From the NCBI GenBank assembly GCA_019639135.1, contig JAHBSL010000001.1, positions 186,001 to 250,000 on the forward strand: a DNA stretch of 64,000 nt, given 5' to 3'. The stretch is from Acidobacteriota bacterium. Lineage in GTDB: Bacteria; Acidobacteriota; Blastocatellia; Pyrinomonadales; Pyrinomonadaceae. Shown here piece by piece: positions 1 through 64,000 of this stretch (the stretch's first letter is position 1; every line of letters starts with the position of its first letter). The position numbers and the translations under genes were made by a program. The notes under the pieces are model-generated. The model was not told where the DNA came from, ran no database searches, and saw nothing but the letters and a program-made list of their open reading frames with translations.

Positions 1-215
1 CGCGATGCGCGGCGGAATACGGCAATCCATGCGAGCGATTCTGTCCGGCGGCGGTTTATGAGATGGAAGAGAATGCAGCGACCGGCAGGCGGGAATTGAA
101 GGTGAACTTCTCAAATTGCGTTCACTGCAAGACCTGCGACATCGCCGATCCGTACCAGATCATAAATTGGGTAACGCCCGAGGGTGGCGGTGGACCGAAC
201 TACAAGGGAATGTAA
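1..215 (+). CDS. Electron transfer flavoprotein-ubiquinone oxidoreductase, C-terminal fragment
   Basis: Only the last 70 codons lie in the window (read from base 3); the gene enters from the left edge. The translation ends with the 4Fe-4S ferredoxin-like tail of [18 protein letters not shown] followed by [12 protein letters not shown] and a terminal GM. The clustered Cys residues would ligand the [4Fe-4S] centre, with a further Cys pair upstream (NPCERFCP). The enzyme passes electrons from ETF to the quinone pool at the membrane during fatty-acid and amino-acid catabolism. The family tail is distinctive, so the assignment is firm although the FAD domain is not visible. Confidence 0.9.
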
Positions 216-218
216 CGA

Positions 219-245
219 AAAAAGTCCGTTTCGAGCGGACTTTTT
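219..245. terminator. Bidirectional rho-independent terminator
   Basis: A perfect 10-bp stem (AAAAAGTCCG at 219-228 with CGGACTTTTT at 236-245) encloses a 7-nt loop and has A/T tracts on both sides. It starts four bases after the ETF-QO stop and lies just past the rpoZ stop on the other strand, so it can end both convergent transcripts. Confidence 0.85.
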
Positions 246-266
246 CATTAAGCTATTTCGTGCATA

Positions 267-515
267 TCAGGAGTTGGGTTTTTCGTTCTGGTCGGTGAAG
301 CTGAAGTTGACCTTACGTTCTTCAAATTCCTTAAGGGCAATGCGCGTCGGCTTGGTCTTGCGCGGATCGACGTCAACCCGCGGCAAGGCTCCACGCTGAA
401 GCTGCTTGCTCCGCTGGGCTGCCAGGATTATCCGCCGATATTTCGAATCGATCTCAGGCGGATCGATCTCATCAAGGTTCACTTCATTCTCAAGAAGCTC
501 TGTTTCTTCGGTCAT
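267..515 (-). CDS. rpoZ: DNA-directed RNA polymerase subunit omega
   Basis: An 82-residue protein with the omega core: an acidic N-terminus, then IDSKYRRIILAAQRSKQL, a short insert, and KPTRIALKEFEERKVNF, matching the family's helix pair including the conserved RI-A--E motif. Omega helps fold and assemble the beta' subunit. It is the last gene of a yicC-gmk-rpoZ operon, an arrangement widely conserved in bacteria, with only 6 bases after gmk. The position right after gmk strengthens the call on a short, divergent sequence. Confidence 0.85.
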   Translation of the reverse strand: MTEETELLENEVNLDEIDPPEIDSKYRRIILAAQRSKQLQRGALPRVDVDPRKTKPTRIALKEFEERKVNFSFTDQNEKPNS

Positions 516-521
516 ATCTGG

Positions 522-1160
522 TCAAATTCCGATCGTAGAATGGTTCGCTCCCGCGAAACTTTCAATTATAGTCGCTATCCGATCGGTTTGTCTATCGCAG
601 CGTTGCCTTTCACCGCAGATGACCGAAGCCAGTTGGCGCGAGGCGAGCGACACATCTTCATTGACGATCACGTAATCGAACCGGACATAATTCTGGACCT
701 CGGCAAATGAATTACGGAGGCGAAGGGCCAGGTCGTCCGCATCTTCGGTATTGCGAGCCGTCAGCCGGGCACGAAGCACTTCGAACGACGGCGGGAGGAT
801 GAAAATACTGACCGCCGTCGGCACTTTTTCCATGACCGTAAGAGCACCCTGGACGTCTATCTCGAGAATAGCGTCGCGACCCGAGGCTGTTATGTCCTCG
901 ATCTGCTCGCGAGAGGTGCCGTACATATTTCCATGCACTTCGGCATATTCGAGAAAGCGGCCTTTGGCAATGCTCTCGTCAAATTGTTCACGAGAGACGA
1001 AGTAGTATTCCCGACCGTGCTCCTCGCCGAATCGCGGCTTGCGGGTCGTGTGAGAGATCGAATAACCGAGGTCGGGAACTGAAGGCATTATCTCCCGGAT
1101 CAGCGTTCCCTTGCCGCCGCCCGAGGGAGAACTAATGATTATCAGGTTTCCTTTTTTCAT
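522..1160 (-). CDS. gmk: Guanylate kinase
   Basis: The 212-residue product phosphorylates GMP (or dGMP) to GDP with ATP. The P-loop SSPSGGGKGT lies at residues 10-19, followed by the GMP-binding segment SHTTRKPRFGEEHGREYYFV and the EYAEVHGNMYGTS motif typical of the family. Length is normal. It sits 3 bases after yicC and 6 before rpoZ, so the three are almost certainly co-transcribed. The last ~15 residues diverge from well-known homologues but the frame is intact. Confidence 0.97.
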   Translation of the reverse strand: MKKGNLIIISSPSGGGKGTLIREIMPSVPDLGYSISHTTRKPRFGEEHGREYYFVSREQFDESIAKGRFLEYAEVHGNMYGTSREQIEDITASGRDAILEIDVQGALTVMEKVPTAVSIFILPPSFEVLRARLTARNTEDADDLALRLRNSFAEVQNYVRFDYVIVNEDVSLASRQLASVICGERQRCDRQTDRIATIIESFAGANHSTIGI

Positions 1161-1163
1161 TTC

Positions 1164-2042
1164 TCACTCGATGTTCTGTACCTGTTCTCTTATCTTTTCT
1201 ATCTCGCTCTTGATGGCAAGAGCGTTCTCCTTGACGATCAGATTAGCGGTTTTCGAGGTAATGGTATTTGCCTCGCGGTTAAGTTCCTGCGTTAGGAAAT
1301 CGAGCCGTTTGCCGACCTCGCTTTCCTCATCCATTATTGCCCGAAAATGCGAGATATGGGCGCGAAGCCGGGTTATCTCCTCGCTTATGTCCGAGCGGTC
1401 GGCAAGGTATGCGACCTCCTGGGCAAGCCTGCCTTCGTCAATTTCAATTCGGGCCTCGGCCTTTTCAAGAAGTTCGCCTATCCGCTTCGAAAGCTTTTTG
1501 AAATATTCCTCGGAGACGTTCGCACTCTCCGACTCGATCGGCCCGAGGTGCCGCTCTATATTGTCGAGTCTCAGGGCAAGCTCGTCGTAAAGCGAGGCAC
1601 CTTCGTTCGCCCGCATTTCCTGTAGCCGCTCGATGACATTGCCGACCGCATCGGCCAGGAGGCGTTCGAGCGTTTCGTCGGCGGCAGGCTCCCTGGTAGT
1701 CAGAACTCCTGGTAGCTTTGCGATCGTGGAGATATCAACCTCGCCGCCGAGTGAAAATTCCTCGCCGATCTCACGAAATGATGCCAGGTAGCCGGCGACG
1801 AGTTCCTTATTTATATGGTAACTGACCTCTGCCGCACGCTCCATTTGGATCGAAACATCGACACGCCCGCGGGTCAGACTGGCCGAAATTTGCTTTTTAA
1901 GGGGAGCCTCAAACGCCTGAAGGCTCGAGGGCATGCGCATATGTACGTCGAGAAAGCGGTTGTTGACCGTCTTCATCTCGACCGAGACCGTCGTCCCTGC
2001 GGTGCCGGCAGAGCCGCTGCCGTATCCTGTCATTGAACGCAT
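1164..2042 (-). CDS. YicC/YloC family endoribonuclease
   Basis: A 292-residue cytoplasmic protein opening with MRSMTGYGSG, the signature start of the YicC/YloC family, and ending with a conserved C-terminal region (RLDFLTQELNREANTI, then KSEIEKIREQVQN). Family members are endoribonucleases implicated in small-RNA and mRNA turnover. It heads the yicC-gmk-rpoZ operon; its promoter must lie in the 166-base divergent gap with the SRPBCC gene. Length and both terminal motifs agree with the family. Confidence 0.93.
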   Translation of the reverse strand: MRSMTGYGSGSAGTAGTTVSVEMKTVNNRFLDVHMRMPSSLQAFEAPLKKQISASLTRGRVDVSIQMERAAEVSYHINKELVAGYLASFREIGEEFSLGGEVDISTIAKLPGVLTTREPAADETLERLLADAVGNVIERLQEMRANEGASLYDELALRLDNIERHLGPIESESANVSEEYFKKLSKRIGELLEKAEARIEIDEGRLAQEVAYLADRSDISEEITRLRAHISHFRAIMDEESEVGKRLDFLTQELNREANTITSKTANLIVKENALAIKSEIEKIREQVQNIE

Positions 2043-2137
2043 AATTTGCTAATCGGGCGAACTTCCGAACACTAATTATGCAATAGACCGAGCCAGAGAT
2101 GAAATCGGAGTAGTCTTTCGTTCTCCGGAACCGGCTC

Positions 2138-2166
2138 TTTACAGTCGGGAAAAGTATTGATATTCT
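2138..2166 (+). promoter_or_regulatory. Sigma70-type promoter for the SRPBCC gene
   Basis: TTTACA at 2138-2143 and TATTCT at 2161-2166 are separated by exactly 17 bases, about 42 bases before the ATG at 2209. Called from motif match and position only. Confidence 0.55.
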
Positions 2167-2208
2167 CTTCCTGCTTTACCCAGGAACCCTCACGAATTTT
2201 CGAAAATT

Positions 2209-2649
2209 ATGTCAGTTGATGCCCGAGCCGAGATCGTGATCGAACGACCGCGTAAGGATGTTGCCGAGGTGATGCTCGACCCGAAGTATGACAAGCTTTG
2301 GATCACCGGGCTGACGAACTGTTTTCCGCAATCGCCGGGATTGATGCGCGAGGGCTTGAAGTTCGAGCGCGTCGGAACCCTTCTTGGACGCCACTATTCC
2401 TGTCAGTATTTGGTCGTGCGTTCTGATGGTGAGAGCTTTGCGGAGATAGCCGCCGATGAGCCTTTTCAGATGAAGATCCGCTACGACCTTGCCGATGCCG
2501 AAGGCGGCACGACGGCAAAAATACGCATTCAAAGCATTGGTGAGAATGGATATAAACTGCCCGCACCGGCATTGAACAAGGCGATCGCCGAGTGGCTTGC
2601 CGGTGACCTCAAGCGGTTGAAACAGCGCGTTGAAGATGGCGTAGATTAG
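2209..2649 (+). CDS. SRPBCC (START-like) family protein
   Basis: A 146-residue cytoplasmic protein with the polyketide cyclase/START-like layout: an N-terminal strand with IVIERPRKDVAEVMLDP, a central beta-sheet, and a long C-terminal helix (LAGDLKRLKQRVEDGV). Such proteins form a hydrophobic cavity that binds lipids or other small ligands; the ligand cannot be read from sequence. It stands alone, driven by its own promoter, and its last four bases overlap the end of the convergent ABC exporter gene. Confidence 0.7.
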   Translation: MSVDARAEIVIERPRKDVAEVMLDPKYDKLWITGLTNCFPQSPGLMREGLKFERVGTLLGRHYSCQYLVVRSDGESFAEIAADEPFQMKIRYDLADAEGGTTAKIRIQSIGENGYKLPAPALNKAIAEWLAGDLKRLKQRVEDGVD

Positions 2650-4442
2650 GCCTTTTCGGTGTCCTCTATCGCGAATTGAAGGTTGTAGAGCTTCTTGTAA
2701 ACACCGGCCTTCGCGAGCAATTCTTCGTGCGTGCCGGTTTCGATTATCTTCCCACGTTCCATAACGACGATCTTGTCCGCACGGCGAATGGTCGAGAGCC
2801 GGTGGGCAATGACTATCGACGTCCTGTCACGCATCAGATTGCCCAACGCCTGCTGAACAAGCCTTTCGGATTCGGCATCGAGAGCCGACGTCGCTTCGTC
2901 GAGGATCAGCACCGGTGCGTTTGTCAGTACTGCGCGGGCGATGGCGATCCGCTGCCGCTGGCCGCCGGAAAGGAAAGTTCCGCGTTCGCCGACGATGGTG
3001 TCGTATTTTTGCGGCAGTTCTTCGATGAAATCGGCAGCGAAGGCGATCTCTGCGGCCCGGCGAATGTCCTCGTCGGTCGCGTCCGGGTCGCCATAGGAAA
3101 TGTTGTAACGGACCGTGTCGTTGAAGAGCACGGTCTCCTGCGTGACCAGTGCGATCTGGCGTTTGAGATCCGCAAGTTTGAGTTCGCGGAGGTCATCGCC
3201 GTCCCACTCGATCGATCCCGAGACAGGATCGTAAAGCCGCTGGACGAGCTTTATGAGCGTCGATTTCCCGCCGCCGCTTTCGCCGACGAGAGCGACGACG
3301 CTGCCTTTTTCGACCGTAAGCGAGACGGATTCGAGGATCGGCTTTGAGCTGTCGCCGTAGTTGAACGAGACGTCTTTGAGCTCGATCGCTTTCTCGAGTC
3401 CGCTGACGGGTTTTGCATTCTCGCGTTCCGGCAGATGTTCGTGGCTGTCAAGCACGTCCCAAACGTCGCGAGCAGCGGCAAAGGCACGCGAGATCTCGTT
3501 ATGCTGGCGTGAGATCTTACGCATCGGGTCGTAACTGCGGAAGAGAAAATAAAGGAACGCGAAGAACTCGCCCGCATCCATTGCCGCGGCATTTATCTCA
3601 CGCAGCCCAAAATACAAAAGGACGACGAGGGCGATCGTGCCGATCATCTCGATGGTCGGCGGCGAGGTCGCGGCGATGCGGCCCGAGCGAAGGTTGGCCT
3701 TCGCTATCATCTCGGCGACGCGGCCGAAGCGTTTGCGTTCGCGGTCCTCGGCCCGGTAGGCCGTGACGATGTTGTGGTTGGACAGTGTTTCCTGAGCGGT
3801 ATCGGTGAGAATCTTGTTGCCCTCGTAGGACATCTCGGCGAGCTTTCTCAAAGTCCGGCTGAATTTGCTGGTCAGGAAAGCGATGATCGGAGCGATGATC
3901 AAGGCACCCAGCATCAGCCGCCAGTTGAGATAAAACGCCGTTCCGAGAAAAGCAACGAGCATGAAGCTCTCGCGAAGGACATCGCGAAGATTTGCCGAGA
4001 CGGCAAGCTCGATGGCCGAGCAGCTTACGACCAGCCGTGAGACGAGGAAATTCGTCCGGTGCTTTTCGAAGAATGACGCCGACTGCGAAAGCAGGTGGTC
4101 ATAAAGCTGCTTGCGGATATCGAGCACGGCCGATTGGCCGATCTTCGCCATCAGGTATGACGAGAAATACTCGGCGATGCCCTTGCAAAGTGTGAATCCG
4201 AGCAGCAGGCCGGAAATGGCAAACCAGGCCGAATACCACGGTTCCTTCGGAATCACTTCGTGGAGATTGAAGGGAAGCCAGCGGGATCCGGTATTCTGAG
4301 GAATGAACTGCTCGAAGATCGGCATCAGAAGAAGGCCGATCGCCGTTTCGAAAAGTGCGACAAACAGCATCGCAACGATCGCAACCGCGAAGACTCCCTT
4401 GTAGGGGCGGACATACGTAAGCAGCCGGTTTAGGTCAGACAT
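2646..4442 (-). CDS. MsbA-like ABC exporter (fused membrane and ATPase domains)
   Basis: A 598-residue half-transporter. Residues ~15-320 hold six membrane segments of the type I exporter fold; the C-terminal third is the ATPase with Walker A GESGGGKST, signature LSGGQRQRIAIARA, Walker B VLILDEATSALD and the switch histidine in IVIAHRLST. All catalytic residues are present, so an active homodimer is expected. By family it would flip lipids, lipid A precursors or hydrophobic compounds across the inner membrane. No substrate clue comes from neighbours: it is transcribed alone, convergent with the SRPBCC gene and divergent from the OmpA-domain gene. Confidence 0.92.
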   Translation of the reverse strand: MSDLNRLLTYVRPYKGVFAVAIVAMLFVALFETAIGLLLMPIFEQFIPQNTGSRWLPFNLHEVIPKEPWYSAWFAISGLLLGFTLCKGIAEYFSSYLMAKIGQSAVLDIRKQLYDHLLSQSASFFEKHRTNFLVSRLVVSCSAIELAVSANLRDVLRESFMLVAFLGTAFYLNWRLMLGALIIAPIIAFLTSKFSRTLRKLAEMSYEGNKILTDTAQETLSNHNIVTAYRAEDRERKRFGRVAEMIAKANLRSGRIAATSPPTIEMIGTIALVVLLYFGLREINAAAMDAGEFFAFLYFLFRSYDPMRKISRQHNEISRAFAAARDVWDVLDSHEHLPERENAKPVSGLEKAIELKDVSFNYGDSSKPILESVSLTVEKGSVVALVGESGGGKSTLIKLVQRLYDPVSGSIEWDGDDLRELKLADLKRQIALVTQETVLFNDTVRYNISYGDPDATDEDIRRAAEIAFAADFIEELPQKYDTIVGERGTFLSGGQRQRIAIARAVLTNAPVLILDEATSALDAESERLVQQALGNLMRDRTSIVIAHRLSTIRRADKIVVMERGKIIETGTHEELLAKAGVYKKLYNLQFAIEDTEKA

Positions 4443-4569
4443 CGGAAACTAAGGTAAAGACTATACGTTAGCGTGATGCGGGTTGTCCAAAAACCGCGAG
4501 AAATTTGCAACCCGCAACCACAGTGTGGCATCTTGCTTAAAGATTCTTTTTTTACGGAGATCGGAATAT

Positions 4570-6123
4570 ATGAGAAAGCTAAAGCCCTCCGCGTTACTTC
4601 TATTATTATTATTCTTTTCGCTAATTTTTAACGTCGAAGTACCGGCTCAGGCCGATATTGGCCGCCGGACGACCGCGATCACCTACCCGCTTAACGAGCG
4701 AGTCGATATTCAGTTTCGCGGCACCACGCGATTTCCGCGAATGAGCGGCAGGGCCATCGTCAGACGAACCGCCCGGAACGGTACGGAGATAACAGTTCTT
4801 GTATCTAAAATGCCGCGTCCATTTGAACTGGGACGCGGATATGCAACTTACGTTCTGTGGGCTATCTCGCCCGAGGGGCAGGTCGATAATCTCGGAGAGA
4901 TCAAACGGCGGGGTTTCTTTGAGTTCGATTCGAAGATAGACGTAACGACGCGGCTGCAAACATTTGCGCTCATCATTACTGCCGAGCCGCACTTTCTGGT
5001 CAAACGTCCGTCGCAGGAGATAATGCTTGAGAATCTGAATCCGGTCGCGAGGAGCGGACGGCAACTGACGACCGCGGCCTCGGTGCAGTATTTCGGAAAC
5101 ACCAGCGATTACTTCAGGGATGCGCGGACGCCGGAGATAGCCGAGATCGATTACTCACGGACCCCATCGACCGTTTTGCAGGCAAAACAGGCGATCGCAC
5201 TGGCTCGTTTTGCTGGTGCGGAACGCGATGCTCCGGAACAGCTTAATGAGGCCGAGACGCTTTTGAACAACGCTGAAGAAGCCTGGCGGGCGGGACGCAA
5301 AGAGGACGAGGTCGATATCACGGCCCGGCGAGCGATCAGTACGGCAGTCAATGCAGAGCAACTGGCGTACGAACGAGCCGAGGCTCGCCGCCAGCGTAAT
5401 GAGCAGATCCGAGCCGATGCTGAAATGCAGCGAGTTGAAGATCGGCTTGCACGTGCACAAGATGAGATAGCGGATTTAAAACGGCAACTGGCGGATGAGA
5501 CGCGATCAAGGGAGCTTTCGCAGCGGGACGTCGAAAATTACCTCAAACAGATACGCGACCTTCGTGCCGAGAATGGAAAATTGCGCGAAGACCTCGGGAG
5601 GGTTCAGCTCGAGGCGACGAACGCGAAGGCTCGCCTGGACGCAATCGACCTGCAGCAGCGTGAGGCAGAACAGCAGCGGCAACGCGAAGCCCGCCTGAAC
5701 GCATTGCAGGCGAACGAGGGAGCACTGATGCAGGCGCTTCGTCGCCACGGCACTGTTTCAAAAAGCGAGCGAGGGATCATCCTCACCCTGCCGGAGAGCT
5801 TTTGGTCATCGGCCCGATCCACCGATTTCGCTCCCGGAGCCGATAACCGACTGACGGCCATCGGACAGATCCTTAGCGAAAATCCGGATTACCGGATCGA
5901 GATCGAATCGCACACAGATAACCAGGGAACGCCTTCGGAGCTTGAATCGCTGACCGAGCGACGCTCGCGTGCGATTGCCGAAAGGCTCTCGGTCTTCGGT
6001 ATTCCAAACAACCGAATGGAACCGCGGGGCCTGGGAGCAAGTATTCCGGTCGCCCCTAACAATACGAATGCCAATCGTGCTCGCAATCGAAGAGTGCACG
6101 TCATAATGGTGCCTGTTATCTAA
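4570..6123 (+). CDS. OmpA-family peptidoglycan-associated protein with long coiled coil
   Basis: The start is placed at 4570, after an ACGGAGA ribosome site, because it opens a clear signal peptide (LLLLLFFSLIFNVEVPAQA). The 517-residue product has an N-terminal beta-rich region, a long charged coiled coil at about residues 210-390 (repeated Glu/Arg/Gln heptads), and a C-terminal OmpA-like domain with IEIESHTDNQG, LTERRSRAIAERL and NRRVHVIMV, where the conserved Asp and Arg bind diaminopimelate in peptidoglycan. It probably tethers an envelope structure to the cell wall. A terminator follows directly. Confidence 0.88.
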   Translation: MRKLKPSALLLLLLFFSLIFNVEVPAQADIGRRTTAITYPLNERVDIQFRGTTRFPRMSGRAIVRRTARNGTEITVLVSKMPRPFELGRGYATYVLWAISPEGQVDNLGEIKRRGFFEFDSKIDVTTRLQTFALIITAEPHFLVKRPSQEIMLENLNPVARSGRQLTTAASVQYFGNTSDYFRDARTPEIAEIDYSRTPSTVLQAKQAIALARFAGAERDAPEQLNEAETLLNNAEEAWRAGRKEDEVDITARRAISTAVNAEQLAYERAEARRQRNEQIRADAEMQRVEDRLARAQDEIADLKRQLADETRSRELSQRDVENYLKQIRDLRAENGKLREDLGRVQLEATNAKARLDAIDLQQREAEQQRQREARLNALQANEGALMQALRRHGTVSKSERGIILTLPESFWSSARSTDFAPGADNRLTAIGQILSENPDYRIEIESHTDNQGTPSELESLTERRSRAIAERLSVFGIPNNRMEPRGLGASIPVAPNNTNANRARNRRVHVIMVPVI

Positions 6124-6145
6124 ACCGGTCCGAGAGGCTAAAAAC

Positions 6146-6183
6146 GCCTGCCTTGAGCCTAAGGGCCGGGCAGGTTTTTTTTG
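6146..6183 (+). terminator. Rho-independent terminator after the OmpA-domain gene
   Basis: CCTGCC (6147-6152) pairs with GGCAGG (6169-6174) and is followed by a run of nine T. It lies 23 bases after the stop codon at 6123. Confidence 0.75.
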
Positions 6184-6255
6184 TGTGACTAATTAAGAAA
6201 AATTGGTAATATTCAAAAAGGACATTTCTTTGCACCTCACTAATTGGAGAAGAAG

Positions 6256-9200
6256 ATGAACAAATTGTATCGCCGCCCGTTAAGGGCAGCCGCTTTCCTG
6301 CTAGGTGTCGCTGCGCTGGTCGCGGTGTATTTTGTATCGGAGACCGTACAGAAGGCACAGTCGAAGGAGCCGGAAGCTCCGCGTGACCTCCGCGCCGAGT
6401 TTGCAAAGCCCGATGCCGTCACCGACCTGATCCGGAACGCCTCGGCCGAATTGGTTCGAGTGCCGGTTTCGGCTCCGTCTGACCGCGAGCGTCTCTCCGA
6501 GCGAGGGAAGATCATTGCTGATTACGGCAGTTTCGTGATCGCGGCGTCGAATGAGCGAAACGGCCTTGCGGGCGAGGGAAGCCAGCGAATCGAAACCACG
6601 CTTCACCTGCCAGGCAGGACCTTTGAGCCGCTTGCTAAACGCGAAGAGCTTGCCATCGAACCGGGAAACGAAGCCGAAAGTGGTAAAGGATATTTCGTCG
6701 TTCAGTTCGGTGCGACCGCCTCGGACGAATGGCTTGACAGCATTCGTGAGGTCGGGCTTGAGGTGGTGCAATACGTTCCGCATCAGGCGTTTCTGGTCTA
6801 TGGCGATCATTCGGCGGCGGTAAAGGCGGCAGGGCATTCGCGGGTGCGCTGGGTCGGCAGATATCTGCCCGAGCATCGGCTTGATAGCTTCGTGCGGTCA
6901 TTTGCGGCCGCGGAAAGCGATACGGCGGTTTTCGACATCGCTGTCTTTTCGCGTTCCGACCTCAGAGCTTCGGCGTGGGAGTTTCGCTCGAAGGTCGGAG
7001 GACGGATCATCGGCGAAAGCGAATTGGCGAATAATTTCTTCAACGTTCTCCGGGTCGAGATGCCGGTCTCGCAGCTCGAAAACGCGGCGGCGATGGACCA
7101 TGTTTTCCGTATCGATCCTTATATTAAACCGACGACCGAGGATGAGCGTGCGGCACAGATCGTTGCGGGAAATTATGTGAACGTCACCACGCTGAACCCG
7201 CCGGGCTACGACCCGCTTACGCAGTTCGGAGCGGACGGCACGAACGTGACCGTGATGGTTTCGGACGACGGGATCAGCATTCCCGGCAACGGCGGTTTTT
7301 ACGTAACGGCGAACAATACTGTAGATGGGCCGCTTCGGGGGGCGACCGCCGGAGCTGCCGGCGGACACGGCCATATAAATGCCAGCATCATCGCGGGTTA
7401 CACGCCGTTCGGCCCGCTTGATGGGCAAGGTTACAACTACGGCGTCGGCATCGCACCCCGGGCAAATATAATCAATATCCCCTTCTTGAAAACGGGAAAC
7501 ACGACGACCGATGCACAAGCGGTTGACGATGCATTGAACACGCTCGGGCCGAACGGCGTTCGGGGAACCATCTCGAACAACAGTTGGGGCTCGGGCACGA
7601 ACGGCAATTCTTACGACTCATATGCCGCCACATACGACGGGCTGGTGAGAGATGCCTCGTTTGCGGCATCGATCGATGCTTTCACGATCGTTTTTTCAGC
7701 CGGAAATTCCGGTACGAGCGGACTTACACGTCCTAAGATGTCAAAGAACACGATCGCCGTTGCGAATTCGGAGAACATCAGAACGGAGCTCGGTTCGACC
7801 GGGGCGGACAACATGGACGACCTTCGTTCATCTTCGAGCCGAGGGATCGCGTTGGACGGCCGCATCAAGCCGGACATCACAGCTCCCGGAACGGTGATAA
7901 CGGGAAGCCGTGCCGGATCTTGCAGCAGTGTATCCTCCTGCTTTGACGCGAACCACGCTTTCAGTACCGGTACGTCGCACGCAGCTCCGCAGGTTGCCGG
8001 TGCGGCGGCGCTATTTACCCAGTATTGGAAGGACCGCAACGGCGGAGCATATCCGAGCCCGGCGATGATCAAATCGGCGATCGTTTTGAGCGGCCAGGAG
8101 ATGAATGGAAGCCTTACCGCGGCGTCAACGACACCGAATGGCAACGAGGGCTGGGGCCGGATGAATATGCGGCTGATGATGAACACTGGTGTGCCGATGC
8201 TCCACATCGACCAGACCCATGCCTTCTCAAATAACGGAGAGAACGTGGTTTATACCGGCACGGTCGCCGATCCTTCGAAGCCTTTTCGTGTCGCTTTGGT
8301 CTGGACCGATCCGCCGGGAGTCTCGAATCCGGCTCTGGTCAATAATCTCGATCTGACCGTACAGGTAGGCGGCAATACTTACCGGGGCAATTTCTTTACC
8401 GGCGGCGTATCCATAACCGGCGGAACGCATTCGGTCGTAGATAATGTCGAACAGGTCCGCCTCGCCGAAGGAGTAGCGGCCGGAACGCCGGTGACGATAA
8501 CGGTCGCGGCTACCGCTTTGAACGGCGACGGCATACTCGGGAATGCCGATCTTACGGACCAGCACTTCGCCCTCGTCGCCTATAATTTTGCGGAGCCTTC
8601 GGAGACGGCCGCGGCTCCGTTCGACTTTGACGGCGACGGCAAGACCGACATCTCGATCTTCCGTCAGGCGGCGGGCGAGTGGTGGTATCTCCGCAGTTCG
8701 GATGGAGCGAATCGGGCGTTCCAGTTCGGTTCGGCTTCGGACACGATGGTCCCGGCGGATTACACCGGAGATGGCAAGGCCGATCTCGCATTCTGGCGGC
8801 CGGCGACGGGCGAATGGTTCGTCCTGAGGAGCGAGGATTCGACCTTTTTCTCGTTCCCGTTCGGAGCCATCGGCGATGTGCCGACACCCGGCGATTTTGA
8901 CAGCGACGGAAAAGCGGACGCGGCGGTGTTCCGTGCTGCCGTTGGAACATGGTTCATACTTCGCTCCTCCGGTGGGGTCGAGGTTCAGGTTTTTGGCACC
9001 AATGGCGACCTTCCGGCCGTTGCGGATTATGACGGCGACGGAAAGGTGGATGTCGGTGTCTTCCGGCCGAATGGAGCTACCGGTTCCGAGTGGTGGATAA
9101 ACCGCAGCACGGCCGGCCTATTTGCCGTTCAATTCGGATCTCCGACGGACAGGACCGTGCAAGGTGATCATACTGGCGACGGCAAGGCGGACATTGCGTT

Positions 9201-9447
9201 CTACAGGCCGGCGACGGGCGAGTGGTATGTGCTTAGAAGCGAGGACACGACGTTCTTTGCGTTCCCGTTCGGCGTTGCCGGCGATGTGGCTGTTCCGGGA
9301 GATTACGACGGCGACGGTAAGACGGACGCGGCCGTGTTCAGGCCCGGTTCGGCAACGTGGTTCGTCAACCGTTCGACCGGCGGAGTAGGCATCACCGGCT
9401 TCGGTCTTTCGACCGACGTGCCGGTGCCTTCGGCCTATGTCCGCTAG
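6256..9447 (+). CDS. Secreted subtilase (S8) with C-terminal FG-GAP/VCBS repeats
   Basis: The start at 6256 follows a GGAG site 6 bases upstream and opens a signal sequence (residues ~1-35). The 1063-residue product has an N-terminal prodomain-like region, then an S8 catalytic domain with Asp337 (VSDDGI), His371 (GGHGH) and Ser574 (GTSHAAP), a beta-sandwich (~650-780), and six C-terminal repeats with a DGDGK(T/A/V)D core followed by a (F/W)R motif. Those Asp-rich loops usually bind calcium in a beta-propeller. It is expected outside the cytoplasm as a calcium-stabilised protease. The repeat domain closely resembles that of the gene at 56298. Confidence 0.92.
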   Translation: MNKLYRRPLRAAAFLLGVAALVAVYFVSETVQKAQSKEPEAPRDLRAEFAKPDAVTDLIRNASAELVRVPVSAPSDRERLSERGKIIADYGSFVIAASNERNGLAGEGSQRIETTLHLPGRTFEPLAKREELAIEPGNEAESGKGYFVVQFGATASDEWLDSIREVGLEVVQYVPHQAFLVYGDHSAAVKAAGHSRVRWVGRYLPEHRLDSFVRSFAAAESDTAVFDIAVFSRSDLRASAWEFRSKVGGRIIGESELANNFFNVLRVEMPVSQLENAAAMDHVFRIDPYIKPTTEDERAAQIVAGNYVNVTTLNPPGYDPLTQFGADGTNVTVMVSDDGISIPGNGGFYVTANNTVDGPLRGATAGAAGGHGHINASIIAGYTPFGPLDGQGYNYGVGIAPRANIINIPFLKTGNTTTDAQAVDDALNTLGPNGVRGTISNNSWGSGTNGNSYDSYAATYDGLVRDASFAASIDAFTIVFSAGNSGTSGLTRPKMSKNTIAVANSENIRTELGSTGADNMDDLRSSSSRGIALDGRIKPDITAPGTVITGSRAGSCSSVSSCFDANHAFSTGTSHAAPQVAGAAALFTQYWKDRNGGAYPSPAMIKSAIVLSGQEMNGSLTAASTTPNGNEGWGRMNMRLMMNTGVPMLHIDQTHAFSNNGENVVYTGTVADPSKPFRVALVWTDPPGVSNPALVNNLDLTVQVGGNTYRGNFFTGGVSITGGTHSVVDNVEQVRLAEGVAAGTPVTITVAATALNGDGILGNADLTDQHFALVAYNFAEPSETAAAPFDFDGDGKTDISIFRQAAGEWWYLRSSDGANRAFQFGSASDTMVPADYTGDGKADLAFWRPATGEWFVLRSEDSTFFSFPFGAIGDVPTPGDFDSDGKADAAVFRAAVGTWFILRSSGGVEVQVFGTNGDLPAVADYDGDGKVDVGVFRPNGATGSEWWINRSTAGLFAVQFGSPTDRTVQGDHTGDGKADIAFYRPATGEWYVLRSEDTTFFAFPFGVAGDVAVPGDYDGDGKTDAAVFRPGSATWFVNRSTGGVGITGFGLSTDVPVPSAYVR

Positions 9448-10379
9448 GAAAGTACGGTGATGCGGTTCGGCGGGAGGCCGACCATGCATTCTTCGCCGAC
9501 GTTTAGTCCGATGAGACGCAGGACGAGAGCTTCGAGCTCTAGCCCGCCTGCGTCGAGCCGGACAAGGGTCATCGGGCCGAGGAAAGATACATCGGTGACG
9601 ATGGCCTTGAGGAGGTTATCTTCCGGAAAAGAAGCTCCGAACGAGAGAGAGATATACTCAGGCCGGATAGCGAGGGGGATGTTCTTATTGATCGGCCCAA
9701 GCCGCGTCCGGTCAAGCGGTCCGGTGAAGAGGCGATGACCGCCATCGATGGTGTGAAACTCCGGAAGGTCGTTCTTGCTGGAGGTCAGCCGCCGCGACTC
9801 AAAAATATTGCAGCGGCCGGTGATCGCGGCAACGGCGGTCGTCAGCGGTGAGTTGTAAACCTCCGACGCCGGGCCGTACTGCCCTAAATATCCACCGACG
9901 AGCACAAGAAGTTCATCGGCAAAGCCGAGTATCTGCTCAAAGCTGTTCGTCGCAAAAAGTATAAGTTTTCCCGAATCCCGAGCCGCTGTTCGGAGCTTTT
10001 CCATCGCCTTCCGCCGCTCGCCGGCATCAAAGAAGCGAAACGGGTCATCGAGGCAAAGAAGCTTTGCATCGCTTTTGAGTGCGTCGTCGATCTTAGCCGA
10101 TTGGATCGCCGCAAGCTCGGCCGTATCCGGCAGAACACCTCGAAGTCTCCTCAACAACGGTATTTCCGGAAACGTCGGCAGAAAGTAGGCCGATGGAGCC
10201 TCGATCGTTCCGCTATTTACCTGCTCTACGCCCGCGGCAACCCGCAGGAGCGAGGACTTACCGGCACCATTTAGCCCATAAACCCCGACGACACGGCCGG
10301 CCTCGGCCTCGAATGAAACGTCGCGGAGCGCCCATCGGTTCCCGTATCGCTTGGAGATATCCGTAAACTTGAGGCCCAT
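9444..10379 (-). CDS. Degenerate ABC ATPase with TOBE-like C-terminus
   Basis: The start at 10379 (MGLKFTDISKRYG) fits the usual first strand of an ABC ATPase; a longer N-terminus is possible but has no support. Walker A is intact (GLNGAGKSS). Walker B reads LLCLDDPF, with Asp in place of the catalytic Glu, and no LSGGQ signature can be found: the helical segment is shortened. The C-terminal ~100 residues resemble a TOBE substrate-sensing domain of sugar/metal importers (LAIRPEYISLSF). No permease or binding protein lies nearby. It may be a low-turnover or regulatory ATPase. It is convergent with the subtilase gene by 4 bases. Confidence 0.7.
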   Translation of the reverse strand: MGLKFTDISKRYGNRWALRDVSFEAEAGRVVGVYGLNGAGKSSLLRVAAGVEQVNSGTIEAPSAYFLPTFPEIPLLRRLRGVLPDTAELAAIQSAKIDDALKSDAKLLCLDDPFRFFDAGERRKAMEKLRTAARDSGKLILFATNSFEQILGFADELLVLVGGYLGQYGPASEVYNSPLTTAVAAITGRCNIFESRRLTSSKNDLPEFHTIDGGHRLFTGPLDRTRLGPINKNIPLAIRPEYISLSFGASFPEDNLLKAIVTDVSFLGPMTLVRLDAGGLELEALVLRLIGLNVGEECMVGLPPNRITVLS

Positions 10380-10466
10380 CAGGAAAAAAGGAACAAATCG
10401 AAGCTCGAAGCGTGCAAAGAAAAGTATGCTGTTGTCATCTGATTTAGGCAAGTTTAGACTGTGGCT

Positions 10467-10742
10467 ATGTCAGAGCGGAGCATAAAACAAAAGGTTATTC
10501 GTGCGGCCGGATGGCAGGTGTTCCGTCGCGGGGCAAAGATGCTGCCCTTTGGCGGAACCTTCGTTGCTATTGCTCTTGTCGGGAGCGATATTCGCCGGAA
10601 GGGCGTGGTCAAGGGCGTTATTAACTCGGGCATCGATGCCATTCCGGTAGTCGGACTCTTGAAGAACGGAATCGAACTTGTCAGGGGCGATTTTTTGCCT
10701 GATAAGGACGAGGCGGAGAAGAAAAATGGCAAAAAGAAGTGA
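10467..10742 (+). CDS. Small hypothetical protein with a hydrophobic core
   Basis: A 91-residue protein I do not recognise. The ATG at 10467 is preferred; a GTG two codons earlier is possible. It has a basic N-terminus (IKQKVIRAAGWQVFRRG), two hydrophobic stretches (~27-42 and ~56-70, LPFGGTFVAIALVG and AIPVVGLLKNG) and a highly charged Lys/Glu tail. It could be a small inner-membrane protein. Its end overlaps the next gene by 17 bases, which implies translational coupling with the secreted coiled-coil protein. Confidence 0.6.
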   Translation: MSERSIKQKVIRAAGWQVFRRGAKMLPFGGTFVAIALVGSDIRRKGVVKGVINSGIDAIPVVGLLKNGIELVRGDFLPDKDEAEKKNGKKK

Positions 10743-11457
10743 TTTGCTTCGTCGGGCGACGGCGGCTGCAAGCTTTGCGGCGATATTATCGGTCGGAGCG
10801 TTGATGGCGGCGGCTCAACGTCCACAGCCAACACGGACGCCGGCACGCCCGGCAGCTTCGCCAACGCCGGCAGGTGCCGAGGTGATCAGCCGTGCCGACG
10901 ACCTGCCGTGGGTCCGAATTCCGGACAGCGATGAGCCCGCGACCCGCCCGACGACGGAAACCGAGTCCCGCGATCAGCAGACCATCGAGACACTAGAGGC
11001 TCGGATCAAGTTGCTCGAGTCCTCGCGAAGCAAAGACCCCGACGCCGTTCAGCGTCGGCTTGCCCTCAACCTCGAAATACTCACACGAGCCGAGCAGCGT
11101 TCGGACACGCTCCGCAAGCAGCTTTTTGAAATGCTTGAGAAAGAGGGAGCCGTTCTCGCCAAGCTCGATTCTATCGAGATGGACATGCGGCCCGAGATGA
11201 TCGACCGCGGCGTGGCGTTTGCCGGTACGCTGCGGCCCGAGGAGCTAAGGGAAGCTCGCCGCCGTCAACTTACTGCCGAAAAAGCGAACCAGCAGAACCT
11301 GCTCAACGAGATCCGCCGAAACCGGGCGAATCTCGAAGTAAATCTGCAAAAAGCGGACGACCTTGTCGAGCGGCTGCGGGCTCGCATCGAGCGTGAGATC
11401 GACTCTGCACTTGACGAAACGAACCCGGCAAACAAGCCGGACAACGAGAATCCATAA
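10726..11457 (+). CDS. Secreted coiled-coil protein, unknown function
   Basis: The ATG at 10726 has a GGCGGAG site upstream inside the previous gene. The 243-residue product begins with a signal peptide (SFAAILSVGALMAAAQ), a Pro/Thr/Ala-rich linker (~28-50), then a long alpha-helical coiled coil (~80-235) rich in Glu, Arg and Leu heptads. It is likely periplasmic. No catalytic motif is visible. It is coupled to the small membrane protein upstream, so the two may act together. A long hairpin follows it. Confidence 0.65.
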   Translation: MAKRSDLLRRATAAASFAAILSVGALMAAAQRPQPTRTPARPAASPTPAGAEVISRADDLPWVRIPDSDEPATRPTTETESRDQQTIETLEARIKLLESSRSKDPDAVQRRLALNLEILTRAEQRSDTLRKQLFEMLEKEGAVLAKLDSIEMDMRPEMIDRGVAFAGTLRPEELREARRRQLTAEKANQQNLLNEIRRNRANLEVNLQKADDLVERLRARIEREIDSALDETNPANKPDNENP

Positions 11458-11468
11458 CACTCCGGATA

Positions 11469-11540
11469 CTCTGCGTAAAACTTTGCGGCCTCTGCGTTCA
11501 AGTAATCTTAACGCAGAGGCCGCTGAGAGTTTTGCAAAGG
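11469..11540. repeat. Intergenic palindromic repeat between convergent genes
   Basis: A perfect 14-bp inverted repeat (GCGGCCTCTGCGTT at 11485-11498 with AACGCAGAGGCCGC at 11510-11523) sits inside a longer imperfect one (GTAAAACTTTG against GAGAGTTTTGCAAAG). The CTCTGCGT/ACGCAGAG wording resembles dispersed intergenic repeats I know from many genomes. It lies in the 127-base gap between two converging genes and lacks a terminal T-run, so it is not a classical terminator. Confidence 0.6.
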
Positions 11541-11584
11541 AAGCCGAGCTTTAGTCGCGGTTCGGCAACGAAAACACTCTCGAG

Positions 11585-13369
11585 TTACTGCTCATCAGCC
11601 ACTTCCGGCACTTTCTTTTTCGCGCATTCGCGGGTTACGGCGAGCACTGCTATCGTCCGCAGGAACTTGTCATCGAGCGATCTCGCGTTCGATAGCGACA
11701 GCCCGAGGTCACGGGCGGCGAGCTTTGAATAAGTCCGCTCGAGGTCGTAACCGGGCACCGTATAAGCCGAAAAAAAACTGTAACTCTTGCCAATGATCTG
11801 CCGATAAACCGCCGTCGAGCCGAGGTCGGGGTCCTGCAGCCGATTGATGACGGCGACCGAGTCCGAAAGCTCCTGCATTGCAAAGCCCGGGTTGAACCGC
11901 TCGTATTGATAAGCGAGTCCCATCAGTATCTTCGCCTTGGTCGCCGAATCCGGAAGCGCCCCGGCGATCTTGGCGACCTCGCCGAGAGTCTGGTACGCAC
12001 CGGCAGCTTCGCTCAGATTTTCCATCTGCTTTTCGGCCAGATCAAATGCGAGCACGGCCCTGTCCTCGGCTTCCGCCACCTTTCCCTGAAAGCGGACGGC
12101 ATCGGCAAAACGAGTTTCCTCAATTGCGAGTTTCGCCCGGGTGAACCAAAAGTAGTTGGTCGAGTCCTTTCGGGCCTGTTCCTCTTTGATCTTGTCGAGC
12201 CAGGGTTCCAAAAGGGCAAATTGCTCTTCCGTCTTTCGCTGTCGGATCACCATTGTTATGATCATGTTGTCCGTCAGCTTGCCCTCGTTGTCCGCGTCTT
12301 CGGCCTGTTGTAGAAGCTCTTCAAAGGTCGTACTGGCCGATCTGTTCCATTGTTCCCGCTGGCCCATTCCGGCACGCATCTCGTCTGTGAGCAGCGAATT
12401 GGCCTGCGACTTGGCAAGCGTAAATCTTTGGATCAGTCCCGGATGCTCGCTGATGACGATCGGTTCGAGTTCCAGCAACGCCGAATACATATAGACCGCA
12501 TCGGGCTGGCGGTTGGGCTCGGGCTGCCGAAGTCGTTCATCGGGGTTGGTCGCGGCGGCGGCGATGCGTGCAAAGAATGTTTCAAGAAAGCGGCGTTGAA
12601 GCATCGGGTCGGCGGTAGAGTTCGACGGCATCGACGACGAGACCATAAAGCGGTCAATTCCAAACATCCTTTCGCGGCCGAAAGGGTATGCCGAAAGGAT
12701 AAGCAAACGACGGGCGGATTCATTGCGATAATTTTGAAGCAATTCGGAATAGAGCGTCGCCGAAAGCGAGAGGTTCTTGTCGGCCGTATGGTAAAGTGCC
12801 CAGAACCAGTGCTGCTCGAGCGGATAACGCATCAAGCGACGAAAGATCATCAAACTGAACGCCGGATCCTCTTCGACCCGTTCGCCAGCAAGCGCGATCA
12901 TTTCCTGGATCTCCCGCTCCCGGTTGAATCCGCTCCGCTCGGAAGCCGTCTTATCAAACTCATTTAGTACCTCTTCGCTTAGCTTCTCAGCCCATTTTGC
13001 ATCGTGCCGGGCGACCGCCTTTATCACCGTCATCCGAAGATCGGGTTTTGGTGCAGTTAGGGCCATTGCTCGATCAGGACGGGCGGCTTCGAAGCCCCTT
13101 TCCTTGAAATGAGCAGTGGCGATGCCCCACGACTCGGTGAAGTATTGGCGGGCGATCGGTTCGTCGAAGGGCCATGAGAAATCAGCCAGCCGGACGAGAA
13201 TATTCACTCGCTTATCAGCCTCTCGGACCGAGCGGCTCTCGGTCGCAAGCTGCCCGACGAGGAACCGCGAGTTCTCGACCGTGCAGATCTCCGAACCTGT
13301 CTCGGGGATTTGCCCGAAGGCGGAAGAAAACAAGATTGCCGAAACGAACAGAACTGAGAGATATCGCAT
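11585..13369 (-). CDS. Secreted all-helical protein, unknown function
   Basis: The start at 13369 is chosen because a perfect GGAGG lies 6 bases upstream and the next residues form a signal peptide (MRYLSVLFVSAILFSSAFG). The 594-residue mature protein is predicted from composition to be almost entirely helical, with Ala/Leu/Glu-rich repeats like tetratricopeptide or HEAT-type solenoids, but I cannot assign a family. No enzymatic motif is evident. It is divergent from the VIT/vWA gene with a 181-base shared upstream region, which suggests they could be co-regulated. Confidence 0.65.
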   Translation of the reverse strand: MRYLSVLFVSAILFSSAFGQIPETGSEICTVENSRFLVGQLATESRSVREADKRVNILVRLADFSWPFDEPIARQYFTESWGIATAHFKERGFEAARPDRAMALTAPKPDLRMTVIKAVARHDAKWAEKLSEEVLNEFDKTASERSGFNREREIQEMIALAGERVEEDPAFSLMIFRRLMRYPLEQHWFWALYHTADKNLSLSATLYSELLQNYRNESARRLLILSAYPFGRERMFGIDRFMVSSSMPSNSTADPMLQRRFLETFFARIAAAATNPDERLRQPEPNRQPDAVYMYSALLELEPIVISEHPGLIQRFTLAKSQANSLLTDEMRAGMGQREQWNRSASTTFEELLQQAEDADNEGKLTDNMIITMVIRQRKTEEQFALLEPWLDKIKEEQARKDSTNYFWFTRAKLAIEETRFADAVRFQGKVAEAEDRAVLAFDLAEKQMENLSEAAGAYQTLGEVAKIAGALPDSATKAKILMGLAYQYERFNPGFAMQELSDSVAVINRLQDPDLGSTAVYRQIIGKSYSFFSAYTVPGYDLERTYSKLAARDLGLSLSNARSLDDKFLRTIAVLAVTRECAKKKVPEVADEQ

Positions 13370-13550
13370 CAAAGCCTCCGTAAAACATGGAATGCCCGGA
13401 ACTTTCGGGGAAGTGTCTTTATCTATATTACATGCTATTGCAAGCAAAAAAGTTGCAAATTTTCCGTGCAAGGTTAGCGTTCCAAGGCGTTCAGTAGATA
13501 TCGGCTTATGCCTGCTGCTCTCCAAGTCCAACGAAATTGCGGAGAAAAAA

Positions 13551-15788
13551 ATGAAAAAGATCCTTTTGAGTTTGATGTTCGGTCCGGCATTTTTCGGAGC
13601 GATCGCTGTGTCCGGGGCGTTTGCCCAGGGCGTTATTTTGCCCATTCCGTGTGATTCGCGGCCATGCCGGCCGAGGCCGATTCCGCAGCCTTTGCCGAAC
13701 GTCCTGCCGGTCAAATCGATAAAGCTCGATACGAAGATCGAGGGTCAGGTCGCGACGACGCATGTCGAACAGATCTTCCGCAACGACACGCGGTTTACCG
13801 TTGAAGGAACGTATTTCTTCCCGATACCCTATGGTGCGTCGGTGGTTGAATTCGCAATTTGGGAGGATGGCAAACGATTGGTCGGCGAGGTTCGAAGCCG
13901 CGAGGAGGCACGCCGAATTTATGACGAGATCGTCCGCCGGCAACGCGATCCCGGCCTGCTCGAATATGCCGGCAAGGACCTGCTGCAGGCTTCGATCTTT
14001 CCGATCCCGCCGAACTCCGATAAAAAGGTCGAGCTTCGATACACGCAAATTCTGAAAGCCGAGTCGGGAACGGTCGCCTATCGCTATCCGCTCGGGACGG
14101 GCCGCAACCTTTGGCGCGGGCGGCCGGGAGCGGAAGGCGGTGTGGCCAATATGCCGCCGCAGTCCTTCGGGACGGTTTCGGGCAAAATAGAGATCGTCGG
14201 CCGCGAGCCGCTGCGAAACATTTACTCGCCCTCGCATGCCATCGAGGTCAATCGCCGCGACGACCTGCGGGCGGTCGTATCTTTCGAATCGAGCGACAAC
14301 GACAAGGACGTTCAACTCTTCTACGGGCTTTCCGAAGCCGACTTCAGTATGTCGCTTCTGACCTATCGAGAACCCGGAAAGGACGGCTACTTTTTACTGA
14401 CGCTCTCGCCGCGAGATGATCTCGGCGAACGTGAAATAGCGGCGAAGGACATCGTCTTCGTGCTCGACACAAGCGGTTCGATGGCCGATGCCGGCAAGAT
14501 GGAAAAGGCACGTGCGGCGTTGTTATTCGGTATTAGAACTTTGAGAGACAGCGACCGGTTTAACGTGATCGGCTTTGCCGGTGAAGAGCGGCTGATGGAA
14601 AGCGGGCTGATCCGTGCCGACGCCGCCGGCAAGAAGAAGGGCGAGGAATTTGTCGGCAAACTTCAGCCGACCGGAGGCACGAATATCAACGACGCGCTGA
14701 TCGCGTCGCTCAAGCAGTTCGAGTCCGGCAACCGGCCGAAGATGCTAGTTTTTATGACCGACGGCCTGCCGACGGTCGGCGAGACGAATGCGGCAAAGAT
14801 ACTTTCGAACTTCAAGGCCGCTCGGAAGATCGACGTACGCGTTTTTCCGTTCGGCTTCGGTTATGACGTCAATACGGCGTTGCTCGATAAGCTCGGAACC
14901 GAAAATGCGGGTATCTCGGATTACGTCCAGCCGCAGGAAGACCTCGAGGTCAAGGTCTCAAGCTTCTTCGCGAGAGTGAGTTCGCCGGTGCTCTCCGATG
15001 TTGAGATTGACCTCGGGCCGATCCAGGCCGAAATGGTCTATCCGCGAAAGCCGGGCGACCTTTTTAAGGGAATGCAGACGACGCTCATCGGCCGCTACCG
15101 CAACGAAAGCGACCTGCGGGATGTGGTCGTGACACTCAGCGGCAAGACCGGCAATGCACCGAAGGCATACGAGTTCCGCGGGCTCGATTTCCCACGAAGG
15201 GCGACGGACAACGATTTTCTGCCGCGGCTTTGGGCAACGCGGCGGGTCGGTTGGCTGGTTGAGGAAATTCGTGCCAATGGCGAAACGAAAGAGGTCAAGG
15301 ACGAGATCGTCGAACTCGGAACGAGGTTCGGCATTGTGACGCCCTACACATCTTATCTCGCGACCGACGGCAGCTTTGTCTCGTCTCGCCGTGCGGGCAG
15401 CGGGCTGATAGCTCCGCCGTCTGTTATGCCGCGTGCTTTAGAGATGAGCAGCGGCCGCGATGCCGTTGCACAAAGCGTTCAGCAGAACGCACAGAAGTCG
15501 AACGTCACTCTCGCCGACCGTAAAGAAATGCGGGCGGAGGATCAGGTGACCGTTAAGCGTTCGGCGGAGAACCAGTTCGTCGCGAACCGGAATTTCTTCC
15601 TTGAGAACGAGGTCTGGGTCGATGCGGACATCCGGCCCGAGACCAAGCTGCCCGAGACGAAAGTTCAATTCGGCAGCGAGGAATACTATCGCCTCATCGG
15701 CCGGGAACCGATGCTTGCCCAGTATTTCGCGATCGGCGAACAGGTTGCCGTGATCTGGAACGGCCGGGTATATCGCGTCGTGAAGTAA
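13551..15788 (+). CDS. VIT domain / von Willebrand factor A domain protein
   Basis: The start at 13551 has GCGGAG upstream and opens a signal peptide ending in GAFAQG. The 745-residue product has an N-terminal VIT domain (about 45-175, with HVEQIFRND and EGTYFFPIP) and a vWA domain from ~295 with a complete MIDAS start (VLDTSGSMAD) and the later MTDGLPTVGE. Such proteins resemble inter-alpha-trypsin inhibitor heavy chains and bind metal-dependent ligands outside the cytoplasm. No membrane anchor or sortase signal is seen at the C-terminus. Its partner is unknown. Confidence 0.9.
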   Translation: MKKILLSLMFGPAFFGAIAVSGAFAQGVILPIPCDSRPCRPRPIPQPLPNVLPVKSIKLDTKIEGQVATTHVEQIFRNDTRFTVEGTYFFPIPYGASVVEFAIWEDGKRLVGEVRSREEARRIYDEIVRRQRDPGLLEYAGKDLLQASIFPIPPNSDKKVELRYTQILKAESGTVAYRYPLGTGRNLWRGRPGAEGGVANMPPQSFGTVSGKIEIVGREPLRNIYSPSHAIEVNRRDDLRAVVSFESSDNDKDVQLFYGLSEADFSMSLLTYREPGKDGYFLLTLSPRDDLGEREIAAKDIVFVLDTSGSMADAGKMEKARAALLFGIRTLRDSDRFNVIGFAGEERLMESGLIRADAAGKKKGEEFVGKLQPTGGTNINDALIASLKQFESGNRPKMLVFMTDGLPTVGETNAAKILSNFKAARKIDVRVFPFGFGYDVNTALLDKLGTENAGISDYVQPQEDLEVKVSSFFARVSSPVLSDVEIDLGPIQAEMVYPRKPGDLFKGMQTTLIGRYRNESDLRDVVVTLSGKTGNAPKAYEFRGLDFPRRATDNDFLPRLWATRRVGWLVEEIRANGETKEVKDEIVELGTRFGIVTPYTSYLATDGSFVSSRRAGSGLIAPPSVMPRALEMSSGRDAVAQSVQQNAQKSNVTLADRKEMRAEDQVTVKRSAENQFVANRNFFLENEVWVDADIRPETKLPETKVQFGSEEYYRLIGREPMLAQYFAIGEQVAVIWNGRVYRVVK

Positions 15789-15905
15789 CTCGCTTGGCAA
15801 AACCGGGCGGCAAAGCGCGTCCAACAAAAGGTGATTTTCATTCGGGGTTCTTGTATTCTTAATGGATATCACCTTTTTCTTTTCGTTTTTTTTGGAGGAC
15901 AACTG

Positions 15906-16874
15906 GTGCAAAGCATTTCCCGCAGGGCCGTTTTAATACTCACGCTTTTCGCGTTTGCGGGCTCCGTTGCGGCCCAGCAGGGCTGGCAGCCGCGTGTTTC
16001 GGGGACGACCGAAGACCTCGTTTCGGTCTATTTTGCCGAAAACAACAAGGGATGGATCGCGGGCGATAACGGATTTCTTGCTCATACTACCGATCGCGGA
16101 GCTACTTGGACGAAGGTCGAGCTCGATACGACCGAGAACATCAACGAGATCTATTTTCGCAACGAGAAGAATGGTTATCTCGTGGCCGGAAAGGAAATGT
16201 TCCAGACCGACGATGCCGGCAGTTCGTGGCGAAAGGTCTCGCTCTATCGGGCCGTTGATGCAATGGGCACGCCCGAATTCCTAAGCATACGGTTTGCCGA
16301 TCGCCGCCGGGGAATCGCCGTCGGCTCCATCCTGAACAACCGCGGTGCGGTCATCGATTCGCTCGTTCTCCGCACTGAGGACGGCGGCGAGAACTGGCAG
16401 CGTGTCGTTGTCCCGCCAAAAACGGAACTCTTTCATCTCGATTTCGTCGGGAGTACGCGGGTCTGGATAGTCGGAGACCGCGGAGTGATCCTTTTTTCAG
16501 ACAACGGCGGCGAGAGCTTTGTTCTTCAGCGATCTGGTGTCGAGCGGGCTCTTTACAACGTCGATTTCCGCGACAGCAGGGAAGGCTATGCCGTCGGCGG
16601 CCGGGGAACGATCCTGCGGACCGAGGACGGGGGCAATACCTGGATCAAGGTCGCGACGAGCTTTCCTGGCACCTTTATGCGGGTCGATTTTGCCGACGAT
16701 AAGAACGGCTGGATAGTTGGCCACGGCGGCCTGATCCTGCGTTCGAACGACCGCGGCAAGACCTGGATAAAGCAGGACAGCGGGACAGAAGAAAAGATCT
16801 TCGGCCTCTTCATAAATAAGCGTGTCGGCTGGGCCGTCGGCGCTTCCGGAACGCTGCTCGAATACCTCAGATAA
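15906..16874 (+). CDS. YCF48/HCF136-like secreted beta-propeller
   Basis: GTG at 15906 is chosen because a perfect GGAGG lies 8 bases upstream and the next residues form a signal peptide ending AAQQG. The 322-residue product contains seven successive blades, each with a G(W/Y)-(I/A)VG-G-(I/F)L element followed by an Asp-box such as TEDGGNTW, SDNGGESF or SNDRGKTW; the last blade ends at the C-terminus. In photosynthetic organisms such propellers assemble photosystem II, but here no photosynthesis gene is present, so only the fold is assigned. Confidence 0.88.
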   Translation: MQSISRRAVLILTLFAFAGSVAAQQGWQPRVSGTTEDLVSVYFAENNKGWIAGDNGFLAHTTDRGATWTKVELDTTENINEIYFRNEKNGYLVAGKEMFQTDDAGSSWRKVSLYRAVDAMGTPEFLSIRFADRRRGIAVGSILNNRGAVIDSLVLRTEDGGENWQRVVVPPKTELFHLDFVGSTRVWIVGDRGVILFSDNGGESFVLQRSGVERALYNVDFRDSREGYAVGGRGTILRTEDGGNTWIKVATSFPGTFMRVDFADDKNGWIVGHGGLILRSNDRGKTWIKQDSGTEEKIFGLFINKRVGWAVGASGTLLEYLR

Positions 16875-16903
16875 CGATTTCTCTACTTTTTTAGGCTTTT
16901 CAA

Positions 16904-16932
16904 TTAACACTTTCGTAAAAGCTGTGTTATCT
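16904..16932 (+). promoter_or_regulatory. Sigma70-type promoter for the TonB-dependent receptor
   Basis: TTAACA (16904-16909) and TTATCT (16927-16932) are spaced by 17 bases, about 76 bases before the start at 17009, leaving a 5' leader of roughly 70 bases that ends in GGAGGAG. Confidence 0.5.
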
Positions 16933-17008
16933 TACATCATAATTTCTTCACATTGGCCTTTTATTCATAAGGAAAGGTTATACAGTTAAAACTAAAAATT
17001 GGAGGAGT

Positions 17009-20000
17009 ATGATGGGCAAACTACCTTTGGCGAGAGCATTACTGATTCTCGCTGTAACCTGTTGCTTTAGTTTGCTGGCTTCTGCGCAGGGCACGACGAC
17101 CCGTTTTACCGGCACGGTAACGGATGCGTCGGGAGCTGCAGTGGCCGGTGCTACCGTGACACTTACCAACGAATCCACAAATATCTCACTTTCGACAACT
17201 ACGAGTGCAAGTGGAGGTTACGTTTTCGACCTCATCCAGCCGGGAACTTACACTATTTCGGTTGAGCGGGAGGGGTTCAAGCGTTATGTCTCTCGAAATA
17301 ACTCGGCTTTCATTAACCAGCCGGCATCGGTAAACGTCGCATTAGAGGTCGGCGATGTTTCGGCTGTGGTCTCGGTCGAGGCGACTGCTGAGCAAGTACA
17401 GACCTCAACTTCCGGAAACGTCGGTTCGACCATCGAACAACGGACGCTGGAAAGCCTTCCGATCGTCGGACTTCGCGGCCGTAATCCGCTCGACCTGCTG
17501 AACTACCAGCCTGGCGTGGTTGTCGGTGCAAACATTGGCGGCGGCGTTCACGTCAATGGCTCCCGCGACCGTGCATTTAACTTTACGCTCGACGGCATCG
17601 ATATCAATGAATCGACCGCCGGCGGTTCGAACTTCACCCCGCTCCGACCAAATCCGGATTCGGTCCAGGAGTTCCAGATCGTCACCAGCAACGCGACCGC
17701 CGAACTCGGCCGGAGCAGCGGAGCGCAGGTGACGTTGGTCACACGGTCCGGAACCAACCGGTATTCAGGCAATTTGTTTGAGTATTATCAGACACCAGGG
17801 GTCAATGCGAATGAGTTCGAAAACAACCTTTTGGGTATCGGGCGTCCGCAATTTGTTCAACACATCTACGGCGGCAGCTTTGGCGGGCCGATCATCAATC
17901 CGGGATTTGGTGAAGGGACTCCATTTTTCCAACCATTGAAGGACCGTGCTTTCTTTTTTGTCAATCTACAGCGCCTTAGTGCTTCAGAGACGCGGCTTGC
18001 CGAACGTACTGTTTATACGTCCGAAGCAAGAAGCGGACTTTACCGCTACATTCGCGGACAGCGGAACGCTCCTGCCGGAACGTCGACGGCCTCGGTAAAC
18101 GCAGCCGGTCAGCCGATCTATCCTGCATGTAGCGCGACGATCACAACGCTTTGCGTTGAGACCTACAACCTCAACACGCAGCCACTGTTCTCGCCAGATC
18201 CGTTCATTGTTGGTCTTTTGAATGATTATCCTTTGCCGAATGATTTTTCTCGAGGGGACGGGTTAAATTTCGCCGGCTTTAACTTCAACGCACCTCAGAC
18301 CGAGAAACAGTGGGATCTGGTAATGCGTTTTGACGTCAATGTGACGAAAAATAGCAACTTTTATGTCCGCTATGCACAAGGAGCACAGGACACCATCGGC
18401 GACAGCGTTAACGGTGGCCTTCCGGCCTTTCCTGGATATCCGAACCTCGTAAATACGATCCGCAGGCCTAAGAACCTCGCGGTCAACTATCGGTGGTCGC
18501 CGACGCCGCGTTTTACCAATGAATTCATCTACGGTTACAGCACCTTTTCATTCAGCTTTGCTAACGAGGCACCTCGTGCAGATGTTCCGTTTATCCTGAA
18601 TACTGTAACCGATGCATTTTCGAACTTTGCCTATAATGCTCGTGAGGCCCGAACGTTTCAGATCGTGGACAACATAACGTTCGATTTTTCTCCTCATCTC
18701 TTTAAGGCAGGGATTAATATCCGACTTGGACGGCAGTTCGATGACCGCTCCTCGGCCGGGGGCACGATCGAGCCGACGATCGGTTTCGGAGCAGGACAGA
18801 GCAACTTTATTGGCTTTGGCCTCCCCACTGCTGGCGGAACTACCGGTATCAACTCTACCGACCTTACGAATCTTCGTTCGCAGATCAATAACTGGATCGG
18901 CCGCATTGGCAGTTTTGCTCAGGGGTTCGTTGTCTCACCAGAGAATCCGAACGTATTTGCTCCGGGCGGTACTCGTTGGAATTGGCGTGCATATTACCCG
19001 GAATACGATTTTTATTTTCAGGATACTTGGCGAGTTCGTCCGAATCTGACTCTCGACCTCGGTTTGCGGTATGAGCTTAAGCTCAGTCCGAGATCGAAGG
19101 GTCTTCCGATTCTTCGGCCGTCGCAGCCTTTTTCCATTGGTGCGGCGCCTTCAAACACGCTTCGCTGGGAAGAAGGCGAACTTTTTGAGAACGACACAAA
19201 CAATTTCGCCCCATCGCTCGGTTTCGCTTGGGATCCTTTCGGCAGTGGAAAAACGTCCATAAGAGCCAATTATCGGCTTTCCTATGACCGTTTTCCGTCG
19301 CAGGTCTTCGCAAACAGCGTTTACCAAAGCGCACCTGGAAATACGTTTGCGTTTTCCGACACCAGCATCGCTCAGCAGGATCGCCTGATCCGTAACGGTA
19401 TTCCGAACGCGACGCCTTCGTCCACTCCAAATGCTCTGCGGCAGCCGCCGTCGTTCGGGTTGAGCACGGTCACGCTCGTTGACCCCGACACACGTTATCC
19501 CGAAAGTCATCAGTGGTTCGTCGGTTTTCAGCGTGAGATCTGGGACGGAAATGTTTTTGAGGTGAATTATATCGGCCGACGAGGGACTCACCTTTTCGGC
19601 GGATATGACTCGAATCAGGTTGATATTTTCGCTCGGCACCCGTCGTGTCCCGAAAACTTCCTTGAAGCGTTCAACACGCTTAGGGGGAGTCCAACTGCAA
19701 CATCCTGCCTTATCAACCTTCTGTTTACCGGTAACCCGACGAACAATGCCGGAACCACCACGTTCAGAGGTATCGGCACGATCGCAACAACGTTGACGCC
19801 TCCAACTAATCCTGATGGATCTGTAAATACCACTGGCGGAGGCGTTGCTACTGCAGCACAGGTCGTTTCGCAGCGGACCGTTAGCGGCCAACAGATGATC
19901 GCGAACACGATCAATAACCCGTTCTTCTTCCAACGTTATCCGCAGTTCGGCGTTGTCAATGTTCTCGATAGCAACGACTATTCGCGGTACAGCGGGCTTG

Positions 20001-20752
20001 ATTTCATTTTCAAGCGGCGTCTAAAAGGCGGGCTCGGATTCCAGATCGGCTACACGTGGTCGATCTCGAAGGACACCCGTTCGTTTGACCCGACCTTCAC
20101 GACCGTCTCGCGTGCGAACAACCAATCAGCTTCAAGTACTCCGTTCGACATCAATGATCGGAATTTGAACTATGCCTGGTCTGACTTCGACCGCCGCCAC
20201 GTGATCAACGGGACTTACGTTTGGGAGATCCCTATAGGACGTGATCGTGCCTACGGCAAGGATATGTCGCGGGTTCTCGACTTCTTTGTCGGCGGTTGGC
20301 AGCTTGCCGGTACGTACAATTGGGGAACGGGACGGCCGTTTACGGTCTATTCCGGGCTCAACACAGTTAGCAACGTCAACCAGTCGTTTGCGAACTGCAA
20401 TGGCTGCTCACGCGACCTTGGGGAACTCGTTGAAAGGAACGGTACATGGTATTGGTTCTCGCAGGCGGCCGAAGGGCAGTTCTCGCAGCCGGCTCCAGGT
20501 GAACTCGGAAATACCGGCCGGAACTACTTCATCGGCCCGAGCCGGTTCCAGACCGATGCGTCGCTTTCGAAGAATCTTCGGTTCTCGGAGCGATATAGCC
20601 TGGACCTTCGCGTGGACGCGCGTAACCTGACGAACACCGCTTCGTTCGGGCTTCCGACCGCTACCTTCAATTCGTCCGTATTTGGGCGGATCAGGACCTC
20701 GGTCGTTAGTGCCTCACGCCGTATTCAGCTCTCAGCCAAGTTCAATTTCTAG
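17009..20752 (+). CDS. Oar-like TonB-dependent outer membrane receptor
   Basis: A 1247-residue outer-membrane protein. After a signal peptide (ending ASAQG) comes a carboxypeptidase-regulatory-like domain (~28-110, TGTVTDASGAAVAGATVTL), a plug domain (ESLPIVGLRGRN, then VNGSRDRAFNFTLDGID) and a ~1000-residue beta-barrel that ends in the outer-membrane sorting residue Phe (SAKFNF). Acidobacteriota typically carry many such Oar/SusC-like receptors, probably for uptake of peptides or glycans. No SusD partner is adjacent, so the substrate is open. It has its own promoter and a strong terminator. Confidence 0.92.
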   Translation: MMGKLPLARALLILAVTCCFSLLASAQGTTTRFTGTVTDASGAAVAGATVTLTNESTNISLSTTTSASGGYVFDLIQPGTYTISVEREGFKRYVSRNNSAFINQPASVNVALEVGDVSAVVSVEATAEQVQTSTSGNVGSTIEQRTLESLPIVGLRGRNPLDLLNYQPGVVVGANIGGGVHVNGSRDRAFNFTLDGIDINESTAGGSNFTPLRPNPDSVQEFQIVTSNATAELGRSSGAQVTLVTRSGTNRYSGNLFEYYQTPGVNANEFENNLLGIGRPQFVQHIYGGSFGGPIINPGFGEGTPFFQPLKDRAFFFVNLQRLSASETRLAERTVYTSEARSGLYRYIRGQRNAPAGTSTASVNAAGQPIYPACSATITTLCVETYNLNTQPLFSPDPFIVGLLNDYPLPNDFSRGDGLNFAGFNFNAPQTEKQWDLVMRFDVNVTKNSNFYVRYAQGAQDTIGDSVNGGLPAFPGYPNLVNTIRRPKNLAVNYRWSPTPRFTNEFIYGYSTFSFSFANEAPRADVPFILNTVTDAFSNFAYNAREARTFQIVDNITFDFSPHLFKAGINIRLGRQFDDRSSAGGTIEPTIGFGAGQSNFIGFGLPTAGGTTGINSTDLTNLRSQINNWIGRIGSFAQGFVVSPENPNVFAPGGTRWNWRAYYPEYDFYFQDTWRVRPNLTLDLGLRYELKLSPRSKGLPILRPSQPFSIGAAPSNTLRWEEGELFENDTNNFAPSLGFAWDPFGSGKTSIRANYRLSYDRFPSQVFANSVYQSAPGNTFAFSDTSIAQQDRLIRNGIPNATPSSTPNALRQPPSFGLSTVTLVDPDTRYPESHQWFVGFQREIWDGNVFEVNYIGRRGTHLFGGYDSNQVDIFARHPSCPENFLEAFNTLRGSPTATSCLINLLFTGNPTNNAGTTTFRGIGTIATTLTPPTNPDGSVNTTGGGVATAAQVVSQRTVSGQQMIANTINNPFFFQRYPQFGVVNVLDSNDYSRYSGLDFIFKRRLKGGLGFQIGYTWSISKDTRSFDPTFTTVSRANNQSASSTPFDINDRNLNYAWSDFDRRHVINGTYVWEIPIGRDRAYGKDMSRVLDFFVGGWQLAGTYNWGTGRPFTVYSGLNTVSNVNQSFANCNGCSRDLGELVERNGTWYWFSQAAEGQFSQPAPGELGNTGRNYFIGPSRFQTDASLSKNLRFSERYSLDLRVDARNLTNTASFGLPTATFNSSVFGRIRTSVVSASRRIQLSAKFNF

Positions 20753-20772
20753 AACTTGTTGAGACATTAAAG

Positions 20773-20812
20773 AAGCCCCGGCTCGTTAAAACGTGCCGGG
20801 GCTTTTATTTTT
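20773..20812 (+). terminator. Rho-independent terminator after the TonB receptor
   Basis: AAGCCCCGGC (20773-20782) pairs perfectly with GCCGGGGCTT (20795-20804), followed by a T-rich tract to about 20812. It lies 20 bases after the stop. Confidence 0.9.
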
Positions 20813-20926
20813 TGAGATTCGGGCAACCGCGGCGGCGGGGCGTGCATCAAGATTTATGCGAATAAGAAGTGCGGGCCTTTGGCATCTTTTGCCGGCTGTT
20901 CTCGTTCTTTCTGATTCCTCCTGTTT

Positions 20927-22627
20927 CTACCTTAGCCCGCCGGGTATGCGGCCCTGCGGGCTTTTTTCTTTACGGGCAGAGTTCGACCGGAGTTCGGCGG
21001 CCCGGGCATAGAGCCTTTCGGCATCGGGAAGCGAGCGAATGGCGGCAGCAACCGCCATGTCCGATTCGATGCGGGCCTTCGCCGCCGAATCGACACCGAA
21101 TAGAGCCATTGCGAGGTACCAGCGAAATTCGTCTAGAACAGCGGGCGTTATCTCGGCCTTTTCGGTTGAGCTAATCACGTTTGCCAGCACTGTCCGCAGC
21201 TCATCTGCACTCAAGATTTCCCGGCCGAATATAAGTGACTGCCGAAGTTCCTCGGGAGAGGGCTGCCCGTCGAGCCGTCCGTTTGCCAGGTCGCGTGTCA
21301 GGAGGAAAAGGGCGTCCGAGACGGCGTAGTTGGTGTTTGCAGTTTGGGACGCTGAGACATCCGGCGAAATGCCGTCGCCGCCATGAAGGATTCGGTCCGT
21401 GATGGTCCTTACTGCATAAGCGGGGCGATCGGTCAGCTCGGCCTTGCGAATGCCCCGGAAATATTCATAGAGCCCAACGTCCGAGTAATCGCGTTGGATC
21501 GAGCGGCCGGTCGGCGTGTAATAGCGGGCAGCGGTCAGAGCAAGTGCAGAGCCGTCCTCAAGCTCAATGATATTCTGGACAAGGCCTTTGCCGAACGTCT
21601 TTTCACCGACGATCAGAGCGCGATCATTGTCCTGGAGCGCACCTGCGACGATCTCGGCGGCCGAGGCGGTATCGCCATCAACCAGCACAACAAGCGGGAC
21701 GGTGACCGGCAGGCGATTGGTTGAACGCCAGATGCGGTCTTCGTTCGGGTTGCGGCCCTGCTGGGTAAGTATCTTCGTACCGTAGGGCAAAAAGCGTTCG
21801 GCGACGGCTACCGCCTGATCGACAATGCCGCCGGAGTTTCCACGCAGGTCGAGTACGAGCGACCGCAAACCGCGTGCTCGCAGGCGGAGCAATGCGTCGT
21901 CGAGTTCGGTGACGGTGGTATAGCTGAAGCCGCCCGAGTGGTCGATATAGCCGACACCGTCATCGAGCATGAACGTGTGCGGAAGCGTCTTGTGGGCAAC
22001 GCGGCCGCGTGTGAGCTTCACATCGGCTGCCGAGCCGTCAGCGGCCCTTTCAAGCCGGAGGGTCAAAACGGTTCCGAGTTTGCCTCGCATCATCTCGCGA
22101 ACCTCATACGAAGAAAGCCCGCCGACATCTTTACTATCGACGCTCGTTATCTTATCACCAAATCGAATACCCGCGCCGTCGGCCGAAGAACCCGCCGCGA
22201 CCGAAAGCACATAGGTCTCAAATTCACTGCCGTCTCTTACGGAAATGATGGTCGCTCCGGTGCCGTAATACTGGCCCTTGTGTTCGTTCATAAGTTCGGC
22301 GAACTCTTCCCGGTCGTAATACTTCGAATGCGGGTCGAGCGAACGGAGAGCCGAACGCAGTGCCGAAGCGGTCAGGCGGTCTGGCCTGTTGGCGTCCGCG
22401 GATGCGTGGTTTTGGCCGATGACGTCAAGAGCTTCGGCCAGATCCTGTCTCAACGCATCGAGCGGTTCGAGTTTCTTCGGTTTTGACTTTTGTGCCGAGC
22501 TCGTAGCTGAAAAGCTCGAACCCTGATTTATCTTGAAGTCGTCGCTCACTTTCGGGAGCGAGATGGTCTGGGCGGCCGCAGGGGAGATCAGGGAGCCGAT
22601 CAAGATTACTATTGCCGTCCGCCGCAT
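20927..22627 (-). CDS. S41 family C-terminal processing peptidase
   Basis: A 566-residue protease with a signal peptide (~1-20), an N-terminal helical region, a PDZ domain (~115-195, with the GIRFGDKITSVD core) and the S41 catalytic domain. The catalytic Ser322 lies in GDTASAAEIVAGAL and the Lys347 in GEKTFGKGLVQN, giving the Ser-Lys dyad of CtpA-type enzymes; GNSGGIVD and TPTGRSIQ match the family. It should cleave C-terminal tails of envelope proteins outside the cytoplasm. It is divergent from the GAF/subtilase pair and transcribed alone. Confidence 0.93.
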   Translation of the reverse strand: MRRTAIVILIGSLISPAAAQTISLPKVSDDFKINQGSSFSATSSAQKSKPKKLEPLDALRQDLAEALDVIGQNHASADANRPDRLTASALRSALRSLDPHSKYYDREEFAELMNEHKGQYYGTGATIISVRDGSEFETYVLSVAAGSSADGAGIRFGDKITSVDSKDVGGLSSYEVREMMRGKLGTVLTLRLERAADGSAADVKLTRGRVAHKTLPHTFMLDDGVGYIDHSGGFSYTTVTELDDALLRLRARGLRSLVLDLRGNSGGIVDQAVAVAERFLPYGTKILTQQGRNPNEDRIWRSTNRLPVTVPLVVLVDGDTASAAEIVAGALQDNDRALIVGEKTFGKGLVQNIIELEDGSALALTAARYYTPTGRSIQRDYSDVGLYEYFRGIRKAELTDRPAYAVRTITDRILHGGDGISPDVSASQTANTNYAVSDALFLLTRDLANGRLDGQPSPEELRQSLIFGREILSADELRTVLANVISSTEKAEITPAVLDEFRWYLAMALFGVDSAAKARIESDMAVAAAIRSLPDAERLYARAAELRSNSARKEKSPQGRIPGGLR

Positions 22628-22826
22628 AGAAATGTTTTCCCTGCGAGGCTTTTTGGCTGGCGGAGATCGTTCTCATCCCGTCCTCCGCCATTCAATTGGC
22701 CTGCCGCTAATACCTTCCGAGCTGTGATTTGCGACTAGGATACTCATATTACGTCGATCTTTCCAGAAAAAGTTTTCGAGAAGCCAGGCAATTGGTGCAT
22801 CGGCACTTATCGAGTAAAATCCCTCT

Positions 22827-23600
22827 ATGCCCGGGAACAAGAATACAGATCTGGACGCGAAACTCCGCCGCGTTATCGAAACAATAGATATTGGAAATCT
22901 GCTGGTGGAGCCGCTGACGAGATCTATCGAGCAGCTTCTTTCAGCCTCGGCGGCAACGATGGGTTCGAATGACGCTTCGGTCCTCATCCGAGACGGCGAT
23001 GAGGGCGATCTGCGCTTTCTCGCCGCTATCGGAGAGGTCGCCGACCAGCTTCGCGATCTGAAGGTGCCTGCCGGGAAGGGGATTGCCGGCTTCGTGCTTT
23101 CGTCAGGGCAGCCGATGGTCGTTTCGGACGTTGGCGGCGAGCAGACATTTTATGCGGAAGTAGATAAGGCGACCGGATACTCAACGCAAATGATGCTCGC
23201 GACGCCTCTTCGCTATAATGATGAGGTTATCGGAGTGCTCGAATACATCAATCGTTCGGGTCCGCCGCCGTGGGAGCCGTTTACGCCCGCTGAGATGGAC
23301 AAGGCGGCCCTGTGTGCCGATGCGATCGCCTCACTCGTCAATGCCTATGAATCGGCGAAGTTATTCCGCGACCTCAGCGAGCGGTTAATGTCCGATGGAG
23401 ACGAAGAACTTGCCGATGCACGAGCATGGCTTCGCGGAGTTCGCGATACGGCCGAGCATAAAGAAATGATGGAGCTGGCCTTGCTTTTGCGAGAATTGGC
23501 AAGCCGCGGCGATGCCGAGAGGGCAATGTGCCGCGAGCTTTTGGATGCGGTTCTTCGGTTCTCGGATTCCAGGTCCGAAACCAGCTTTCTCGGTTATTGA
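22827..23600 (+). CDS. GAF domain signalling protein
   Basis: A 257-residue soluble protein. Residues ~15-180 form a GAF domain: GIAGFVLSSGQPMVVSDV, ATPLRYNDEVIGVLEYIN, then an N-R...PFT...EMD arrangement that resembles the NKFDE signature of cyclic-nucleotide-binding GAF domains, although such residues also occur in GAF domains with other ligands. The C-terminal ~70 residues are helical and carry no output domain. The next gene, a protease, starts 9 bases after its stop, so the two are almost certainly co-translated; the GAF protein may be its sensor or regulator. Confidence 0.85.
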   Translation: MPGNKNTDLDAKLRRVIETIDIGNLLVEPLTRSIEQLLSASAATMGSNDASVLIRDGDEGDLRFLAAIGEVADQLRDLKVPAGKGIAGFVLSSGQPMVVSDVGGEQTFYAEVDKATGYSTQMMLATPLRYNDEVIGVLEYINRSGPPPWEPFTPAEMDKAALCADAIASLVNAYESAKLFRDLSERLMSDGDEELADARAWLRGVRDTAEHKEMMELALLLRELASRGDAERAMCRELLDAVLRFSDSRSETSFLGY

Positions 23601-23609
23601 TCTTGTAAC

Positions 23610-24413
23610 ATGACGACGGTCACCGGATTTGAGGACACGCGATTCGGTTCGCAATCGACCTTTTTCCAGCTCGACGACCAGTGGCGTTCGGCGACGGGCA
23701 AAGGGGTATCTGTAGCCGTGATTGACAGCGGTATCGATACTTCTCATCCGGAGATCGATGGTCGTGTTCGGGCGTCGTTCGAAGCTCGTGTGGACAACAA
23801 GAAAGTGGTGTTCGATCCATCCGAAGCAGGCGATTCGGCCGGCCATGGAACGGCATGTGCCGGTATTATTTCCCGGATCGCCCCGGATGCCGAGCTTTAC
23901 AGCATCAAGGTGCTCGGGGCCGGCGGGCTTGGCGATGGGCACGCGTTCCTCGCCGGGCTCGAATGGGCGGTAAAGAACCGGTATCGTGTGATCAACCTCA
24001 GCCTCGGCACTACAAAGCCGCAGTTCTTTGCCCCGCTCCACGATCTGCTTGACCGAGCCTACCAGGCCGGGTGCATCGTTGTGGCCGCGGCAAACAATCT
24101 CCCGCAGCCAAGCTTCCCGAGTGTTTTCTCTTCGTCTCTAATTTCAGTGATCAAGAGTGAGGATACGGACCCGATGAAATTCGGTTTCCATTATGGGCAG
24201 GTGATCGAACTAACGGCTCCGGGTGTCAATGTCCGGACCGCATGGCCGGGCGGCGGTTATCGTAACCTTACGGGAAATAGCTTTGCCTGCCCGCATATTG
24301 CGGCCATCATCGCACTACTGCTTGAAATGCATCCGGGACTGACGCCGTTCCAGGTCAAATCCGCACTTTACGCGATCGCACAGGAAAATCAGGAAGGGAA
24401 GTCCACGAACTAG
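23610..24413 (+). CDS. Minimal intracellular subtilase (S8)
   Basis: A 267-residue serine protease consisting of little but the catalytic domain: Asp39 (VAVIDSGID), His79 (GHGTACAG), oxyanion Asn162 (AAANN) and Ser224 (GNSFACPHIA). There is no signal peptide and no propeptide, unlike secreted subtilisins, so it should fold and act in the cytoplasm. It follows the GAF gene by 9 bases. Intracellular subtilases without prodomains are usually controlled by a partner; the GAF protein is the obvious candidate. The substrate is unknown. Confidence 0.88.
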   Translation: MTTVTGFEDTRFGSQSTFFQLDDQWRSATGKGVSVAVIDSGIDTSHPEIDGRVRASFEARVDNKKVVFDPSEAGDSAGHGTACAGIISRIAPDAELYSIKVLGAGGLGDGHAFLAGLEWAVKNRYRVINLSLGTTKPQFFAPLHDLLDRAYQAGCIVVAAANNLPQPSFPSVFSSSLISVIKSEDTDPMKFGFHYGQVIELTAPGVNVRTAWPGGGYRNLTGNSFACPHIAAIIALLLEMHPGLTPFQVKSALYAIAQENQEGKSTN

Positions 24414-24731
24414 AAGCTGGAACAGGATGATTTAAAAAGCGAGAAGGGCCGCGATTACGTCTCCCACACCGCAACCTCAACCCTTCTCTGATCCGCAACG
24501 AACGGTTTTGGGGCCGCCCATATACGAACCGTTCTTGAAATTACCGCAATCTGAACAAAAATGCAAACAGGTCAATTACCAAAATGGGGTATGTTTTAAC
24601 TTTTTTTTTAACTTCTTTTCCTGATAGAAGTCTCGGATCGGAAAACCCATGAGTTCACCAAGATCCCGATTATTGCGTCTTGTTCGCATGAGAATTGGAG
24701 AAAAAGCCGCTCAGGCTGATAAACTTAACGT
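24414..24731. other. Non-coding gap between the subtilase and the M16 genes
   Basis: No convincing gene. It holds an 8-bp inverted repeat, GAACGGTT (24500-24507) and AACCGTTC (24527-24534), with a 19-base spacer, and a T-rich stretch around 24595-24615. These could be regulatory, but no clear promoter or riboswitch was recognised. Confidence 0.5.
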
Positions 24732-26009
24732 ATGTCGATGAGATTTGAATTGCCGTCATTAGATATCGAAGAATACAAACTTGATAATGGCCTTCGTGTC
24801 GTATTAAATCGAGACGATTCGGTGCCCGTGGTCGCCGTTGCGGTTTACTATGATGTCGGCTCGCGGAACGAGCGCGAGGGCCGAACGGGATTTGCCCATT
24901 TGTTCGAGCATATGATGTTCCAGGGCTCGGCAAATGTGCCGAAGGCCGGGCACTTTCAATATATTATGAAAGCCGGCGGCACGATGAACGGCACAACCTC
25001 CAGCGAGCGGACAAATTACTACGAAACGATGCCGGCGAGCCAGCTTCCTCTCGCGCTTTGGCTTGAGTCCGACCGGATGCGGTCGCTCGCCGTTACGCAG
25101 GAGAACCTCGACAATCAACGCGAAGCGGTCAAGGAAGAGAAGCGGCTTCGCTACGACAATCAACCCTATGGGCAGATCTTCGACATCATCACCTCGATGA
25201 TCTATAAAAACTTTGCCAACGCCCATTCGACCATCGGCTCGATGGAAGACCTTGACGATGCGACGGTCGAGGACGTGCAGGAATTTTTCCGCGTTTACTA
25301 CGCTCCGAACAATGCGGTGCTGACCCTTTCCGGAGCTTTCGATCCGGCGACCGCTAAGGAATTGATCGAGAAGTACTTTGGCGACATTCCGGCCCAACCG
25401 ACACCGCCCGCGATCGACGTCAGCGAACCGGCCGAGGTGGCGGACGACTATCGCGAATGGCACGACCCGCACGCACCGCTTCCGGCGTTCCTGATGGGTT
25501 GGAAGATACCGCCGCGAAATACGCACGAATTCAAAGCTCTTTATCTTGGCGGCAAGCTGCTTTACGATGGCGACAGCTCGCGGCTCTACCAAAAGCTCGT
25601 AAAAGGCGACGAGTCGGTCATTCAGCTATTCGGTTTTACCGACGAACGACGCGGCCCATCGAGCATATACATCGGTGCCATACCGAAACCCGAAGAAGAC
25701 CTGAGCAAGATCCGGACCGTGATAATGTCCGAGATTGAGAACATTGCCGCCCACGGCCCGACCGCCGACGAGATGCAGAAGCTGCACAACCAACTCCTAA
25801 ATGACTCGGTCCGCTTGCGGCAGAGCTCGATGGCCCGTGCACAGCAGATCGCCGAATATGCTCTTTACGACGGTGATCCGAATCTCATCAACCGCGAGCT
25901 TGAAGAACTTCTTGCCATACGGCCGGACGAGATCAGAAAGGTCGTCTCCGAGTTCCTCAATACGGATAACCGTTCGCTGCTCGATGTTGTTCCCGCGGGC
26001 CGGGGTTAG
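24732..26009 (+). CDS. M16 family zinc metallopeptidase (catalytic subunit)
   Basis: A 425-residue peptidase of the insulinase/mitochondrial processing peptidase family. The inverted zinc motif HLFEH places His56, Glu59 and His60, and the distal glutamate is in EAVKEE (~135-136), as in active M16 enzymes. A second domain (~215-400) is also present. There is no signal peptide. The next gene, 22 bases downstream, encodes an M16 protein lacking the zinc motif, so the pair probably forms a catalytic/non-catalytic heterodimer like MPP beta/alpha. Confidence 0.93.
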   Translation: MSMRFELPSLDIEEYKLDNGLRVVLNRDDSVPVVAVAVYYDVGSRNEREGRTGFAHLFEHMMFQGSANVPKAGHFQYIMKAGGTMNGTTSSERTNYYETMPASQLPLALWLESDRMRSLAVTQENLDNQREAVKEEKRLRYDNQPYGQIFDIITSMIYKNFANAHSTIGSMEDLDDATVEDVQEFFRVYYAPNNAVLTLSGAFDPATAKELIEKYFGDIPAQPTPPAIDVSEPAEVADDYREWHDPHAPLPAFLMGWKIPPRNTHEFKALYLGGKLLYDGDSSRLYQKLVKGDESVIQLFGFTDERRGPSSIYIGAIPKPEEDLSKIRTVIMSEIENIAAHGPTADEMQKLHNQLLNDSVRLRQSSMARAQQIAEYALYDGDPNLINRELEELLAIRPDEIRKVVSEFLNTDNRSLLDVVPAGRG

Positions 26010-26031
26010 GCTTTCCGCCCTTCGGTTATAA

Positions 26032-27747
26032 ATGAATTTACCTATGACGCTTGACAGAACCAGACCACCCGAACCGCTTGAGCCGGTTCCTTTCGGAGTG
26101 CCCGCCGCTTTTCGAACGACCATGCCGAATGGCCTCCGCGTAGTGATAGTTGACGACGAACGCATTCCGCTCTGTAATTATCGGCTTGTTTTCCTTACGG
26201 GCGATGCGAATGAACCACGCAATGAGATCGGCATCAATTCGGCTCTTGCATCGATGCTTACCGAGGGCACAGAAAACTATTCAAGCAGGGAACTTGCCGA
26301 AAAGATCGAGCGTCTTGGGGCAAGCCTTTCCGCAAGCTCCAACGACGACTTCACCGTCATCTCCGCCTCGGCACTTTCGATGTATTCGGCTGACATCATC
26401 GAATTGATGTCTGAGGTCGTTTTCGCCCCGACCTTTCCGGAGAATGAACTCGACCTTTACCGACGGAATACCATCGAGGGTCTCAAGTTCCAAAGATCGC
26501 AGCCGCCGTTTCTTGCGAACGAGCAGGTCGCAAGGCTGCTCTACGGCGAGCATCCGTATTCAACGGTCTCGCCGAAACCGGCCGATATAGAGCGGCTGAA
26601 CCGTGAGGCACTAGCTGCCGCACGCCGGCGGGAGTTTCTGCCGAATAACGCGGTATTTATCGCGGTCGGAGATGTGCGAAAGGATGAACTCATGCTTCAG
26701 CTCGAGGATCACCTCGGTGATTGGGAAGCGGGCGACCGCCATGTTCACGATTTTCCATCTGCTCCTGTAAGGACGGCAAAGACGCTAACGATAGTTGACC
26801 GGCCCGGTTCAGCCCAGGCAAATATCGTCATTGCAAACCGGACGATACCGCGGAATCACAAAGACTATTTTCCGCTTTTGGTGATGAACCAGGTACTTGG
26901 TGCCGGAGCATCTTCGCGGGTCTTTATGAATCTCCGCGAAGAAAAGGGCTACACATATGGAGCCTATACGCGGCTCGATACAAAACGCTTTGACGGCTCG
27001 ATCGAGGCGACCGCCGAGGTTCGGACGGCTGTAACCGGCGATTCGCTAAAGGAGTTCTTCTATGAGCTAAACCGAATCCGCGATGAACGTGTTCTGGAAG
27101 AAGAGATCGACGACGCGAAGAATTACCTCACCGGCGTTTTCCCGATCCGGGCCGAAACGCAGGAGGGCCTGACGAGCCTGATCGTCAGCCAGGAGATCTA
27201 CGGACTGCCGCACGATTATCTTGAGACCTATCGAGAGAATATCGAGGCGGTAACCGCCGACGAGATCCAAAGGGTCGCGAATGAATACATTCGGCCCTCG
27301 GAAATGGCGATCGTGACCGTTGGCGATGCTGCCGAAATACTCCCGCAGGCACGCGAATGGGCCGATTCGGTCGAGATCTTCGATAAGGACGGCAATGAGC
27401 GTCCGGTAACCGAGTATGAGATAAGTGCCGATGCGGACGTCGCCGATGTTGCGGGCGAATGGACGCTCGCTCTGAATTTCATGGGCAGCGATGTCGAGAT
27501 CAAGATGCACCTTGAGCAGGACGGCAGCAGCGTCAACGGAAAGTTGGTAACGATGCTTGGTGAGGGAACGATCAGCGGCGGCCGTGTTCAGGGAAGCAAG
27601 GTCACGGCAACTGCCGTAACCGAACTTCAAGGCCAGGAGGTCGAGTTCGCCATCACGGGAACTGCGGACGGCGGTTCGATTGCGGGAGCCATCACCTCGG
27701 CGATGCTGCCGGGCGATCTTGAATTCAAAGGAACGCGTGCTGCTTAA
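26032..27747 (+). CDS. M16-like non-catalytic subunit with lipocalin-like extension
   Basis: A 571-residue M16 homologue in which the HxxEH zinc motif is replaced (GINSALASMLTEGTENYS), so it cannot be a peptidase. The C-terminal M16 domain keeps the Arg/Tyr pair of the substrate cleft (NLREEKGYTYGAYTRLD). After ~455, an extra ~110-residue beta-rich domain of Gly/Val/Thr strands (AGEWTLALNFMGSDVEIKM, SVNGKLVTMLGEGTISGG) is added, which resembles a small lipocalin-like or lipid-sensing sandwich. It is paired with the catalytic M16 gene upstream. Convergent with the VOC gene by 4 bases. Confidence 0.85.
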   Translation: MNLPMTLDRTRPPEPLEPVPFGVPAAFRTTMPNGLRVVIVDDERIPLCNYRLVFLTGDANEPRNEIGINSALASMLTEGTENYSSRELAEKIERLGASLSASSNDDFTVISASALSMYSADIIELMSEVVFAPTFPENELDLYRRNTIEGLKFQRSQPPFLANEQVARLLYGEHPYSTVSPKPADIERLNREALAAARRREFLPNNAVFIAVGDVRKDELMLQLEDHLGDWEAGDRHVHDFPSAPVRTAKTLTIVDRPGSAQANIVIANRTIPRNHKDYFPLLVMNQVLGAGASSRVFMNLREEKGYTYGAYTRLDTKRFDGSIEATAEVRTAVTGDSLKEFFYELNRIRDERVLEEEIDDAKNYLTGVFPIRAETQEGLTSLIVSQEIYGLPHDYLETYRENIEAVTADEIQRVANEYIRPSEMAIVTVGDAAEILPQAREWADSVEIFDKDGNERPVTEYEISADADVADVAGEWTLALNFMGSDVEIKMHLEQDGSSVNGKLVTMLGEGTISGGRVQGSKVTATAVTELQGQEVEFAITGTADGGSIAGAITSAMLPGDLEFKGTRAA

Positions 27748-28142
27748 GCCGGGGCGGCGAATTGGATCACGGCGAAATGTGCCCCGCATGGGTCTGAGCA
27801 AAGGACGATGCGGCCGACTCCGGGAGCATCGAAAGGCCCATGATTCACGATTCCGCCATTTGCCCTGATCGCTTCAGCCGTCGTATCAGCATTATCGACC
27901 GCGATGTAGGCGGTCCAATTCGATGGCGGCGGCTCCGGCCCCCAGCTCGCATCTATCGCCATCATCCCGCCGACCGCACGACCGCCTATATGGATCTCGT
28001 CATACGCCACCGGCGAGACCTTGCTCTTCGCAAGCTCCCATCCGAACATCTCTGTGTAAAAAGCCTTGGCCGCTTCAAGATCCCGCGAGGCAAGCTCGTG
28101 CCAGCAAATCGTGCCGTGCGTTGGCACTGAAAATTCCGTCAT
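27744..28142 (-). CDS. VOC (glyoxalase/bleomycin resistance) family protein
   Basis: The start at 28142 (MTEFSVPTHG) has AGGAGA just upstream. The 132-residue protein has the paired beta-alpha-beta-beta-beta modules of the vicinal-oxygen-chelate fold: WHELASRDLEAAKAFYTEMFGWE and, in the second half, DPCGAHFAVIQF. Metal-binding or substrate residues cannot be assigned from sequence alone. It was the third gene of a VOC-DUF1579-VOC operon; an IS110 element now separates it from the other two, 23 bases upstream of its ATG. Its ribosome site survived. Confidence 0.87.
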   Translation of the reverse strand: MTEFSVPTHGTICWHELASRDLEAAKAFYTEMFGWELAKSKVSPVAYDEIHIGGRAVGGMMAIDASWGPEPPPSNWTAYIAVDNADTTAEAIRANGGIVNHGPFDAPGVGRIVLCSDPCGAHFAVIQFAAPA

Positions 28143-28185
28143 TTCAATTCTCCTATGATGAATTTCTACTCCATTAGCAAAGAAT

Positions 28186-29196
28186 TCACTCTGCCAATTC
28201 GAAATTGTTAAAGTCCGCAAACACCCAATTGTTGGTGAGTGTGCTGTAGATTATTTTCAAATACTTTCGGGCCAATGCGATTTTGGCTTTTCCGTGGCCG
28301 CGTCTCATCTTTATCTGTTCGTAATACCGTTTGAGATAATCGTTTTTCCTGATCGCGGCAAGAGAGCATTGGACCAATGTTGTCCGCCCCGTCTTGTTTC
28401 CGTGTTTTGTTATCCGCCCGTGGTTGACGGTTTCGTTCGAATTCGACACTCGCGGCACGATTCCGAAATAGCTCGCCAGTTTGTCTGCCGATCCGAAGTC
28501 TTTTACCTCGCCGATGACCGACAGCAGAATGCCCGCCGATAAGCTCCCGATCCCCGAGATCGAAACCAGGTTGCGGTAACCTGTCAACTTTTCGCTCTCT
28601 GTCGCGATCGCTGTGTCGAGCTTCTTGATTCCCGCTTTCAAAGACCTGATCTGCTCGATTATTATGTCCAGCTCGATCCGTTCGATTTGTGTCCATTCTT
28701 CTTCGAGAACTTTTTCCAATCCCTTTTCCGATGCCAGGCTCGTTTTCCTCAACTTTCGTCCGTTTGATACCGACAGTGCGTGTATCTTGTTTATAAGACT
28801 CGTTTTCAATCTCACCAGTTTCGTCCTTGTACCCACCAAAGACTGCACCTTATCCGCCTCTTCCTTCTTTGCTCTGACTTCCGGCAGCATGTCCGCCTTC
28901 AAAAAGAGCGCCAGATTTATCGCGTCGTTCCGATCCGTTTTCTTGACCGAGTTCTTCACCACGTCAAACTGTCTCGGATTGACCAAAACCACCCGGCCGC
29001 ATGCCGCTCTGACCTGCTCGACAAACCATCTCGTGTTGCCTGTCGCCTCAACCGCTATCTCATCCGATAGCGACAAGCCCGCGACAAAACGCTCGATCTC
29101 GCAGAGCTGATACTTCGCGATTGTCGGCCCCTCTTCTTCTGTCAAATAACAAACCGTGATCTGTGTCGTGTGCAGATCCACTCCGATATATCTCAT
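28186..29196 (-). CDS. IS110-family transposase (DEDD RuvC-like and Tnp_20 domains)
   Basis: The ATG at 29196 (MRYIGVDLHTTQ) has GGAGGG 10 bases upstream. The 336-residue protein has the N-terminal RuvC-like DEDD domain (Asp in GVDLHTTQ, Glu in EATGNTRW, then TDRNDAINLA) and the C-terminal transposase_20 region with the catalytic-serine neighbourhood (SISGIGSLSAGILLSVIGE, YFGIVPRVSNSNE). IS110 enzymes act as RNA-guided recombinases that move a circular form using a bridge RNA. The reading frame is complete, so the element may be active. It lies inside the 28165-29433 element. Confidence 0.95.
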   Translation of the reverse strand: MRYIGVDLHTTQITVCYLTEEEGPTIAKYQLCEIERFVAGLSLSDEIAVEATGNTRWFVEQVRAACGRVVLVNPRQFDVVKNSVKKTDRNDAINLALFLKADMLPEVRAKKEEADKVQSLVGTRTKLVRLKTSLINKIHALSVSNGRKLRKTSLASEKGLEKVLEEEWTQIERIELDIIIEQIRSLKAGIKKLDTAIATESEKLTGYRNLVSISGIGSLSAGILLSVIGEVKDFGSADKLASYFGIVPRVSNSNETVNHGRITKHGNKTGRTTLVQCSLAAIRKNDYLKRYYEQIKMRRGHGKAKIALARKYLKIIYSTLTNNWVFADFNNFELAE

Positions 29197-29433
29197 CCCG
29201 TTTTCCCTCCAAATCTCTTGTTGTCGTCCGGCTTTGGAGTAGATTAACGGTGGCAAATGTGCCATTCTCCTATTCGAGGTCAACTCTTTCGAGCTGCCTC
29301 ATGGTGGCGGTGCGGGCGAGAAGCGGGATCGGAGTTAGTCTCCTTAACGCGGTCATTAAGCCGCATGAAAAAATTCAGCTTCAAGCCTCTCTACTCCAAC
29401 GTCTTTCAACATCAGAGTACATCGCCACCGTTT
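29197..29433 (-). ncRNA. Candidate bridge RNA of the IS110 element
   Basis: The ~237-base non-coding stretch upstream of the transposase is where IS110-group elements encode the bridge RNA that pairs with target and donor DNA. A 19-base sequence at 29236-29254 (GGAGTAGATTAACGGTGGC on the + strand) is nearly what results from joining the element's two ends: GGAGTAGA also lies at the downstream end (complement of 28165-28172) and ACGGTGGC at the upstream end (complement of 29424-29431). The RNA thus carries a complement of its own circle junction. GGAGTAGA also occurs in the RNA itself at 29390-29397. No transcript boundaries or target guides could be fixed. Confidence 0.55.
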
Positions 29434-29453
29434 AATTCATCATGCCATCTCCT

Positions 29454-29915
29454 TTAGGTTCGTTCGAAAACGGTTTCGACCGCCCAGTCCTCTTCGCCCT
29501 CGGGCGAGACGTTGAACATCAAATATTTGAACGAATCTTTTCCCGGAACGATCTCAGTTCGCCAGCCCCATTCAGGATGGCCCGGAACCGAGTAATGTCC
29601 CATCAGGTTGAGAACACCCTCGTCAGAGATGTCACCCTTGCATTCCATCAGGACGTATTTCGAGTGCCACGAATCGGTCCAAAATGCCGAAACCGAATTG
29701 TCCTTTCCGCTTCCGGTGATCAGGATCACGCCTTCATGCTGCTCGCCCTCGTAAACCCATGTATAGGCGATCTCGAGGCACTGGCCGTTCATTCGCTTCA
29801 CCGCCTTTGCAGTTGAGGGCGATTCGAATATCGGATCGGGCAGGAATGAAAGATTAAGCCGGTTCGTTCCTTTCCATTCGCTTTCGAGCGACGAGAAAAC
29901 TTCTTGGATCGTCAT
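29454..29915 (-). CDS. DUF1579-like protein
   Basis: A 153-residue soluble protein. The opening MTIQEVFSSLESEWKGTNRL, an early YTWVYEG segment and a beta-rich body are like the DUF1579 family of unknown function, though the match is from memory of the family only. Its start codon overlaps the stop of the upstream VOC gene by one base, and its stop was 38 bases before a second VOC gene before the IS110 insertion. The cluster suggests a shared small-molecule theme, but no substrate can be named. Confidence 0.6.
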   Translation of the reverse strand: MTIQEVFSSLESEWKGTNRLNLSFLPDPIFESPSTAKAVKRMNGQCLEIAYTWVYEGEQHEGVILITGSGKDNSVSAFWTDSWHSKYVLMECKGDISDEGVLNLMGHYSVPGHPEWGWRTEIVPGKDSFKYLMFNVSPEGEEDWAVETVFERT

Positions 29916-30352
29916 TATTTTGCTCCTTGCTGGCCGAGAGCGATCATTGCGAACATCGCTCCGCTCGGGTCGTTGAGAAAGGCCATCCGTCCGACATTCG
30001 GAATATCCTCAGGGCCTTTGAGGATGGTTGCTCCAAGACCTGCGGCCTTCGCGGCTGCGGCGTCGCAGTCATCGACCGCGATGTAATGAGCGATGTGTGC
30101 GGGCGGCATCGGTTCGCCGCCGAACATTTCGGGCGTCATCGCGTAAAGTGCACCATCGGGCTGTCCCGAGCCGCAGGACGAGAACTCGAGATATGGAAAG
30201 TCCTCACCGGCCGCCTGGCTCCGGTTGAACTCCCAACCGAAGACGTTGCTATAGAACGACCGGCATTTTTCAAGATCGGTCGAGGCGATCTCGACCCAGC
30301 AAAACTCGCCGTGGGCGGGCATCGGGCCGTAGCCCTCTGAAGCATCAGACAT
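29915..30352 (-). CDS. VOC (glyoxalase/bleomycin resistance) family protein
   Basis: A 145-residue VOC protein, paralogous to the one at 27744: FCWVEIASTDLEKCRSFYSNVFGWEF parallels its CWHELASRDLEAAKAFYTEMFGWE, followed by IAVDDCDAAAAKAAGLGA and NDPSGAMFAMIAL. Both could bind the same type of ligand or form a heterodimer. It has a good ribosome site (GGAGGACCTTT) and its own promoter; the downstream DUF1579 gene overlaps its stop codon by one base. Substrate unknown. Confidence 0.88.
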   Translation of the reverse strand: MSDASEGYGPMPAHGEFCWVEIASTDLEKCRSFYSNVFGWEFNRSQAAGEDFPYLEFSSCGSGQPDGALYAMTPEMFGGEPMPPAHIAHYIAVDDCDAAAAKAAGLGATILKGPEDIPNVGRMAFLNDPSGAMFAMIALGQQGAK

Positions 30353-30382
30353 AAAGGTCCTCCGAAAATTGATAAGGCCGAT

Positions 30383-30411
30383 AAAATAACACCGGCCGGG
30401 TTAAAAGTAAA
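30383..30411 (-). promoter_or_regulatory. Sigma70-type promoter of the VOC-DUF1579 operon
   Basis: Read on the minus strand, TTTACT (30411-30406) and TATTTT (30388-30383) are separated by exactly 17 bases, about 30 bases before the VOC start at 30352. Confidence 0.5.
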
Positions 30412-30522
30412 ACTGATACAGCGAGGAGGAGTTTTGAGTTGCGTTAAATGAGAGACGGCCGTTCCACGATGCAGGGCGGCCGGCCGCAACCCAAAACTTT
30501 TGGCGGCGGGAGAGCAAATCTA

Positions 30523-31215
30523 TCAACCGGCCATTCGCATCTGTTCCACAGGGGTCATCGACTGAAGTTTATCGATGAAACGTGACGCAGCCCGACGGGA
30601 AAGCTCTGTGACGCCGCAATTGAACTCCGCCAAGCACTCGGCCTCGGCGTCGACGTTCAACTGACGAGCAAGCCCGCGGATCATTCCGAGCTGTTTCGAA
30701 GTGACCATGTCGGACAAACTGACCGCAACGGGTGAGATCTCGGCACTTTCGTCCTTGGCGGGCACTTCGCGGCCATTTGGCTCGTTCTTGTAAAGATCAC
30801 GGGCGATCCCGAATTTGACGGCCGCGCGCTTAAGAGCATCGTGCTCGGCCTTTTTGATACCGATCTCGCTTTTTGCCGAGCCCGTTCCGATTCCCTCGCG
30901 GGTGATCCCACCGATGGTAATTGCGACCGTCACGATCGCGATCTCACCGATGGTGCGTATATCCTTAATACTATGGCTCCAGTCGGGTGCGGTCGTATCG
31001 AGGATGTCGGCAACCGTGTGCCATTCAACGTACTCGATCGTCCGCGGGGAGCCGTCCTTCGAACGCCAACCGGTCCGCTGGCGGAGCATCGCCGGTTCGA
31101 GGTTTTCGCGTAGTTCGCGAAGCGTGGTTGAAAAGCTGTAAACATTGTCCGATGCGGCACTAGCTGCAGTCGGCCTCATGTTCGCGATGTTCATGGTCGT
31201 AGCTTCGGTGTTCAT
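30523..31215 (-). CDS. Rad52/DdrA-like single-strand annealing protein
   Basis: The start at 31215 has AAGGAGGA six bases upstream. The 230-residue product carries the Rad52/DdrA annealing-domain signature: YVEWHTVADILDTTAPDWS, a beta-hairpin (IGEIAIVTVAITIGGITREG), then GTGSAKSE and the helix AEHDALKRAAVKFGIARDLY. Residues ~165-225 form a small C-terminal helical domain (TSKQLGMIRGLARQL, SRRAASRFIDKLQ) seen in phage recombination proteins. It should anneal complementary single strands in repair or phage-type recombination. It is divergent from an XRE regulator, which probably controls it. Confidence 0.85.
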   Translation of the reverse strand: MNTEATTMNIANMRPTAASAASDNVYSFSTTLRELRENLEPAMLRQRTGWRSKDGSPRTIEYVEWHTVADILDTTAPDWSHSIKDIRTIGEIAIVTVAITIGGITREGIGTGSAKSEIGIKKAEHDALKRAAVKFGIARDLYKNEPNGREVPAKDESAEISPVAVSLSDMVTSKQLGMIRGLARQLNVDAEAECLAEFNCGVTELSRRAASRFIDKLQSMTPVEQMRMAG

Positions 31216-31247
31216 ATTCCTCCTTTCATAGGCGGCAAGCGTGCCAT

Positions 31248-31268
31248 CTGTGAAACATCGTATCACAG
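31248..31268. promoter_or_regulatory. Inverted-repeat operator upstream of the Rad52-like gene
   Basis: CTGTGA (31248-31253) and TCACAG (31263-31268) form a perfect inverted repeat with a 9-base spacer. It lies 33 bases upstream of the annealing-protein start and is a likely site for the divergently encoded XRE regulator. Confidence 0.45.
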
Positions 31269-31300
31269 CAAAAGAATCGTTGCAAGTATGAAACCAGGTG

Positions 31301-31359
31301 TTGCATTTAAAAATTGTTCATGCTATGTTTTATTTGTGAAATAAAAAGTGCATTTGTGA
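31301..31359 (+). promoter_or_regulatory. Promoter and repeated half-sites for the XRE regulator
   Basis: TTGCAT (31301-31306) and TATGTT (31324-31329) are 17 bases apart. Two copies of ATTTGTGA follow at 31332-31339 and 31352-31359, exactly 20 bases apart, sharing TGTGA with the operator at 31248. Autoregulation by the XRE protein is a natural reading but is inferred. Confidence 0.45.
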
Positions 31360-31384
31360 CACTTCAAAATCACGGAGGAAAAAT

Positions 31385-31783
31385 ATGGCGTTCAGCAACG
31401 AAAAATTTCTGGATACTGCGGAACTCGGGCGTGCCGTAAAGCGGCGCAGGGAAGAATTGAAACTCAGCCTTCGGGACGTAGCGGACGAGACGGGCGTTTC
31501 GGCCTCGACCCTTTCACGGATCGAGAACGGGACCGGAAAGCCGGACTCGGACAACATTGCAAGGCTTTCGGCCTGGCTCGATATGCCGATCGACCGGCTT
31601 ATGACGAAGAAGTCCGAAGAGGTCGAACCGGTGATCTATTATCCGCACGAAGCGACGCCCGAGATCGTCGAGGCTCACCTGAGAGCGGACAAGAACCTTA
31701 ACGCGGAAACGGCCCAGGCTCTTTCGGAGCTTTTCCGGGTTGCCTATAAGCAGTTCAGCACTCCCCAGAAGACGAAGAAATAA
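31385..31783 (+). CDS. XRE-family helix-turn-helix transcriptional regulator
   Basis: A 132-residue regulator with one N-terminal HTH (~15-70): LGRAVKRRREELKLSLRDVADETGVSASTLSRIENG is the family pattern, followed by SDNIARLSAWLDMPIDRLM. A C-terminal helical region (~95-130, HLRADKNLNAETAQALSELF) probably dimerises. No protease or sensor domain. It is divergent from the annealing protein across a 169-base gap holding TGTGA-type repeats, and followed by a membrane-protein gene 33 bases later. It most likely represses both directions. Confidence 0.9.
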   Translation: MAFSNEKFLDTAELGRAVKRRREELKLSLRDVADETGVSASTLSRIENGTGKPDSDNIARLSAWLDMPIDRLMTKKSEEVEPVIYYPHEATPEIVEAHLRADKNLNAETAQALSELFRVAYKQFSTPQKTKK

Positions 31784-31816
31784 ACGGACTTAACCCGACC
31801 AAAGAGGTAAGCGAAA

Positions 31817-32221
31817 ATGATGGAGCAAGCACTTGTAAGGGCAGAGGCCGCGGAAGAGGCAGGCAGTTTTCATTCGGTCGATACGTCGATAGTCCTGTTC
31901 TTTCTGGCTATGGAACTCGCGGCATCGGCAGGCGGCAACGGTTTGGATCTGGGGCTTTCGCTGCTGGCGATAGCTGCATTTGCCGTCCTGCCGTACTTTT
32001 TACCGGGCCGGCATGAATCGATGCAGTTCACGCATTGGCTCGTCGGACGAACCGCGATCGCCCTCGTCGGGGCCTTTGCAGGCCTCGGATTCGCCTTCGC
32101 GGTAGCTCCCGCAGCCGCACCGGCTTACGCCTCGCTGCCGATGACGCTTCTGATCTTCGCGGCGTTCGTCAGTTGCCTCGTTCAGCTATATGTTATGATG
32201 AAAGTTAGTTTGGCCCGATAG
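31817..32221 (+). CDS. Small integral membrane protein
   Basis: A 134-residue hydrophobic protein I do not recognise. Three to four predicted membrane segments: ~24-42 (a weak one), ~45-63 (LGLSLLAIAAFAVLPYF), ~77-97 (TAIALVGAFAGLGFAFAVAP) and ~105-130. A short acidic N-terminus is cytoplasmic or periplasmic. It follows the XRE regulator by 33 bases with an AGAGG ribosome site and is closed by a strong terminator, so the two are probably one transcript. Function unknown; a holin-like or stress role is only a guess. Confidence 0.6.
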   Translation: MMEQALVRAEAAEEAGSFHSVDTSIVLFFLAMELAASAGGNGLDLGLSLLAIAAFAVLPYFLPGRHESMQFTHWLVGRTAIALVGAFAGLGFAFAVAPAAAPAYASLPMTLLIFAAFVSCLVQLYVMMKVSLAR

Positions 32222-32242
32222 GCAAAAGGCGTCAAACAACAC

Positions 32243-32282
32243 AAAATTCCGCATACCGCTCGGGAATGGTATGCGGAATTTT
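32243..32282. terminator. Strong bidirectional terminator
   Basis: A perfect 15-bp stem (AAAATTCCGCATACC at 32243-32257 with its complement at 32268-32282) with a 10-base loop and A/T tracts on both sides. It ends the XRE-membrane protein transcript and the convergent Doc transcript. Confidence 0.92.
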
Positions 32283-32676
32283 ATTTTCTGGTGACCATGC
32301 TTCTAAATAGCTCAGCGAGGTCCTGCTTGTCCTTCTCACGGTTAGCGACGGCTATCATTGCGTGGTAGAGCGTGAGGTCATCTTCGTCGCCAAACTCCCA
32401 GCCGTTAAGCTCGAGAAACACCATCGCCGAAGCAAGAGCGGTTCGCTTATTGCCGTCGAGGAACGGTTGATTCTCCGCGATATGAAAAGCATATGCCGCG
32501 GCCATTTCAAATAGATCGGTGTGGAGATACTCGCCGCCGAAGGATGACTGCGGCATCATCACGGCCGATTCCAGGAGGTTGCGGTCGCGTACCCCGTCAA
32601 GACCGCCATAAGCAATAAGCGACTCCTCGTGGATAACAAAGACCTCCTCCAGAGTCAAAAATCTGGGTTCCGTCAT
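32281..32676 (-). CDS. doc: Doc-type (Fic superfamily) toxin
   Basis: A 131-residue protein with the Fic/Doc core HIAENQPFLDGNKRTAL (HxFxxGNKR-type phosphate loop; here the Phe position is offset but the GNKRTA element is intact). Doc kinases phosphorylate and inactivate EF-Tu; this is known for the family, not shown here. It overlaps the preceding antitoxin gene by four bases (ATGA), the standard antitoxin-first order. The stop sits at the terminator at 32243-32282. Confidence 0.9.
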   Translation of the reverse strand: MTEPRFLTLEEVFVIHEESLIAYGGLDGVRDRNLLESAVMMPQSSFGGEYLHTDLFEMAAAYAFHIAENQPFLDGNKRTALASAMVFLELNGWEFGDEDDLTLYHAMIAVANREKDKQDLAELFRSMVTRK

Positions 32677-32900
32677 TCAGCTAGTTTTCGAAAGGTCTTT
32701 GAGTGGGTCTTGAGGACTTTCTTCGAAAGCTTTCGCACCTCGACAGTAGCGCCAGTCTCTTCAGCCGGCTCGATGATCAAGCGACGACCGTCCGTCGTGA
32801 TCTCGACCTCTGATTCTCGACTGATTCCAAGCAGGTCAAGAATTGGCTTGTCGATGATGATACCCATGCTGTTTCCGATCATTGTAAGCGACTTTCGCAT
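32673..32900 (-). CDS. AbrB/MazE-type antitoxin
   Basis: Start placed at 32900 (MRKSLTMIGNSMG), though no clear ribosome site precedes it and an upstream start is possible. The 75-residue product has the swapped-hairpin DNA-binding fold: SMGIIIDKPILDLLGISRESEVEIT followed by RRLIIEPA, then a basic C-terminal tail that would bind the toxin. It overlaps the doc start by 4 bases. An AbrB-fold antitoxin with a Doc toxin is less common than Phd-Doc but is known. It follows aroF by 32 bases on the same strand. Confidence 0.78.
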   Translation of the reverse strand: MRKSLTMIGNSMGIIIDKPILDLLGISRESEVEITTDGRRLIIEPAEETGATVEVRKLSKKVLKTHSKTFRKLAE

Positions 32901-32932
32901 ACTAACAATGTTATAACAGCCGCCGGGTATTT

Positions 32933-33985
32933 TCAAGCAATTTGTTCGAGCGACTGATGCAATACTTCCGTATCATTTTGGGCAGCAATAACTGAGTGGA
33001 CCTGCCGCACCTTCGAATACAATTTCGAAAACTGATCGGTCGTCAGGGCCTGGGCGCCGTCGCAGAGGGCTTCCTCGGGACAGGGATGTACCTCGATGAT
33101 CAATCCGTCCGCACCGACGGCGGTTCCTGCAAGAGCGAGCGGCTCGACCATGTAGTTGTGACCGGTCCCGTGCGAGGGGTCGATGATGATCGGCAGGTGC
33201 GAGAGCCTTCGGACGGCCGGGACGATCGAGAGGTCCATCGTGTTCCGGGCGTGGTCGGCGAAGGTGCGGATGCCGCGTTCGCAGAGGATCACGTTGTAAT
33301 TTCCCTCGGCCATGATGTACTCGGCGGCAAGCAAGAACTCGTCAAGCGTGGCCGAAAGCCCGCGCTTTAAGAGCACCGGCTTCGAAGCCTTTCCGGCATA
33401 TTTCAGTAGCGAGAAATTCTGCATATTGCGGGCGCCGATCTGGATGCAATCGCCGTATTTCTCGACCAGGTCGATTCCGTGCTCGTCCATAGCTTCGGTT
33501 ACGATGTTGAGTCCGAAGCGGTCGCGGACCTCGGCAAGGATCTTCAATCCGTCCTCGCCTTTGCCCTGAAACGCATAAGGAGATGTCCGCGGTTTGAACG
33601 CGCCGCCGCGAAAGAACTTCGCTCCGCTCGCGGCAACGGCCTCGGCTGCGGCGAAGACCTGCTCCGCCGTTTCAACCGCACACGGGCCGGCGATCATTGC
33701 GAGGCTGCCGCCGCCGATCGACGCGGTGCCGACCTTGACGACCGAACGTCCCGGCTTAAGATCGCTTGAGATCAGCTTATAAGGCTTCGTGACACGGATC
33801 GCCTCGGCGACCCCGGGCAGATTTTCGAAATGCGTCGGATCGACCGAGCCGCGATTTCCCGTAATGCCGATCGCAGTGCGGCTTTCGCCCGGCATCGGGT
33901 GGCCCTTGAAACCGAGCCTTTCAATTACCTGAACAACCCTTTCGATATCCGACTGTGAGGCGTCGGGCTTCATTACGATGAGCAT
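32933..33985 (-). CDS. aroF: 3-deoxy-7-phosphoheptulonate synthase (AroF type)
   Basis: A 350-residue enzyme of the Thermotoga-like class: an N-terminal ferredoxin-like domain (~1-70, [25 protein letters not shown]) and a (beta/alpha)8 barrel with [44 protein letters not shown] and DPSHGTGH. It condenses phosphoenolpyruvate and erythrose 4-phosphate, the first step toward chorismate. It closes the trp operon (30 bases after trpA), so tryptophan attenuation may also govern entry into the shikimate pathway. The N-terminal domain suggests allosteric control by an aromatic amino acid, known in relatives. Confidence 0.95.
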
Positions 33986-34015
33986 ATATAGCGTCCCTTA
34001 TACAAACTTATGACT

Positions 34016-34828
34016 TTAGTTTTCCGTGCCCGTATTTGCAACCGCGGGCAGCAAACTGCCGACAAAGGCGCGGACGCGTTCAGGCACATTTCCAAGCGAG
34101 ATCGCACGTTCGATCTCCGCAACTATTGCCGAGCCGACCACGGCCGCATCGGCATATTCCCAAACCTCTTCGATCTGGCCGCTGGTCGAAATACCAAAAC
34201 CGACCGCAACCGGAAGATCCGTTACCGCTCTCGCACGACGGACGAGTTCCTCTGCCGCCGAACTCGTCTCCGAACGCGCACCGGTCACACCGGCGCGTGA
34301 GACGGCGTAAAGAAACCCGTTGGCATTCGCCGCGATCTTTGCCAGTCGCTCGTCGCTTGTCGTCGGTGCGATCAGCGAGATGAGGTCGAGGCCGTTCGAA
34401 CGAAATATCGCTCCAATTTCGGCCGCTTCTTCATCTACGGCGTCGGTGACGAGAATGCCATCGATCCCGGAACCTGCAGCGTCGTGTGCGAGCCGTTCGA
34501 GACCGTATTGATAAAGCGGGTTCAGGTAGCTAAAAAGAACGATCGGAACTTCAGAACTTTCGCGAATTTGGCGGCTGAGCTCGATGACATCTTCAAGCCG
34601 AACGCCATTCGCCAAAGCTCGCATAGACGATGCCTGGATCGTCGGGCCGTCGGCCATCGGGTCCGAGAAGGGAACACCGAGTTCGATGATGTCGGCACCG
34701 AGATCGGCCAAGGCGAGAACGATCCTGAAAGAGGTTTCAAGATCAGGATCGCCCGCAGAAACGAACGGGATAAAGCCTTTGCGCCCTGCCGAACGCAACT
34801 CTTCAAATCTTGAAGCGATCCTGCTCAT
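34016..34828 (-). CDS. trpA: Tryptophan synthase alpha subunit
   Basis: A 270-residue TIM barrel that cleaves indole-3-glycerol phosphate to indole. The catalytic Glu lies in [15 protein letters not shown], and [30 protein letters not shown], and VAVGFGIST match the family. Its start overlaps the stop of trpB by four bases, so the subunits are translationally coupled; it pairs with trpB in the alpha2beta2 complex. It is the last trp gene before aroF. Confidence 0.97.
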
Positions 34829-36027
34829 TGTTCCGCCCTCCCATTTTCGTATTCGGCTACCGACATCAGGTCCTTATCGCCGCGGCCTGAAAGATTGACG
34901 ATCATCGCCGCCTCGGGCGAAAGCTTCGGGGCGAGTTTGATCGCGTGGGCTATTCCGTGGGCGGTCTCGAGTGCCGGAATGATGCCTTCGGTAGAAGAAA
35001 GCTCTGTGAACGCCGCTAGAGCTTCATCATCGGTCGCCGAGGCGTATTCGACCCGGCCGATCGCCCGCAGATACGCGTGTTCCGGGCCGATCGAGGCGTA
35101 GTCAAGCCCGGCGGAGATCGAATGCGTCGCCGCGACCTGTCCGGCGGCATCTTGAAGCACGTAGCTTTTTGTGCCCTGCAAAATGCCGACATGGCCGCCC
35201 GCGGCGAAGCGAGCTGCATGCATCCCGAGCTTATCGCCGCTTCCGCCGGCCTCAACGCCGATCATTCTGACGTCATCTTCAAGAAAGGCGTGAAAAAGCC
35301 CGATCGCATTCGAACCGCCGCCGACACAGGCGACGAGAGCGTCCGGGAGCGAGCCCTCGCGTTCAAGGAATTGCTCGCGGGCCTCGCGCCCTATTACGCT
35401 CTGAAAATCTCTGACCATAAGCGGATACGGGTGCGGTCCAAGTGCGGACCCGAGCAAGTAATAAGTATCTCTTACATTCGTGACCCAGTCTCGTAAAGAT
35501 TCGTTAATAGCATCTTTGAGTGTACGCGAGCCGGAATCGACGCCGTGGACCTCTGCCCCGAGCATCCGCATCCTGAATACATTGAGCTCCTGCCGTCGTA
35601 TATCCTCGGTGCCCATGTAGATGACGCACTCAAGCCCGAACCGTGCGCAGACGGTCGCGGTGGCAACGCCGTGCTGGCCGGCACCGGTTTCGGCGATGAT
35701 CCGGGTCTTGCCCATCCGGCGGGCAAGAAGTATTTGTCCGATAGCATTGTTTATCTTGTGTGCCCCGGTGTGCGTCAGATCCTCGCGTTTCAGAAAGATG
35801 CGGGCACCGCCGAGCTTTTCCGTCAGCCTTTCGGCGAGGTAAAGTGGCGTCGGGCGGCCCGCGAAATCGCGGAGATAGTAAAGAAATTCGCGGCTAAACT
35901 CGGCGTCGTCCCGCAAGGCAAGATAATTCTCGGTCAACTCATCGAGCGGAGCGACGAGCGTCTCCGGGACAAAACGCCCGCCAAATTCGCCCCAATATCC
36001 GCGTTCATCTGGTTCGTATCTGCTCAT
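34825..36027 (-). CDS. trpB: Tryptophan synthase beta subunit
   Basis: A 400-residue PLP enzyme that condenses indole and serine to tryptophan. [17 protein letters not shown] contains the PLP lysine; GGRFVPETL and [14 protein letters not shown] (phosphate loop) are typical, and the length is standard for TrpB1. It overlaps trpF by 4 bases and trpA by 4, so this part of the operon is tightly coupled. The classical TrpB1 form, with trpA alongside, indicates the normal channeling complex. Confidence 0.97.
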
Positions 36028-36650
36028 GTTCCTCTTGCGTTTCGGATGAACGCCTCCATCTTGATCGGGTCTTTTTTTCCCGGTGCGGATTCAACGCCGC
36101 TCGCCACATCAACGGCATATGGCCTCACGAGTTCGACCGCCTCGGCGACGTTATCGGGCGTCAAGCCCCCGGCGAGAAAGAGCCGATCGCTGAATTGTTT
36201 CGCAGCAACCGCGATGTTCCAATCGAACCGCTCGCCCGTGCCGCCGAAAGCTGCCGTAGAATAGACATCCAGCAAGATCGAATCCGCCGGGAAATCACGA
36301 ATAACTTCAACGCTGAAATCCGGCGTAACACGCAAAGCCTTTATGACGGGCACACCGCAGGTTTTCGCAACCGTCGCAACGAACTCCGGTTCTTCGTCGC
36401 CATGTAGCTGAATAGCGGCGAGTCCGGTTTTTTCAACTGTCGTTTGGATAGTATCGATTTCGGCATTGACAAACACTCCGACAGGATCCACCCGGTCATC
36501 TAGGCCACGAATTATCGTGGCTGCTGTATATCGTTCGACGTATCTTTTACTCCCTTCAAAGAAATTGAACCCGAGCATATCCGCACCGAGATCGGCCGCT
36601 GCCTGAGCGTCCACAAAATTGGTGATACCGCAGATCTTGACCTTCACCAT
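36024..36650 (-). CDS. trpF: Phosphoribosylanthranilate isomerase
   Basis: A 208-residue single-domain barrel with [27 protein letters not shown] (read as two parts, KICGIT and [10 protein letters not shown]), [28 protein letters not shown] and the phosphate-binding [14 protein letters not shown]. It converts phosphoribosylanthranilate to CdRP. It is a stand-alone gene, not fused to trpC; it overlaps the start of trpB by 4 bases and follows trpC by two. Confidence 0.95.
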
Positions 36651-36652
36651 CC

Positions 36653-37453
36653 TTACGCTCCCGCCGTCTCCGTCGCGTTGAGTAGTCGTTTCAGTTCGTC
36701 CGTTGGATCACCGCTCCGCATTAGCATTTCGCCGATCAGAAATGCCTCGAAGCCTAGAGCGTGGAGTTCGGCGATCTCGTCGGCGTTCGAAATGCCGCTT
36801 TCGGCGATCATCAAAACGCCTTCCGGCCGAAGCCCGATCAGCGAACGCGACACATCGAGCGAGACCTCGAACGTCTTCAGGTTGCGGTTGTTCACTCCGA
36901 TGATCGATGCTCCCGAGTCGATCGCAGTCTCCATCTCCTTGCGGTCGTGAACTTCCACAATTGCATCGAGCCCAAGGCTTTCTGCGGCCGTTCTGAAATC
37001 GCGAAGCTGCGCCTTGTCGAGTGCCGCTACGATCAACAAGATCGCTGAGGCACCGGCGGCGGATGATTCGACGATCTGAAATTCATCGATCGTAAAATCT
37101 TTTCGAAGAACCGGGATCGAGACGGTCTCTCTGATCGCTGTGAGGTCTGCCAGCGAACCAGCAAAGAAGTCTTCCTCGGTCAGTACGGAGACAGCCGAAG
37201 CACCGCCTTCGGCATAAGCACTTGCGGCCGCGACCGGATCGAGCCGAAAGTTGATCACACCCTTCGAAGGCGACGCACGCTTGAACTCGGCGATGATCGT
37301 CGGGCCCGGTTTGCCGAGAGCTTCGGCCAGCCTGCCCGGCCGTTTGGCGTTCTCGTGGGCACGCGCTTCCAGATCGGGCATATTCGCGGTTCTTTTCGCG
37401 TCGGCGATCCGGTTCCGCTTTGCAGCGACTATTATGTCGAGAAAGGTGCTCAT
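36653..37453 (-). CDS. trpC: Indole-3-glycerol phosphate synthase
   Basis: A 266-residue barrel enzyme forming indole-3-glycerol phosphate from CdRP. Recognised by IIAEFKRASPSKG, AVSVLTEEDFFAGS, VLRKDFTIDEFQI, IIGVNNRNLKTFEV and AESGIS. The catalytic Lys in FKRASPSKG and the Glu in AESGIS-type loop are present. It overlaps trpD by 4 bases upstream and precedes trpF by two, so it is coupled on both sides. Confidence 0.97.
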   Translation of the reverse strand: MSTFLDIIVAAKRNRIADAKRTANMPDLEARAHENAKRPGRLAEALGKPGPTIIAEFKRASPSKGVINFRLDPVAAASAYAEGGASAVSVLTEEDFFAGSLADLTAIRETVSIPVLRKDFTIDEFQIVESSAAGASAILLIVAALDKAQLRDFRTAAESLGLDAIVEVHDRKEMETAIDSGASIIGVNNRNLKTFEVSLDVSRSLIGLRPEGVLMIAESGISNADEIAELHALGFEAFLIGEMLMRSGDPTDELKRLLNATETAGA

Positions 37454-38475
37454 TTGATCGGTGCCGCAGCGGCAAGCTCCTCCAATTTGTTGTGGGCCGA
37501 GCCCGAAGCAAGGCTTTCGCGTGCCTTTTCCATCGAGCTTGTAAAACTGTACGCCGTGTTCGTGATGTGAATTGCAGCGGCGGCATTCACAAGCACGAGG
37601 TCTTCGGCACTCCGCGAATGCGGCCGGCCGAGCAGAACGCCGCGGATCATCTCGCCGCTGTGTGCCGAATCCCGCGAACGAAGCCCGCTCGGTGTTTTGA
37701 CATCAAGGCCAAAGTCGCCCGCAGATAATTCGAACCGGCTTACATTGGTGCCCTCGACCACGGCGACCAGCGTTCGACCGGTCAGCGCGATCTCATCAAG
37801 CCCCTCCTCACCATGCACGATCCACGAACGCTTTGTCCCAAGCCGGGCCAGAGCCTCCGCCATCTTCGCCAGCAGATCTTTGTCCCAGACCCCGATAAGT
37901 TGGTGCGGGGCCAATGCCGGATTGCATAGCGGTCCGACGCAATTGAAGATGGTCGGGAAGCCAAGTCCGCGGCGAACCTTTGCCAACGTTGGCGAGAGCC
38001 GATGGAAATTAGGGGCAAACATAAAGCAGATGCCGACGGTGTTAAGACAAGCCTCGGCGGTTTCCGGCGAGACCGCCGGGTCAATGCCGAGCACCGATAG
38101 AACATCCGCACTGCCCGAGTTACTTGTCGCGGCCTTGTTGCCGTGTTTCGCGACCGGCACGCCGGCACCGGCGACGACGAATGATGCCGCGGTCGAAACG
38201 TTGAACGTCTTCGCCGTGCTTCCACCCGTGCCGACGATATCGACGTACGTGTCATGAGCTGCGTTGACTCGCTTCATCCGTGACCGCAGGATGCGGGCAA
38301 ATTCATAGATCTCATCGGCAGCGATGCCCTTTGTGTTCCAGGCGGTGAGCACTTCGGCGATCGGCTGCTCGTCGGTCTCGGTTATTATCGCATCGAGCAG
38401 GCTCTCGGCATCGGCCGCCTCAAATGAACGGCCGGCCGCGAATTCGTCACGATATTTCTTGAGGTGCAGGGTCAT
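37450..38475 (-). CDS. trpD: Anthranilate phosphoribosyltransferase
   Basis: A 341-residue enzyme joining anthranilate to PRPP. It holds the PRPP-binding VDIVGTGGSTAKTFNVSTA, the KHGNKAATSNSGSADVL loop, and FMFAPNFHRL, all typical. There is no glutamine amidotransferase domain at the N-terminus, so TrpG is not fused here. It overlaps trpE and trpC by 4 bases each. Confidence 0.97.
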   Translation of the reverse strand: MTLHLKKYRDEFAAGRSFEAADAESLLDAIITETDEQPIAEVLTAWNTKGIAADEIYEFARILRSRMKRVNAAHDTYVDIVGTGGSTAKTFNVSTAASFVVAGAGVPVAKHGNKAATSNSGSADVLSVLGIDPAVSPETAEACLNTVGICFMFAPNFHRLSPTLAKVRRGLGFPTIFNCVGPLCNPALAPHQLIGVWDKDLLAKMAEALARLGTKRSWIVHGEEGLDEIALTGRTLVAVVEGTNVSRFELSAGDFGLDVKTPSGLRSRDSAHSGEMIRGVLLGRPHSRSAEDLVLVNAAAAIHITNTAYSFTSSMEKARESLASGSAHNKLEELAAAAPIK

Positions 38476-39908
38476 AGTTCGTTCTCGGCGATCTCTATCG
38501 CCCGCAGCAATGCCGCGGCTTTGTTAACCGTTTCCTCATATTCCGCCTCCGGGTTCGAATCGGCGACGATGCCGGCACCGGCCTGGACCTCGGCAATTCC
38601 GTTCTCGAGAACGATCGTCCGGATTGCGATGCAGGTGTCCATGTTCCCTGCGTGGTCAAAATGGCCGACAGCACCCGAATAGATCGAGCGTTCGTCGGGC
38701 TCAAGTTCGCGAATGATCTCGATCGCCCGGACCTTCGGGGCACCGGAAACCGTTCCCGCCGGGAAACAGGATGCGAGTGCGTCAAAGCGGTCGAGCCCCG
38801 GGCGAAGCCGGCCCGTTACGTCGCTGACAAGGTGCTGAACGTGCGAGTACTTCTCCACCGTCATCAGCCGTTCGACCCGGACAGAACCGTATTCGGACAC
38901 TCGGCCGACATCGTTTCGCCCGAGGTCAACAAGCATCTGATGCTCTGCAACCTCCTTTGGATCTGCGGCCATCTCGTCCGCCAGCCGCCGGTCCTCGGCT
39001 TCGTCGCTCCCACGCGGCCGCGTGCCGGCGATCGGCCGGTAGTGGATCTCCGAGTCACGAAGCCGTACCAGCATCTCAGGCGAAGCCCCGACAACGGACC
39101 GCTCCAAAGTTTTGATCAGAAACATATACGGCGAAGGATTGAGCGAACGGATCGCCCGGTAGAGCGAGACCGGGCCGGCGGCAGTCGGGCGAGAGAATCG
39201 CTGCGATATCACGACCTGATAGCAATCGCCCGCGGCGATGTATTCCTTTGCCCTGCCAACCGCGTCAATGAATTCTTCTCGAGTGAAGTTTGACGAGACC
39301 GATGCATCCGATCCGGCGGCGATTTGCGAGCGAGGGACACTCAAAGCAGATCTCTCTATTCGTTCGCGGAGCCTGGCGTTCGTCTCAGCAGCAGCGGCAA
39401 GCGATCCCTCATCGCCCGCTTCGGCGTTGGTGATGATCAATATCTGCTGCCGGGCGTGGTCGAAGGCGACGACCGAGCGAAAGTACATAATCATCCCAAA
39501 CTCGCGGTCGAGCCCCTTTGGCCGAGCGAGCGATGGCTCGAACCACTCCGCACAAGGGAAGCCGAGATAGCCTATCGCTCCGCCGGTGAAAGAGGGAAGT
39601 CCGGCCTCGGGCTCGACGCTGTACTTGCCGAGTTCCTCGCGTAGAAATGCGATAAGGTCGATCGCGAGTGTTTCGATATGCCCGCCGCGGTCCAGTAATA
39701 CCGAACTTCTCTTTCCTGTGGCCACCAACTCCGGCCCGGCCCCAATGAAGGAATATCGGGCGAGCGTTGCGCCGCCTTCGACCGATTCGAGCAGAAACGA
39801 GTGCTCCTCATTGGCAGCGATCTTCAGGTAAACCGAAAGCGGCGTGTGAAGGTCGGCGGGTATCCGCTCGACCACCGGCTTTAATGTTTTCGTAGCTTCG
39901 ATATTCAC
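38472..39908 (-). CDS. trpE: Anthranilate synthase component I
   Basis: The start is placed at GTG 39908 (VNIEATKTL). The upstream ATG at 39941 lies inside the terminator hairpin and cannot be a sensible start; no good Shine-Dalgarno precedes the GTG. The 478-residue product has the N-terminal allosteric domain (LLESVEG is the LLES tryptophan-binding element) and the chorismate domain with CYQVVISQRF, RPIAGTRPRG, DLGRNDVGRV and GTVSGAPK. It makes anthranilate, but a trpG amidotransferase gene was not found in the window. First gene of the trp operon. Confidence 0.95.
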   Translation of the reverse strand: MNIEATKTLKPVVERIPADLHTPLSVYLKIAANEEHSFLLESVEGGATLARYSFIGAGPELVATGKRSSVLLDRGGHIETLAIDLIAFLREELGKYSVEPEAGLPSFTGGAIGYLGFPCAEWFEPSLARPKGLDREFGMIMYFRSVVAFDHARQQILIITNAEAGDEGSLAAAAETNARLRERIERSALSVPRSQIAAGSDASVSSNFTREEFIDAVGRAKEYIAAGDCYQVVISQRFSRPTAAGPVSLYRAIRSLNPSPYMFLIKTLERSVVGASPEMLVRLRDSEIHYRPIAGTRPRGSDEAEDRRLADEMAADPKEVAEHQMLVDLGRNDVGRVSEYGSVRVERLMTVEKYSHVQHLVSDVTGRLRPGLDRFDALASCFPAGTVSGAPKVRAIEIIRELEPDERSIYSGAVGHFDHAGNMDTCIAIRTIVLENGIAEVQAGAGIVADSNPEAEYEETVNKAAALLRAIEIAENEL

Positions 39909-39912
39909 AAAT

Positions 39913-39941
39913 AAAAAATGCCGCCCTTCAAAAGGCGGCAT
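39913..39941 (-). terminator. trp attenuator terminator
   Basis: On the minus strand, ATGCCGCC (39941-39934) pairs with GGCGGCAT (39925-39918), followed by TTTTTT (39918-39913), directly before the trpE GTG. This is the 3:4 terminator of an attenuation system. Confidence 0.85.
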
Positions 39942-39983
39942 CGGGTTCTATCTTTTTGGACATTTAGCTTAGCTACACTTTGG

Positions 39984-40076
39984 CTAAACGGATTGACCTC
40001 CCAATACCGCAAACGACGAATGCCACCATCCCCAATGGCGGTTTGCTGTCGTGAGATTTGCGGTATCAGGTTTCAT
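39984..40076 (-). CDS. trpL: trp leader peptide with three tryptophans
   Basis: A 30-codon frame starting at ATG 40076 (MKPDTANLTTANRHWGWWHS) and ending at TAG 39986-39984. It contains tryptophan at positions 15, 17 and 18, encoded at 40034-40023: three Trp in four codons, far above chance. An AAGGA lies just upstream, though with a short spacing. It sits between the promoter and the terminator hairpin of the trp operon. Low tRNA-Trp charging would stall ribosomes here and favour the antiterminator. The peptide itself probably has no function. Confidence 0.8.
   Translation of the reverse strand: MKPDTANLTTANRHWGWWHSSFAVLGGQSV
40004..40066 (-). promoter_or_regulatory. trp leader 1:2 hairpin and antiterminator segment
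   Basis: ATACCGCAAA (40066-40057, segment 1) is perfectly complementary to TTTGCGGTAT (40013-40004, segment 2). Segment 2 can instead pair (7 bp, one G-U) with ATGCCGC of the terminator's 5' arm (39941-39935, segment 3). The Trp codons lie between segments 1 and 2. A further pairing of CCGCCAT with ATGGTGG is nested inside hairpin 1:2. Confidence 0.65.
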
Positions 40077-40089
40077 TTCCTTGACGATA

Positions 40090-40119
40090 GAGATAGCAAA
40101 CCAAGTCCACGGCTGTCAA
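40090..40119 (-). promoter_or_regulatory. Promoter of the trp operon
   Basis: On the minus strand, a consensus TTGACA (40119-40114) starts immediately after the argS stop codon; CTATCT (40095-40090) follows after 18 bases (TATCTC after 18 or CTATCT after 17-18 depending on phase). Transcription would start near 40083, only a few bases before the leader ATG. Confidence 0.6.
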
Positions 40120-42126
40120 CTACATTTTTTCCGGTACCTCGATACCCATCGTTGCGAGTGCAGCGGTGAGCGTATCGCGGGCGCATTCGGCCACAGTCAA
40201 AAGCACGGCCCGTTTTGTTTCATCCGGCTCAGGCAGGATCTTATGGTTGTGGTAGAAAAGGTTGAAAGCCTTCGCGAGGTTGAATGTATATTTGGCTAAA
40301 ATCGCGGGCTCATTGGCGTTCGCTGCCTGCTGAAGCGTCTCTTCAAGCCTTGAGGCAAGCGTGAGCATTGCCCAAATGTCATTCGCTTCAGTAGAGGATA
40401 GCGTTTCGCCAAGCTTGTCCAAGCCCTTGATCCCGGCCTTTATCGTCGCGATGTCCTCGCTGCGTTCGGCAAGTTTTCGGAAGATAGAATTCGCCCGGAC
40501 GGCAGAGTATTGGCAGAAGCAGCCTGTTTCCCCATCGAACGAAAGAGCTTCCTTAAAATCAAAGACGATGACGGTCGTCCGTGTAAATTTGAGCAGAAAG
40601 TACCGCAACGCACCGACGGCGATCTGGTGCGCAATATGCTTCTTTTCTTCTTCGGAGATATCCGGATGCCGCGATTCGACCTCGGCGAAAGCGTTCGCTT
40701 CGAGCCGGTCGATAAGGTCGTCGGCCTTTACGCCGAGCCCTTTCCGGCCGCTCATTTCGATGAACGTCCGCTTCTTGTCCTCGTCAGAGAGCTCAAAGCC
40801 GAGCTCTTCAGCTGCGGCGGGCGAAAGCGCGACCATTTCGTATGAGAGATGAACGCTCGCCTTTTCACCGCGTTCGGGATAGATAGCGGCAACGCCCTTC
40901 TTCACGATCTCCTGCGGATACGACTGCCGCGAGTCGATGACGTTGTAAACCGTCTCGCCGTGGCCAAATTCGGGAAACTCCGCTGCGGCCTGCGAGGAAT
41001 CGGCCGTGGTTATCCAGACCTCTTTACCATTTGAGTAGGTGTAAAAAGGCCGGTAATGGAAATCGAGCCCGAGAATGCCGAGCTTCCACATCTGATATGC
41101 AATGTCCTTGCCGGTGTAGGTCACGGTTCCGTTCGAGCGAACGAGGATCTTGTCCGAGTCGTGCTCGTCGGTGCCGGCGTGTTCCTCGAACGGCATCACC
41201 CAGCAGCCCGCATTCTTTCCTTCGCTCTCAAAATGGACAACGCCGAGCTGCTTCATCTGCTCGAACGCCTTGTCCCAGAAATGAAGGTGCAATATTTCAG
41301 ACTCGCGAGGCAGCAGGTCATATCGGATGCCGAACCGCTCCATCGTTTTGAGGATGCACTCGACATTCCGGGTCGCAACGTAGTCGGCGAGTTCGGCCGT
41401 CGGGTTATCACCGGCCTCGATCAGGTGAAGCACCTCGGCCCGCTTTGCCTTGAGTTCTTCATCCGACTGATAGGCCTGACCGACCCTCGCGTAAAGGTCC
41501 CAGCAGTAATAATCGAACGACACTCCTCTATCGCTAAGTTGTTTATCAAGAGCCTTTATCCCATCTAAGTTAATGTTCTCAATGAACATAAAACCGACGA
41601 CGACATCGGCCACCTGCACACCGGTATTATCGATGTAATTCTGAACCTCGACCGCCTTGCCGTTGGCCTTCAAAATGCGGACGAATGTATCTCCAAGCAC
41701 CGAGTTTCTAACGTGCCCGATGTGGGCGGCCTTATTCGGGTTGACCGAAGTGTGCTCGACGCAGACCTTCGCGGCTGCCCCGCTCGGAGCCACGATCGGG
41801 GTCGAATCGAGATTCTCGACCAGAAATCGTGCGCGATCGTAGAAAACATTCAAATATCCCGGTCCGGCGATCTCGACGCGGTCGATGAACTCAAACTTTT
41901 CTATTCGAGCCTTCAGTTTTTCGGCAATTGCACGCGGATTTTGTTTCTCGCCGGTTGCTTGTTTTACGAGCTTTGCGAGTTCAAATGCGGCCGGAAAGGC
42001 AAGGTCGCCAAGTTCGGTTTTCGGCGGTATTTCGGCAGCGATGTTATCTAGCGAAATGCCAAATTCCTCGGCTGCGGCGTCGCGGATCGCGTTACGAAGG
42101 GCTGATTGAAGTTCGAGCAGTGTCAT
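40120..42126 (-). CDS. argS: Arginyl-tRNA synthetase
   Basis: A 668-residue class Ia synthetase charging tRNA-Arg. It has the N-terminal additional domain (~1-100), the HIGH motif as HIGHVRNSVLGD, and the KMSKS region replaced by SGRKGLGVKADDL as in many ArgRS lineages. The C-terminal anticodon-binding helical domain ends in VPEKM. It lies immediately upstream of the trp promoter on the same strand. Length and domain order are normal. No repeats or leader controls were noted upstream. Confidence 0.97.
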   Translation of the reverse strand: MTLLELQSALRNAIRDAAAEEFGISLDNIAAEIPPKTELGDLAFPAAFELAKLVKQATGEKQNPRAIAEKLKARIEKFEFIDRVEIAGPGYLNVFYDRARFLVENLDSTPIVAPSGAAAKVCVEHTSVNPNKAAHIGHVRNSVLGDTFVRILKANGKAVEVQNYIDNTGVQVADVVVGFMFIENINLDGIKALDKQLSDRGVSFDYYCWDLYARVGQAYQSDEELKAKRAEVLHLIEAGDNPTAELADYVATRNVECILKTMERFGIRYDLLPRESEILHLHFWDKAFEQMKQLGVVHFESEGKNAGCWVMPFEEHAGTDEHDSDKILVRSNGTVTYTGKDIAYQMWKLGILGLDFHYRPFYTYSNGKEVWITTADSSQAAAEFPEFGHGETVYNVIDSRQSYPQEIVKKGVAAIYPERGEKASVHLSYEMVALSPAAAEELGFELSDEDKKRTFIEMSGRKGLGVKADDLIDRLEANAFAEVESRHPDISEEEKKHIAHQIAVGALRYFLLKFTRTTVIVFDFKEALSFDGETGCFCQYSAVRANSIFRKLAERSEDIATIKAGIKGLDKLGETLSSTEANDIWAMLTLASRLEETLQQAANANEPAILAKYTFNLAKAFNLFYHNHKILPEPDETKRAVLLTVAECARDTLTAALATMGIEVPEKM

Positions 42127-42201
42127 TCGGTTTCCTTTCCCAATACAGGGATAAAACCGAGATTATACGTTTTGCCCGAAGCGCTTAGCAAAAACGCTGT
42201 G

Positions 42202-42540
42202 TCAGAGTATCGAGACCGTCAATGAAAACGAGGTCGCCCGGTTGAGGTTATCAACGCAGATGCTCTGGTCGCCGGGGTATTCGACCTCAAGCGTATAGCT
42301 TGTTTCCCCGCTTTCGAAGATATTCACCTTCCCTGAGCGTGAACTCACCGTTGCCGTCAAGGTTTGGCCGCGGCGGGCATTGGCGAAATAGCAGACTCGG
42401 CCGCCGGCCGAGAGCGCTCCGGCGACGGTCGCGGATGTTCGCCCCTTAGCAAAACGGATCTTTTTGTAGGGCTGAGCAATGGCCGAATTTGCACCGAACA
42501 ACATCGTGGCGATGATAAGAATGGTTCCGAGCGTTCGCAT
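42202..42540 (-). CDS. Small secreted protein of unknown function
   Basis: The start at 42540 has GAGGT upstream and opens a signal peptide (LGTILIIATMLFGANSAIAQ). The 112-residue mature domain is beta-rich with an ARRGQTLTATVSS segment and two Cys (VCYFAN, ICVDNL). It resembles the short C-terminal sandwich domains of secreted Acidobacteriota proteins, such as pre-peptidase C-terminal (PPC) domains, but I cannot confirm this. It stands alone between argS and larC. Confidence 0.6.
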   Translation of the reverse strand: MRTLGTILIIATMLFGANSAIAQPYKKIRFAKGRTSATVAGALSAGGRVCYFANARRGQTLTATVSSRSGKVNIFESGETSYTLEVEYPGDQSICVDNLNRATSFSLTVSIL

Positions 42541-42649
42541 AGTGACCTCAAAGCAGTTGTCTTTCCATCTTAAGAACGCGTCAGGAATCGCCAAAACCTA
42601 TCATCCGGCATTTCATCGCGTCCAGAGTAAACGCTAAGATTTAGTGGTA

Positions 42650-43849
42650 ATGCGCACTTTATATTTTGACTGCTTTGCCGGAGCAAGCGGCAATATGATC
42701 CTCGGAGCTTTGCTCGACCTTGGGATTGATCGCGGCGAACTTGAACGCCGTCTTTCCGGGCTGCGGATCGAAGGCTTCAAGCTGAAAGCCGAAACTGTTG
42801 ATCGCTCGGGAATTTCGTCGTGCCACGTTGATGTGATCGTGCCTGAGGTCGATTCGCACCGGCATTTGCACCACATCGAGAAGATAATCCACGAGGCCGA
42901 GCTTTCAGATGGCGTTAAAGAGCGGGCGATCAAGATCTTCACTCTTTTGGCCGAAGCCGAGGCACGGGTTCACGGAACTGACGTTGCAAAGGTGCATTTT
43001 CACGAGGTCGGGGCTCTCGATGCGATAATCGACATCGTCGGGGCGTGTATTGGGTTTGAGATGCTCGGTATCGAGCAATTTGCGGCATCGAAACTGCACG
43101 TCGGGAGCGGTTTTGTCTCGATGGCCCATGGAAAGTTTCCGGTGCCGCCGCCAGCCGTTGCCGAACTCCTGAAAGGGAAGCCGATCTATTCGACCGAGAT
43201 CGAAGGCGAGCTGATCACACCGACCGGTGCGGCGATCATTGACGCGGTCTGCGAGAGCTTCGGCACGATCCCGGAAATGTCGGTCGAGGCAACAGGATAC
43301 GGAGCAGGAACTCGTGAATACAACGACTTTCCGAATGTGCTGCGGCTGATGGTCGGCGAGGCGGCGGAACTCGGAACAACGCAGTCGATAGATCACGACG
43401 AACTCGTGCTCCTCGAAACAAATATCGACGATTCAACGCCGCAGGCGATCGGGTTTGTGATGGAGCGGGCGTTTGAGCTTGGTGCTCTAGATTGTTGGCT
43501 CACGCCGGTGCAAATGAAGAAGAACCGCCCGGGGGTTGTCGTCTCGGTGCTTGCCTCGCCGGGAGCGAAGGATGCTTTGCTCGAAATGCTCTTTTCAGAG
43601 ACGACAACGATCGGCATCAGAACTTCGCCGGTTGCCAGGGTAAGTCTTGACCGCCGGTTCGAGACGGTCAAGACTCAGTTCGGCGAGTGTCGAATAAAGC
43701 TTGCGATGAAGGGCGGCCGTGTGGTCAAAGCAATGCCGGAATATGAGGACGTCCGGCGTTTGGCTTTGGAGAATCGACTGCCATTTCGTATCGTATGGGA
43801 ATCGGCAGCAGAGGCGGGAAGGGAACGAGCGAGTGTCGCTTCGGCCTAA
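42650..43849 (+). CDS. larC: Nickel pincer cofactor biosynthesis protein LarC
   Basis: The ATG at 42650 is used (a GTG two codons earlier is possible). The 399-residue product opens LYFDCFAGASGNMILGALLDLG, the LarC (DUF111) start, and carries VHFHEVGALDAIIDIVG, the Asp/Glu-rich EFGNPEM-like region replaced by ETNIDDSTPQAIGFV and MKKNRPGVVVSVL. LarC inserts nickel into the pyridinium cofactor of lactate racemase-type enzymes. In some organisms larC needs a programmed frameshift; here it is one open frame. LarB and LarE were not seen nearby. Followed 10 bases later by folE. Confidence 0.93.
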   Translation: MRTLYFDCFAGASGNMILGALLDLGIDRGELERRLSGLRIEGFKLKAETVDRSGISSCHVDVIVPEVDSHRHLHHIEKIIHEAELSDGVKERAIKIFTLLAEAEARVHGTDVAKVHFHEVGALDAIIDIVGACIGFEMLGIEQFAASKLHVGSGFVSMAHGKFPVPPPAVAELLKGKPIYSTEIEGELITPTGAAIIDAVCESFGTIPEMSVEATGYGAGTREYNDFPNVLRLMVGEAAELGTTQSIDHDELVLLETNIDDSTPQAIGFVMERAFELGALDCWLTPVQMKKNRPGVVVSVLASPGAKDALLEMLFSETTTIGIRTSPVARVSLDRRFETVKTQFGECRIKLAMKGGRVVKAMPEYEDVRRLALENRLPFRIVWESAAEAGRERASVASA

Positions 43850-43859
43850 AATTGATTAA

Positions 43860-44441
43860 ATGGCGAGATCAAAGAAACGGACGGTAGATACGGCTAAGAT
43901 AGCCGCGGGCGTAAGGCTTATGCTCGAGGGAATGGGCGAGGACCCGGACCGCGACGGGCTCAAGAAAACACCCGAGCGGGTCGCTGATTTTTATGCCGAG
44001 CTGACCGAAGGTATGTGGCAGAATGCTAAGGAGCATATCGTGCCTTTGCCGGGCGATTCGCACGACGAGATGGTGCTGGTAAAGGACATCTCGATCGCTT
44101 CGGTCTGCGAGCACCATCTGGCGCCATTCGTCGGAAAGTGCCATATTGCTTATATTCCCAAGGGCGGGCGAATAGTCGGGCTTTCAAAGCTCGCACGCAT
44201 CGCTGAGATATTCTCGCGTCGCCTGCAGGTGCAGGAACGCTTGACGCAGGAGATCGCCAATACACTTTTCGAGGGGCTTAGGCCGCTCGGCGTAATGGTC
44301 GTTATCGAGGCCGAGCATACCTGCATGACGCTCCGCGGCGTTAAGAAACCGGGGGCGATAACTATCACATCGGCGGTTCTCGGCGGCTTCCGACGTGATC
44401 CGAGAACCCGGGCCGAAGCGATGGCCCTGATTAAGGGTTAA
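43860..44441 (+). CDS. folE: GTP cyclohydrolase I
   Basis: A 193-residue type IA enzyme converting GTP to 7,8-dihydroneopterin triphosphate, the first step of folate and pterin synthesis. The zinc residues are present: CEHHLAPF and, later, HTCMTLRGV. The YIPKGGRIVGLSKLARI and QVQERLTQEIA segments are highly conserved, and the length is standard. Ten bases separate it from larC, suggesting co-transcription. Confidence 0.97.
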   Translation: MARSKKRTVDTAKIAAGVRLMLEGMGEDPDRDGLKKTPERVADFYAELTEGMWQNAKEHIVPLPGDSHDEMVLVKDISIASVCEHHLAPFVGKCHIAYIPKGGRIVGLSKLARIAEIFSRRLQVQERLTQEIANTLFEGLRPLGVMVVIEAEHTCMTLRGVKKPGAITITSAVLGGFRRDPRTRAEAMALIKG

Positions 44442-44501
44442 CTTTAACCTCAGAAACTTGTTTAGCTGTCGGCTTCCGACACTTCAGACACAACTTTAGC
44501 T

Positions 44502-46156
44502 ATGAAAAAGATACTTTTGTTCGTTGTTGCAATGTCCGTCCTCGCGTCCGGACTTCCGGCGCAGACAATGGAGGCCAGTTTCGATGCCGCGAAAATGCGG
44601 GAACGCGTCAAGCGGCTTTCGGCCGACGATTTCGAAGGCCGCGGGCCGGGAAATGCCGGCAGCAAGAAGGCAGCCGACTACATCGCCGCACAAATGAAGG
44701 CCGCCGGCATCAAACCCGGCAACGGCAAGAGCTATTTTCAGAATGTCAAGCTGGTCGGGATCAAGGTCGATCCGGCAACCCGGCTCACCGTTAGCCGCGG
44801 CAGCGATACAAAGAACTTCAAGTTTGGTGATGACTTCGTCGCAACGACCGGAGCACAGCGAAGCAACGTTTCTGTCGATGCCGATGTGGTCTTTATGGGC
44901 TACGGCATCGACGCCCCGCTTTATAACTGGAACGACTACAGCGGCCCGGCTGAAGATTATCGCGGCAAGGTTTTGATGATCATGGTCAATGATCCGCCGG
45001 CGACGGTCGAGGAGCCAAACCTTTTCGGCGGCAAGGCACTGACCTACTACGGCCGCTGGACCTACAAATATGAGGAGGCTGCCCGCCGCGGTGCCGCTGG
45101 CGTAATTCTCATTCACACAAACGAATCCGCCGGATATGGCTGGAACGTCGTCCGGACGTCCTTCGGCGGGCCTCGATCGGAGATCTTCCGTGCTCCCGGC
45201 GACAAGACCCCGTATCTCGACCTGATGTCATGGGTGACCAACGACACCGCCGCGGCGATGATGGAGCAGGCGGGAGTTGACTTTGAAGGGCTGCGTAACA
45301 AGGCCGCGACCCGCGACTTCCGCCCGGTGAAGACCGGGCTTCGGGTCAAGATCGACCTAAAAGCGGAAACGAGCACGTTCGACTCACCAAATATCGTCGG
45401 CAAGATCGAAGGAAGCGACAAGGCCCTTCGCGATCAATACGTGCTCTACACGGCACACTGGGACCACCTGGGCATCGGCGAGCCGGACGCGACAGGTGAC
45501 CGCATTTACAATGGAGCATATGACAATGCATCCGGAGTTGCCGCGGTGATCGGCATCGGGAGGTGATCGTCAAAATGAAAAAGGCCGAGCGGCCTAAGCG
45601 TTCTATTTATATCCTTTTCCCGACGGCCGAGGAGCAAGGACTGCTCGGAGCTGAGTACTTTGCCCGGAATCCGCTGATCCCGCTCAACAAGATCGCCGGT
45701 AACGTCAATATCGACGGCGTCAACTTCTTCGGTAGGACGAAGGACTTCTCAGCACTCGGAGCGGAGCGGTCAACGCTCGGGCCATTGGTCGAGGAAGTCG
45801 CCCGCGAACGCACGATGACGCTTGAAGGCGATATGCGCCCCGAACAGGGCTTCTTTTTCCGTTCAGATCATTTTCCCTTCGCAAAGGTCGGCGTTCCGGC
45901 CGTTTCGCTTCGCCACGGTGACGACTTCGTAAAGCCGCTAGAGGGAACGGCCCTCGAATTTTTCAGTAACTATACGGCGAAGTACTATCACCAGCCTTCT
46001 GACCAGTATTACGGCTGGTGGGACGCTGCGGCGATGGTCCAGAATGCCGAGCTCGGCCTCGCAATCGGGCTTAAGATCGCAAATGCCGCCGCGATGCCGC
46101 GATACCTTGAAACCGATGAGTTCGCGGACGCCGACAAGAAGCGAATGGCGAAGTAG
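44502..46156 (+). pseudogene. M28 family aminopeptidase interrupted by a frameshift
   Basis: Two frames together make one M28 peptidase. The first (44502-45566) has a signal peptide, a protease-associated domain (~120-290) and the first zinc site (AHWDHLGIG, GAYDNASGVAAVIGIG) but then stops at TGA 45564. The second resumes in the next frame near 45557 (KKAERPKRSIYILFPTAEEQGLLG) and carries the remaining EE, Asp (NVNIDGVN) and His ligands. One missing base in the GGG run near 45556-45560 explains it: restoring G gives IGIGEVIVKMKK. This is either a young pseudogene or an assembly error; the rest is well conserved. Confidence 0.8.
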
Positions 46157-46198
46157 TTAGCTAATGCCTTGCACCAACTTAGCTAAGGATGAGATAAT
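46157..46198 (+). promoter_or_regulatory. Promoter with two palindromic operators for the phd/PIN operon
   Basis: The palindrome TTAGCTAA occurs at 46157-46164 and again at 46179-46186, 22 bases apart. TTGCAC (46169-46174) and GATAAT (46193-46198) form a promoter around the second copy (18-base spacer). This is the expected layout for autoregulation by the antitoxin. GGAGG precedes the antitoxin start. Confidence 0.5.
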
Positions 46199-46219
46199 CG
46201 TTTTGTCGGAGGCTGAATT

Positions 46220-46492
46220 ATGACCAAGGTAAACATGCACGAGGCTAAGTCGCGGTTAAGCCAGTTGGTGGAGTTGGCGAAGGCCGGCGAGGAAGTCGTT
46301 ATTGCTAAGAACGGCGAACCGCAAGCTCGTCTAACTGCCATTGAACCGGAAGGCAAAGATTGGTTTGGAATGGACGAGGGGAAAATCTGGATGTCGGATG
46401 ACTTCAATGAACTTCCAGACGACATTCTCGATCTGATGAGCGACCCCAAGATATTTCCGGAAGAATCCGAGGATGAGAAATGCGGTATTTGA
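46220..46492 (+). CDS. Phd/YefM family antitoxin
   Basis: A 90-residue antitoxin. The N-terminal DNA-binding domain reads NMHEAKSRLSQLVELAKAGEEVVIAKNGEPQARL, the classic Phd/YefM pattern (quoted as MHEAKSRLSQLVELA and VVIAKNGEPQARL). The acidic C-terminal tail (FNELPDDILDLMSD) would wrap the toxin. Overlaps the PIN gene by 13 bases. Two TTAGCTAA palindromes in front of it are likely operators. Confidence 0.93.
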   Translation: MTKVNMHEAKSRLSQLVELAKAGEEVVIAKNGEPQARLTAIEPEGKDWFGMDEGKIWMSDDFNELPDDILDLMSDPKIFPEESEDEKCGI

Positions 46493-46884
46493 TCGATACC
46501 CAAATATTTCTCTGGTTTCTATCCGATAAAAGTCGGTTTTCGCCAAATGCCCGCCACTTTCTCGAAGATACAGACTCGAAGCAGTTTGTTTTGTCGGATG
46601 TTTCGGCTTGGGAAGTGGCAATCAAGTATGGATTAGGTAAGTTAAAACTGCCGGAGATTCCCGAGCTTTTTTTTGCGGACCGGGTGAGACGGGCGGGCTA
46701 CAAACATCTTCGTATAGACCTGCGGCATGTGACAAGAGTGCATTCGTTACCACCTAAGCACCGTGATCCCTTTGACAGATTGTTGATCACACAAGCCATG
46801 TTGGAGGAGATGACGATCATCTCTGATGACCGCATATTTCGCGATTATAAGGTTGACGTGCTGACAATAAAGGACATTTCTTAA
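46480..46884 (+). CDS. PIN domain toxin (VapC-like ribonuclease)
   Basis: A 134-residue PIN domain RNase with the acidic quartet: Asp6 (LIDTQIFLWFLSD), Glu in SAWEVAIKYGLGKL, and Asp in HRDPFDRLLITQAM and IISDDRIF. These coordinate Mg for RNA cleavage. It overlaps the antitoxin by 13 bases and runs into the metG start codon (TTAATGG shared), so metG translation may be coupled to it. The family cleaves tRNA or rRNA, but the target is not readable. Confidence 0.92.
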   Translation: MRYLIDTQIFLWFLSDKSRFSPNARHFLEDTDSKQFVLSDVSAWEVAIKYGLGKLKLPEIPELFFADRVRRAGYKHLRIDLRHVTRVHSLPPKHRDPFDRLLITQAMLEEMTIISDDRIFRDYKVDVLTIKDIS

Positions 46885-49007
46885 TGGCCCAAACGTTTTA
46901 CATCACGACCCCGATCTACTACGCCAACAGCCTGCCGCATCTCGGGCATCTTTACACGACCATCGTCGCGGATGTCCTGCATCGCTATAAGAAACAGCGT
47001 GGGTTCGAGGTCTTTTTTCTCACCGGCACCGACGAACACGGCATTAACATCCAGCGGGCGGCCGAGAAAGCGGGGAAAACTCCACAGGAACAGGTCGATT
47101 TTGTCTCCGGCGAGCTTAAGAGGATGTTTGCCGACTTCGGCCTCGGACCCGAGAGCGGCGGTTACGACATCTTCATGCGTACGACCGAGCCGTTTCATTA
47201 CGAAGGCGTCCGGCATCTTTGGGAGCAGATCGCGGATGGGATAACGCCGAAAGGTAACAACAATATCTACAAAGGCCATTACGAGGGCTGGTTCTGCGCC
47301 CCATGTGCTGCGTTCAAGCAGGAAGATGAGTACGTAACTCCGGAAGGTTCAGACATTCCAAATTGCCTGATCCACGAGCGTCCGCTCGACCGCGTTTCGG
47401 AAGAAAGCTATTTTTTCCGGCTCTCGGACTACAACGAATTCCTGCTTGAGACCATCGAGGACGACAGAGAAATACTTAAACCGGATTCTAGGCGGAACGA
47501 GGTCATCTCATTCATAAAAGGCGGGTTACAGGATCTCTCGATAAGCCGGGAAAAGCGGTCGGTCTCGTGGGGTGTGCCGGTTCCGGGCGACGACGAGCAT
47601 GTGATGTACGTTTGGCTCGACGCCCTTTCGAACTACATCACGGCCCTCGGATACGGGAACGACCGCGAAAATGCGCCGGGATTTGAGAAATTTTGGCAAA
47701 ATGCCGTACATCTTGTCGGGAAGGATATTCTTCGGTTTCACACGGTCTATTGGTTCTCGTTCCTCAAGGCCGCCGGGCTTCCGCTCCCGAAGACCGTTTA
47801 TGCCCACGGGATGTGGCTCGATGCCGACGGAAGAAAGATGGGCAAGACGCTCGGCAATGTCATCGACGTCGATCTGCTTCACAAGTATTTTCAGGTCGAT
47901 GCCGTCCGCTATTTTTGCCTGCGGGAGATGGTCTTCGGGCAGGACGGCAAATTTGGCTATGAGAACCTGATCGACCGGGCAAATGCCGACCTAGCGAGCG
48001 GGCTTGGCAATTTGCTGAGTCGAACCATCTCGATGCTTCATAAATATCGAGATGGCCGTGTGCCGAATGGCAAGATCACCGAAGAGAATTATATCCACGC
48101 AAGGCGTGCGGGGCTCGACCCCGATGGCGGCGAAATAGTTCACGTGCTCGAACATGCACGCGATGAGTTTCTCCGCCGGTTCGATAATTTTGAGTTCAGT
48201 CAGGGGCTTGAGGGTGTCTGGGCTGTCATCGCTCGGATCGACAAGATGATCTCGGACGCAAAGCCGTGGGAGCTGGTCAAGGACGAACGGCAGGCCGAGA
48301 CCCTGAATGCAGTGCTTTACCGTGCTGCCGAGACGCTCCGCTGGATCGGGGCGATGGTCTATCCGGTGATGCCTTCATCGGCGACGAGGATATATGCCCA
48401 ACTGGGACTCGGCGATGATCTATCGCGGCTCGACCCGGCAACACTGAAATGGGGCGGGCTCGAAGCCGGAGCGGCGATCGGAGCGGCCGAAGGGATATTT
48501 CCAAGGATCGATAAAAGTAAAATAATGAGTGAAATAAAGGAAAGCATTCCGTTAGAAACGCCGGCTCCCCTCCTGCATGAGGAGGGGCGGCCGAAGGCCG
48601 GGGTGGTGGGAGCAGCGGGCGGCCAATCAGAACCGCCTGTGTCGGCGGACGCTCAGGCTGAAACGGACAAATTCATCACCATCGACGATTTCATCAAGGT
48701 CGATCTGCGGGTCGGCGAGATAAAGGTCGCCGAACGCGTGCCGAACGCCGACAAACTCCTGCGGTTCGAGGTTGATCTCGGCGAAGAAAAACCCCGGCAG
48801 ATCCTCGCCGGCCTCGCGGAATACTACGACCCCGAAGCGCTCGTCGGCCGGAAGGTCGTCGTGGTCGCAAACCTCAAGCCGAGAAAAATGCGCGGCCTCG
48901 AATCGCAGGGAATGATCTGCGCCGCCTCGCTCGAAGACGGCACCGGCGAAAAACCGGCGATTGCAACATTCATAGAGAAAGTAGATATCGGAGCCAGACT
49001 AAAGTAG
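46884..49007 (+). CDS. metG: Methionyl-tRNA synthetase with C-terminal tRNA-binding domain
   Basis: A 707-residue MetRS: catalytic domain with HIGH-type PHLGHLYTTIVADVL, a CxxC zinc knuckle (WFCAPCAAF), and the KMSK loop as KMGKTLGNVID; then the anticodon-binding domain and a C-terminal EMAP-like domain (~600-707, DFIKVDLRVGEIKVAERVPNADKLL split by short motifs). The linker at ~560-582 carries PAPLLHEEGRPKAGVVGAAGG, a repeat-derived insert. It charges initiator and elongator tRNA-Met. It starts on the last base of the PIN toxin stop region. One of the few housekeeping genes here with a repeat insertion. Confidence 0.97.
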   Translation: MAQTFYITTPIYYANSLPHLGHLYTTIVADVLHRYKKQRGFEVFFLTGTDEHGINIQRAAEKAGKTPQEQVDFVSGELKRMFADFGLGPESGGYDIFMRTTEPFHYEGVRHLWEQIADGITPKGNNNIYKGHYEGWFCAPCAAFKQEDEYVTPEGSDIPNCLIHERPLDRVSEESYFFRLSDYNEFLLETIEDDREILKPDSRRNEVISFIKGGLQDLSISREKRSVSWGVPVPGDDEHVMYVWLDALSNYITALGYGNDRENAPGFEKFWQNAVHLVGKDILRFHTVYWFSFLKAAGLPLPKTVYAHGMWLDADGRKMGKTLGNVIDVDLLHKYFQVDAVRYFCLREMVFGQDGKFGYENLIDRANADLASGLGNLLSRTISMLHKYRDGRVPNGKITEENYIHARRAGLDPDGGEIVHVLEHARDEFLRRFDNFEFSQGLEGVWAVIARIDKMISDAKPWELVKDERQAETLNAVLYRAAETLRWIGAMVYPVMPSSATRIYAQLGLGDDLSRLDPATLKWGGLEAGAAIGAAEGIFPRIDKSKIMSEIKESIPLETPAPLLHEEGRPKAGVVGAAGGQSEPPVSADAQAETDKFITIDDFIKVDLRVGEIKVAERVPNADKLLRFEVDLGEEKPRQILAGLAEYYDPEALVGRKVVVVANLKPRKMRGLESQGMICAASLEDGTGEKPAIATFIEKVDIGARLK
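48561..48610 (+). repeat. In-frame palindromic repeat in the metG linker
   Basis: CCCCTCCT (48567-48574) and AGGAGGGG (48580-48587) form a perfect 8-bp hairpin with a 5-base loop, followed by a second one, CGGCC-GAA-GGCCG (48588-48600), then GGGGTGGTGGG. The pattern is that of dispersed intergenic repeats (AGGAGGGG then a GC-rich hairpin and GGGGTGGT). Here it lies inside a gene and is translated, in the variable linker between the MetRS anticodon domain and the C-terminal tRNA-binding domain, where it would be tolerated. Confidence 0.65.
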
Positions 49008-49142
49008 CAGAGCCATTCCGGCTTTCAACAATTTTCTTCCCAAAATTGCAGATCGAGGTTAGAATTGTCAAAAATTGACGGTCTCTGATGGCGCGTCATT
49101 GCTTCGGTCGGCGATCGTTCTTTATAAGGGGTTTAGATTGTA

Positions 49143-50408
49143 ATGAAAAGATTTGCTCCTGCAGTTGCACTCTTTGTCTTTCTCGGCCTAACATCCTTCG
49201 CCCAAAAAGCGCCGCCGCCGCCGCCACCACAAAGGCCGGCCCCGCCGCCGCCCGTGGCGATTCCGACTCCGGCGGAAACCGTCGAGAAAACGGACGAGGA
49301 GTTCGCCGCTGAGATCCTTCGCACTGCCGAACAACCGATCGAGTGGAAACTTCGGGAGTTTGATGGGTTTTCTGTCAAGGCCCTGATGCCAAGAGAGCCG
49401 ATCCGACAGACCGAAACGAGTTTCCAGGTTGGGCTTGGACGGATGACTTCGATCATTTACCTATCGGTTGGGGATGATGCGGTCTATGTCATAGGCAAAA
49501 CATCCTTGCCCTATCGGGTTAGGGATCCGAAGTTGCTTCGAGATTATTACCGCGAGTTTGCCAATGGAATGTCAGAAGAAGGGCCATCCCGCTTTCAGCA
49601 CATCCGGGATCTTGAGATCGCCGGAAATCTTGCGGTCGAATTGCGTTCGCTGCCAAGTGATGTCCGTTTTCAATCGACGTTAAGCCGGGCATTTATAGTT
49701 GGGCGTGACGTGTTCATAATGATCGCAATGCCCGTCGAGGATGAAGAAGATGACGAGCCGCCATCGGAAGAATTGATAAAAGCCCGCACCGCCGAGTTCG
49801 AGCGATTTTTCAATTCTATCGTCATCGACGAGCAGAGCTCTCCGCCTCCGGCACCTGAACCGCCGATCTTCGTATCTTCATTCGAGAGCCAGCTTTTTCG
49901 TAGCAATTTCTTCAGATTCAAGCTAAGCGTTCCCGAGGGCTGGATCCGAATTACACAGGAAGATGTCGCAGACATTCAAAACTGGGGCCGCTCAACCATC
50001 CGAGAAGAGACCGGTGGGCGAACGCTGCCGGCGCCTCAAAGAAGGACGAACCTTGCGGCGTTTCTGTCCGGACCGATCGGAATGGATGGTCTTGGAATGA
50101 TCAACATCACTGTTGCGAATGAAGCGAACTCGTTCGCGGAGGTCAAACGATTGTCCGGTGTGACCGCAACGCTGCTTTCAGGAATTTCATCATATAAGGT
50201 CGTTGAGCCTCCGAAACAGGTGACGCTTGGAAACATTCCGGCGATGCGGATGAAAAATCGGATTACCTTAGCTGGAGCTTCACAGGATCAGTACATCTTT
50301 TTTCTGTTGAGACGCGGCCGTGTGCTTGGCATCACGGTCACATGCACGGAGGCGGCTGACTGTACGACCGCGCTCGAGGCGGTCTCTAAGATCGAATTCG
50401 AAAAGTGA
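49143..50408 (+). CDS. Secreted protein of unknown function
   Basis: A 421-residue protein with a signal peptide (ALFVFLGLTSFAQKA), then a Pro-rich linker (~25-50) and two similar halves: a ~170-residue beta-rich domain (FDGFSVKALMPREPIRQ, IIYLSVGDDAVYVIGK) and a second (~270-420, FRFKLSVPEGWIRI, LASVTVTCTEAADC) separated by an acidic Pro/Ser linker (~225-265). This resembles proteins that bind the periplasmic face of membranes but I cannot name a family. It overlaps tatD by 4 bases, so the two are probably co-translated. Confidence 0.65.
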   Translation: MKRFAPAVALFVFLGLTSFAQKAPPPPPPQRPAPPPPVAIPTPAETVEKTDEEFAAEILRTAEQPIEWKLREFDGFSVKALMPREPIRQTETSFQVGLGRMTSIIYLSVGDDAVYVIGKTSLPYRVRDPKLLRDYYREFANGMSEEGPSRFQHIRDLEIAGNLAVELRSLPSDVRFQSTLSRAFIVGRDVFIMIAMPVEDEEDDEPPSEELIKARTAEFERFFNSIVIDEQSSPPPAPEPPIFVSSFESQLFRSNFFRFKLSVPEGWIRITQEDVADIQNWGRSTIREETGGRTLPAPQRRTNLAAFLSGPIGMDGLGMINITVANEANSFAEVKRLSGVTATLLSGISSYKVVEPPKQVTLGNIPAMRMKNRITLAGASQDQYIFFLLRRGRVLGITVTCTEAADCTTALEAVSKIEFEK

Positions 50409-51325
50409 CGCTGATCGATTCGCATTGCCATATTGACGGGCCGCAGTTCGATGAGGATCGCGATGCGGTCGTCGCTCGGGCGCGTGAGGCGGGCGTGGCG
50501 GCGATGCTCAATGTCGGCACGGGCGATCCGAATTCGGATGATTTCCGGCGTGCGGTCCGTGTTGCTGAGAGTTACGAGAATGTCTGGGCGGGCGTCGGGG
50601 TTCATCCGCACGATGCGAAGCTTTACGACGACCGGGCGGAAGAACACTTGCTCGAACTCGCCCGCGGATCTGAAAAGATCGTCGCCTGGGGCGAGATCGG
50701 GCTGGATTATTACTACGACCACAGCCCGCGGGACGTGCAACGCGAGGTCTTCCGCCGCCAGATCCGGCTCGCGAAAGAGCTTGAATTGCCGATCATCGTC
50801 CACAGCCGCGACGCCAACGACGACACGGTCGAGATACTAACCGAAGAATTCGGACGGAGAGCGGACACTCTTGTCCGCATGAGCGTCGTTCCGACGCGAA
50901 AGAGCGCGGTTGAATCCGAAGGTGTTGGTGTTAACGGCGTTGTCGCCGGGGGAACCGGCGATGCGGACAAGAGTGTCCGCGCTCCGGGCGTAATGCATTG
51001 CTTTGGCGGCACTCCGGAAATGGCGTTGGCATTGATGGAGGTTGGTTTCCTCATCTCGTTCGCCGGAAACGTTACGTTCAAAAAGGCCGAAGAACTCCGC
51101 GAGGCGGCTCGGGTTGTCCCGCTAGAGCGTTTGCTGGTCGAGACAGATTGTCCGTTCCTAACGCCGGTTCCGCATCGCGGCAAGCGGAACGAACCGGCGA
51201 TGGTCGTGCATACCGCGAAGTTTTTGGCGGAGCTTAAGGGCGTTGAGTTCGAGGTACTGGCCAGGCAGACCTCGGAGAATTTCTCGCGTCTTTTCGGCGT
51301 CGATCTATCTATCTTGGCAGGCTAG
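50405..51325 (+). CDS. tatD: TatD family deoxyribonuclease with in-frame repeat insertion
   Basis: GTG 50405 (MTLIDSHCHID) starts the family. The 306-residue product has the metal ligands of TatD: DSHCHIDGPQFDEDR, GVHPHDAK, IIVHSRDANDD, MHCFGGTPEMA and LVETDCPFLTP. Its usual length is ~255; the extra ~40 residues come from a repeat insertion at 50861-50980 (see the repeat). The insertion lies between the HSRD strand and the MHCFGG strand, in a surface loop, so activity is probably retained. TatD is a 3'-5' DNA exonuclease involved in DNA repair and degradation. Overlaps the secreted gene by 4 bases. Confidence 0.93.
   Translation: MTLIDSHCHIDGPQFDEDRDAVVARAREAGVAAMLNVGTGDPNSDDFRRAVRVAESYENVWAGVGVHPHDAKLYDDRAEEHLLELARGSEKIVAWGEIGLDYYYDHSPRDVQREVFRRQIRLAKELELPIIVHSRDANDDTVEILTEEFGRRADTLVRMSVVPTRKSAVESEGVGVNGVVAGGTGDADKSVRAPGVMHCFGGTPEMALALMEVGFLISFAGNVTFKKAEELREAARVVPLERLLVETDCPFLTPVPHRGKRNEPAMVVHTAKFLAELKGVEFEVLARQTSENFSRLFGVDLSILAG
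50856..50985 (+). repeat. In-frame inverted-repeat insertion inside tatD
   Basis: A 20-bp sequence (GCGGACACTCTTGTCCGCAT at 50861-50880) reappears as its perfect inverse at 50961-50980, flanking about 80 bases. Each arm is itself a hairpin, GCGGACA-CTCT-TGTCCGC. The arms extend imperfectly to ~50856 and ~50985. The insert adds codons (RRADTLVRMSVVPTRKS and the rest) absent in TatD relatives I know. The GCGGACA...TGTCCGC hairpin wording is like short repeats of Acidobacteriota intergenic regions. The frame is preserved. Confidence 0.75.
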
Positions 51326-51370
51326 TTCTGCCGAATACCTTCTCTCTCCGCTCTGTGGCAGAATACTCAT

Positions 51371-51868
51371 ATGGCAAAGGAAAATTCATTCGACATTGTT
51401 TCGAAGACCGATTACGCCGAGGTGACGAACGCGATAAATCAGACGACCAAAGAGGTCTCGCAGCGGTTCGACTTTAAGGGCAGCAAGGCGACGGTCGAGC
51501 TTCAGGGCAAGGACCTGATGCTTGCGGCCGAGGATGAGACGAAGCTCCGCAATATGAACGACATCCTGCAGGGCAAACTGGTCAAGCGTGGCATCTCGCT
51601 CAAGGCTCTCGACTATCAGAAGATCGAACCCGCCGCGGGCGGCACCGTGCGGCAGTCCGTCAAGATACAGCAGGGAATTCCCGGCGACAAGGCAAAAGAG
51701 ATCGTCAAGTTCATCAAAGACGGAAAGTTCAAGGTCCAGGCCTCGATCCAGGGTGAGACCGTCCGCGTCTCCGGCAAAGACCGCGACACGCTCCAGGACG
51801 TTATTGCAAAGCTCAAGGCGACCGACTTTGGCATCGATATGAAGTTTGATAATTACAGGAGCAATTGA
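51371..51868 (+). CDS. YajQ family nucleotide-binding protein
   Basis: A 165-residue protein with the YajQ fold: NSFDIVSKTDYAEVTNAI, RFDFKGSKATVEL, RGISLKALDYQKIEPA, SVKIQQGIPGDKAKEIVKFI and VRVSGKDRDTLQDVIAKLK. Relatives bind cyclic di-GMP and act in transcription, translation control or phage assembly; the role here is unproven. It is followed by a HicBA toxin-antitoxin pair 3 bases after its stop, so the operon probably carries the TA module. Confidence 0.95.
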   Translation: MAKENSFDIVSKTDYAEVTNAINQTTKEVSQRFDFKGSKATVELQGKDLMLAAEDETKLRNMNDILQGKLVKRGISLKALDYQKIEPAAGGTVRQSVKIQQGIPGDKAKEIVKFIKDGKFKVQASIQGETVRVSGKDRDTLQDVIAKLKATDFGIDMKFDNYRSN

Positions 51869-51871
51869 GAG

Positions 51872-52087
51872 ATGACTCGTGAATTCAATGTGCTGATCGA
51901 AGAAGACGAGGACGGGATTCTGGTCGGTTCTGTTCCGGAACTTCCGGGATGTCACACACAGGCGAGGTCAATGGACGAGCTTCTCGTTCGAATACGAGAG
52001 GCGATCGAACTCTGTTTGGAGGTTCAGTCGGAAGCAGTCGCGGTTCCAAGGTTTGTCGGCTTCCAGAGGATAAGCCTCGAGGTATGA
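51872..52087 (+). CDS. hicB: HicB family antitoxin
   Basis: A 71-residue antitoxin with FNVLIEEDEDGILVGSVPELPGCHTQA followed by SMDELLVRIREAIELCLE, the HicB core (quoted as VLIEEDEDGILVG and PELPGCHTQA). It lacks the usual C-terminal DNA-binding extension, so autoregulation may differ or rely on the HicA partner. It starts three bases after yajQ and overlaps hicA by 4 bases. Confidence 0.9.
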   Translation: MTREFNVLIEEDEDGILVGSVPELPGCHTQARSMDELLVRIREAIELCLEVQSEAVAVPRFVGFQRISLEV

Positions 52088-52311
52088 GTCGAGAACCCGT
52101 GTTGAGCGGAAAGCGGTTGATACGGCTGCTTTCAGAATTTGGTTTTGAGGTCGTGCGCATTCGCGGCAGTCACCATTTTTTGCGTAATAGCGACGGAAGG
52201 ACCACGGTCGTACCCGTTCACAGAAACGAAGACATCGGGAAGGGCCTGCTTAGGAAGATCCTGAAAGATTGTGAAGTCGAGTTAGGCGACCTCTTAGACA
52301 AGTTTAACTGA
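52084..52311 (+). CDS. hicA: HicA family mRNA interferase toxin
   Basis: A 75-residue double-stranded RNA-binding-fold toxin: SGKRLIRLLSEFGFEVVRIRGSHHFLR, with the catalytic His in GSHHF, then TTVVPVHRNEDIGKGLLRKIL, as in HicA (motifs RLLSEFGFEV and GSHHFLRNSDG). Such toxins cut mRNA in the cytoplasm. The start at 52084 overlaps hicB by four bases (ATGA). The order is HicB-HicA, the reverse of the E. coli arrangement but common. It runs directly into the polyprenyl synthase gene. Confidence 0.9.
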   Translation: MSREPVLSGKRLIRLLSEFGFEVVRIRGSHHFLRNSDGRTTVVPVHRNEDIGKGLLRKILKDCEVELGDLLDKFN

Positions 52312-53331
52312 ATGCAGACCTTTGCCACTGCCAAAAAAGAGCTGTTTCCCGATGCGACCGCACGGCGTATCTTCGGGCTGATCAAGCGCGAGATGGCGTT
52401 GGTCGAGGACGAGTTCGAGCGGCAGGCGGCGTCGAACATTCAGGTCATCAATTATCTTGGCGACTACCTGCGATCCTCGGGCGGGAAGCGGGTGCGTCCG
52501 GCGCTTCTCATATTGACGAATCACGCCGTTGGCGGCCGCGGTTCGGCGGAAAACGTCATTCGGCTGGCGACCGTGATGGAAATGCTCCACACCGCCACGC
52601 TCGTTCACGACGACATCATCGACAATGCGGACCTCCGCCGTAACCGGCCCTCGGTCAACGCCCGCTTTGGCAATCAGACGGCAGTCTTGATGGGCGATTG
52701 GCTCTATATGTCGGCCTTCGAGACCTCGCTTCTTGAACGTTCGCTTGAGATCCTCGACATCCTAACGCGGCTGACGCGAAAAATGACGGAGGGCGAACTG
52801 ATCCAGCTCACGATGATCGGCAACGTCGAGATCAGCGAGGATGAATACTACGACATTCTCAGGCGGAAGACCGCGTATCTTTTCTCGGGCTGCTGCGAGA
52901 TCGGGGCGATCCTCGGCAATGCGCGGCCGGAAGTGCAGGTTGCGATGCGGGAATATGGAATGAATCTCGGCATCGCATTCCAGCTTGCCGACGACCTTCT
53001 CGACCTTACTTCCGACGACGCTTCGCTCGGCAAGGCTGCCGGATCGGATCTTTTGGAAGGCAAGGTAACGCTACCGCTCATCTTCCTGATGCGCGAACGG
53101 CCGAGCCTGCGGGCCGAACTCGAAGCGATAATGTACTCCGGCCGCTATCCGGAGGGCGTTCGCGAAAAACTCTCCGGCGAAATGCGGTCGCTGCAAATCC
53201 TTGACAAGATAAGGGATATCGCGGCGGAGCACGCAGCGGCCGCGAGAAAAAATCTTGAAATTCTGCCAAAAAACGAGTATCGTGAGTCTTTGATCTCGAT
53301 ACTTGACTACGTAATCGAGCGAAATCGCTAA
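52312..53331 (+). CDS. Polyprenyl diphosphate synthase
   Basis: A 339-residue all-helical prenyltransferase. The first Asp-rich motif is HDDIIDNADLRR and the second ADDLLDLTSDD; GKRVRPALLILT and YLSGKTAYLFSGC-like residues (KTAYLFSGC here) are typical. It makes long-chain polyprenyl diphosphate for quinone or cell-wall lipid synthesis; the chain length cannot be told. The ATG at 52312 follows the hicA stop directly, so the TA module sits inside the operon of an essential gene. Length is normal. Confidence 0.93.
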   Translation: MQTFATAKKELFPDATARRIFGLIKREMALVEDEFERQAASNIQVINYLGDYLRSSGGKRVRPALLILTNHAVGGRGSAENVIRLATVMEMLHTATLVHDDIIDNADLRRNRPSVNARFGNQTAVLMGDWLYMSAFETSLLERSLEILDILTRLTRKMTEGELIQLTMIGNVEISEDEYYDILRRKTAYLFSGCCEIGAILGNARPEVQVAMREYGMNLGIAFQLADDLLDLTSDDASLGKAAGSDLLEGKVTLPLIFLMRERPSLRAELEAIMYSGRYPEGVREKLSGEMRSLQILDKIRDIAAEHAAAARKNLEILPKNEYRESLISILDYVIERNR

Positions 53332-53382
53332 GAACTCGATGCCGGAAAAAGCCGGCCGCAGTCCCTCGATAGTCAATTTCCG

Positions 53383-54009
53383 ATGCTAGACGAATCCCTA
53401 ATTTCTACGCTGGAGCAAAGCTTGCGCCAAACGCGCAACGCACAGCATCGGCTTATGGCCCGGCTCAACGAGGTCGAAGGCGAGGCCGAAAAGCTCCGCC
53501 GCGAGATCCGCGAACTTGAAAATCTGGCGTCGCAGACGGAGGGATCGATTGACCGCCTTCTGGTGGCGATGGGCTCCTCGGCGGCTCCGAAAGGGCTCGG
53601 AACTACCATTCAGATCGAAGACGATGTTTCGGAATTTGAGGCAAAACTGCCGAGGTCCGGCTATTCGAGCAAAAGCTTTACCGAAGAGAATCGCGAGCGG
53701 CACGGTTCTGTCGCTTATCTTGACCAGCATCGTTCGGTTCCGTCGCGTTCGGCAAATGTAGAAGCACTAAGCCAGCGGTTCGCCGACCGGACAATAACGC
53801 AGGCCTGCACGCTTTTGCTTCGCGAGGCCGGCCGTCCGCTCCACGTTAATGAGCTTTATAACCTTTTGGTCTCGGGCGGAATGCAGTTCAAGGGCAACAA
53901 CCCGACCATCTCGGTCGCCGTTTCGCTAAACCGCAACCGGCGGTTCCGCAAGGTCGGACCGGGAACGTTCGACCTCGTGATGCGCGAGGCGTTGCAGGTA
54001 GCGTCCTGA
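53383..54009 (+). CDS. Coiled-coil protein with HARE-type winged helix
   Basis: A 208-residue protein. The N-terminal ~50 residues form a coiled coil (RLNEVEGEAEKLRREIRELE), followed by a low-complexity linker (~60-125) and a C-terminal HARE-HTH winged helix (~130-205, TITQACTLLLREAGRPLHVNELYNLL, then NPTISVAVSLNRNRRFRKVGPGTFDL). HARE domains bind DNA or chromatin in restriction endonucleases and transcription factors. It may be a DNA-binding regulator. It is on the same strand as the polyprenyl synthase, 51 bases downstream. Confidence 0.75.
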   Translation: MLDESLISTLEQSLRQTRNAQHRLMARLNEVEGEAEKLRREIRELENLASQTEGSIDRLLVAMGSSAAPKGLGTTIQIEDDVSEFEAKLPRSGYSSKSFTEENRERHGSVAYLDQHRSVPSRSANVEALSQRFADRTITQACTLLLREAGRPLHVNELYNLLVSGGMQFKGNNPTISVAVSLNRNRRFRKVGPGTFDLVMREALQVAS

Positions 54010-54136
54010 AAAGCAGCCAACGAATGGAAACAATGGTTTTGCGGCTACTGTTTTTGAGCTGGGTGGCTACAGTTTACAAATTATTAGTTGATGGATCAAC
54101 CGCTTGGCAAGTGTCTTTTGAAAAGCATGAGGGAAC

Positions 54137-54895
54137 ATGAAAGACAACAAAAAATATCGGTTCAGTTTTTTCGTAGTGTCGGTCATAAATGTTGGGTTAG
54201 CTGTTTTCCTGTTGAATGCTTCATTCGGGCAAATTTCGGGCAACAACGCTATGAATCAGCGGCCGCTTAAAGTCGAAGTGACATTGCAAAGTGACAGCCC
54301 GCTGAGCATCATGTTAATTAATGTGGATGATTCAACTTTGTCTTCTCAAACCGTAAATTTTGCTGTTCAAAACATCGGGAGCAAGTCTATACGGGCGTAT
54401 ACCATTTTGGGCAAAACCAAAGCCAGCGGAAAATTGCTTACTAATTCTTTTGCCACAAGATTATTTAAGACAGGGGAGATTGAGCAAAATGGATTATCTT
54501 TTGAAAGTGAAATTATCAAAGAGAATGAAGTTTTGTTCCTGTCAGTTGATTATGTGGAATTTGAAGACGGTAGTTTTTGGGGAGAAGATAGTCAGGGACA
54601 TTCAAAACTTATTGCGGGAGAACGCGCAGGACGGTTAGCCGCAATTAACAGGTTGAAGAAATTGGTAAAGAACAATGATTTTGCGACTCTGACAGATCTC
54701 CTTGGGCAAAAGATAGCAGAAATTTCTGTCTCTGTGCCTACTTCAAGTCAACCTGGCGAATGGCAAAGAGGCTACCAGAGAGGTTATAAGGCTGTAATCT
54801 CCATTCTACAACGATCTAAAGAACAAGAAATAGATTTCTTGTCCACAAAATTAGATGAGATGGAACAACTTGCGAATGAGGAACAAAAACGATGA
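54137..54895 (+). CDS. Hypothetical secreted protein in an AT-rich patch
   Basis: A 252-residue protein I do not recognise. GAGGGA precedes the ATG; a signal peptide follows (SFFVVSVINVGLAVFLLNASFG). The body is beta-rich (LSIMLINVDDSTLS, LSVDYVEFEDG) with a helical C-terminus (QRSKEQEIDFLSTKLDEMEQ). Its codons are markedly AT-richer than its neighbours (Lys AAA, Leu TTA/TTG), consistent with recent transfer. It overlaps the next gene by four bases; the two are one unit. Confidence 0.6.
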   Translation: MKDNKKYRFSFFVVSVINVGLAVFLLNASFGQISGNNAMNQRPLKVEVTLQSDSPLSIMLINVDDSTLSSQTVNFAVQNIGSKSIRAYTILGKTKASGKLLTNSFATRLFKTGEIEQNGLSFESEIIKENEVLFLSVDYVEFEDGSFWGEDSQGHSKLIAGERAGRLAAINRLKKLVKNNDFATLTDLLGQKIAEISVSVPTSSQPGEWQRGYQRGYKAVISILQRSKEQEIDFLSTKLDEMEQLANEEQKR

Positions 54896-56070
54896 TTTAT
54901 CGACTGTTATTGATATTTTCCACTTTTGTTTTTGTTTTCCTTTCAATTGCGGGCATTCGTCAAGGTTTTTCTTCAGGAACAATGCAAGTTGGAACGCCTA
55001 GATGCGAGATTTACACTGAACAATCCGGAGTTCGGTGTGCAAGAGTTAGGTGTGATGCAACAGGCGTAACGCTTTCTAGTTCTGACACATGCAATCCAAC
55101 TCGTCCTGCGGACCAATATGATTTGATTTGCGAAAATCATGGTAGTTGTAGTTTGACCGATCCACTATATTGTAACTCAGATCAAAGAAGCGCCGAGTTT
55201 GGTATGGAATGCAACGGCACAATTACAACAGTTTCCTCAAAACAAATTACTTGTCCCGTTTCGTGCTCTTGTAATTTGCCTCAAGGTCAGAAACCTTGTC
55301 GAAGGGCTACTTGGAATACGTCAACATGCCGATGGAATGATGAAGTTTGCTATACCGGGGGTGGAGGCGGCTGCTTAAGCGGAATCACTGTTTCGGGAGA
55401 AAAATCTGATGAAAGTACTTCGGCCGACCTTTGCAGTCCTTGTAACCCGACTCAACAAGAACTTGATGATTGCTGGTTGTCCGGCGGAACTTATGATTGG
55501 ACAAGTTGTTTCTGCGGAGCTTCTCCAATTGTGATTGACATGTCAGGCGACGGATTTAATCTGACTAATTCCGCAGGTGGAGTCCGCTTTGACATTAATG
55601 GCGACAATTTTCAAGAACAAGTCGCTTGGACTTCCGCTAATTCCGACGATGTTTGGCTTGCTCTTGACCGAAACGGCAACGGTTTGATTGACGACGGCAC
55701 AGAACTTTTCGGTAACAATACCCCGCAACCTACGCCGCCATCAAACGAACAGAAAAACGGTTTCCTGGCTTTGGCTGTGCATGATAAAACTACAAACGGC
55801 GGAAACAATGACGGACAAATTGACAGTCGAGATAGTATCTTTTCGCAACTGAAGCTGTGGCAAGATACAAATAAAAACGGTATTTCAGAAACAATTGAAC
55901 TGCGAAATCTGTCGGCATCGCCAATTCGGACAATTGAACTTGATTATCATGAATCTCGTCGGACAGACGAGCATGGGAATCGTTTTCGTTATCGGGCAAA
56001 GGTGAAAGACGCGCATGGTTCGCAAGTCGGAGTTTGGGCTTGGGATGTGTTTCTTGTAACAACTCGTTGA
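54892..56070 (+). CDS. Cys-rich secreted protein with calcium-binding-like Asp motifs
   Basis: A 392-residue protein with a signal peptide (LLLIFSTFVFVFLSIAG) and a Cys-rich middle (~65-205, ~20 Cys) that suggests disulphides or metal sites. The C-terminal half carries EF-hand-like loops: DMSGDGFNLT, DINGDNFQEQV, DRNGNGLIDDG, DTNKNGISETIEL, similar to dockerin/calcium motifs in secreted proteins. AT-rich like its partner at 54137, to which it is coupled by a four-base overlap. I cannot name a family; it is expected outside the cytoplasm. Confidence 0.65.
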   Translation: MIYRLLLIFSTFVFVFLSIAGIRQGFSSGTMQVGTPRCEIYTEQSGVRCARVRCDATGVTLSSSDTCNPTRPADQYDLICENHGSCSLTDPLYCNSDQRSAEFGMECNGTITTVSSKQITCPVSCSCNLPQGQKPCRRATWNTSTCRWNDEVCYTGGGGGCLSGITVSGEKSDESTSADLCSPCNPTQQELDDCWLSGGTYDWTSCFCGASPIVIDMSGDGFNLTNSAGGVRFDINGDNFQEQVAWTSANSDDVWLALDRNGNGLIDDGTELFGNNTPQPTPPSNEQKNGFLALAVHDKTTNGGNNDGQIDSRDSIFSQLKLWQDTNKNGISETIELRNLSASPIRTIELDYHESRRTDEHGNRFRYRAKVKDAHGSQVGVWAWDVFLVTTR

Positions 56071-56297
56071 CCTAAGCCGTGCAAATAACAAAAAGGCTCT
56101 CGGGGTAGGTTCAGAGAAAACATTAAACCTTGTCCATACAGATCAATGAACGTGAAAGCGATACACATTTTTCGGACGCCATTTTTAGCTTGTGTGGCTT
56201 TGGTTTTGCCCAAGGTCCTCTCAACCGTTATCTTCGTAGATGCTCGCAATTTAACCTTTGGTTCGTTTGGGCATTTCTTCACAGGAATCGTAATTTG

Positions 56298-58358
56298 ATG
56301 AACATTCTCCATTTTCGCCTGTCTTGGATTCTGGTCGGGGCGTTTTGCGTCTCGATCCTCGTTCCAGCTGTTTCATTCGCTCAGAAGGTCAAGCTCCGGT
56401 CGCAGACCGTTCCGGCCTGTGCAACCGCGTCGTCGCTGAAATATGCCGACCTCCACGCGGACGGGAACATTGCCGTGCTTGGCAGTTTCAATTGCCGCGG
56501 CGTTTTCATTTTTGATATTTCCGATCCGGATAATCCGACCCTCGCAAGTTGGTATAATCCCGGTGCGAACCTTCAGTTCCTCGAAGCTATTGTCATCGGC
56601 AACCGCGGTTACTTTGGAACCGGGAACAGCAGCGGTGTTCATATTGTCGATCTGACAAATCCTGCTAACCCGCAGCTTCTTGGCATCGTTAACGCTTCAA
56701 ATGGAGGCGGCTATCCGACGATCCATGAAATGATGGTGTTCGATCAGGGAAATGCTCGGTATCTGCTCGAGAACTCGAATTCGACGTCGCTCAGGCCGCT
56801 GAGGATCATTGACGTAACGAACCCGGCAGCGGCCGTGCTGAAATGGGAATTCAGCCATAGCGACAACGGCTGGGTCCACGCGATGCACATCCGCGGCAAC
56901 CGGCTTTACCTTTCCGGATTTTCAAATTCAACGCGGACCGATATCATAGATATTTCGAACCTCGCAACTCAAGCACCATCTTTTCTCGGAACGGTCGCCG
57001 TCGGTCTCGGCTCGAACCACAGTTCTTGGACAAGCGAGGACGGCAATTATCTTTACAGTGCCCGCGAGACGATCGGAAGTAATGGCCCGAGCCCCGGCGA
57101 TATTCGCGTTTACAACGTTTCCAATCCGGCCAGCCCGACGCTCGTCAACCGCATTACGATGACCGATCTCGGCATCAACGCCGTTACGCCGCATAATCCG
57201 GTCGTGATGGGCAATAAGCTCTATGTTTCGTGGTATCAGGCGGGTTTGCAGGTGTTCGATATCACCAATCCGGCCAATCCGGTCTGGATCGGGCAATACG
57301 ATACCTACACGCCGGCTTTCGTTCCGGAGGAGTCGGCGCTTGATACATCGATAGAGCCGTGGGACATCTTTTGCGGACGCGACAGTTTTGGAATGACGCT
57401 GCCGACGACCTACGCCGGTCTTTGGGCGGTCTATCCATTCCTCGGCGAGGACAAGGTGATCATCGGCGATCTTTCCTCGGGCCTCATCTTTGTTGACGTA
57501 ACGGGTCTCAATGTTCCGGCCAAGAACCGGGTTGCCGATTTCGACGGCGACCGCAAGACCGACCTTTCGGTTTACACTCCGGCAGCCGGACTTTGGCAGG
57601 TCGAAACAAGCTCGAACCAGCAAATGACCTCTGCCTATTTCGGCATTGCCGAAGATCGGCTCGTAGCAGGTGATTACGACGGCGATGGGAAGTCGGACAT
57701 CGCAGTTTGGCGGCCTTCGACCGGAACCTGGTACATCCTTCCGAGCACGGGCGGCTTCCGGGCGGTGCAGTTTGGGCAGAACGGCGATATTCCGGTTCCC
57801 GGCGATTACGACGCCGACGGGCGAACGGACCTTGCGGTCTGGCGGCCTTCGAACGGCGTTTGGTATATAAACCAGAGCACGCTCGGCCTTCGGTTCGTTC
57901 AATGGGGCGTTTCGTCGGACATCCCGCTGGTCGGCGACTTCGAAGGCGACGGCAAAACGGATTTCGCCGTCTGGCGGCCCTCGAACGGCGTTTGGTATGT
58001 GATGCAAAGCTCATCGAGCCTGCCGATCTACACGCAGTTCGGAGTCACAGGCGACAAGCCGCTCTTTGGCGATTTTGACGGCGACGGCCGTGCCGACTAC
58101 ACGGTTTACCGGCCTTCGACGGGCGTCTGGTACACGCTCCGCAGCACGAACGGCAGCTTTACTGCTTATCAGTTCGGTATTGAAGAAGATATTCCGGTTC
58201 CCGGAGATTACGATGGCGACGGCAAAGCGGACATTTCGGTTTACCGGCCGAGCACTAACGTTTGGTATCGCGTCAACAGCCTTGATCAGTCGCTAAATAT
58301 CCGCGTTTTCGGTTCGCCGGCGGACAGGCCGGCACCGACCTCGGTCCAGCCGCAGTAG
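56298..58358 (+). CDS. Secreted LVIVD-repeat protein with FG-GAP/VCBS repeats
   Basis: The start at 56298 is chosen for its signal peptide (FRLSWILVGAFCVSILVPAVSFA). The 686-residue product has LVIVD-type repeats (FIFDISDPDNPT, IVDLTNPANPQLL, RIIDVTNPAA, VYNVSNPASPTLV, FDITNPANPVWIG), each a propeller blade, in residues ~40-410, then six FG-GAP/VCBS repeats with DGDGK-type loops and WRPS(T/N)G(T/V)WY endings. It is likely cell-surface or extracellular. The repeat half matches that of the subtilase at 6256. A 227-base non-coding stretch separates it from the AT-rich patch. Confidence 0.87.
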   Translation: MNILHFRLSWILVGAFCVSILVPAVSFAQKVKLRSQTVPACATASSLKYADLHADGNIAVLGSFNCRGVFIFDISDPDNPTLASWYNPGANLQFLEAIVIGNRGYFGTGNSSGVHIVDLTNPANPQLLGIVNASNGGGYPTIHEMMVFDQGNARYLLENSNSTSLRPLRIIDVTNPAAAVLKWEFSHSDNGWVHAMHIRGNRLYLSGFSNSTRTDIIDISNLATQAPSFLGTVAVGLGSNHSSWTSEDGNYLYSARETIGSNGPSPGDIRVYNVSNPASPTLVNRITMTDLGINAVTPHNPVVMGNKLYVSWYQAGLQVFDITNPANPVWIGQYDTYTPAFVPEESALDTSIEPWDIFCGRDSFGMTLPTTYAGLWAVYPFLGEDKVIIGDLSSGLIFVDVTGLNVPAKNRVADFDGDRKTDLSVYTPAAGLWQVETSSNQQMTSAYFGIAEDRLVAGDYDGDGKSDIAVWRPSTGTWYILPSTGGFRAVQFGQNGDIPVPGDYDADGRTDLAVWRPSNGVWYINQSTLGLRFVQWGVSSDIPLVGDFEGDGKTDFAVWRPSNGVWYVMQSSSSLPIYTQFGVTGDKPLFGDFDGDGRADYTVYRPSTGVWYTLRSTNGSFTAYQFGIEEDIPVPGDYDGDGKADISVYRPSTNVWYRVNSLDQSLNIRVFGSPADRPAPTSVQPQ

Positions 58359-58407
58359 CTTTCGGCCGATCGCCGAAAAACAACCGGCCCGGTGTCAGGC
58401 GATCTGC

Positions 58408-58435
58408 TTGACATCGGGCATTTTATTTCTATCAT
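58408..58435 (+). promoter_or_regulatory. Promoter for the FHA-PrsW gene, apparently leaderless
   Basis: TTGACA (58408-58413) and TATCAT (58430-58435) are 16 bases apart; transcription would start near 58442, which is the ATG of the gene. No ribosome site lies upstream. Confidence 0.5.
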
Positions 58436-58441
58436 TGCCCT

Positions 58442-60004
58442 ATGCATCTCAAACTGACGATCACGAGCGGTGCGCTTTCGGGCCAATCGTTCGACCTCGA
58501 TACGGGCTTTATGACCATCGGCCGCGGGCCGACATGCACGGTCCGCTTCGACCCGAACAATGAGCGCATCGCGTCAAAACAGCACGCGATCATCGAGGCC
58601 CGGCCCGATGGTTTCTATATCGTCGATAACAACAGCACCAACGGGACGATCGTCAATGGAACACGTGTTCAGCGTGAGCTTTTGAAGCACGGAGATACGA
58701 TCCAGTTCGGCCGCAACGGCGTGACCGCGACGGTGCAGATCGACGCTTTCGATTCTGTCCCGACCGCGACCGCTCAAGTCGATTTCCGCGAGATGCAGCT
58801 TCGCGAATTCGAGCAGGCCGCGGCCCATAGGCCCGAGAGCGTCCAAACCTCGCTGGCCAATATCGGCCTTGGCCACATCGAGATAAAGCCGCCCGAGGCG
58901 CCCAAGAGCAATGCGCTGAAGATGCTCGGCATCGGCATTACGCTCTTTGCCGTCATCTTTCTTTCGCTGATCGTCATCGGGCTGATGTTCCTCAGCGTCG
59001 GGCCGATACCGGCGGTCATCGCGGCGGTCGTCGCATTTACGCCCGCCATGTTCTATCTGCTGCCGCTGATCTGGCTTGACCGCTACGACCCCGAGCCGCT
59101 TTGGCTTTTAGCCTTAGCATTTGCGTGGGGCGGACTGGTTGCGGTGATCGTCTCGTTCATCGTAAATACGGGCGTCGGCATCGGCATCGCGCTCGGCGTC
59201 GGCGGACAGGAAGGAATGATCCTCGGCGATATCGTCGGTGCAGTAATTTCGGCGCCGATCGTCGAGGAGGCTTCGAAGGGAGCCGGGCTTCTCGTGCTGC
59301 TGATATTTTTCCGCCGTTACTTTGACGACATTCTCGACGGCATCGTCTTCGCGGGCGTGATCGCTCTCGGCTTTGCGACGGTCGAGAATGTGCTTTACTA
59401 TGGCCGTGCGCTTGGCCAGGCGGGTTTCGGCGGGCTTTTCCTCCTCTTCGTACTTCGCGGCATTCTTTCACCTTTCGCCCACGTGACCTTTACGGCGATG
59501 ATGGGCATCGGCTGCGGTATTGCCCGCGAATCGCACAACACGTTCGTGAAGATCCTGATGCCGTTCCTCGGCTATCTTGGAGCTGTCTTTCTCCACGCTC
59601 TCTGGAACGGAATGGCGACCTTCCTTGGGCTCGAGGGCTTCCTGATCGGCTATTTCATCCTCGAGATCCCTTTCTTCCTCATCTTCGTCGGGTTCGCGTT
59701 CTATGTGATGTACAGGCAGGGCAAAATACTCAAAGATATGCTTGCCATCGACGTCGCCCGCGGGCTTATCCCCGAGGAACACGCGAAATACGCGACCTCG
59801 GCATTTAAGAGCACTGGCTGGCTTCTCGGCGGGCTTTTCTCGGGTAAATATCTCGCCCGGAGCCGATATTTACGGGCGATGGGCAGCCTCGGCTTGAGCT
59901 ATTGGCACATCCAACGGGCGACCGCCGCCCAGGGCCAAACCGGCAGCTTTCAACAAAATCCGCTGCTCCGCGAAGAGGTCCTGAAATGGCGGGACAAAGT
60001 GTGA
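58442..60004 (+). CDS. FHA domain fused to a PrsW-like intramembrane protease
   Basis: A 520-residue membrane protein. Residues ~1-95 form an FHA phosphothreonine-binding domain (TIGRGPTCTVRF, SKQHAIIEA, NNSTNGTIVNG). Residues ~160-420 hold PrsW-type intramembrane protease helices: DRYDPEPLW, the catalytic Glu-Glu pair at 275-276 (IVEEASKGAG), GIVFAGVIALGFATVEN and a His in SPFAHVTFTA. PrsW cleaves anti-sigma factors in Bacillus. The FHA domain suggests it is recruited by Ser/Thr kinase phosphorylation; a kinase gene lies 1 kb away. Its promoter is close enough to imply leaderless translation. Confidence 0.9.
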   Translation: MHLKLTITSGALSGQSFDLDTGFMTIGRGPTCTVRFDPNNERIASKQHAIIEARPDGFYIVDNNSTNGTIVNGTRVQRELLKHGDTIQFGRNGVTATVQIDAFDSVPTATAQVDFREMQLREFEQAAAHRPESVQTSLANIGLGHIEIKPPEAPKSNALKMLGIGITLFAVIFLSLIVIGLMFLSVGPIPAVIAAVVAFTPAMFYLLPLIWLDRYDPEPLWLLALAFAWGGLVAVIVSFIVNTGVGIGIALGVGGQEGMILGDIVGAVISAPIVEEASKGAGLLVLLIFFRRYFDDILDGIVFAGVIALGFATVENVLYYGRALGQAGFGGLFLLFVLRGILSPFAHVTFTAMMGIGCGIARESHNTFVKILMPFLGYLGAVFLHALWNGMATFLGLEGFLIGYFILEIPFFLIFVGFAFYVMYRQGKILKDMLAIDVARGLIPEEHAKYATSAFKSTGWLLGGLFSGKYLARSRYLRAMGSLGLSYWHIQRATAAQGQTGSFQQNPLLREEVLKWRDKV

Positions 60005-60028
60005 AAGGTGAAAGGTGAAAGGTGAATG
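60005..60028 (+). repeat. Short tandem repeat after the FHA-PrsW gene
   Basis: Three to four copies of the 7-base unit GGTGAAA (60001-60028) follow the stop codon. Such GTGAAAG runs occur between genes in related genomes, as I recall. No terminator was seen behind the FHA-PrsW gene here. Confidence 0.5.
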
Positions 60029-60123
60029 GTAAATCGCCCTGTACGGGACTGCATTTGATCTAGGTCGGTTGTTCCGATGCTTAATTTTAGTGGTGAATAA
60101 TTTCAAAAGAATACGAAAAGTTG

Positions 60124-60207
60124 TCTCACCGAGCCGATAATTTCTCTCACCGAGCCGATAGTTTCTCTCACCGAGCCGGTAATTTCAGTCATTTTCCCGA
60201 TAATTTG
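60124..60207. repeat. 21-bp tandem repeat array
   Basis: Three near-identical 21-bp units (TCTCACCGAGCCGATAATTTC, at 60124-60144, 60145-60165 and 60166-60186, with 1-2 differences) plus a degenerate fourth (60187-60207). Read on the minus strand they would encode a 7-residue repeat, GSVRETI. No spacer sequences, so not CRISPR. The stretch 60029-60123 next to it shows no feature. Confidence 0.75.
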
Positions 60208-60273
60208 CTTGAAGATCGTGGGTTTTACTCCGAATTTTGCCGAGTTTACGGCTTCGTGGCGGGTTATTGAAAC

Positions 60274-60312
60274 AAAAAGGGCGTGACCGAGCATTTCGAT
60301 CACGCCGTTTTT
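60274..60312 (-). terminator. Terminator for the tRNA-Lys transcript
   Basis: GGCGTGA (60280-60286) pairs with TCACGCC (60300-60306) around a 13-base loop; read on the minus strand it is followed by TTTTT at 60278-60274. It lies 33 bases after the tRNA 3' end. Confidence 0.75.
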
Positions 60313-60344
60313 GCTGCACATTCGGTTTGTGCGGTTCCTGAAAC

Positions 60345-60420
60345 TGGTAGGCCGAGCAGGGATCGAACCTGCGACCCGCGGATTAAGAGTCCGCTGCTCT
60401 ACCGACTGAGCTATCGACCC
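60345..60420 (-). tRNA. tRNA-Lys (anticodon CUU)
   Basis: Read on the minus strand: a 7-bp acceptor stem with two G-U pairs, D-arm (GCTCAGTCGGTAGAGC), anticodon stem GCGGA/TCCGC around the loop CTCTTAA with anticodon CTT, and T-arm GCAGGTTCGATCCCTGC. The CCA end is encoded (60347-60345). It has its own promoter and terminator. Confidence 0.95.
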
Positions 60421-60429
60421 AAAGGTTGA

Positions 60430-60459
60430 AGTATAGCAACTCGAATTTCTTTGTGTAAA
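60430..60459 (-). promoter_or_regulatory. Promoter of tRNA-Lys
   Basis: On the minus strand, TTTACA (60459-60454) and TATACT (60435-60430) are separated by 18 bases; transcription would start a few bases before the tRNA 5' end at 60420. Confidence 0.6.
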
Positions 60460-60573
60460 GCCGCCAGTTAACTGAAACGAAACAAGTTGCATCGACCGGG
60501 CGGCCGGCGGTTTTTTTAATTCACGCCGTTCTGACGTAGAATAAACGCCAGTTGACACTTAAACGAGTAAAGT

Positions 60574-60930
60574 ATGGAAGAAATTCTAAAATATACATCT
60601 GTGATAGCCCTTGCTGGAGCGGCAATCTCTTTCATGATTGGCTTGATAAAGTGGATAGATCAACGGAACAGGGAGCAGTTGCAAAAGGAGTATGAGGCAT
60701 TCCACAGTATGGTCTGTATTGCATCTGGTGTTGATGAATGTGGGAGGGTCGTAAAGATGGCTCAACAAGTTGCAGCAATCTATCAGCTACAAGTCTATAA
60801 GCAATATGCATTTGCTTCTTTGCCAGTACTTGAACTAATGCGCTTTGAGTATGAACAAATGGCCCAAGATGAGCGTTCAAAGCATTTGTTTAAGGCATTT
60901 GATACAACCATTGGTGTGCTTAAACAGTAA
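60574..60930 (+). CDS. Hypothetical protein in a cassette-like context
   Basis: A 118-residue protein of unknown function: one N-terminal membrane helix (SVIALAGAAISFMIGLIKW) then a helical soluble domain (SMVCIASGVDECGRV, YEQMAQDERSKHLF). Its codons are AT-rich compared with its neighbours. The stop codon TAA at 60928-60930 coincides with the start of an attC-like palindrome, the classic arrangement for an integron gene cassette. It stands alone between tRNA-Lys and the kinase gene. Confidence 0.6.
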   Translation: MEEILKYTSVIALAGAAISFMIGLIKWIDQRNREQLQKEYEAFHSMVCIASGVDECGRVVKMAQQVAAIYQLQVYKQYAFASLPVLELMRFEYEQMAQDERSKHLFKAFDTTIGVLKQ

Positions 60931-60986
60931 CAAGTCGTTCAAGGCGATTGTGCTATTCGCAGCAGCTTAACTCAAGCGTTGTCGTT
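60925..60986 (+). other. attC-like recombination site (solitary cassette)
   Basis: The stretch TAACAAGTCGTTCAAGG (from 60928) and CTTAACTCAAGCGTTG (60966-60981) correspond closely to the left and right arms of integron attC sites (TAACAAnTCnTTCAAG and CTTAACTCAAGCGTT). Between them, GCGA and TCGC give an imperfect central stem. The outer core motifs are degenerate: CAGTAAC and GTTGTCG instead of RYYYAAC and GTTRRRY. No integrase gene or further attC site lies in the window. Confidence 0.5.
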
Positions 60987-61023
60987 CTACCACCTCATCG
61001 TCCGCCACGCGCGAAACCGCCGA

Positions 61024-62628
61024 ATGAAAGAGTGCCCAAAATGTGAACAGTGTTACCCGGATGCCGTCGCCGTTTGTCCGCAGGACGAGACGCCGACGAA
61101 GCACAGCCTTCCGGGAACGCAGCTCCTTGCCGAGCGATATTTGCTGACCAAGCGGCTTGGCCGCGGAGCGATGGGGCAGGTCTATCTGGCCAATGACAAC
61201 AAGTTCGCGGCCCGCAAGGTCGCCGTCAAGACCGTCCGGCAGGACATTCTCAGCAGCGAAGACCTGCAGGAAGGCGAGGCGATCGCCCGCTTCGAACGCG
61301 AGGCACAGGCCGCGGCTTCGATCCAGCATCCGAACACGGTCAGCGTCACCGACTTCGGCGAATCGAGCGAAGGCATTTTCTATCTCGTGATGGAATACGT
61401 CGAGGGCGAAACGCTACATCGCCTGCTCCGCCGCGAGGGCACGCTGCCGGTAAAGCGGAGCGTAAAGATCTTGCGGCAGATCGCCGACGGCGTCGAGGCG
61501 GCACACGAGATCGGCATTCTCCACCGCGACCTCAAGCCGGCGAACATCTTCATAATGCAGCGGGGCAAGGGCGACGGCTTCATCAAGGTCGGCGACTTTG
61601 GCCTCGCGAAGATCGTCAACCAAACTGTCACCGACCTCAGCTCGAACGCAACGCCCTCATCGCGGGGAATTATCGGCACGCCGGAATTCATGGCTCCCGA
61701 GCAGATGCAGCCGGAGACCGGCGTTGACGTCCGGGCAGATATCTACGCGCTTTCGACCATCGCCTATCTGATGCTCGGCGGGCGGACGCCCTTCACCGGC
61801 GACATGATGCAGCTTGTGATGCAAAAGATAATGCACAAGCCGCCTGCACTTTCAACGCTTCGCACCGATCTGCCCGGTTCGGTCGAAGCGGTGATAATGC
61901 GCTCGTTGGCGATAGAGGCCGCCGAACGGCACGCGACGGTCGGCGAATGGATAGAAGACCTTGAGAGTGCCGCACTCGCGGTCGGCGAAAGCAAGGCCGA
62001 TGGAGGCAGCCGCGTTATCGTGATGGCTCCCGCCGGTGCCGAGGTCTATATCGACGACGAGCGGAAGGGAAGCGTCGGGCGTTCGGGCCGCGTGATACTT
62101 TCGGGCGTTCCGCCGGGGCAGCACATCCTCCGCGTCTCAAAGCCGGGCGAACGCGATGACGAACGCGTCATCGAGGTCCGCGAGGGCGGCGATGAGCAGG
62201 TCATCCAGGCTCAGCTTCGGACTCCGCGCGAGGCCGGCAGCCAGCCTTCGCCCTCGCAGGGAGCAAGCAGCAGCGGCGAGCGGTCGAGCCTGATGCCGGG
62301 CATTGTCGCCTGTACGCAGTGTCAGTCCCGCTTTGCCGAGGGCGTCAAGTTTTGCGGCCGGTGCGGGAATCGTTCTTTTGTACTCGTTTCGCCGGGCGAT
62401 GCCCCGAGCGGTTTCCCGTGTCCGCGGTGTTCCAATATGCTCGCCGCCGGGGCCCGATTTTGCGGCCGCTGCGGACTGAGCATCAGCCAGACCACGGCGA
62501 CCTCACCGCTCCGGGCCGTTGGCTTTGCGGCGATGCCGCAGCCGAGTCTCCGTGCCTGCCGTAACTGTGGAGCGACATTCCCGCCGGAGATCCGCTTCTG
62601 TGGAAAGTGCGGCGGAAGCATGGCCTGA
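61024..62628 (+). CDS. Ser/Thr protein kinase with PEGA and zinc-ribbon domains
   Basis: The ATG at 61024 opens an N-terminal zinc ribbon (MKECPKCEQCYPDAVAVCP). The 534-residue product has a Hanks-type kinase domain (~35-305) with LGRGAMGQVY, VAVKTV, HRDLKPANI (Asp169) and VGDFGLAK (Asp191), so catalysis is intact. A PEGA-like domain follows (~340-400, PAGAEVYIDDERKGSVGRSG) and then three zinc ribbons (CTQCQSRFAEGVKFCGRCG, CPRCSNMLAAGARFCGRCG, CRNCGATFPPEIRFCGKCG). No membrane helix is seen. It may phosphorylate the FHA protein nearby; this is inferred. Related ribbons open the two next genes. Confidence 0.9.
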   Translation: MKECPKCEQCYPDAVAVCPQDETPTKHSLPGTQLLAERYLLTKRLGRGAMGQVYLANDNKFAARKVAVKTVRQDILSSEDLQEGEAIARFEREAQAAASIQHPNTVSVTDFGESSEGIFYLVMEYVEGETLHRLLRREGTLPVKRSVKILRQIADGVEAAHEIGILHRDLKPANIFIMQRGKGDGFIKVGDFGLAKIVNQTVTDLSSNATPSSRGIIGTPEFMAPEQMQPETGVDVRADIYALSTIAYLMLGGRTPFTGDMMQLVMQKIMHKPPALSTLRTDLPGSVEAVIMRSLAIEAAERHATVGEWIEDLESAALAVGESKADGGSRVIVMAPAGAEVYIDDERKGSVGRSGRVILSGVPPGQHILRVSKPGERDDERVIEVREGGDEQVIQAQLRTPREAGSQPSPSQGASSSGERSSLMPGIVACTQCQSRFAEGVKFCGRCGNRSFVLVSPGDAPSGFPCPRCSNMLAAGARFCGRCGLSISQTTATSPLRAVGFAAMPQPSLRACRNCGATFPPEIRFCGKCGGSMA

Positions 62629-62754
62629 ACCCGCCTTTTCGGTTCTGTCCTTTCGCCGAACTTTTCGGCCGTTATGTCGTAAATTCTGTTTCCGGGGGAA
62701 ATTGCGTATAATTACCCAACTTCGGAGGCTTTGCCTCCATTCAGGAAGAAAAGA

Positions 62755-63678
62755 ATGAAGAGCTGCCCGACTTGCCGACGAACATACCCGGACCACGGCC
62801 TCAATTTCTGTCTTGAGGATGGAACACCGCTCGTAACCACGGCCGATGAGCCGCCCGCGACATTGGTGATGAACACGCCGCCGACCAATCCCGGCGGGCA
62901 GATGGCCGCCCCGCCGACGATGCAGACGAGCTGGGACGCAAAGCCGAACTACTCGCTTCAGCCGAAGAAGTCACGTGCGTGGCTTTGGGTCGTCGGCGTG
63001 CTGGGGATCGGACTGCTGCTTTGCGGCGGCGGTATCGCAGGATTGTTTGTCATCGGCATAATGAGCGAGCCGCAGGGGAATACGGTTGTTTCGACCGACC
63101 CGACGCCCGCCCCGACCGGTTCGCCCGCCCGGAATGACCGGGCAAATGTTGAAAAGCTCGATCTTTCAAAATGGGTCAGGGAATCCTCTTCTTTCGGCAC
63201 AACGGAGTTTACCGGCGGCGAATTCTTGATGGCGGCCCGGCAGCGTGGTTATTACTACGTTCTGGTCGCCCCGGCGGAGAGCACTTCGGAGAATGCAAGG
63301 GCCTCGGTCACGCTCCGCAATATGAACGATGCTCCTTCGTCACTCGGCTACGGTTTGATCTTCCTTAGCAATCCGACCCCGCTGGTGAAGGGCTATGCTT
63401 TTCTGATCGATACAAAGACGCGGCGGTACAGGATCGTCCGGCACGAGCCGAGCAAGGAACTGCCGGTCGTGAATTGGGTAAAGTCCGACCTCATCCGCCC
63501 CGGCACAGCCGAGAATACGCTCGAGGCCGACCACCGCGGCGACAACATCGACCTTTACATCAACGGCCAGAAGGTCACCTCGATACGTAATGTTCATGGA
63601 TATCAGGGCGGCGTCGTCGGGCTTTACTCGGGCGACGGTGTCCGGATAGCTTTCAAAGACCTTGAGATCAGGCGATAA
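62755..63678 (+). CDS. Zinc-ribbon membrane protein with a LamG/DUF1080-like domain
   Basis: The ATG at 62755 has AGGAAG upstream. The 307-residue product starts with a ribbon (KSCPTCRRTYPDHGLNFCLEDG), a disordered Pro/Thr region, a membrane helix (~83-105, LWVVGVLGIGLLLCGGGIAG), and a beta-rich C-terminal domain (~145-307, RGYYYVLVAPAEST, GYAFLIDTKTRRYR, GGVVGLYSGDGVRIAFKDLEI) like DUF1080/LamG. The ribbon faces the cytoplasm, the domain the periplasm. Its role is unknown. It shares the ribbon with the gene after it. Confidence 0.72.
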   Translation: MKSCPTCRRTYPDHGLNFCLEDGTPLVTTADEPPATLVMNTPPTNPGGQMAAPPTMQTSWDAKPNYSLQPKKSRAWLWVVGVLGIGLLLCGGGIAGLFVIGIMSEPQGNTVVSTDPTPAPTGSPARNDRANVEKLDLSKWVRESSSFGTTEFTGGEFLMAARQRGYYYVLVAPAESTSENARASVTLRNMNDAPSSLGYGLIFLSNPTPLVKGYAFLIDTKTRRYRIVRHEPSKELPVVNWVKSDLIRPGTAENTLEADHRGDNIDLYINGQKVTSIRNVHGYQGGVVGLYSGDGVRIAFKDLEIRR

Positions 63679-63693
63679 CCGAAACTACAGCGA

Positions 63694-64000
63694 ATGAAGA
63701 CCTGCCCGCGTTGCGGCAAACAATACTCAGAGCCCGGCATCAATTTCTGTCTTGAGGACGGCGAACTGCTATCGCACCTTCAGGAAAGCCGCGACCCGTC
63801 GCTCTTTGCCGATGATCAGCCGCCGACGGTGATAATGGATTCGCCGCGGGCGACCCGCGAAACGAACTGGCCGACAATGGACCCGATAATGCCGTACAGT
63901 TCGCCGGTCGTTCAGTTTCCGAACCAGTACGCAATTTCCCCCGTTTCACAAAATAAGGATCAAACGCTTCCGATAGTTTCGATGGCTCTCGGTATCGCCT
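63694..64000 (+). CDS. Zinc-ribbon protein, N-terminal fragment
   Basis: Begins at 63694 with MKTCPRCGKQYSEPGINFCLEDGELL, nearly the same ribbon as the previous gene, and continues open to the right edge with a Pro/Asn-rich region and the start of a hydrophobic stretch (IVSMALGIA). At least 102 residues are visible. It is probably another membrane-anchored member of the same family. Sixteen bases separate it from the preceding gene, suggesting an operon. Confidence 0.75.
   Translation, partial: MKTCPRCGKQYSEPGINFCLEDGELLSHLQESRDPSLFADDQPPTVIMDSPRATRETNWPTMDPIMPYSSPVVQFPNQYAISPVSQNKDQTLPIVSMALGIA

What the first reader, a model, noticed from the sequence alone, without database searches (positions are those of the whole stretch)
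28165..29433. IS110 element whose leader RNA region matches its own joined ends
At 29236-29254 the + strand reads GGAGTAGATTAACGGTGGC. GGAGTAGA is also found at the transposase-3' end of the element (complement of 28165-28172) and ACGGTGGC at the other end (complement of 29424-29431). Their circle junction would therefore be complementary to one continuous stretch in the non-coding leader, which is where IS110-group elements encode the bridge RNA. In the well-studied IS621 bridge RNA the two donor guides are split and bind opposite strands; a continuous complement would be a variation. Seen: the sequences. Known: bridge RNA biology of IS110. Inferred: that this is the donor guide.
Basis: partly seen in the sequence, partly recalled or inferred. 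Interest (0 to 1): 0.75.

Follow-up and report, generated by a model that had tools for sequence, protein, structure and literature searches.

The report
Bridge-RNA insertion sequence targeting ribosome-binding sites

Summary
The IS is 1,299 bp (28152-29450), not 28165-29433. Four copies in this genome, relatives from several other phyla and an empty site in a sister genome show insertion at AAGG^AG, a Shine-Dalgarno sequence: 35 of 36 left flanks read AAGGAG, and 17 of 19 right flanks have an ATG 4-9 nt downstream.

The leader does seem to encode a bridge RNA, with guides elsewhere: TAAGGAG and ATAGGAG on the 3' sides of two look-alike loops, and 5' guides matching the other flank. Handshake dinucleotides agree in 9 of 12 elements. 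Guide order and ends are IS1111-like; the RNA lies upstream of the transposase as in IS110.

29236-29254 is the 3' strand of the RNA's closing helices. It pairs with leader segments x1 (29424-29432) and x2 (29390-29399); both helices covary. No RNA data exist.

The parts
28152..29450 (-). Insertion sequence proper, 1,299 bp (AGATGGC...CATCATAGG); cut point within AGGAG inferred
   Evidence: Four genomic copies with different flanks; empty site in G019
29449..29453 (-). Left AGGAG: AGG from the target, AG from the IS; core reads CT on the + strand
   Evidence: 35 of 36 distinct left flanks are AAGGAG
28150..28154 (-). Right AGGAG: AGG from the IS right end, AG from the target; restores a Shine-Dalgarno for the VOC-like gene (ATG at 28142)
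29434..29443 (-). Left subterminal inverted repeat ATGATGAATT (7-bp terminal extension AGATGGC outside it)
   Evidence: read from sequence; ATGATGA part conserved in close relatives
28155..28164 (-). Right subterminal inverted repeat AATTCATCAT (3-bp extension AGG outside it)
   Evidence: read from sequence
28186..29196 (-). DEDD transposase/recombinase, 336 aa, intact
   Evidence: Pfam PF01548 and PF02371; NF033542 IS110 RNA-guided transposase; IS621 and ISCro4 hits
29234..29399 (-). Predicted bridge RNA core (x2 to x2'), 166 nt; a longer form would start at x1 or upstream
   Evidence: folds; covariation
29424..29432 (-). x1, AACGGTGGC: pairs with x1' at 29246-29254
   Evidence: p<0.001; covariation
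29390..29399 (-). x2, TTGGAGTAGA: overlaps the 3' arm of the 5' stem-loop (29392-29419) and is the partner of x2'
   Evidence: p=0.002; 7 of 10 pairs with double changes, 0 of 500 shuffles
29365..29377 (-). 5' side of target-binding loop (complement of right target, top strand)
   Evidence: across elements, guides fit own targets better than permuted ones, p=0.0018; weak in the window's own copies (4-5 of 9)
29340..29346 (-). 3' target guide TAAGGAG (pairs with CTCCTTA of the target)
   Evidence: same sequence as the target; AAGGAG conserved in relatives except L024
29338..29339 (-). Target-loop handshake dinucleotide AC
   Evidence: equals the donor dinucleotide after GGAG in 9 of 12 elements, permutation p=0.0036; in the window copy only the first base agrees
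29304..29308 (-). 5' donor guide GCCAC (complement of donor ATGGC except next to the core)
   Evidence: positions 2-4 match in 10-11 of 11 elements
29267..29273 (-). 3' donor guide ATAGGAG (pairs with CTCCTAT of the donor)
   Evidence: identical to the donor right end in all complete relatives
29236..29254 (+).
28165..28173 (-). x3, TGGAGTAGA: right-end copy complementary to x2'; seen only in the Acidobacteriota relatives and L024

Best explanation
This is a bridge-RNA insertion sequence of the IS110/IS1111 superfamily that inserts at Shine-Dalgarno sequences. The leader RNA folds into a 5' stem-loop, a target-binding loop and a look-alike donor-binding loop. In each loop the 3' side pairs with seven bases starting at a CT core (target CTCCTTA, donor CTCCTAT), and the 5' side pairs with the bases on the other side of the core. 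The recombinase exchanges strands at the core, so the target's AAGG stays upstream, the IS brings its own ATCATAGG to the downstream gene, and that gene keeps a ribosome-binding site. In this lineage the second half can also pair with the right-end copy x3 when RNA is read across the circle junction. Shown from sequence: ends, target, empty site, guide matches and covariation. Inferred: that the RNA is made, binds the recombinase and guides it.
For: Target: 35 of 36 distinct left flanks AAGGAG, the other ATAGGAG; ATG 4-9 nt after AGGAG in 17 of 19 right flanks; single AGGAG in the empty site of G019. Guides: AAGGAG and ATAGGAG in equivalent loop positions from Acidobacteriota to a Wolbachia phage; 5' target guides fit their own targets, p=0.0018; handshake 9 of 12, p=0.0036. 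Closing helices: x2:x2' p<=0.005 in the window's lineage, L016, L104 and L117, and about 0.06 in L025/L118, 7 of 10 pairs doubly changed; x1:x1' p<=0.009 in the window's lineage, L016 and L104, 0.049 in L117. Recombinase: NF033542, PDB hits to IS621 and ISCro4.
Against: No RNA or transposition data. In the window's own guide the 5' target side fits its four sites weakly (4-5 of 9). L024 lacks AAGGAG in its target loop and lacks x2. x1:x1' is not significant in L025 or L118. Loop parsing and guide boundaries were set by eye, with a linker of 0-2 nt allowed in the test (the permutations allow the same). The alignments behind searches were assembled from segments picked for pairing, so their shuffle counts overstate support; one search corrects for the search. 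Many left flanks were first found with a pattern containing AAGGAG; the repeat without it added one site, ATAGGAG.
Confidence: 0.78

Rival explanations
1. One reading: 29236-29254 is a continuous donor guide that binds one strand of the circle junction on both sides of the join.
For: Both 8-mers flank the junction in the right order. x3 (GGAGTAGA) is invariant in the Acidobacteriota relatives between variable flanks. In L024 the right end pairs with the leader over 15 bp while the leader copy x2 is lost. The 31 bp between the halves are mostly the inverted repeats, which could fold away.
Against: A separate donor loop with ATAGGAG and GCCAC already accounts for the donor, with handshake agreement. 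x3 is absent in L104, L117, L025 and L118, where x2:x2' persists. The donor core would not be paired by this stretch.
Confidence: 0.1
2. Junction-sensing RNA switch (an extension of the best explanation): transcripts that cross the circle junction close with x3:x2' plus x1:x1' around the inverted-repeat hairpin, whereas transcripts starting inside the leader close with x2:x2'; the two forms differ in bridge-RNA or transposase output.
For: Minimum-energy folds give these two structures in L003, L009, L011, L012 and L016; x1:x1' and x2:x2' both covary and cannot nest together.
Against: Transcription starts are unknown; folding from the core gives other structures in L003, L009 and L010; lineages without x3 cannot do it this way.
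Confidence: 0.2
3. Read-through protection: x1 and the 5' stem-loop enter the RNA when transcription comes in from the host operon; x1:x1' then misfolds the leader and limits transposase expression.
For: Insertion at ribosome-binding sites makes host read-through likely; x1:x1' competes with x2:x2' in the folds.
Against: No expression data; x1 would also be in junction-promoter transcripts if they start near the core.
Confidence: 0.15
4. Ordinary IS110 element with chance leader repeats and no RNA guide.
For: No Rfam match.
Against: Covariation, guide-target fit and fold z-score.
Confidence: 0.03

Closest known systems
IS621 bridge RNA system (IS110 group; PMC11208160, PMC11208158)
   Same: DEDD/Tnp recombinase, RNA upstream of the transposase, two look-alike loops, CT core, a donor pairing window of seven bases, handshake bases after the 3' guide, mismatch tolerated next to the core
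   Different: Loops face the opposite way relative to the transposase: here the 3' guide matches the right end and the target's left side; 10-bp inverted repeats instead of 2-3 bp; a closing helix joins the RNA ends; the target is a Shine-Dalgarno sequence
IS1111 group seekRNA elements (ISEc11, ISPa11, ISKpn4; PMC11187229)
   Same: Subterminal inverted repeats, 7-bp left and 3-bp right extensions, guide complementary to the top strand placed before the one complementary to the bottom strand
   Different: RNA is upstream, not downstream, of the transposase; C-terminal motif is G--P----SN instead of S(T)G
ISMtsp17 (PMC11187229)
   Same: Named there as an IS1111 relative with an upstream non-coding region
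   Different: Its target, RNA and transposase were not compared here
Wolbachia phage WO mobile element (MN180250.1, L117)
   Same: 44% identical transposase, same AAGGAG target, same 3' loop guides, same x2:x2' pairing
   Different: No right-end GGAGTAGA

Membership tests
IS110/IS1111 superfamily | DEDD RuvC-like domain plus Transposase_20 domain | tested here: met
   PF01548 1.6e-12, PF02371 1.5e-20; NF033542 226.6 bits against cut-off 140; IS621 in PDB 2.7e-21
IS110/IS1111 superfamily | Circular intermediate with abutted ends | not testable with these tools
   needs reads or PCR
IS110 group | Long non-coding region upstream of the transposase | tested here: met
   254 nt upstream (29197-29450); 34 nt downstream (28152-28185)
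IS110 group | Bottom-strand guide precedes top-strand guide; inverted repeats absent or 2-3 bp | tested here: not met
   order reversed by the loop parse used here; 10-bp repeats
IS1111 group | Subterminal inverted repeats of 7-17 bp with 7/3-bp extensions | tested here: met
   ATGATGAATT/AATTCATCAT, AGATGGC/AGG, if the cut lies at AGG^AG
IS1111 group | Top-strand complement precedes bottom-strand complement in the RNA | tested here: met
   5' sides pair with the top strand, 3' sides with the bottom strand
IS1111 group | Long non-coding region downstream of the transposase | tested here: not met
   only 34 nt downstream; PMC11187229 lists a few upstream exceptions
IS1111 group | GL-P----S(T)G motif | tested here: not met
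   GIVPRVSNSN; SN in 10 of 11 clade members checked
IS1111 or IS110 group | Position in the transposase phylogeny | not tested
   no ISfinder reference set at hand
Bridge RNA / seekRNA | RNA loops complementary to own target and donor | tested here: met
Bridge RNA / seekRNA | RNA is transcribed and bound by the recombinase | not testable with these tools
   needs RNA sequencing

The most novel reading that the evidence does not exclude
A bridge-RNA lineage that has fixed on the Shine-Dalgarno sequence as its target across several phyla, combining IS1111-type ends and guide order with an IS110-type upstream RNA, and whose RNA closes with different partners depending on whether it is read across the circle junction, so that it reports whether the element is excised.
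Probability: 0.2. Interest if true: 0.8.

Novelty: new variant of a known kind. Interest (0 to 1): 0.62.

Why it matters
The bridge-RNA elements described in the papers read here target things such as REP sequences, attC sites or short linear sites. This lineage targets the ribosome-binding site itself, a site in front of very many genes, and rebuilds one with its own right end, which could explain how it spreads with little damage to translation. It also mixes traits used to separate IS110 from IS1111, so it bears on how the RNA moved between the ends of these elements and how loop orientation is set. A natural system with seven-base 3' guides on both loops and a covarying closing helix could inform work on compact recombinases.

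Tried and rejected
RNAduplex comparison of leader ends was too permissive because it allows long internal loops; replaced by ungapped helices. Viral contigs: no relative by protein; the left-end pattern there hit ordinary ribosome-binding sites plus ATG. Phylum-wide protein searches in Acidobacteriota and Planctomycetota added no new member; the Nitrospirota search added L118. Rfam: nothing. First attempt at the x1 alignment (A5) had L117 one base out of register and was replaced by A6. Literature search for IS110 with Shine-Dalgarno or ribosome-binding-site insertion found none in the library, which does not prove absence elsewhere.

Full report
OBSERVATION. The 19-mer GGAGTAGATTAACGGTGGC is at 29236-29254 and occurs once in the window, none expected by chance. 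Its halves are complements of 28165-28172 and 29424-29431. The match is not chance: with the 3' leader segment shuffled 1,000 times (dinucleotides kept), the best helix with the left-end zone has p<0.001 and with the right-end zone p=0.005.

ENDS. The element is present three times identically and once decayed (94%) in the same genome. Flank comparison shows that the shared sequence runs from AGGAG-ATGGC-ATGATGAATT on the left to AATTCATCAT-AGGAG on the right. A sister genome, G019, has the locus uninterrupted at 89% identity: CGTAGAGGAGAATTGAAATGGCGG, one AGGAG. The IS is therefore 28152-29450 if the cut follows the CT core as in IS621 and the 7/3-bp rule of IS1111 (PMC11187229); the AGGAG overlap leaves an ambiguity of a few bases.

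TARGET. Full-length relatives were found in the same family (L009-L012, L016), Phycisphaerae (L024), Nitrospira (L025, L118), a sphingomonad plasmid (L104) and Wolbachia phage WO (L117). All sit at AAGGAG. Of 36 distinct left flanks, 35 read AAGGAG and one ATAGGAG; one search was biased by its pattern, one search left AAGG out of the pattern. On the right, 17 of 19 distinct flanks have ATG 4-9 nt after the rebuilt AGGAG, mostly opening long frames. In the window the downstream gene is a VOC-like protein (named from its sequence, not by a search) starting at 28142. The target is thus the Shine-Dalgarno sequence, and the IS restores one with its right end.

GUIDES. The leader has two loops with the same plan: 5' strand, stem-loop of the form GGC..GACC, 3' strand. 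The 3' strands read TAAGGAG (29340-29346) and ATAGGAG (29267-29273), matching target and donor over seven bases from the core. The 5' strands match the other side: the donor side GCCAC against ATGGC, mismatched only next to the core, where IS621 also tolerates mismatch (PMC11208160); target-side guides fit their own sites better than permuted sites (p=0.0018), although the window's own guide fits its four sites weakly. The two bases after the target guide equal the donor's first two bases in 9 of 12 elements (p=0.0036), the handshake rule described for IS621 (PMC11208158); in the window's own copy only the first agrees. Relative to the transposase these loops are reversed compared with IS621 and ordered as in IS1111 seekRNAs (PMC11187229), although the RNA lies upstream.

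It lies after the donor loop. Its first half (x1') pairs with x1, its second half (x2') with x2, which overlaps the 3' arm of the 5' stem-loop. Search-corrected p-values for x2:x2' are 0.005 or less in the window's lineage, L016, L104 (14 bp of wholly different sequence) and L117, and about 0.06 in L025/L118; for x1:x1' 0.009 or less in the window's lineage, L016 and L104, 0.049 in L117, not significant in L025/L118. In hand alignments 7 of 10 x2 pairs and 9 of 9 x1 pairs show double changes, 0 of 500 shuffles as good on the covariation score; those alignments were assembled for the purpose, so I rest the claim. The two helices cross, so they are a pseudoknot or alternatives.

In the Acidobacteriota relatives and L024 the right end carries GGAGTAGA (x3), invariant between variable flanks. 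RNA folded from x3 across the junction closes with x3:x2', the inverted-repeat hairpin and x1:x1' in L003, L009, L011, L012 and L016, whereas RNA starting at x2 closes with x2:x2'. In L024, x2 is gone and the right end pairs with the leader over 15 bp. L010 argues the other way: the base before GGAGTAGA pairs in x2 but not in x3. The lineages without x3 show it is not a general requirement. Whether x3 acts in RNA, in DNA or through the protein is open.

CLASSIFICATION. The recombinase is IS110-family by NCBIfam and Pfam and related to IS621 and ISCro4. The clade has SN where the more distant IS110-family proteins checked have SG or SA. Ends and guide order are IS1111-like, RNA position IS110-like, so I file it in the superfamily and not in either group.

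Noticed in passing
L036:1501-1640 and L041:1501-1700 (G114): Solo left ends that stop inside the leader's own guides: L036 ends at the target guide (GTGAAGGAG), L041 at the donor guide (GAATAAGAG, one base off), then host sequence follows. This looks like recombination between guide DNA and the right end, i.e. self-targeting.
   Followed up: partly
29434-29453 (-): The captured AAGGAG plus the left end makes a start site with ATG 5 nt downstream and a very short frame (MMN stop here; 2-15 codons in relatives). It could catch ribosomes at the left end, or be a by-product of the inverted repeat.
   Followed up: partly
L150 (G103:C26): One insertion at ATAGGAG instead of AAGGAG, the same seven bases as the donor side.
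   Followed up: no
L024:1740-1990: The Phycisphaerae copy has a replaced 5' stem-loop and a target loop without AAGGAG (CTTAATAAG, resembling its left flank CAATAAG); its right end is at a contig edge.
   Followed up: partly
G103, 12 left ends, most at contig edges: A Blastocatellia genome with at least 12 copies that break the assembly; all but one at AAGGAG.
   Followed up: no
L025 and L118, left end: Next to the left end a local hairpin CCAC(C/A)GCGA(G/T)GTGG shows a compensatory change between the two Nitrospira copies.
   Followed up: no
L004 (G000:C40): Decayed fourth copy with stops in the transposase but intact ends.
   Followed up: no
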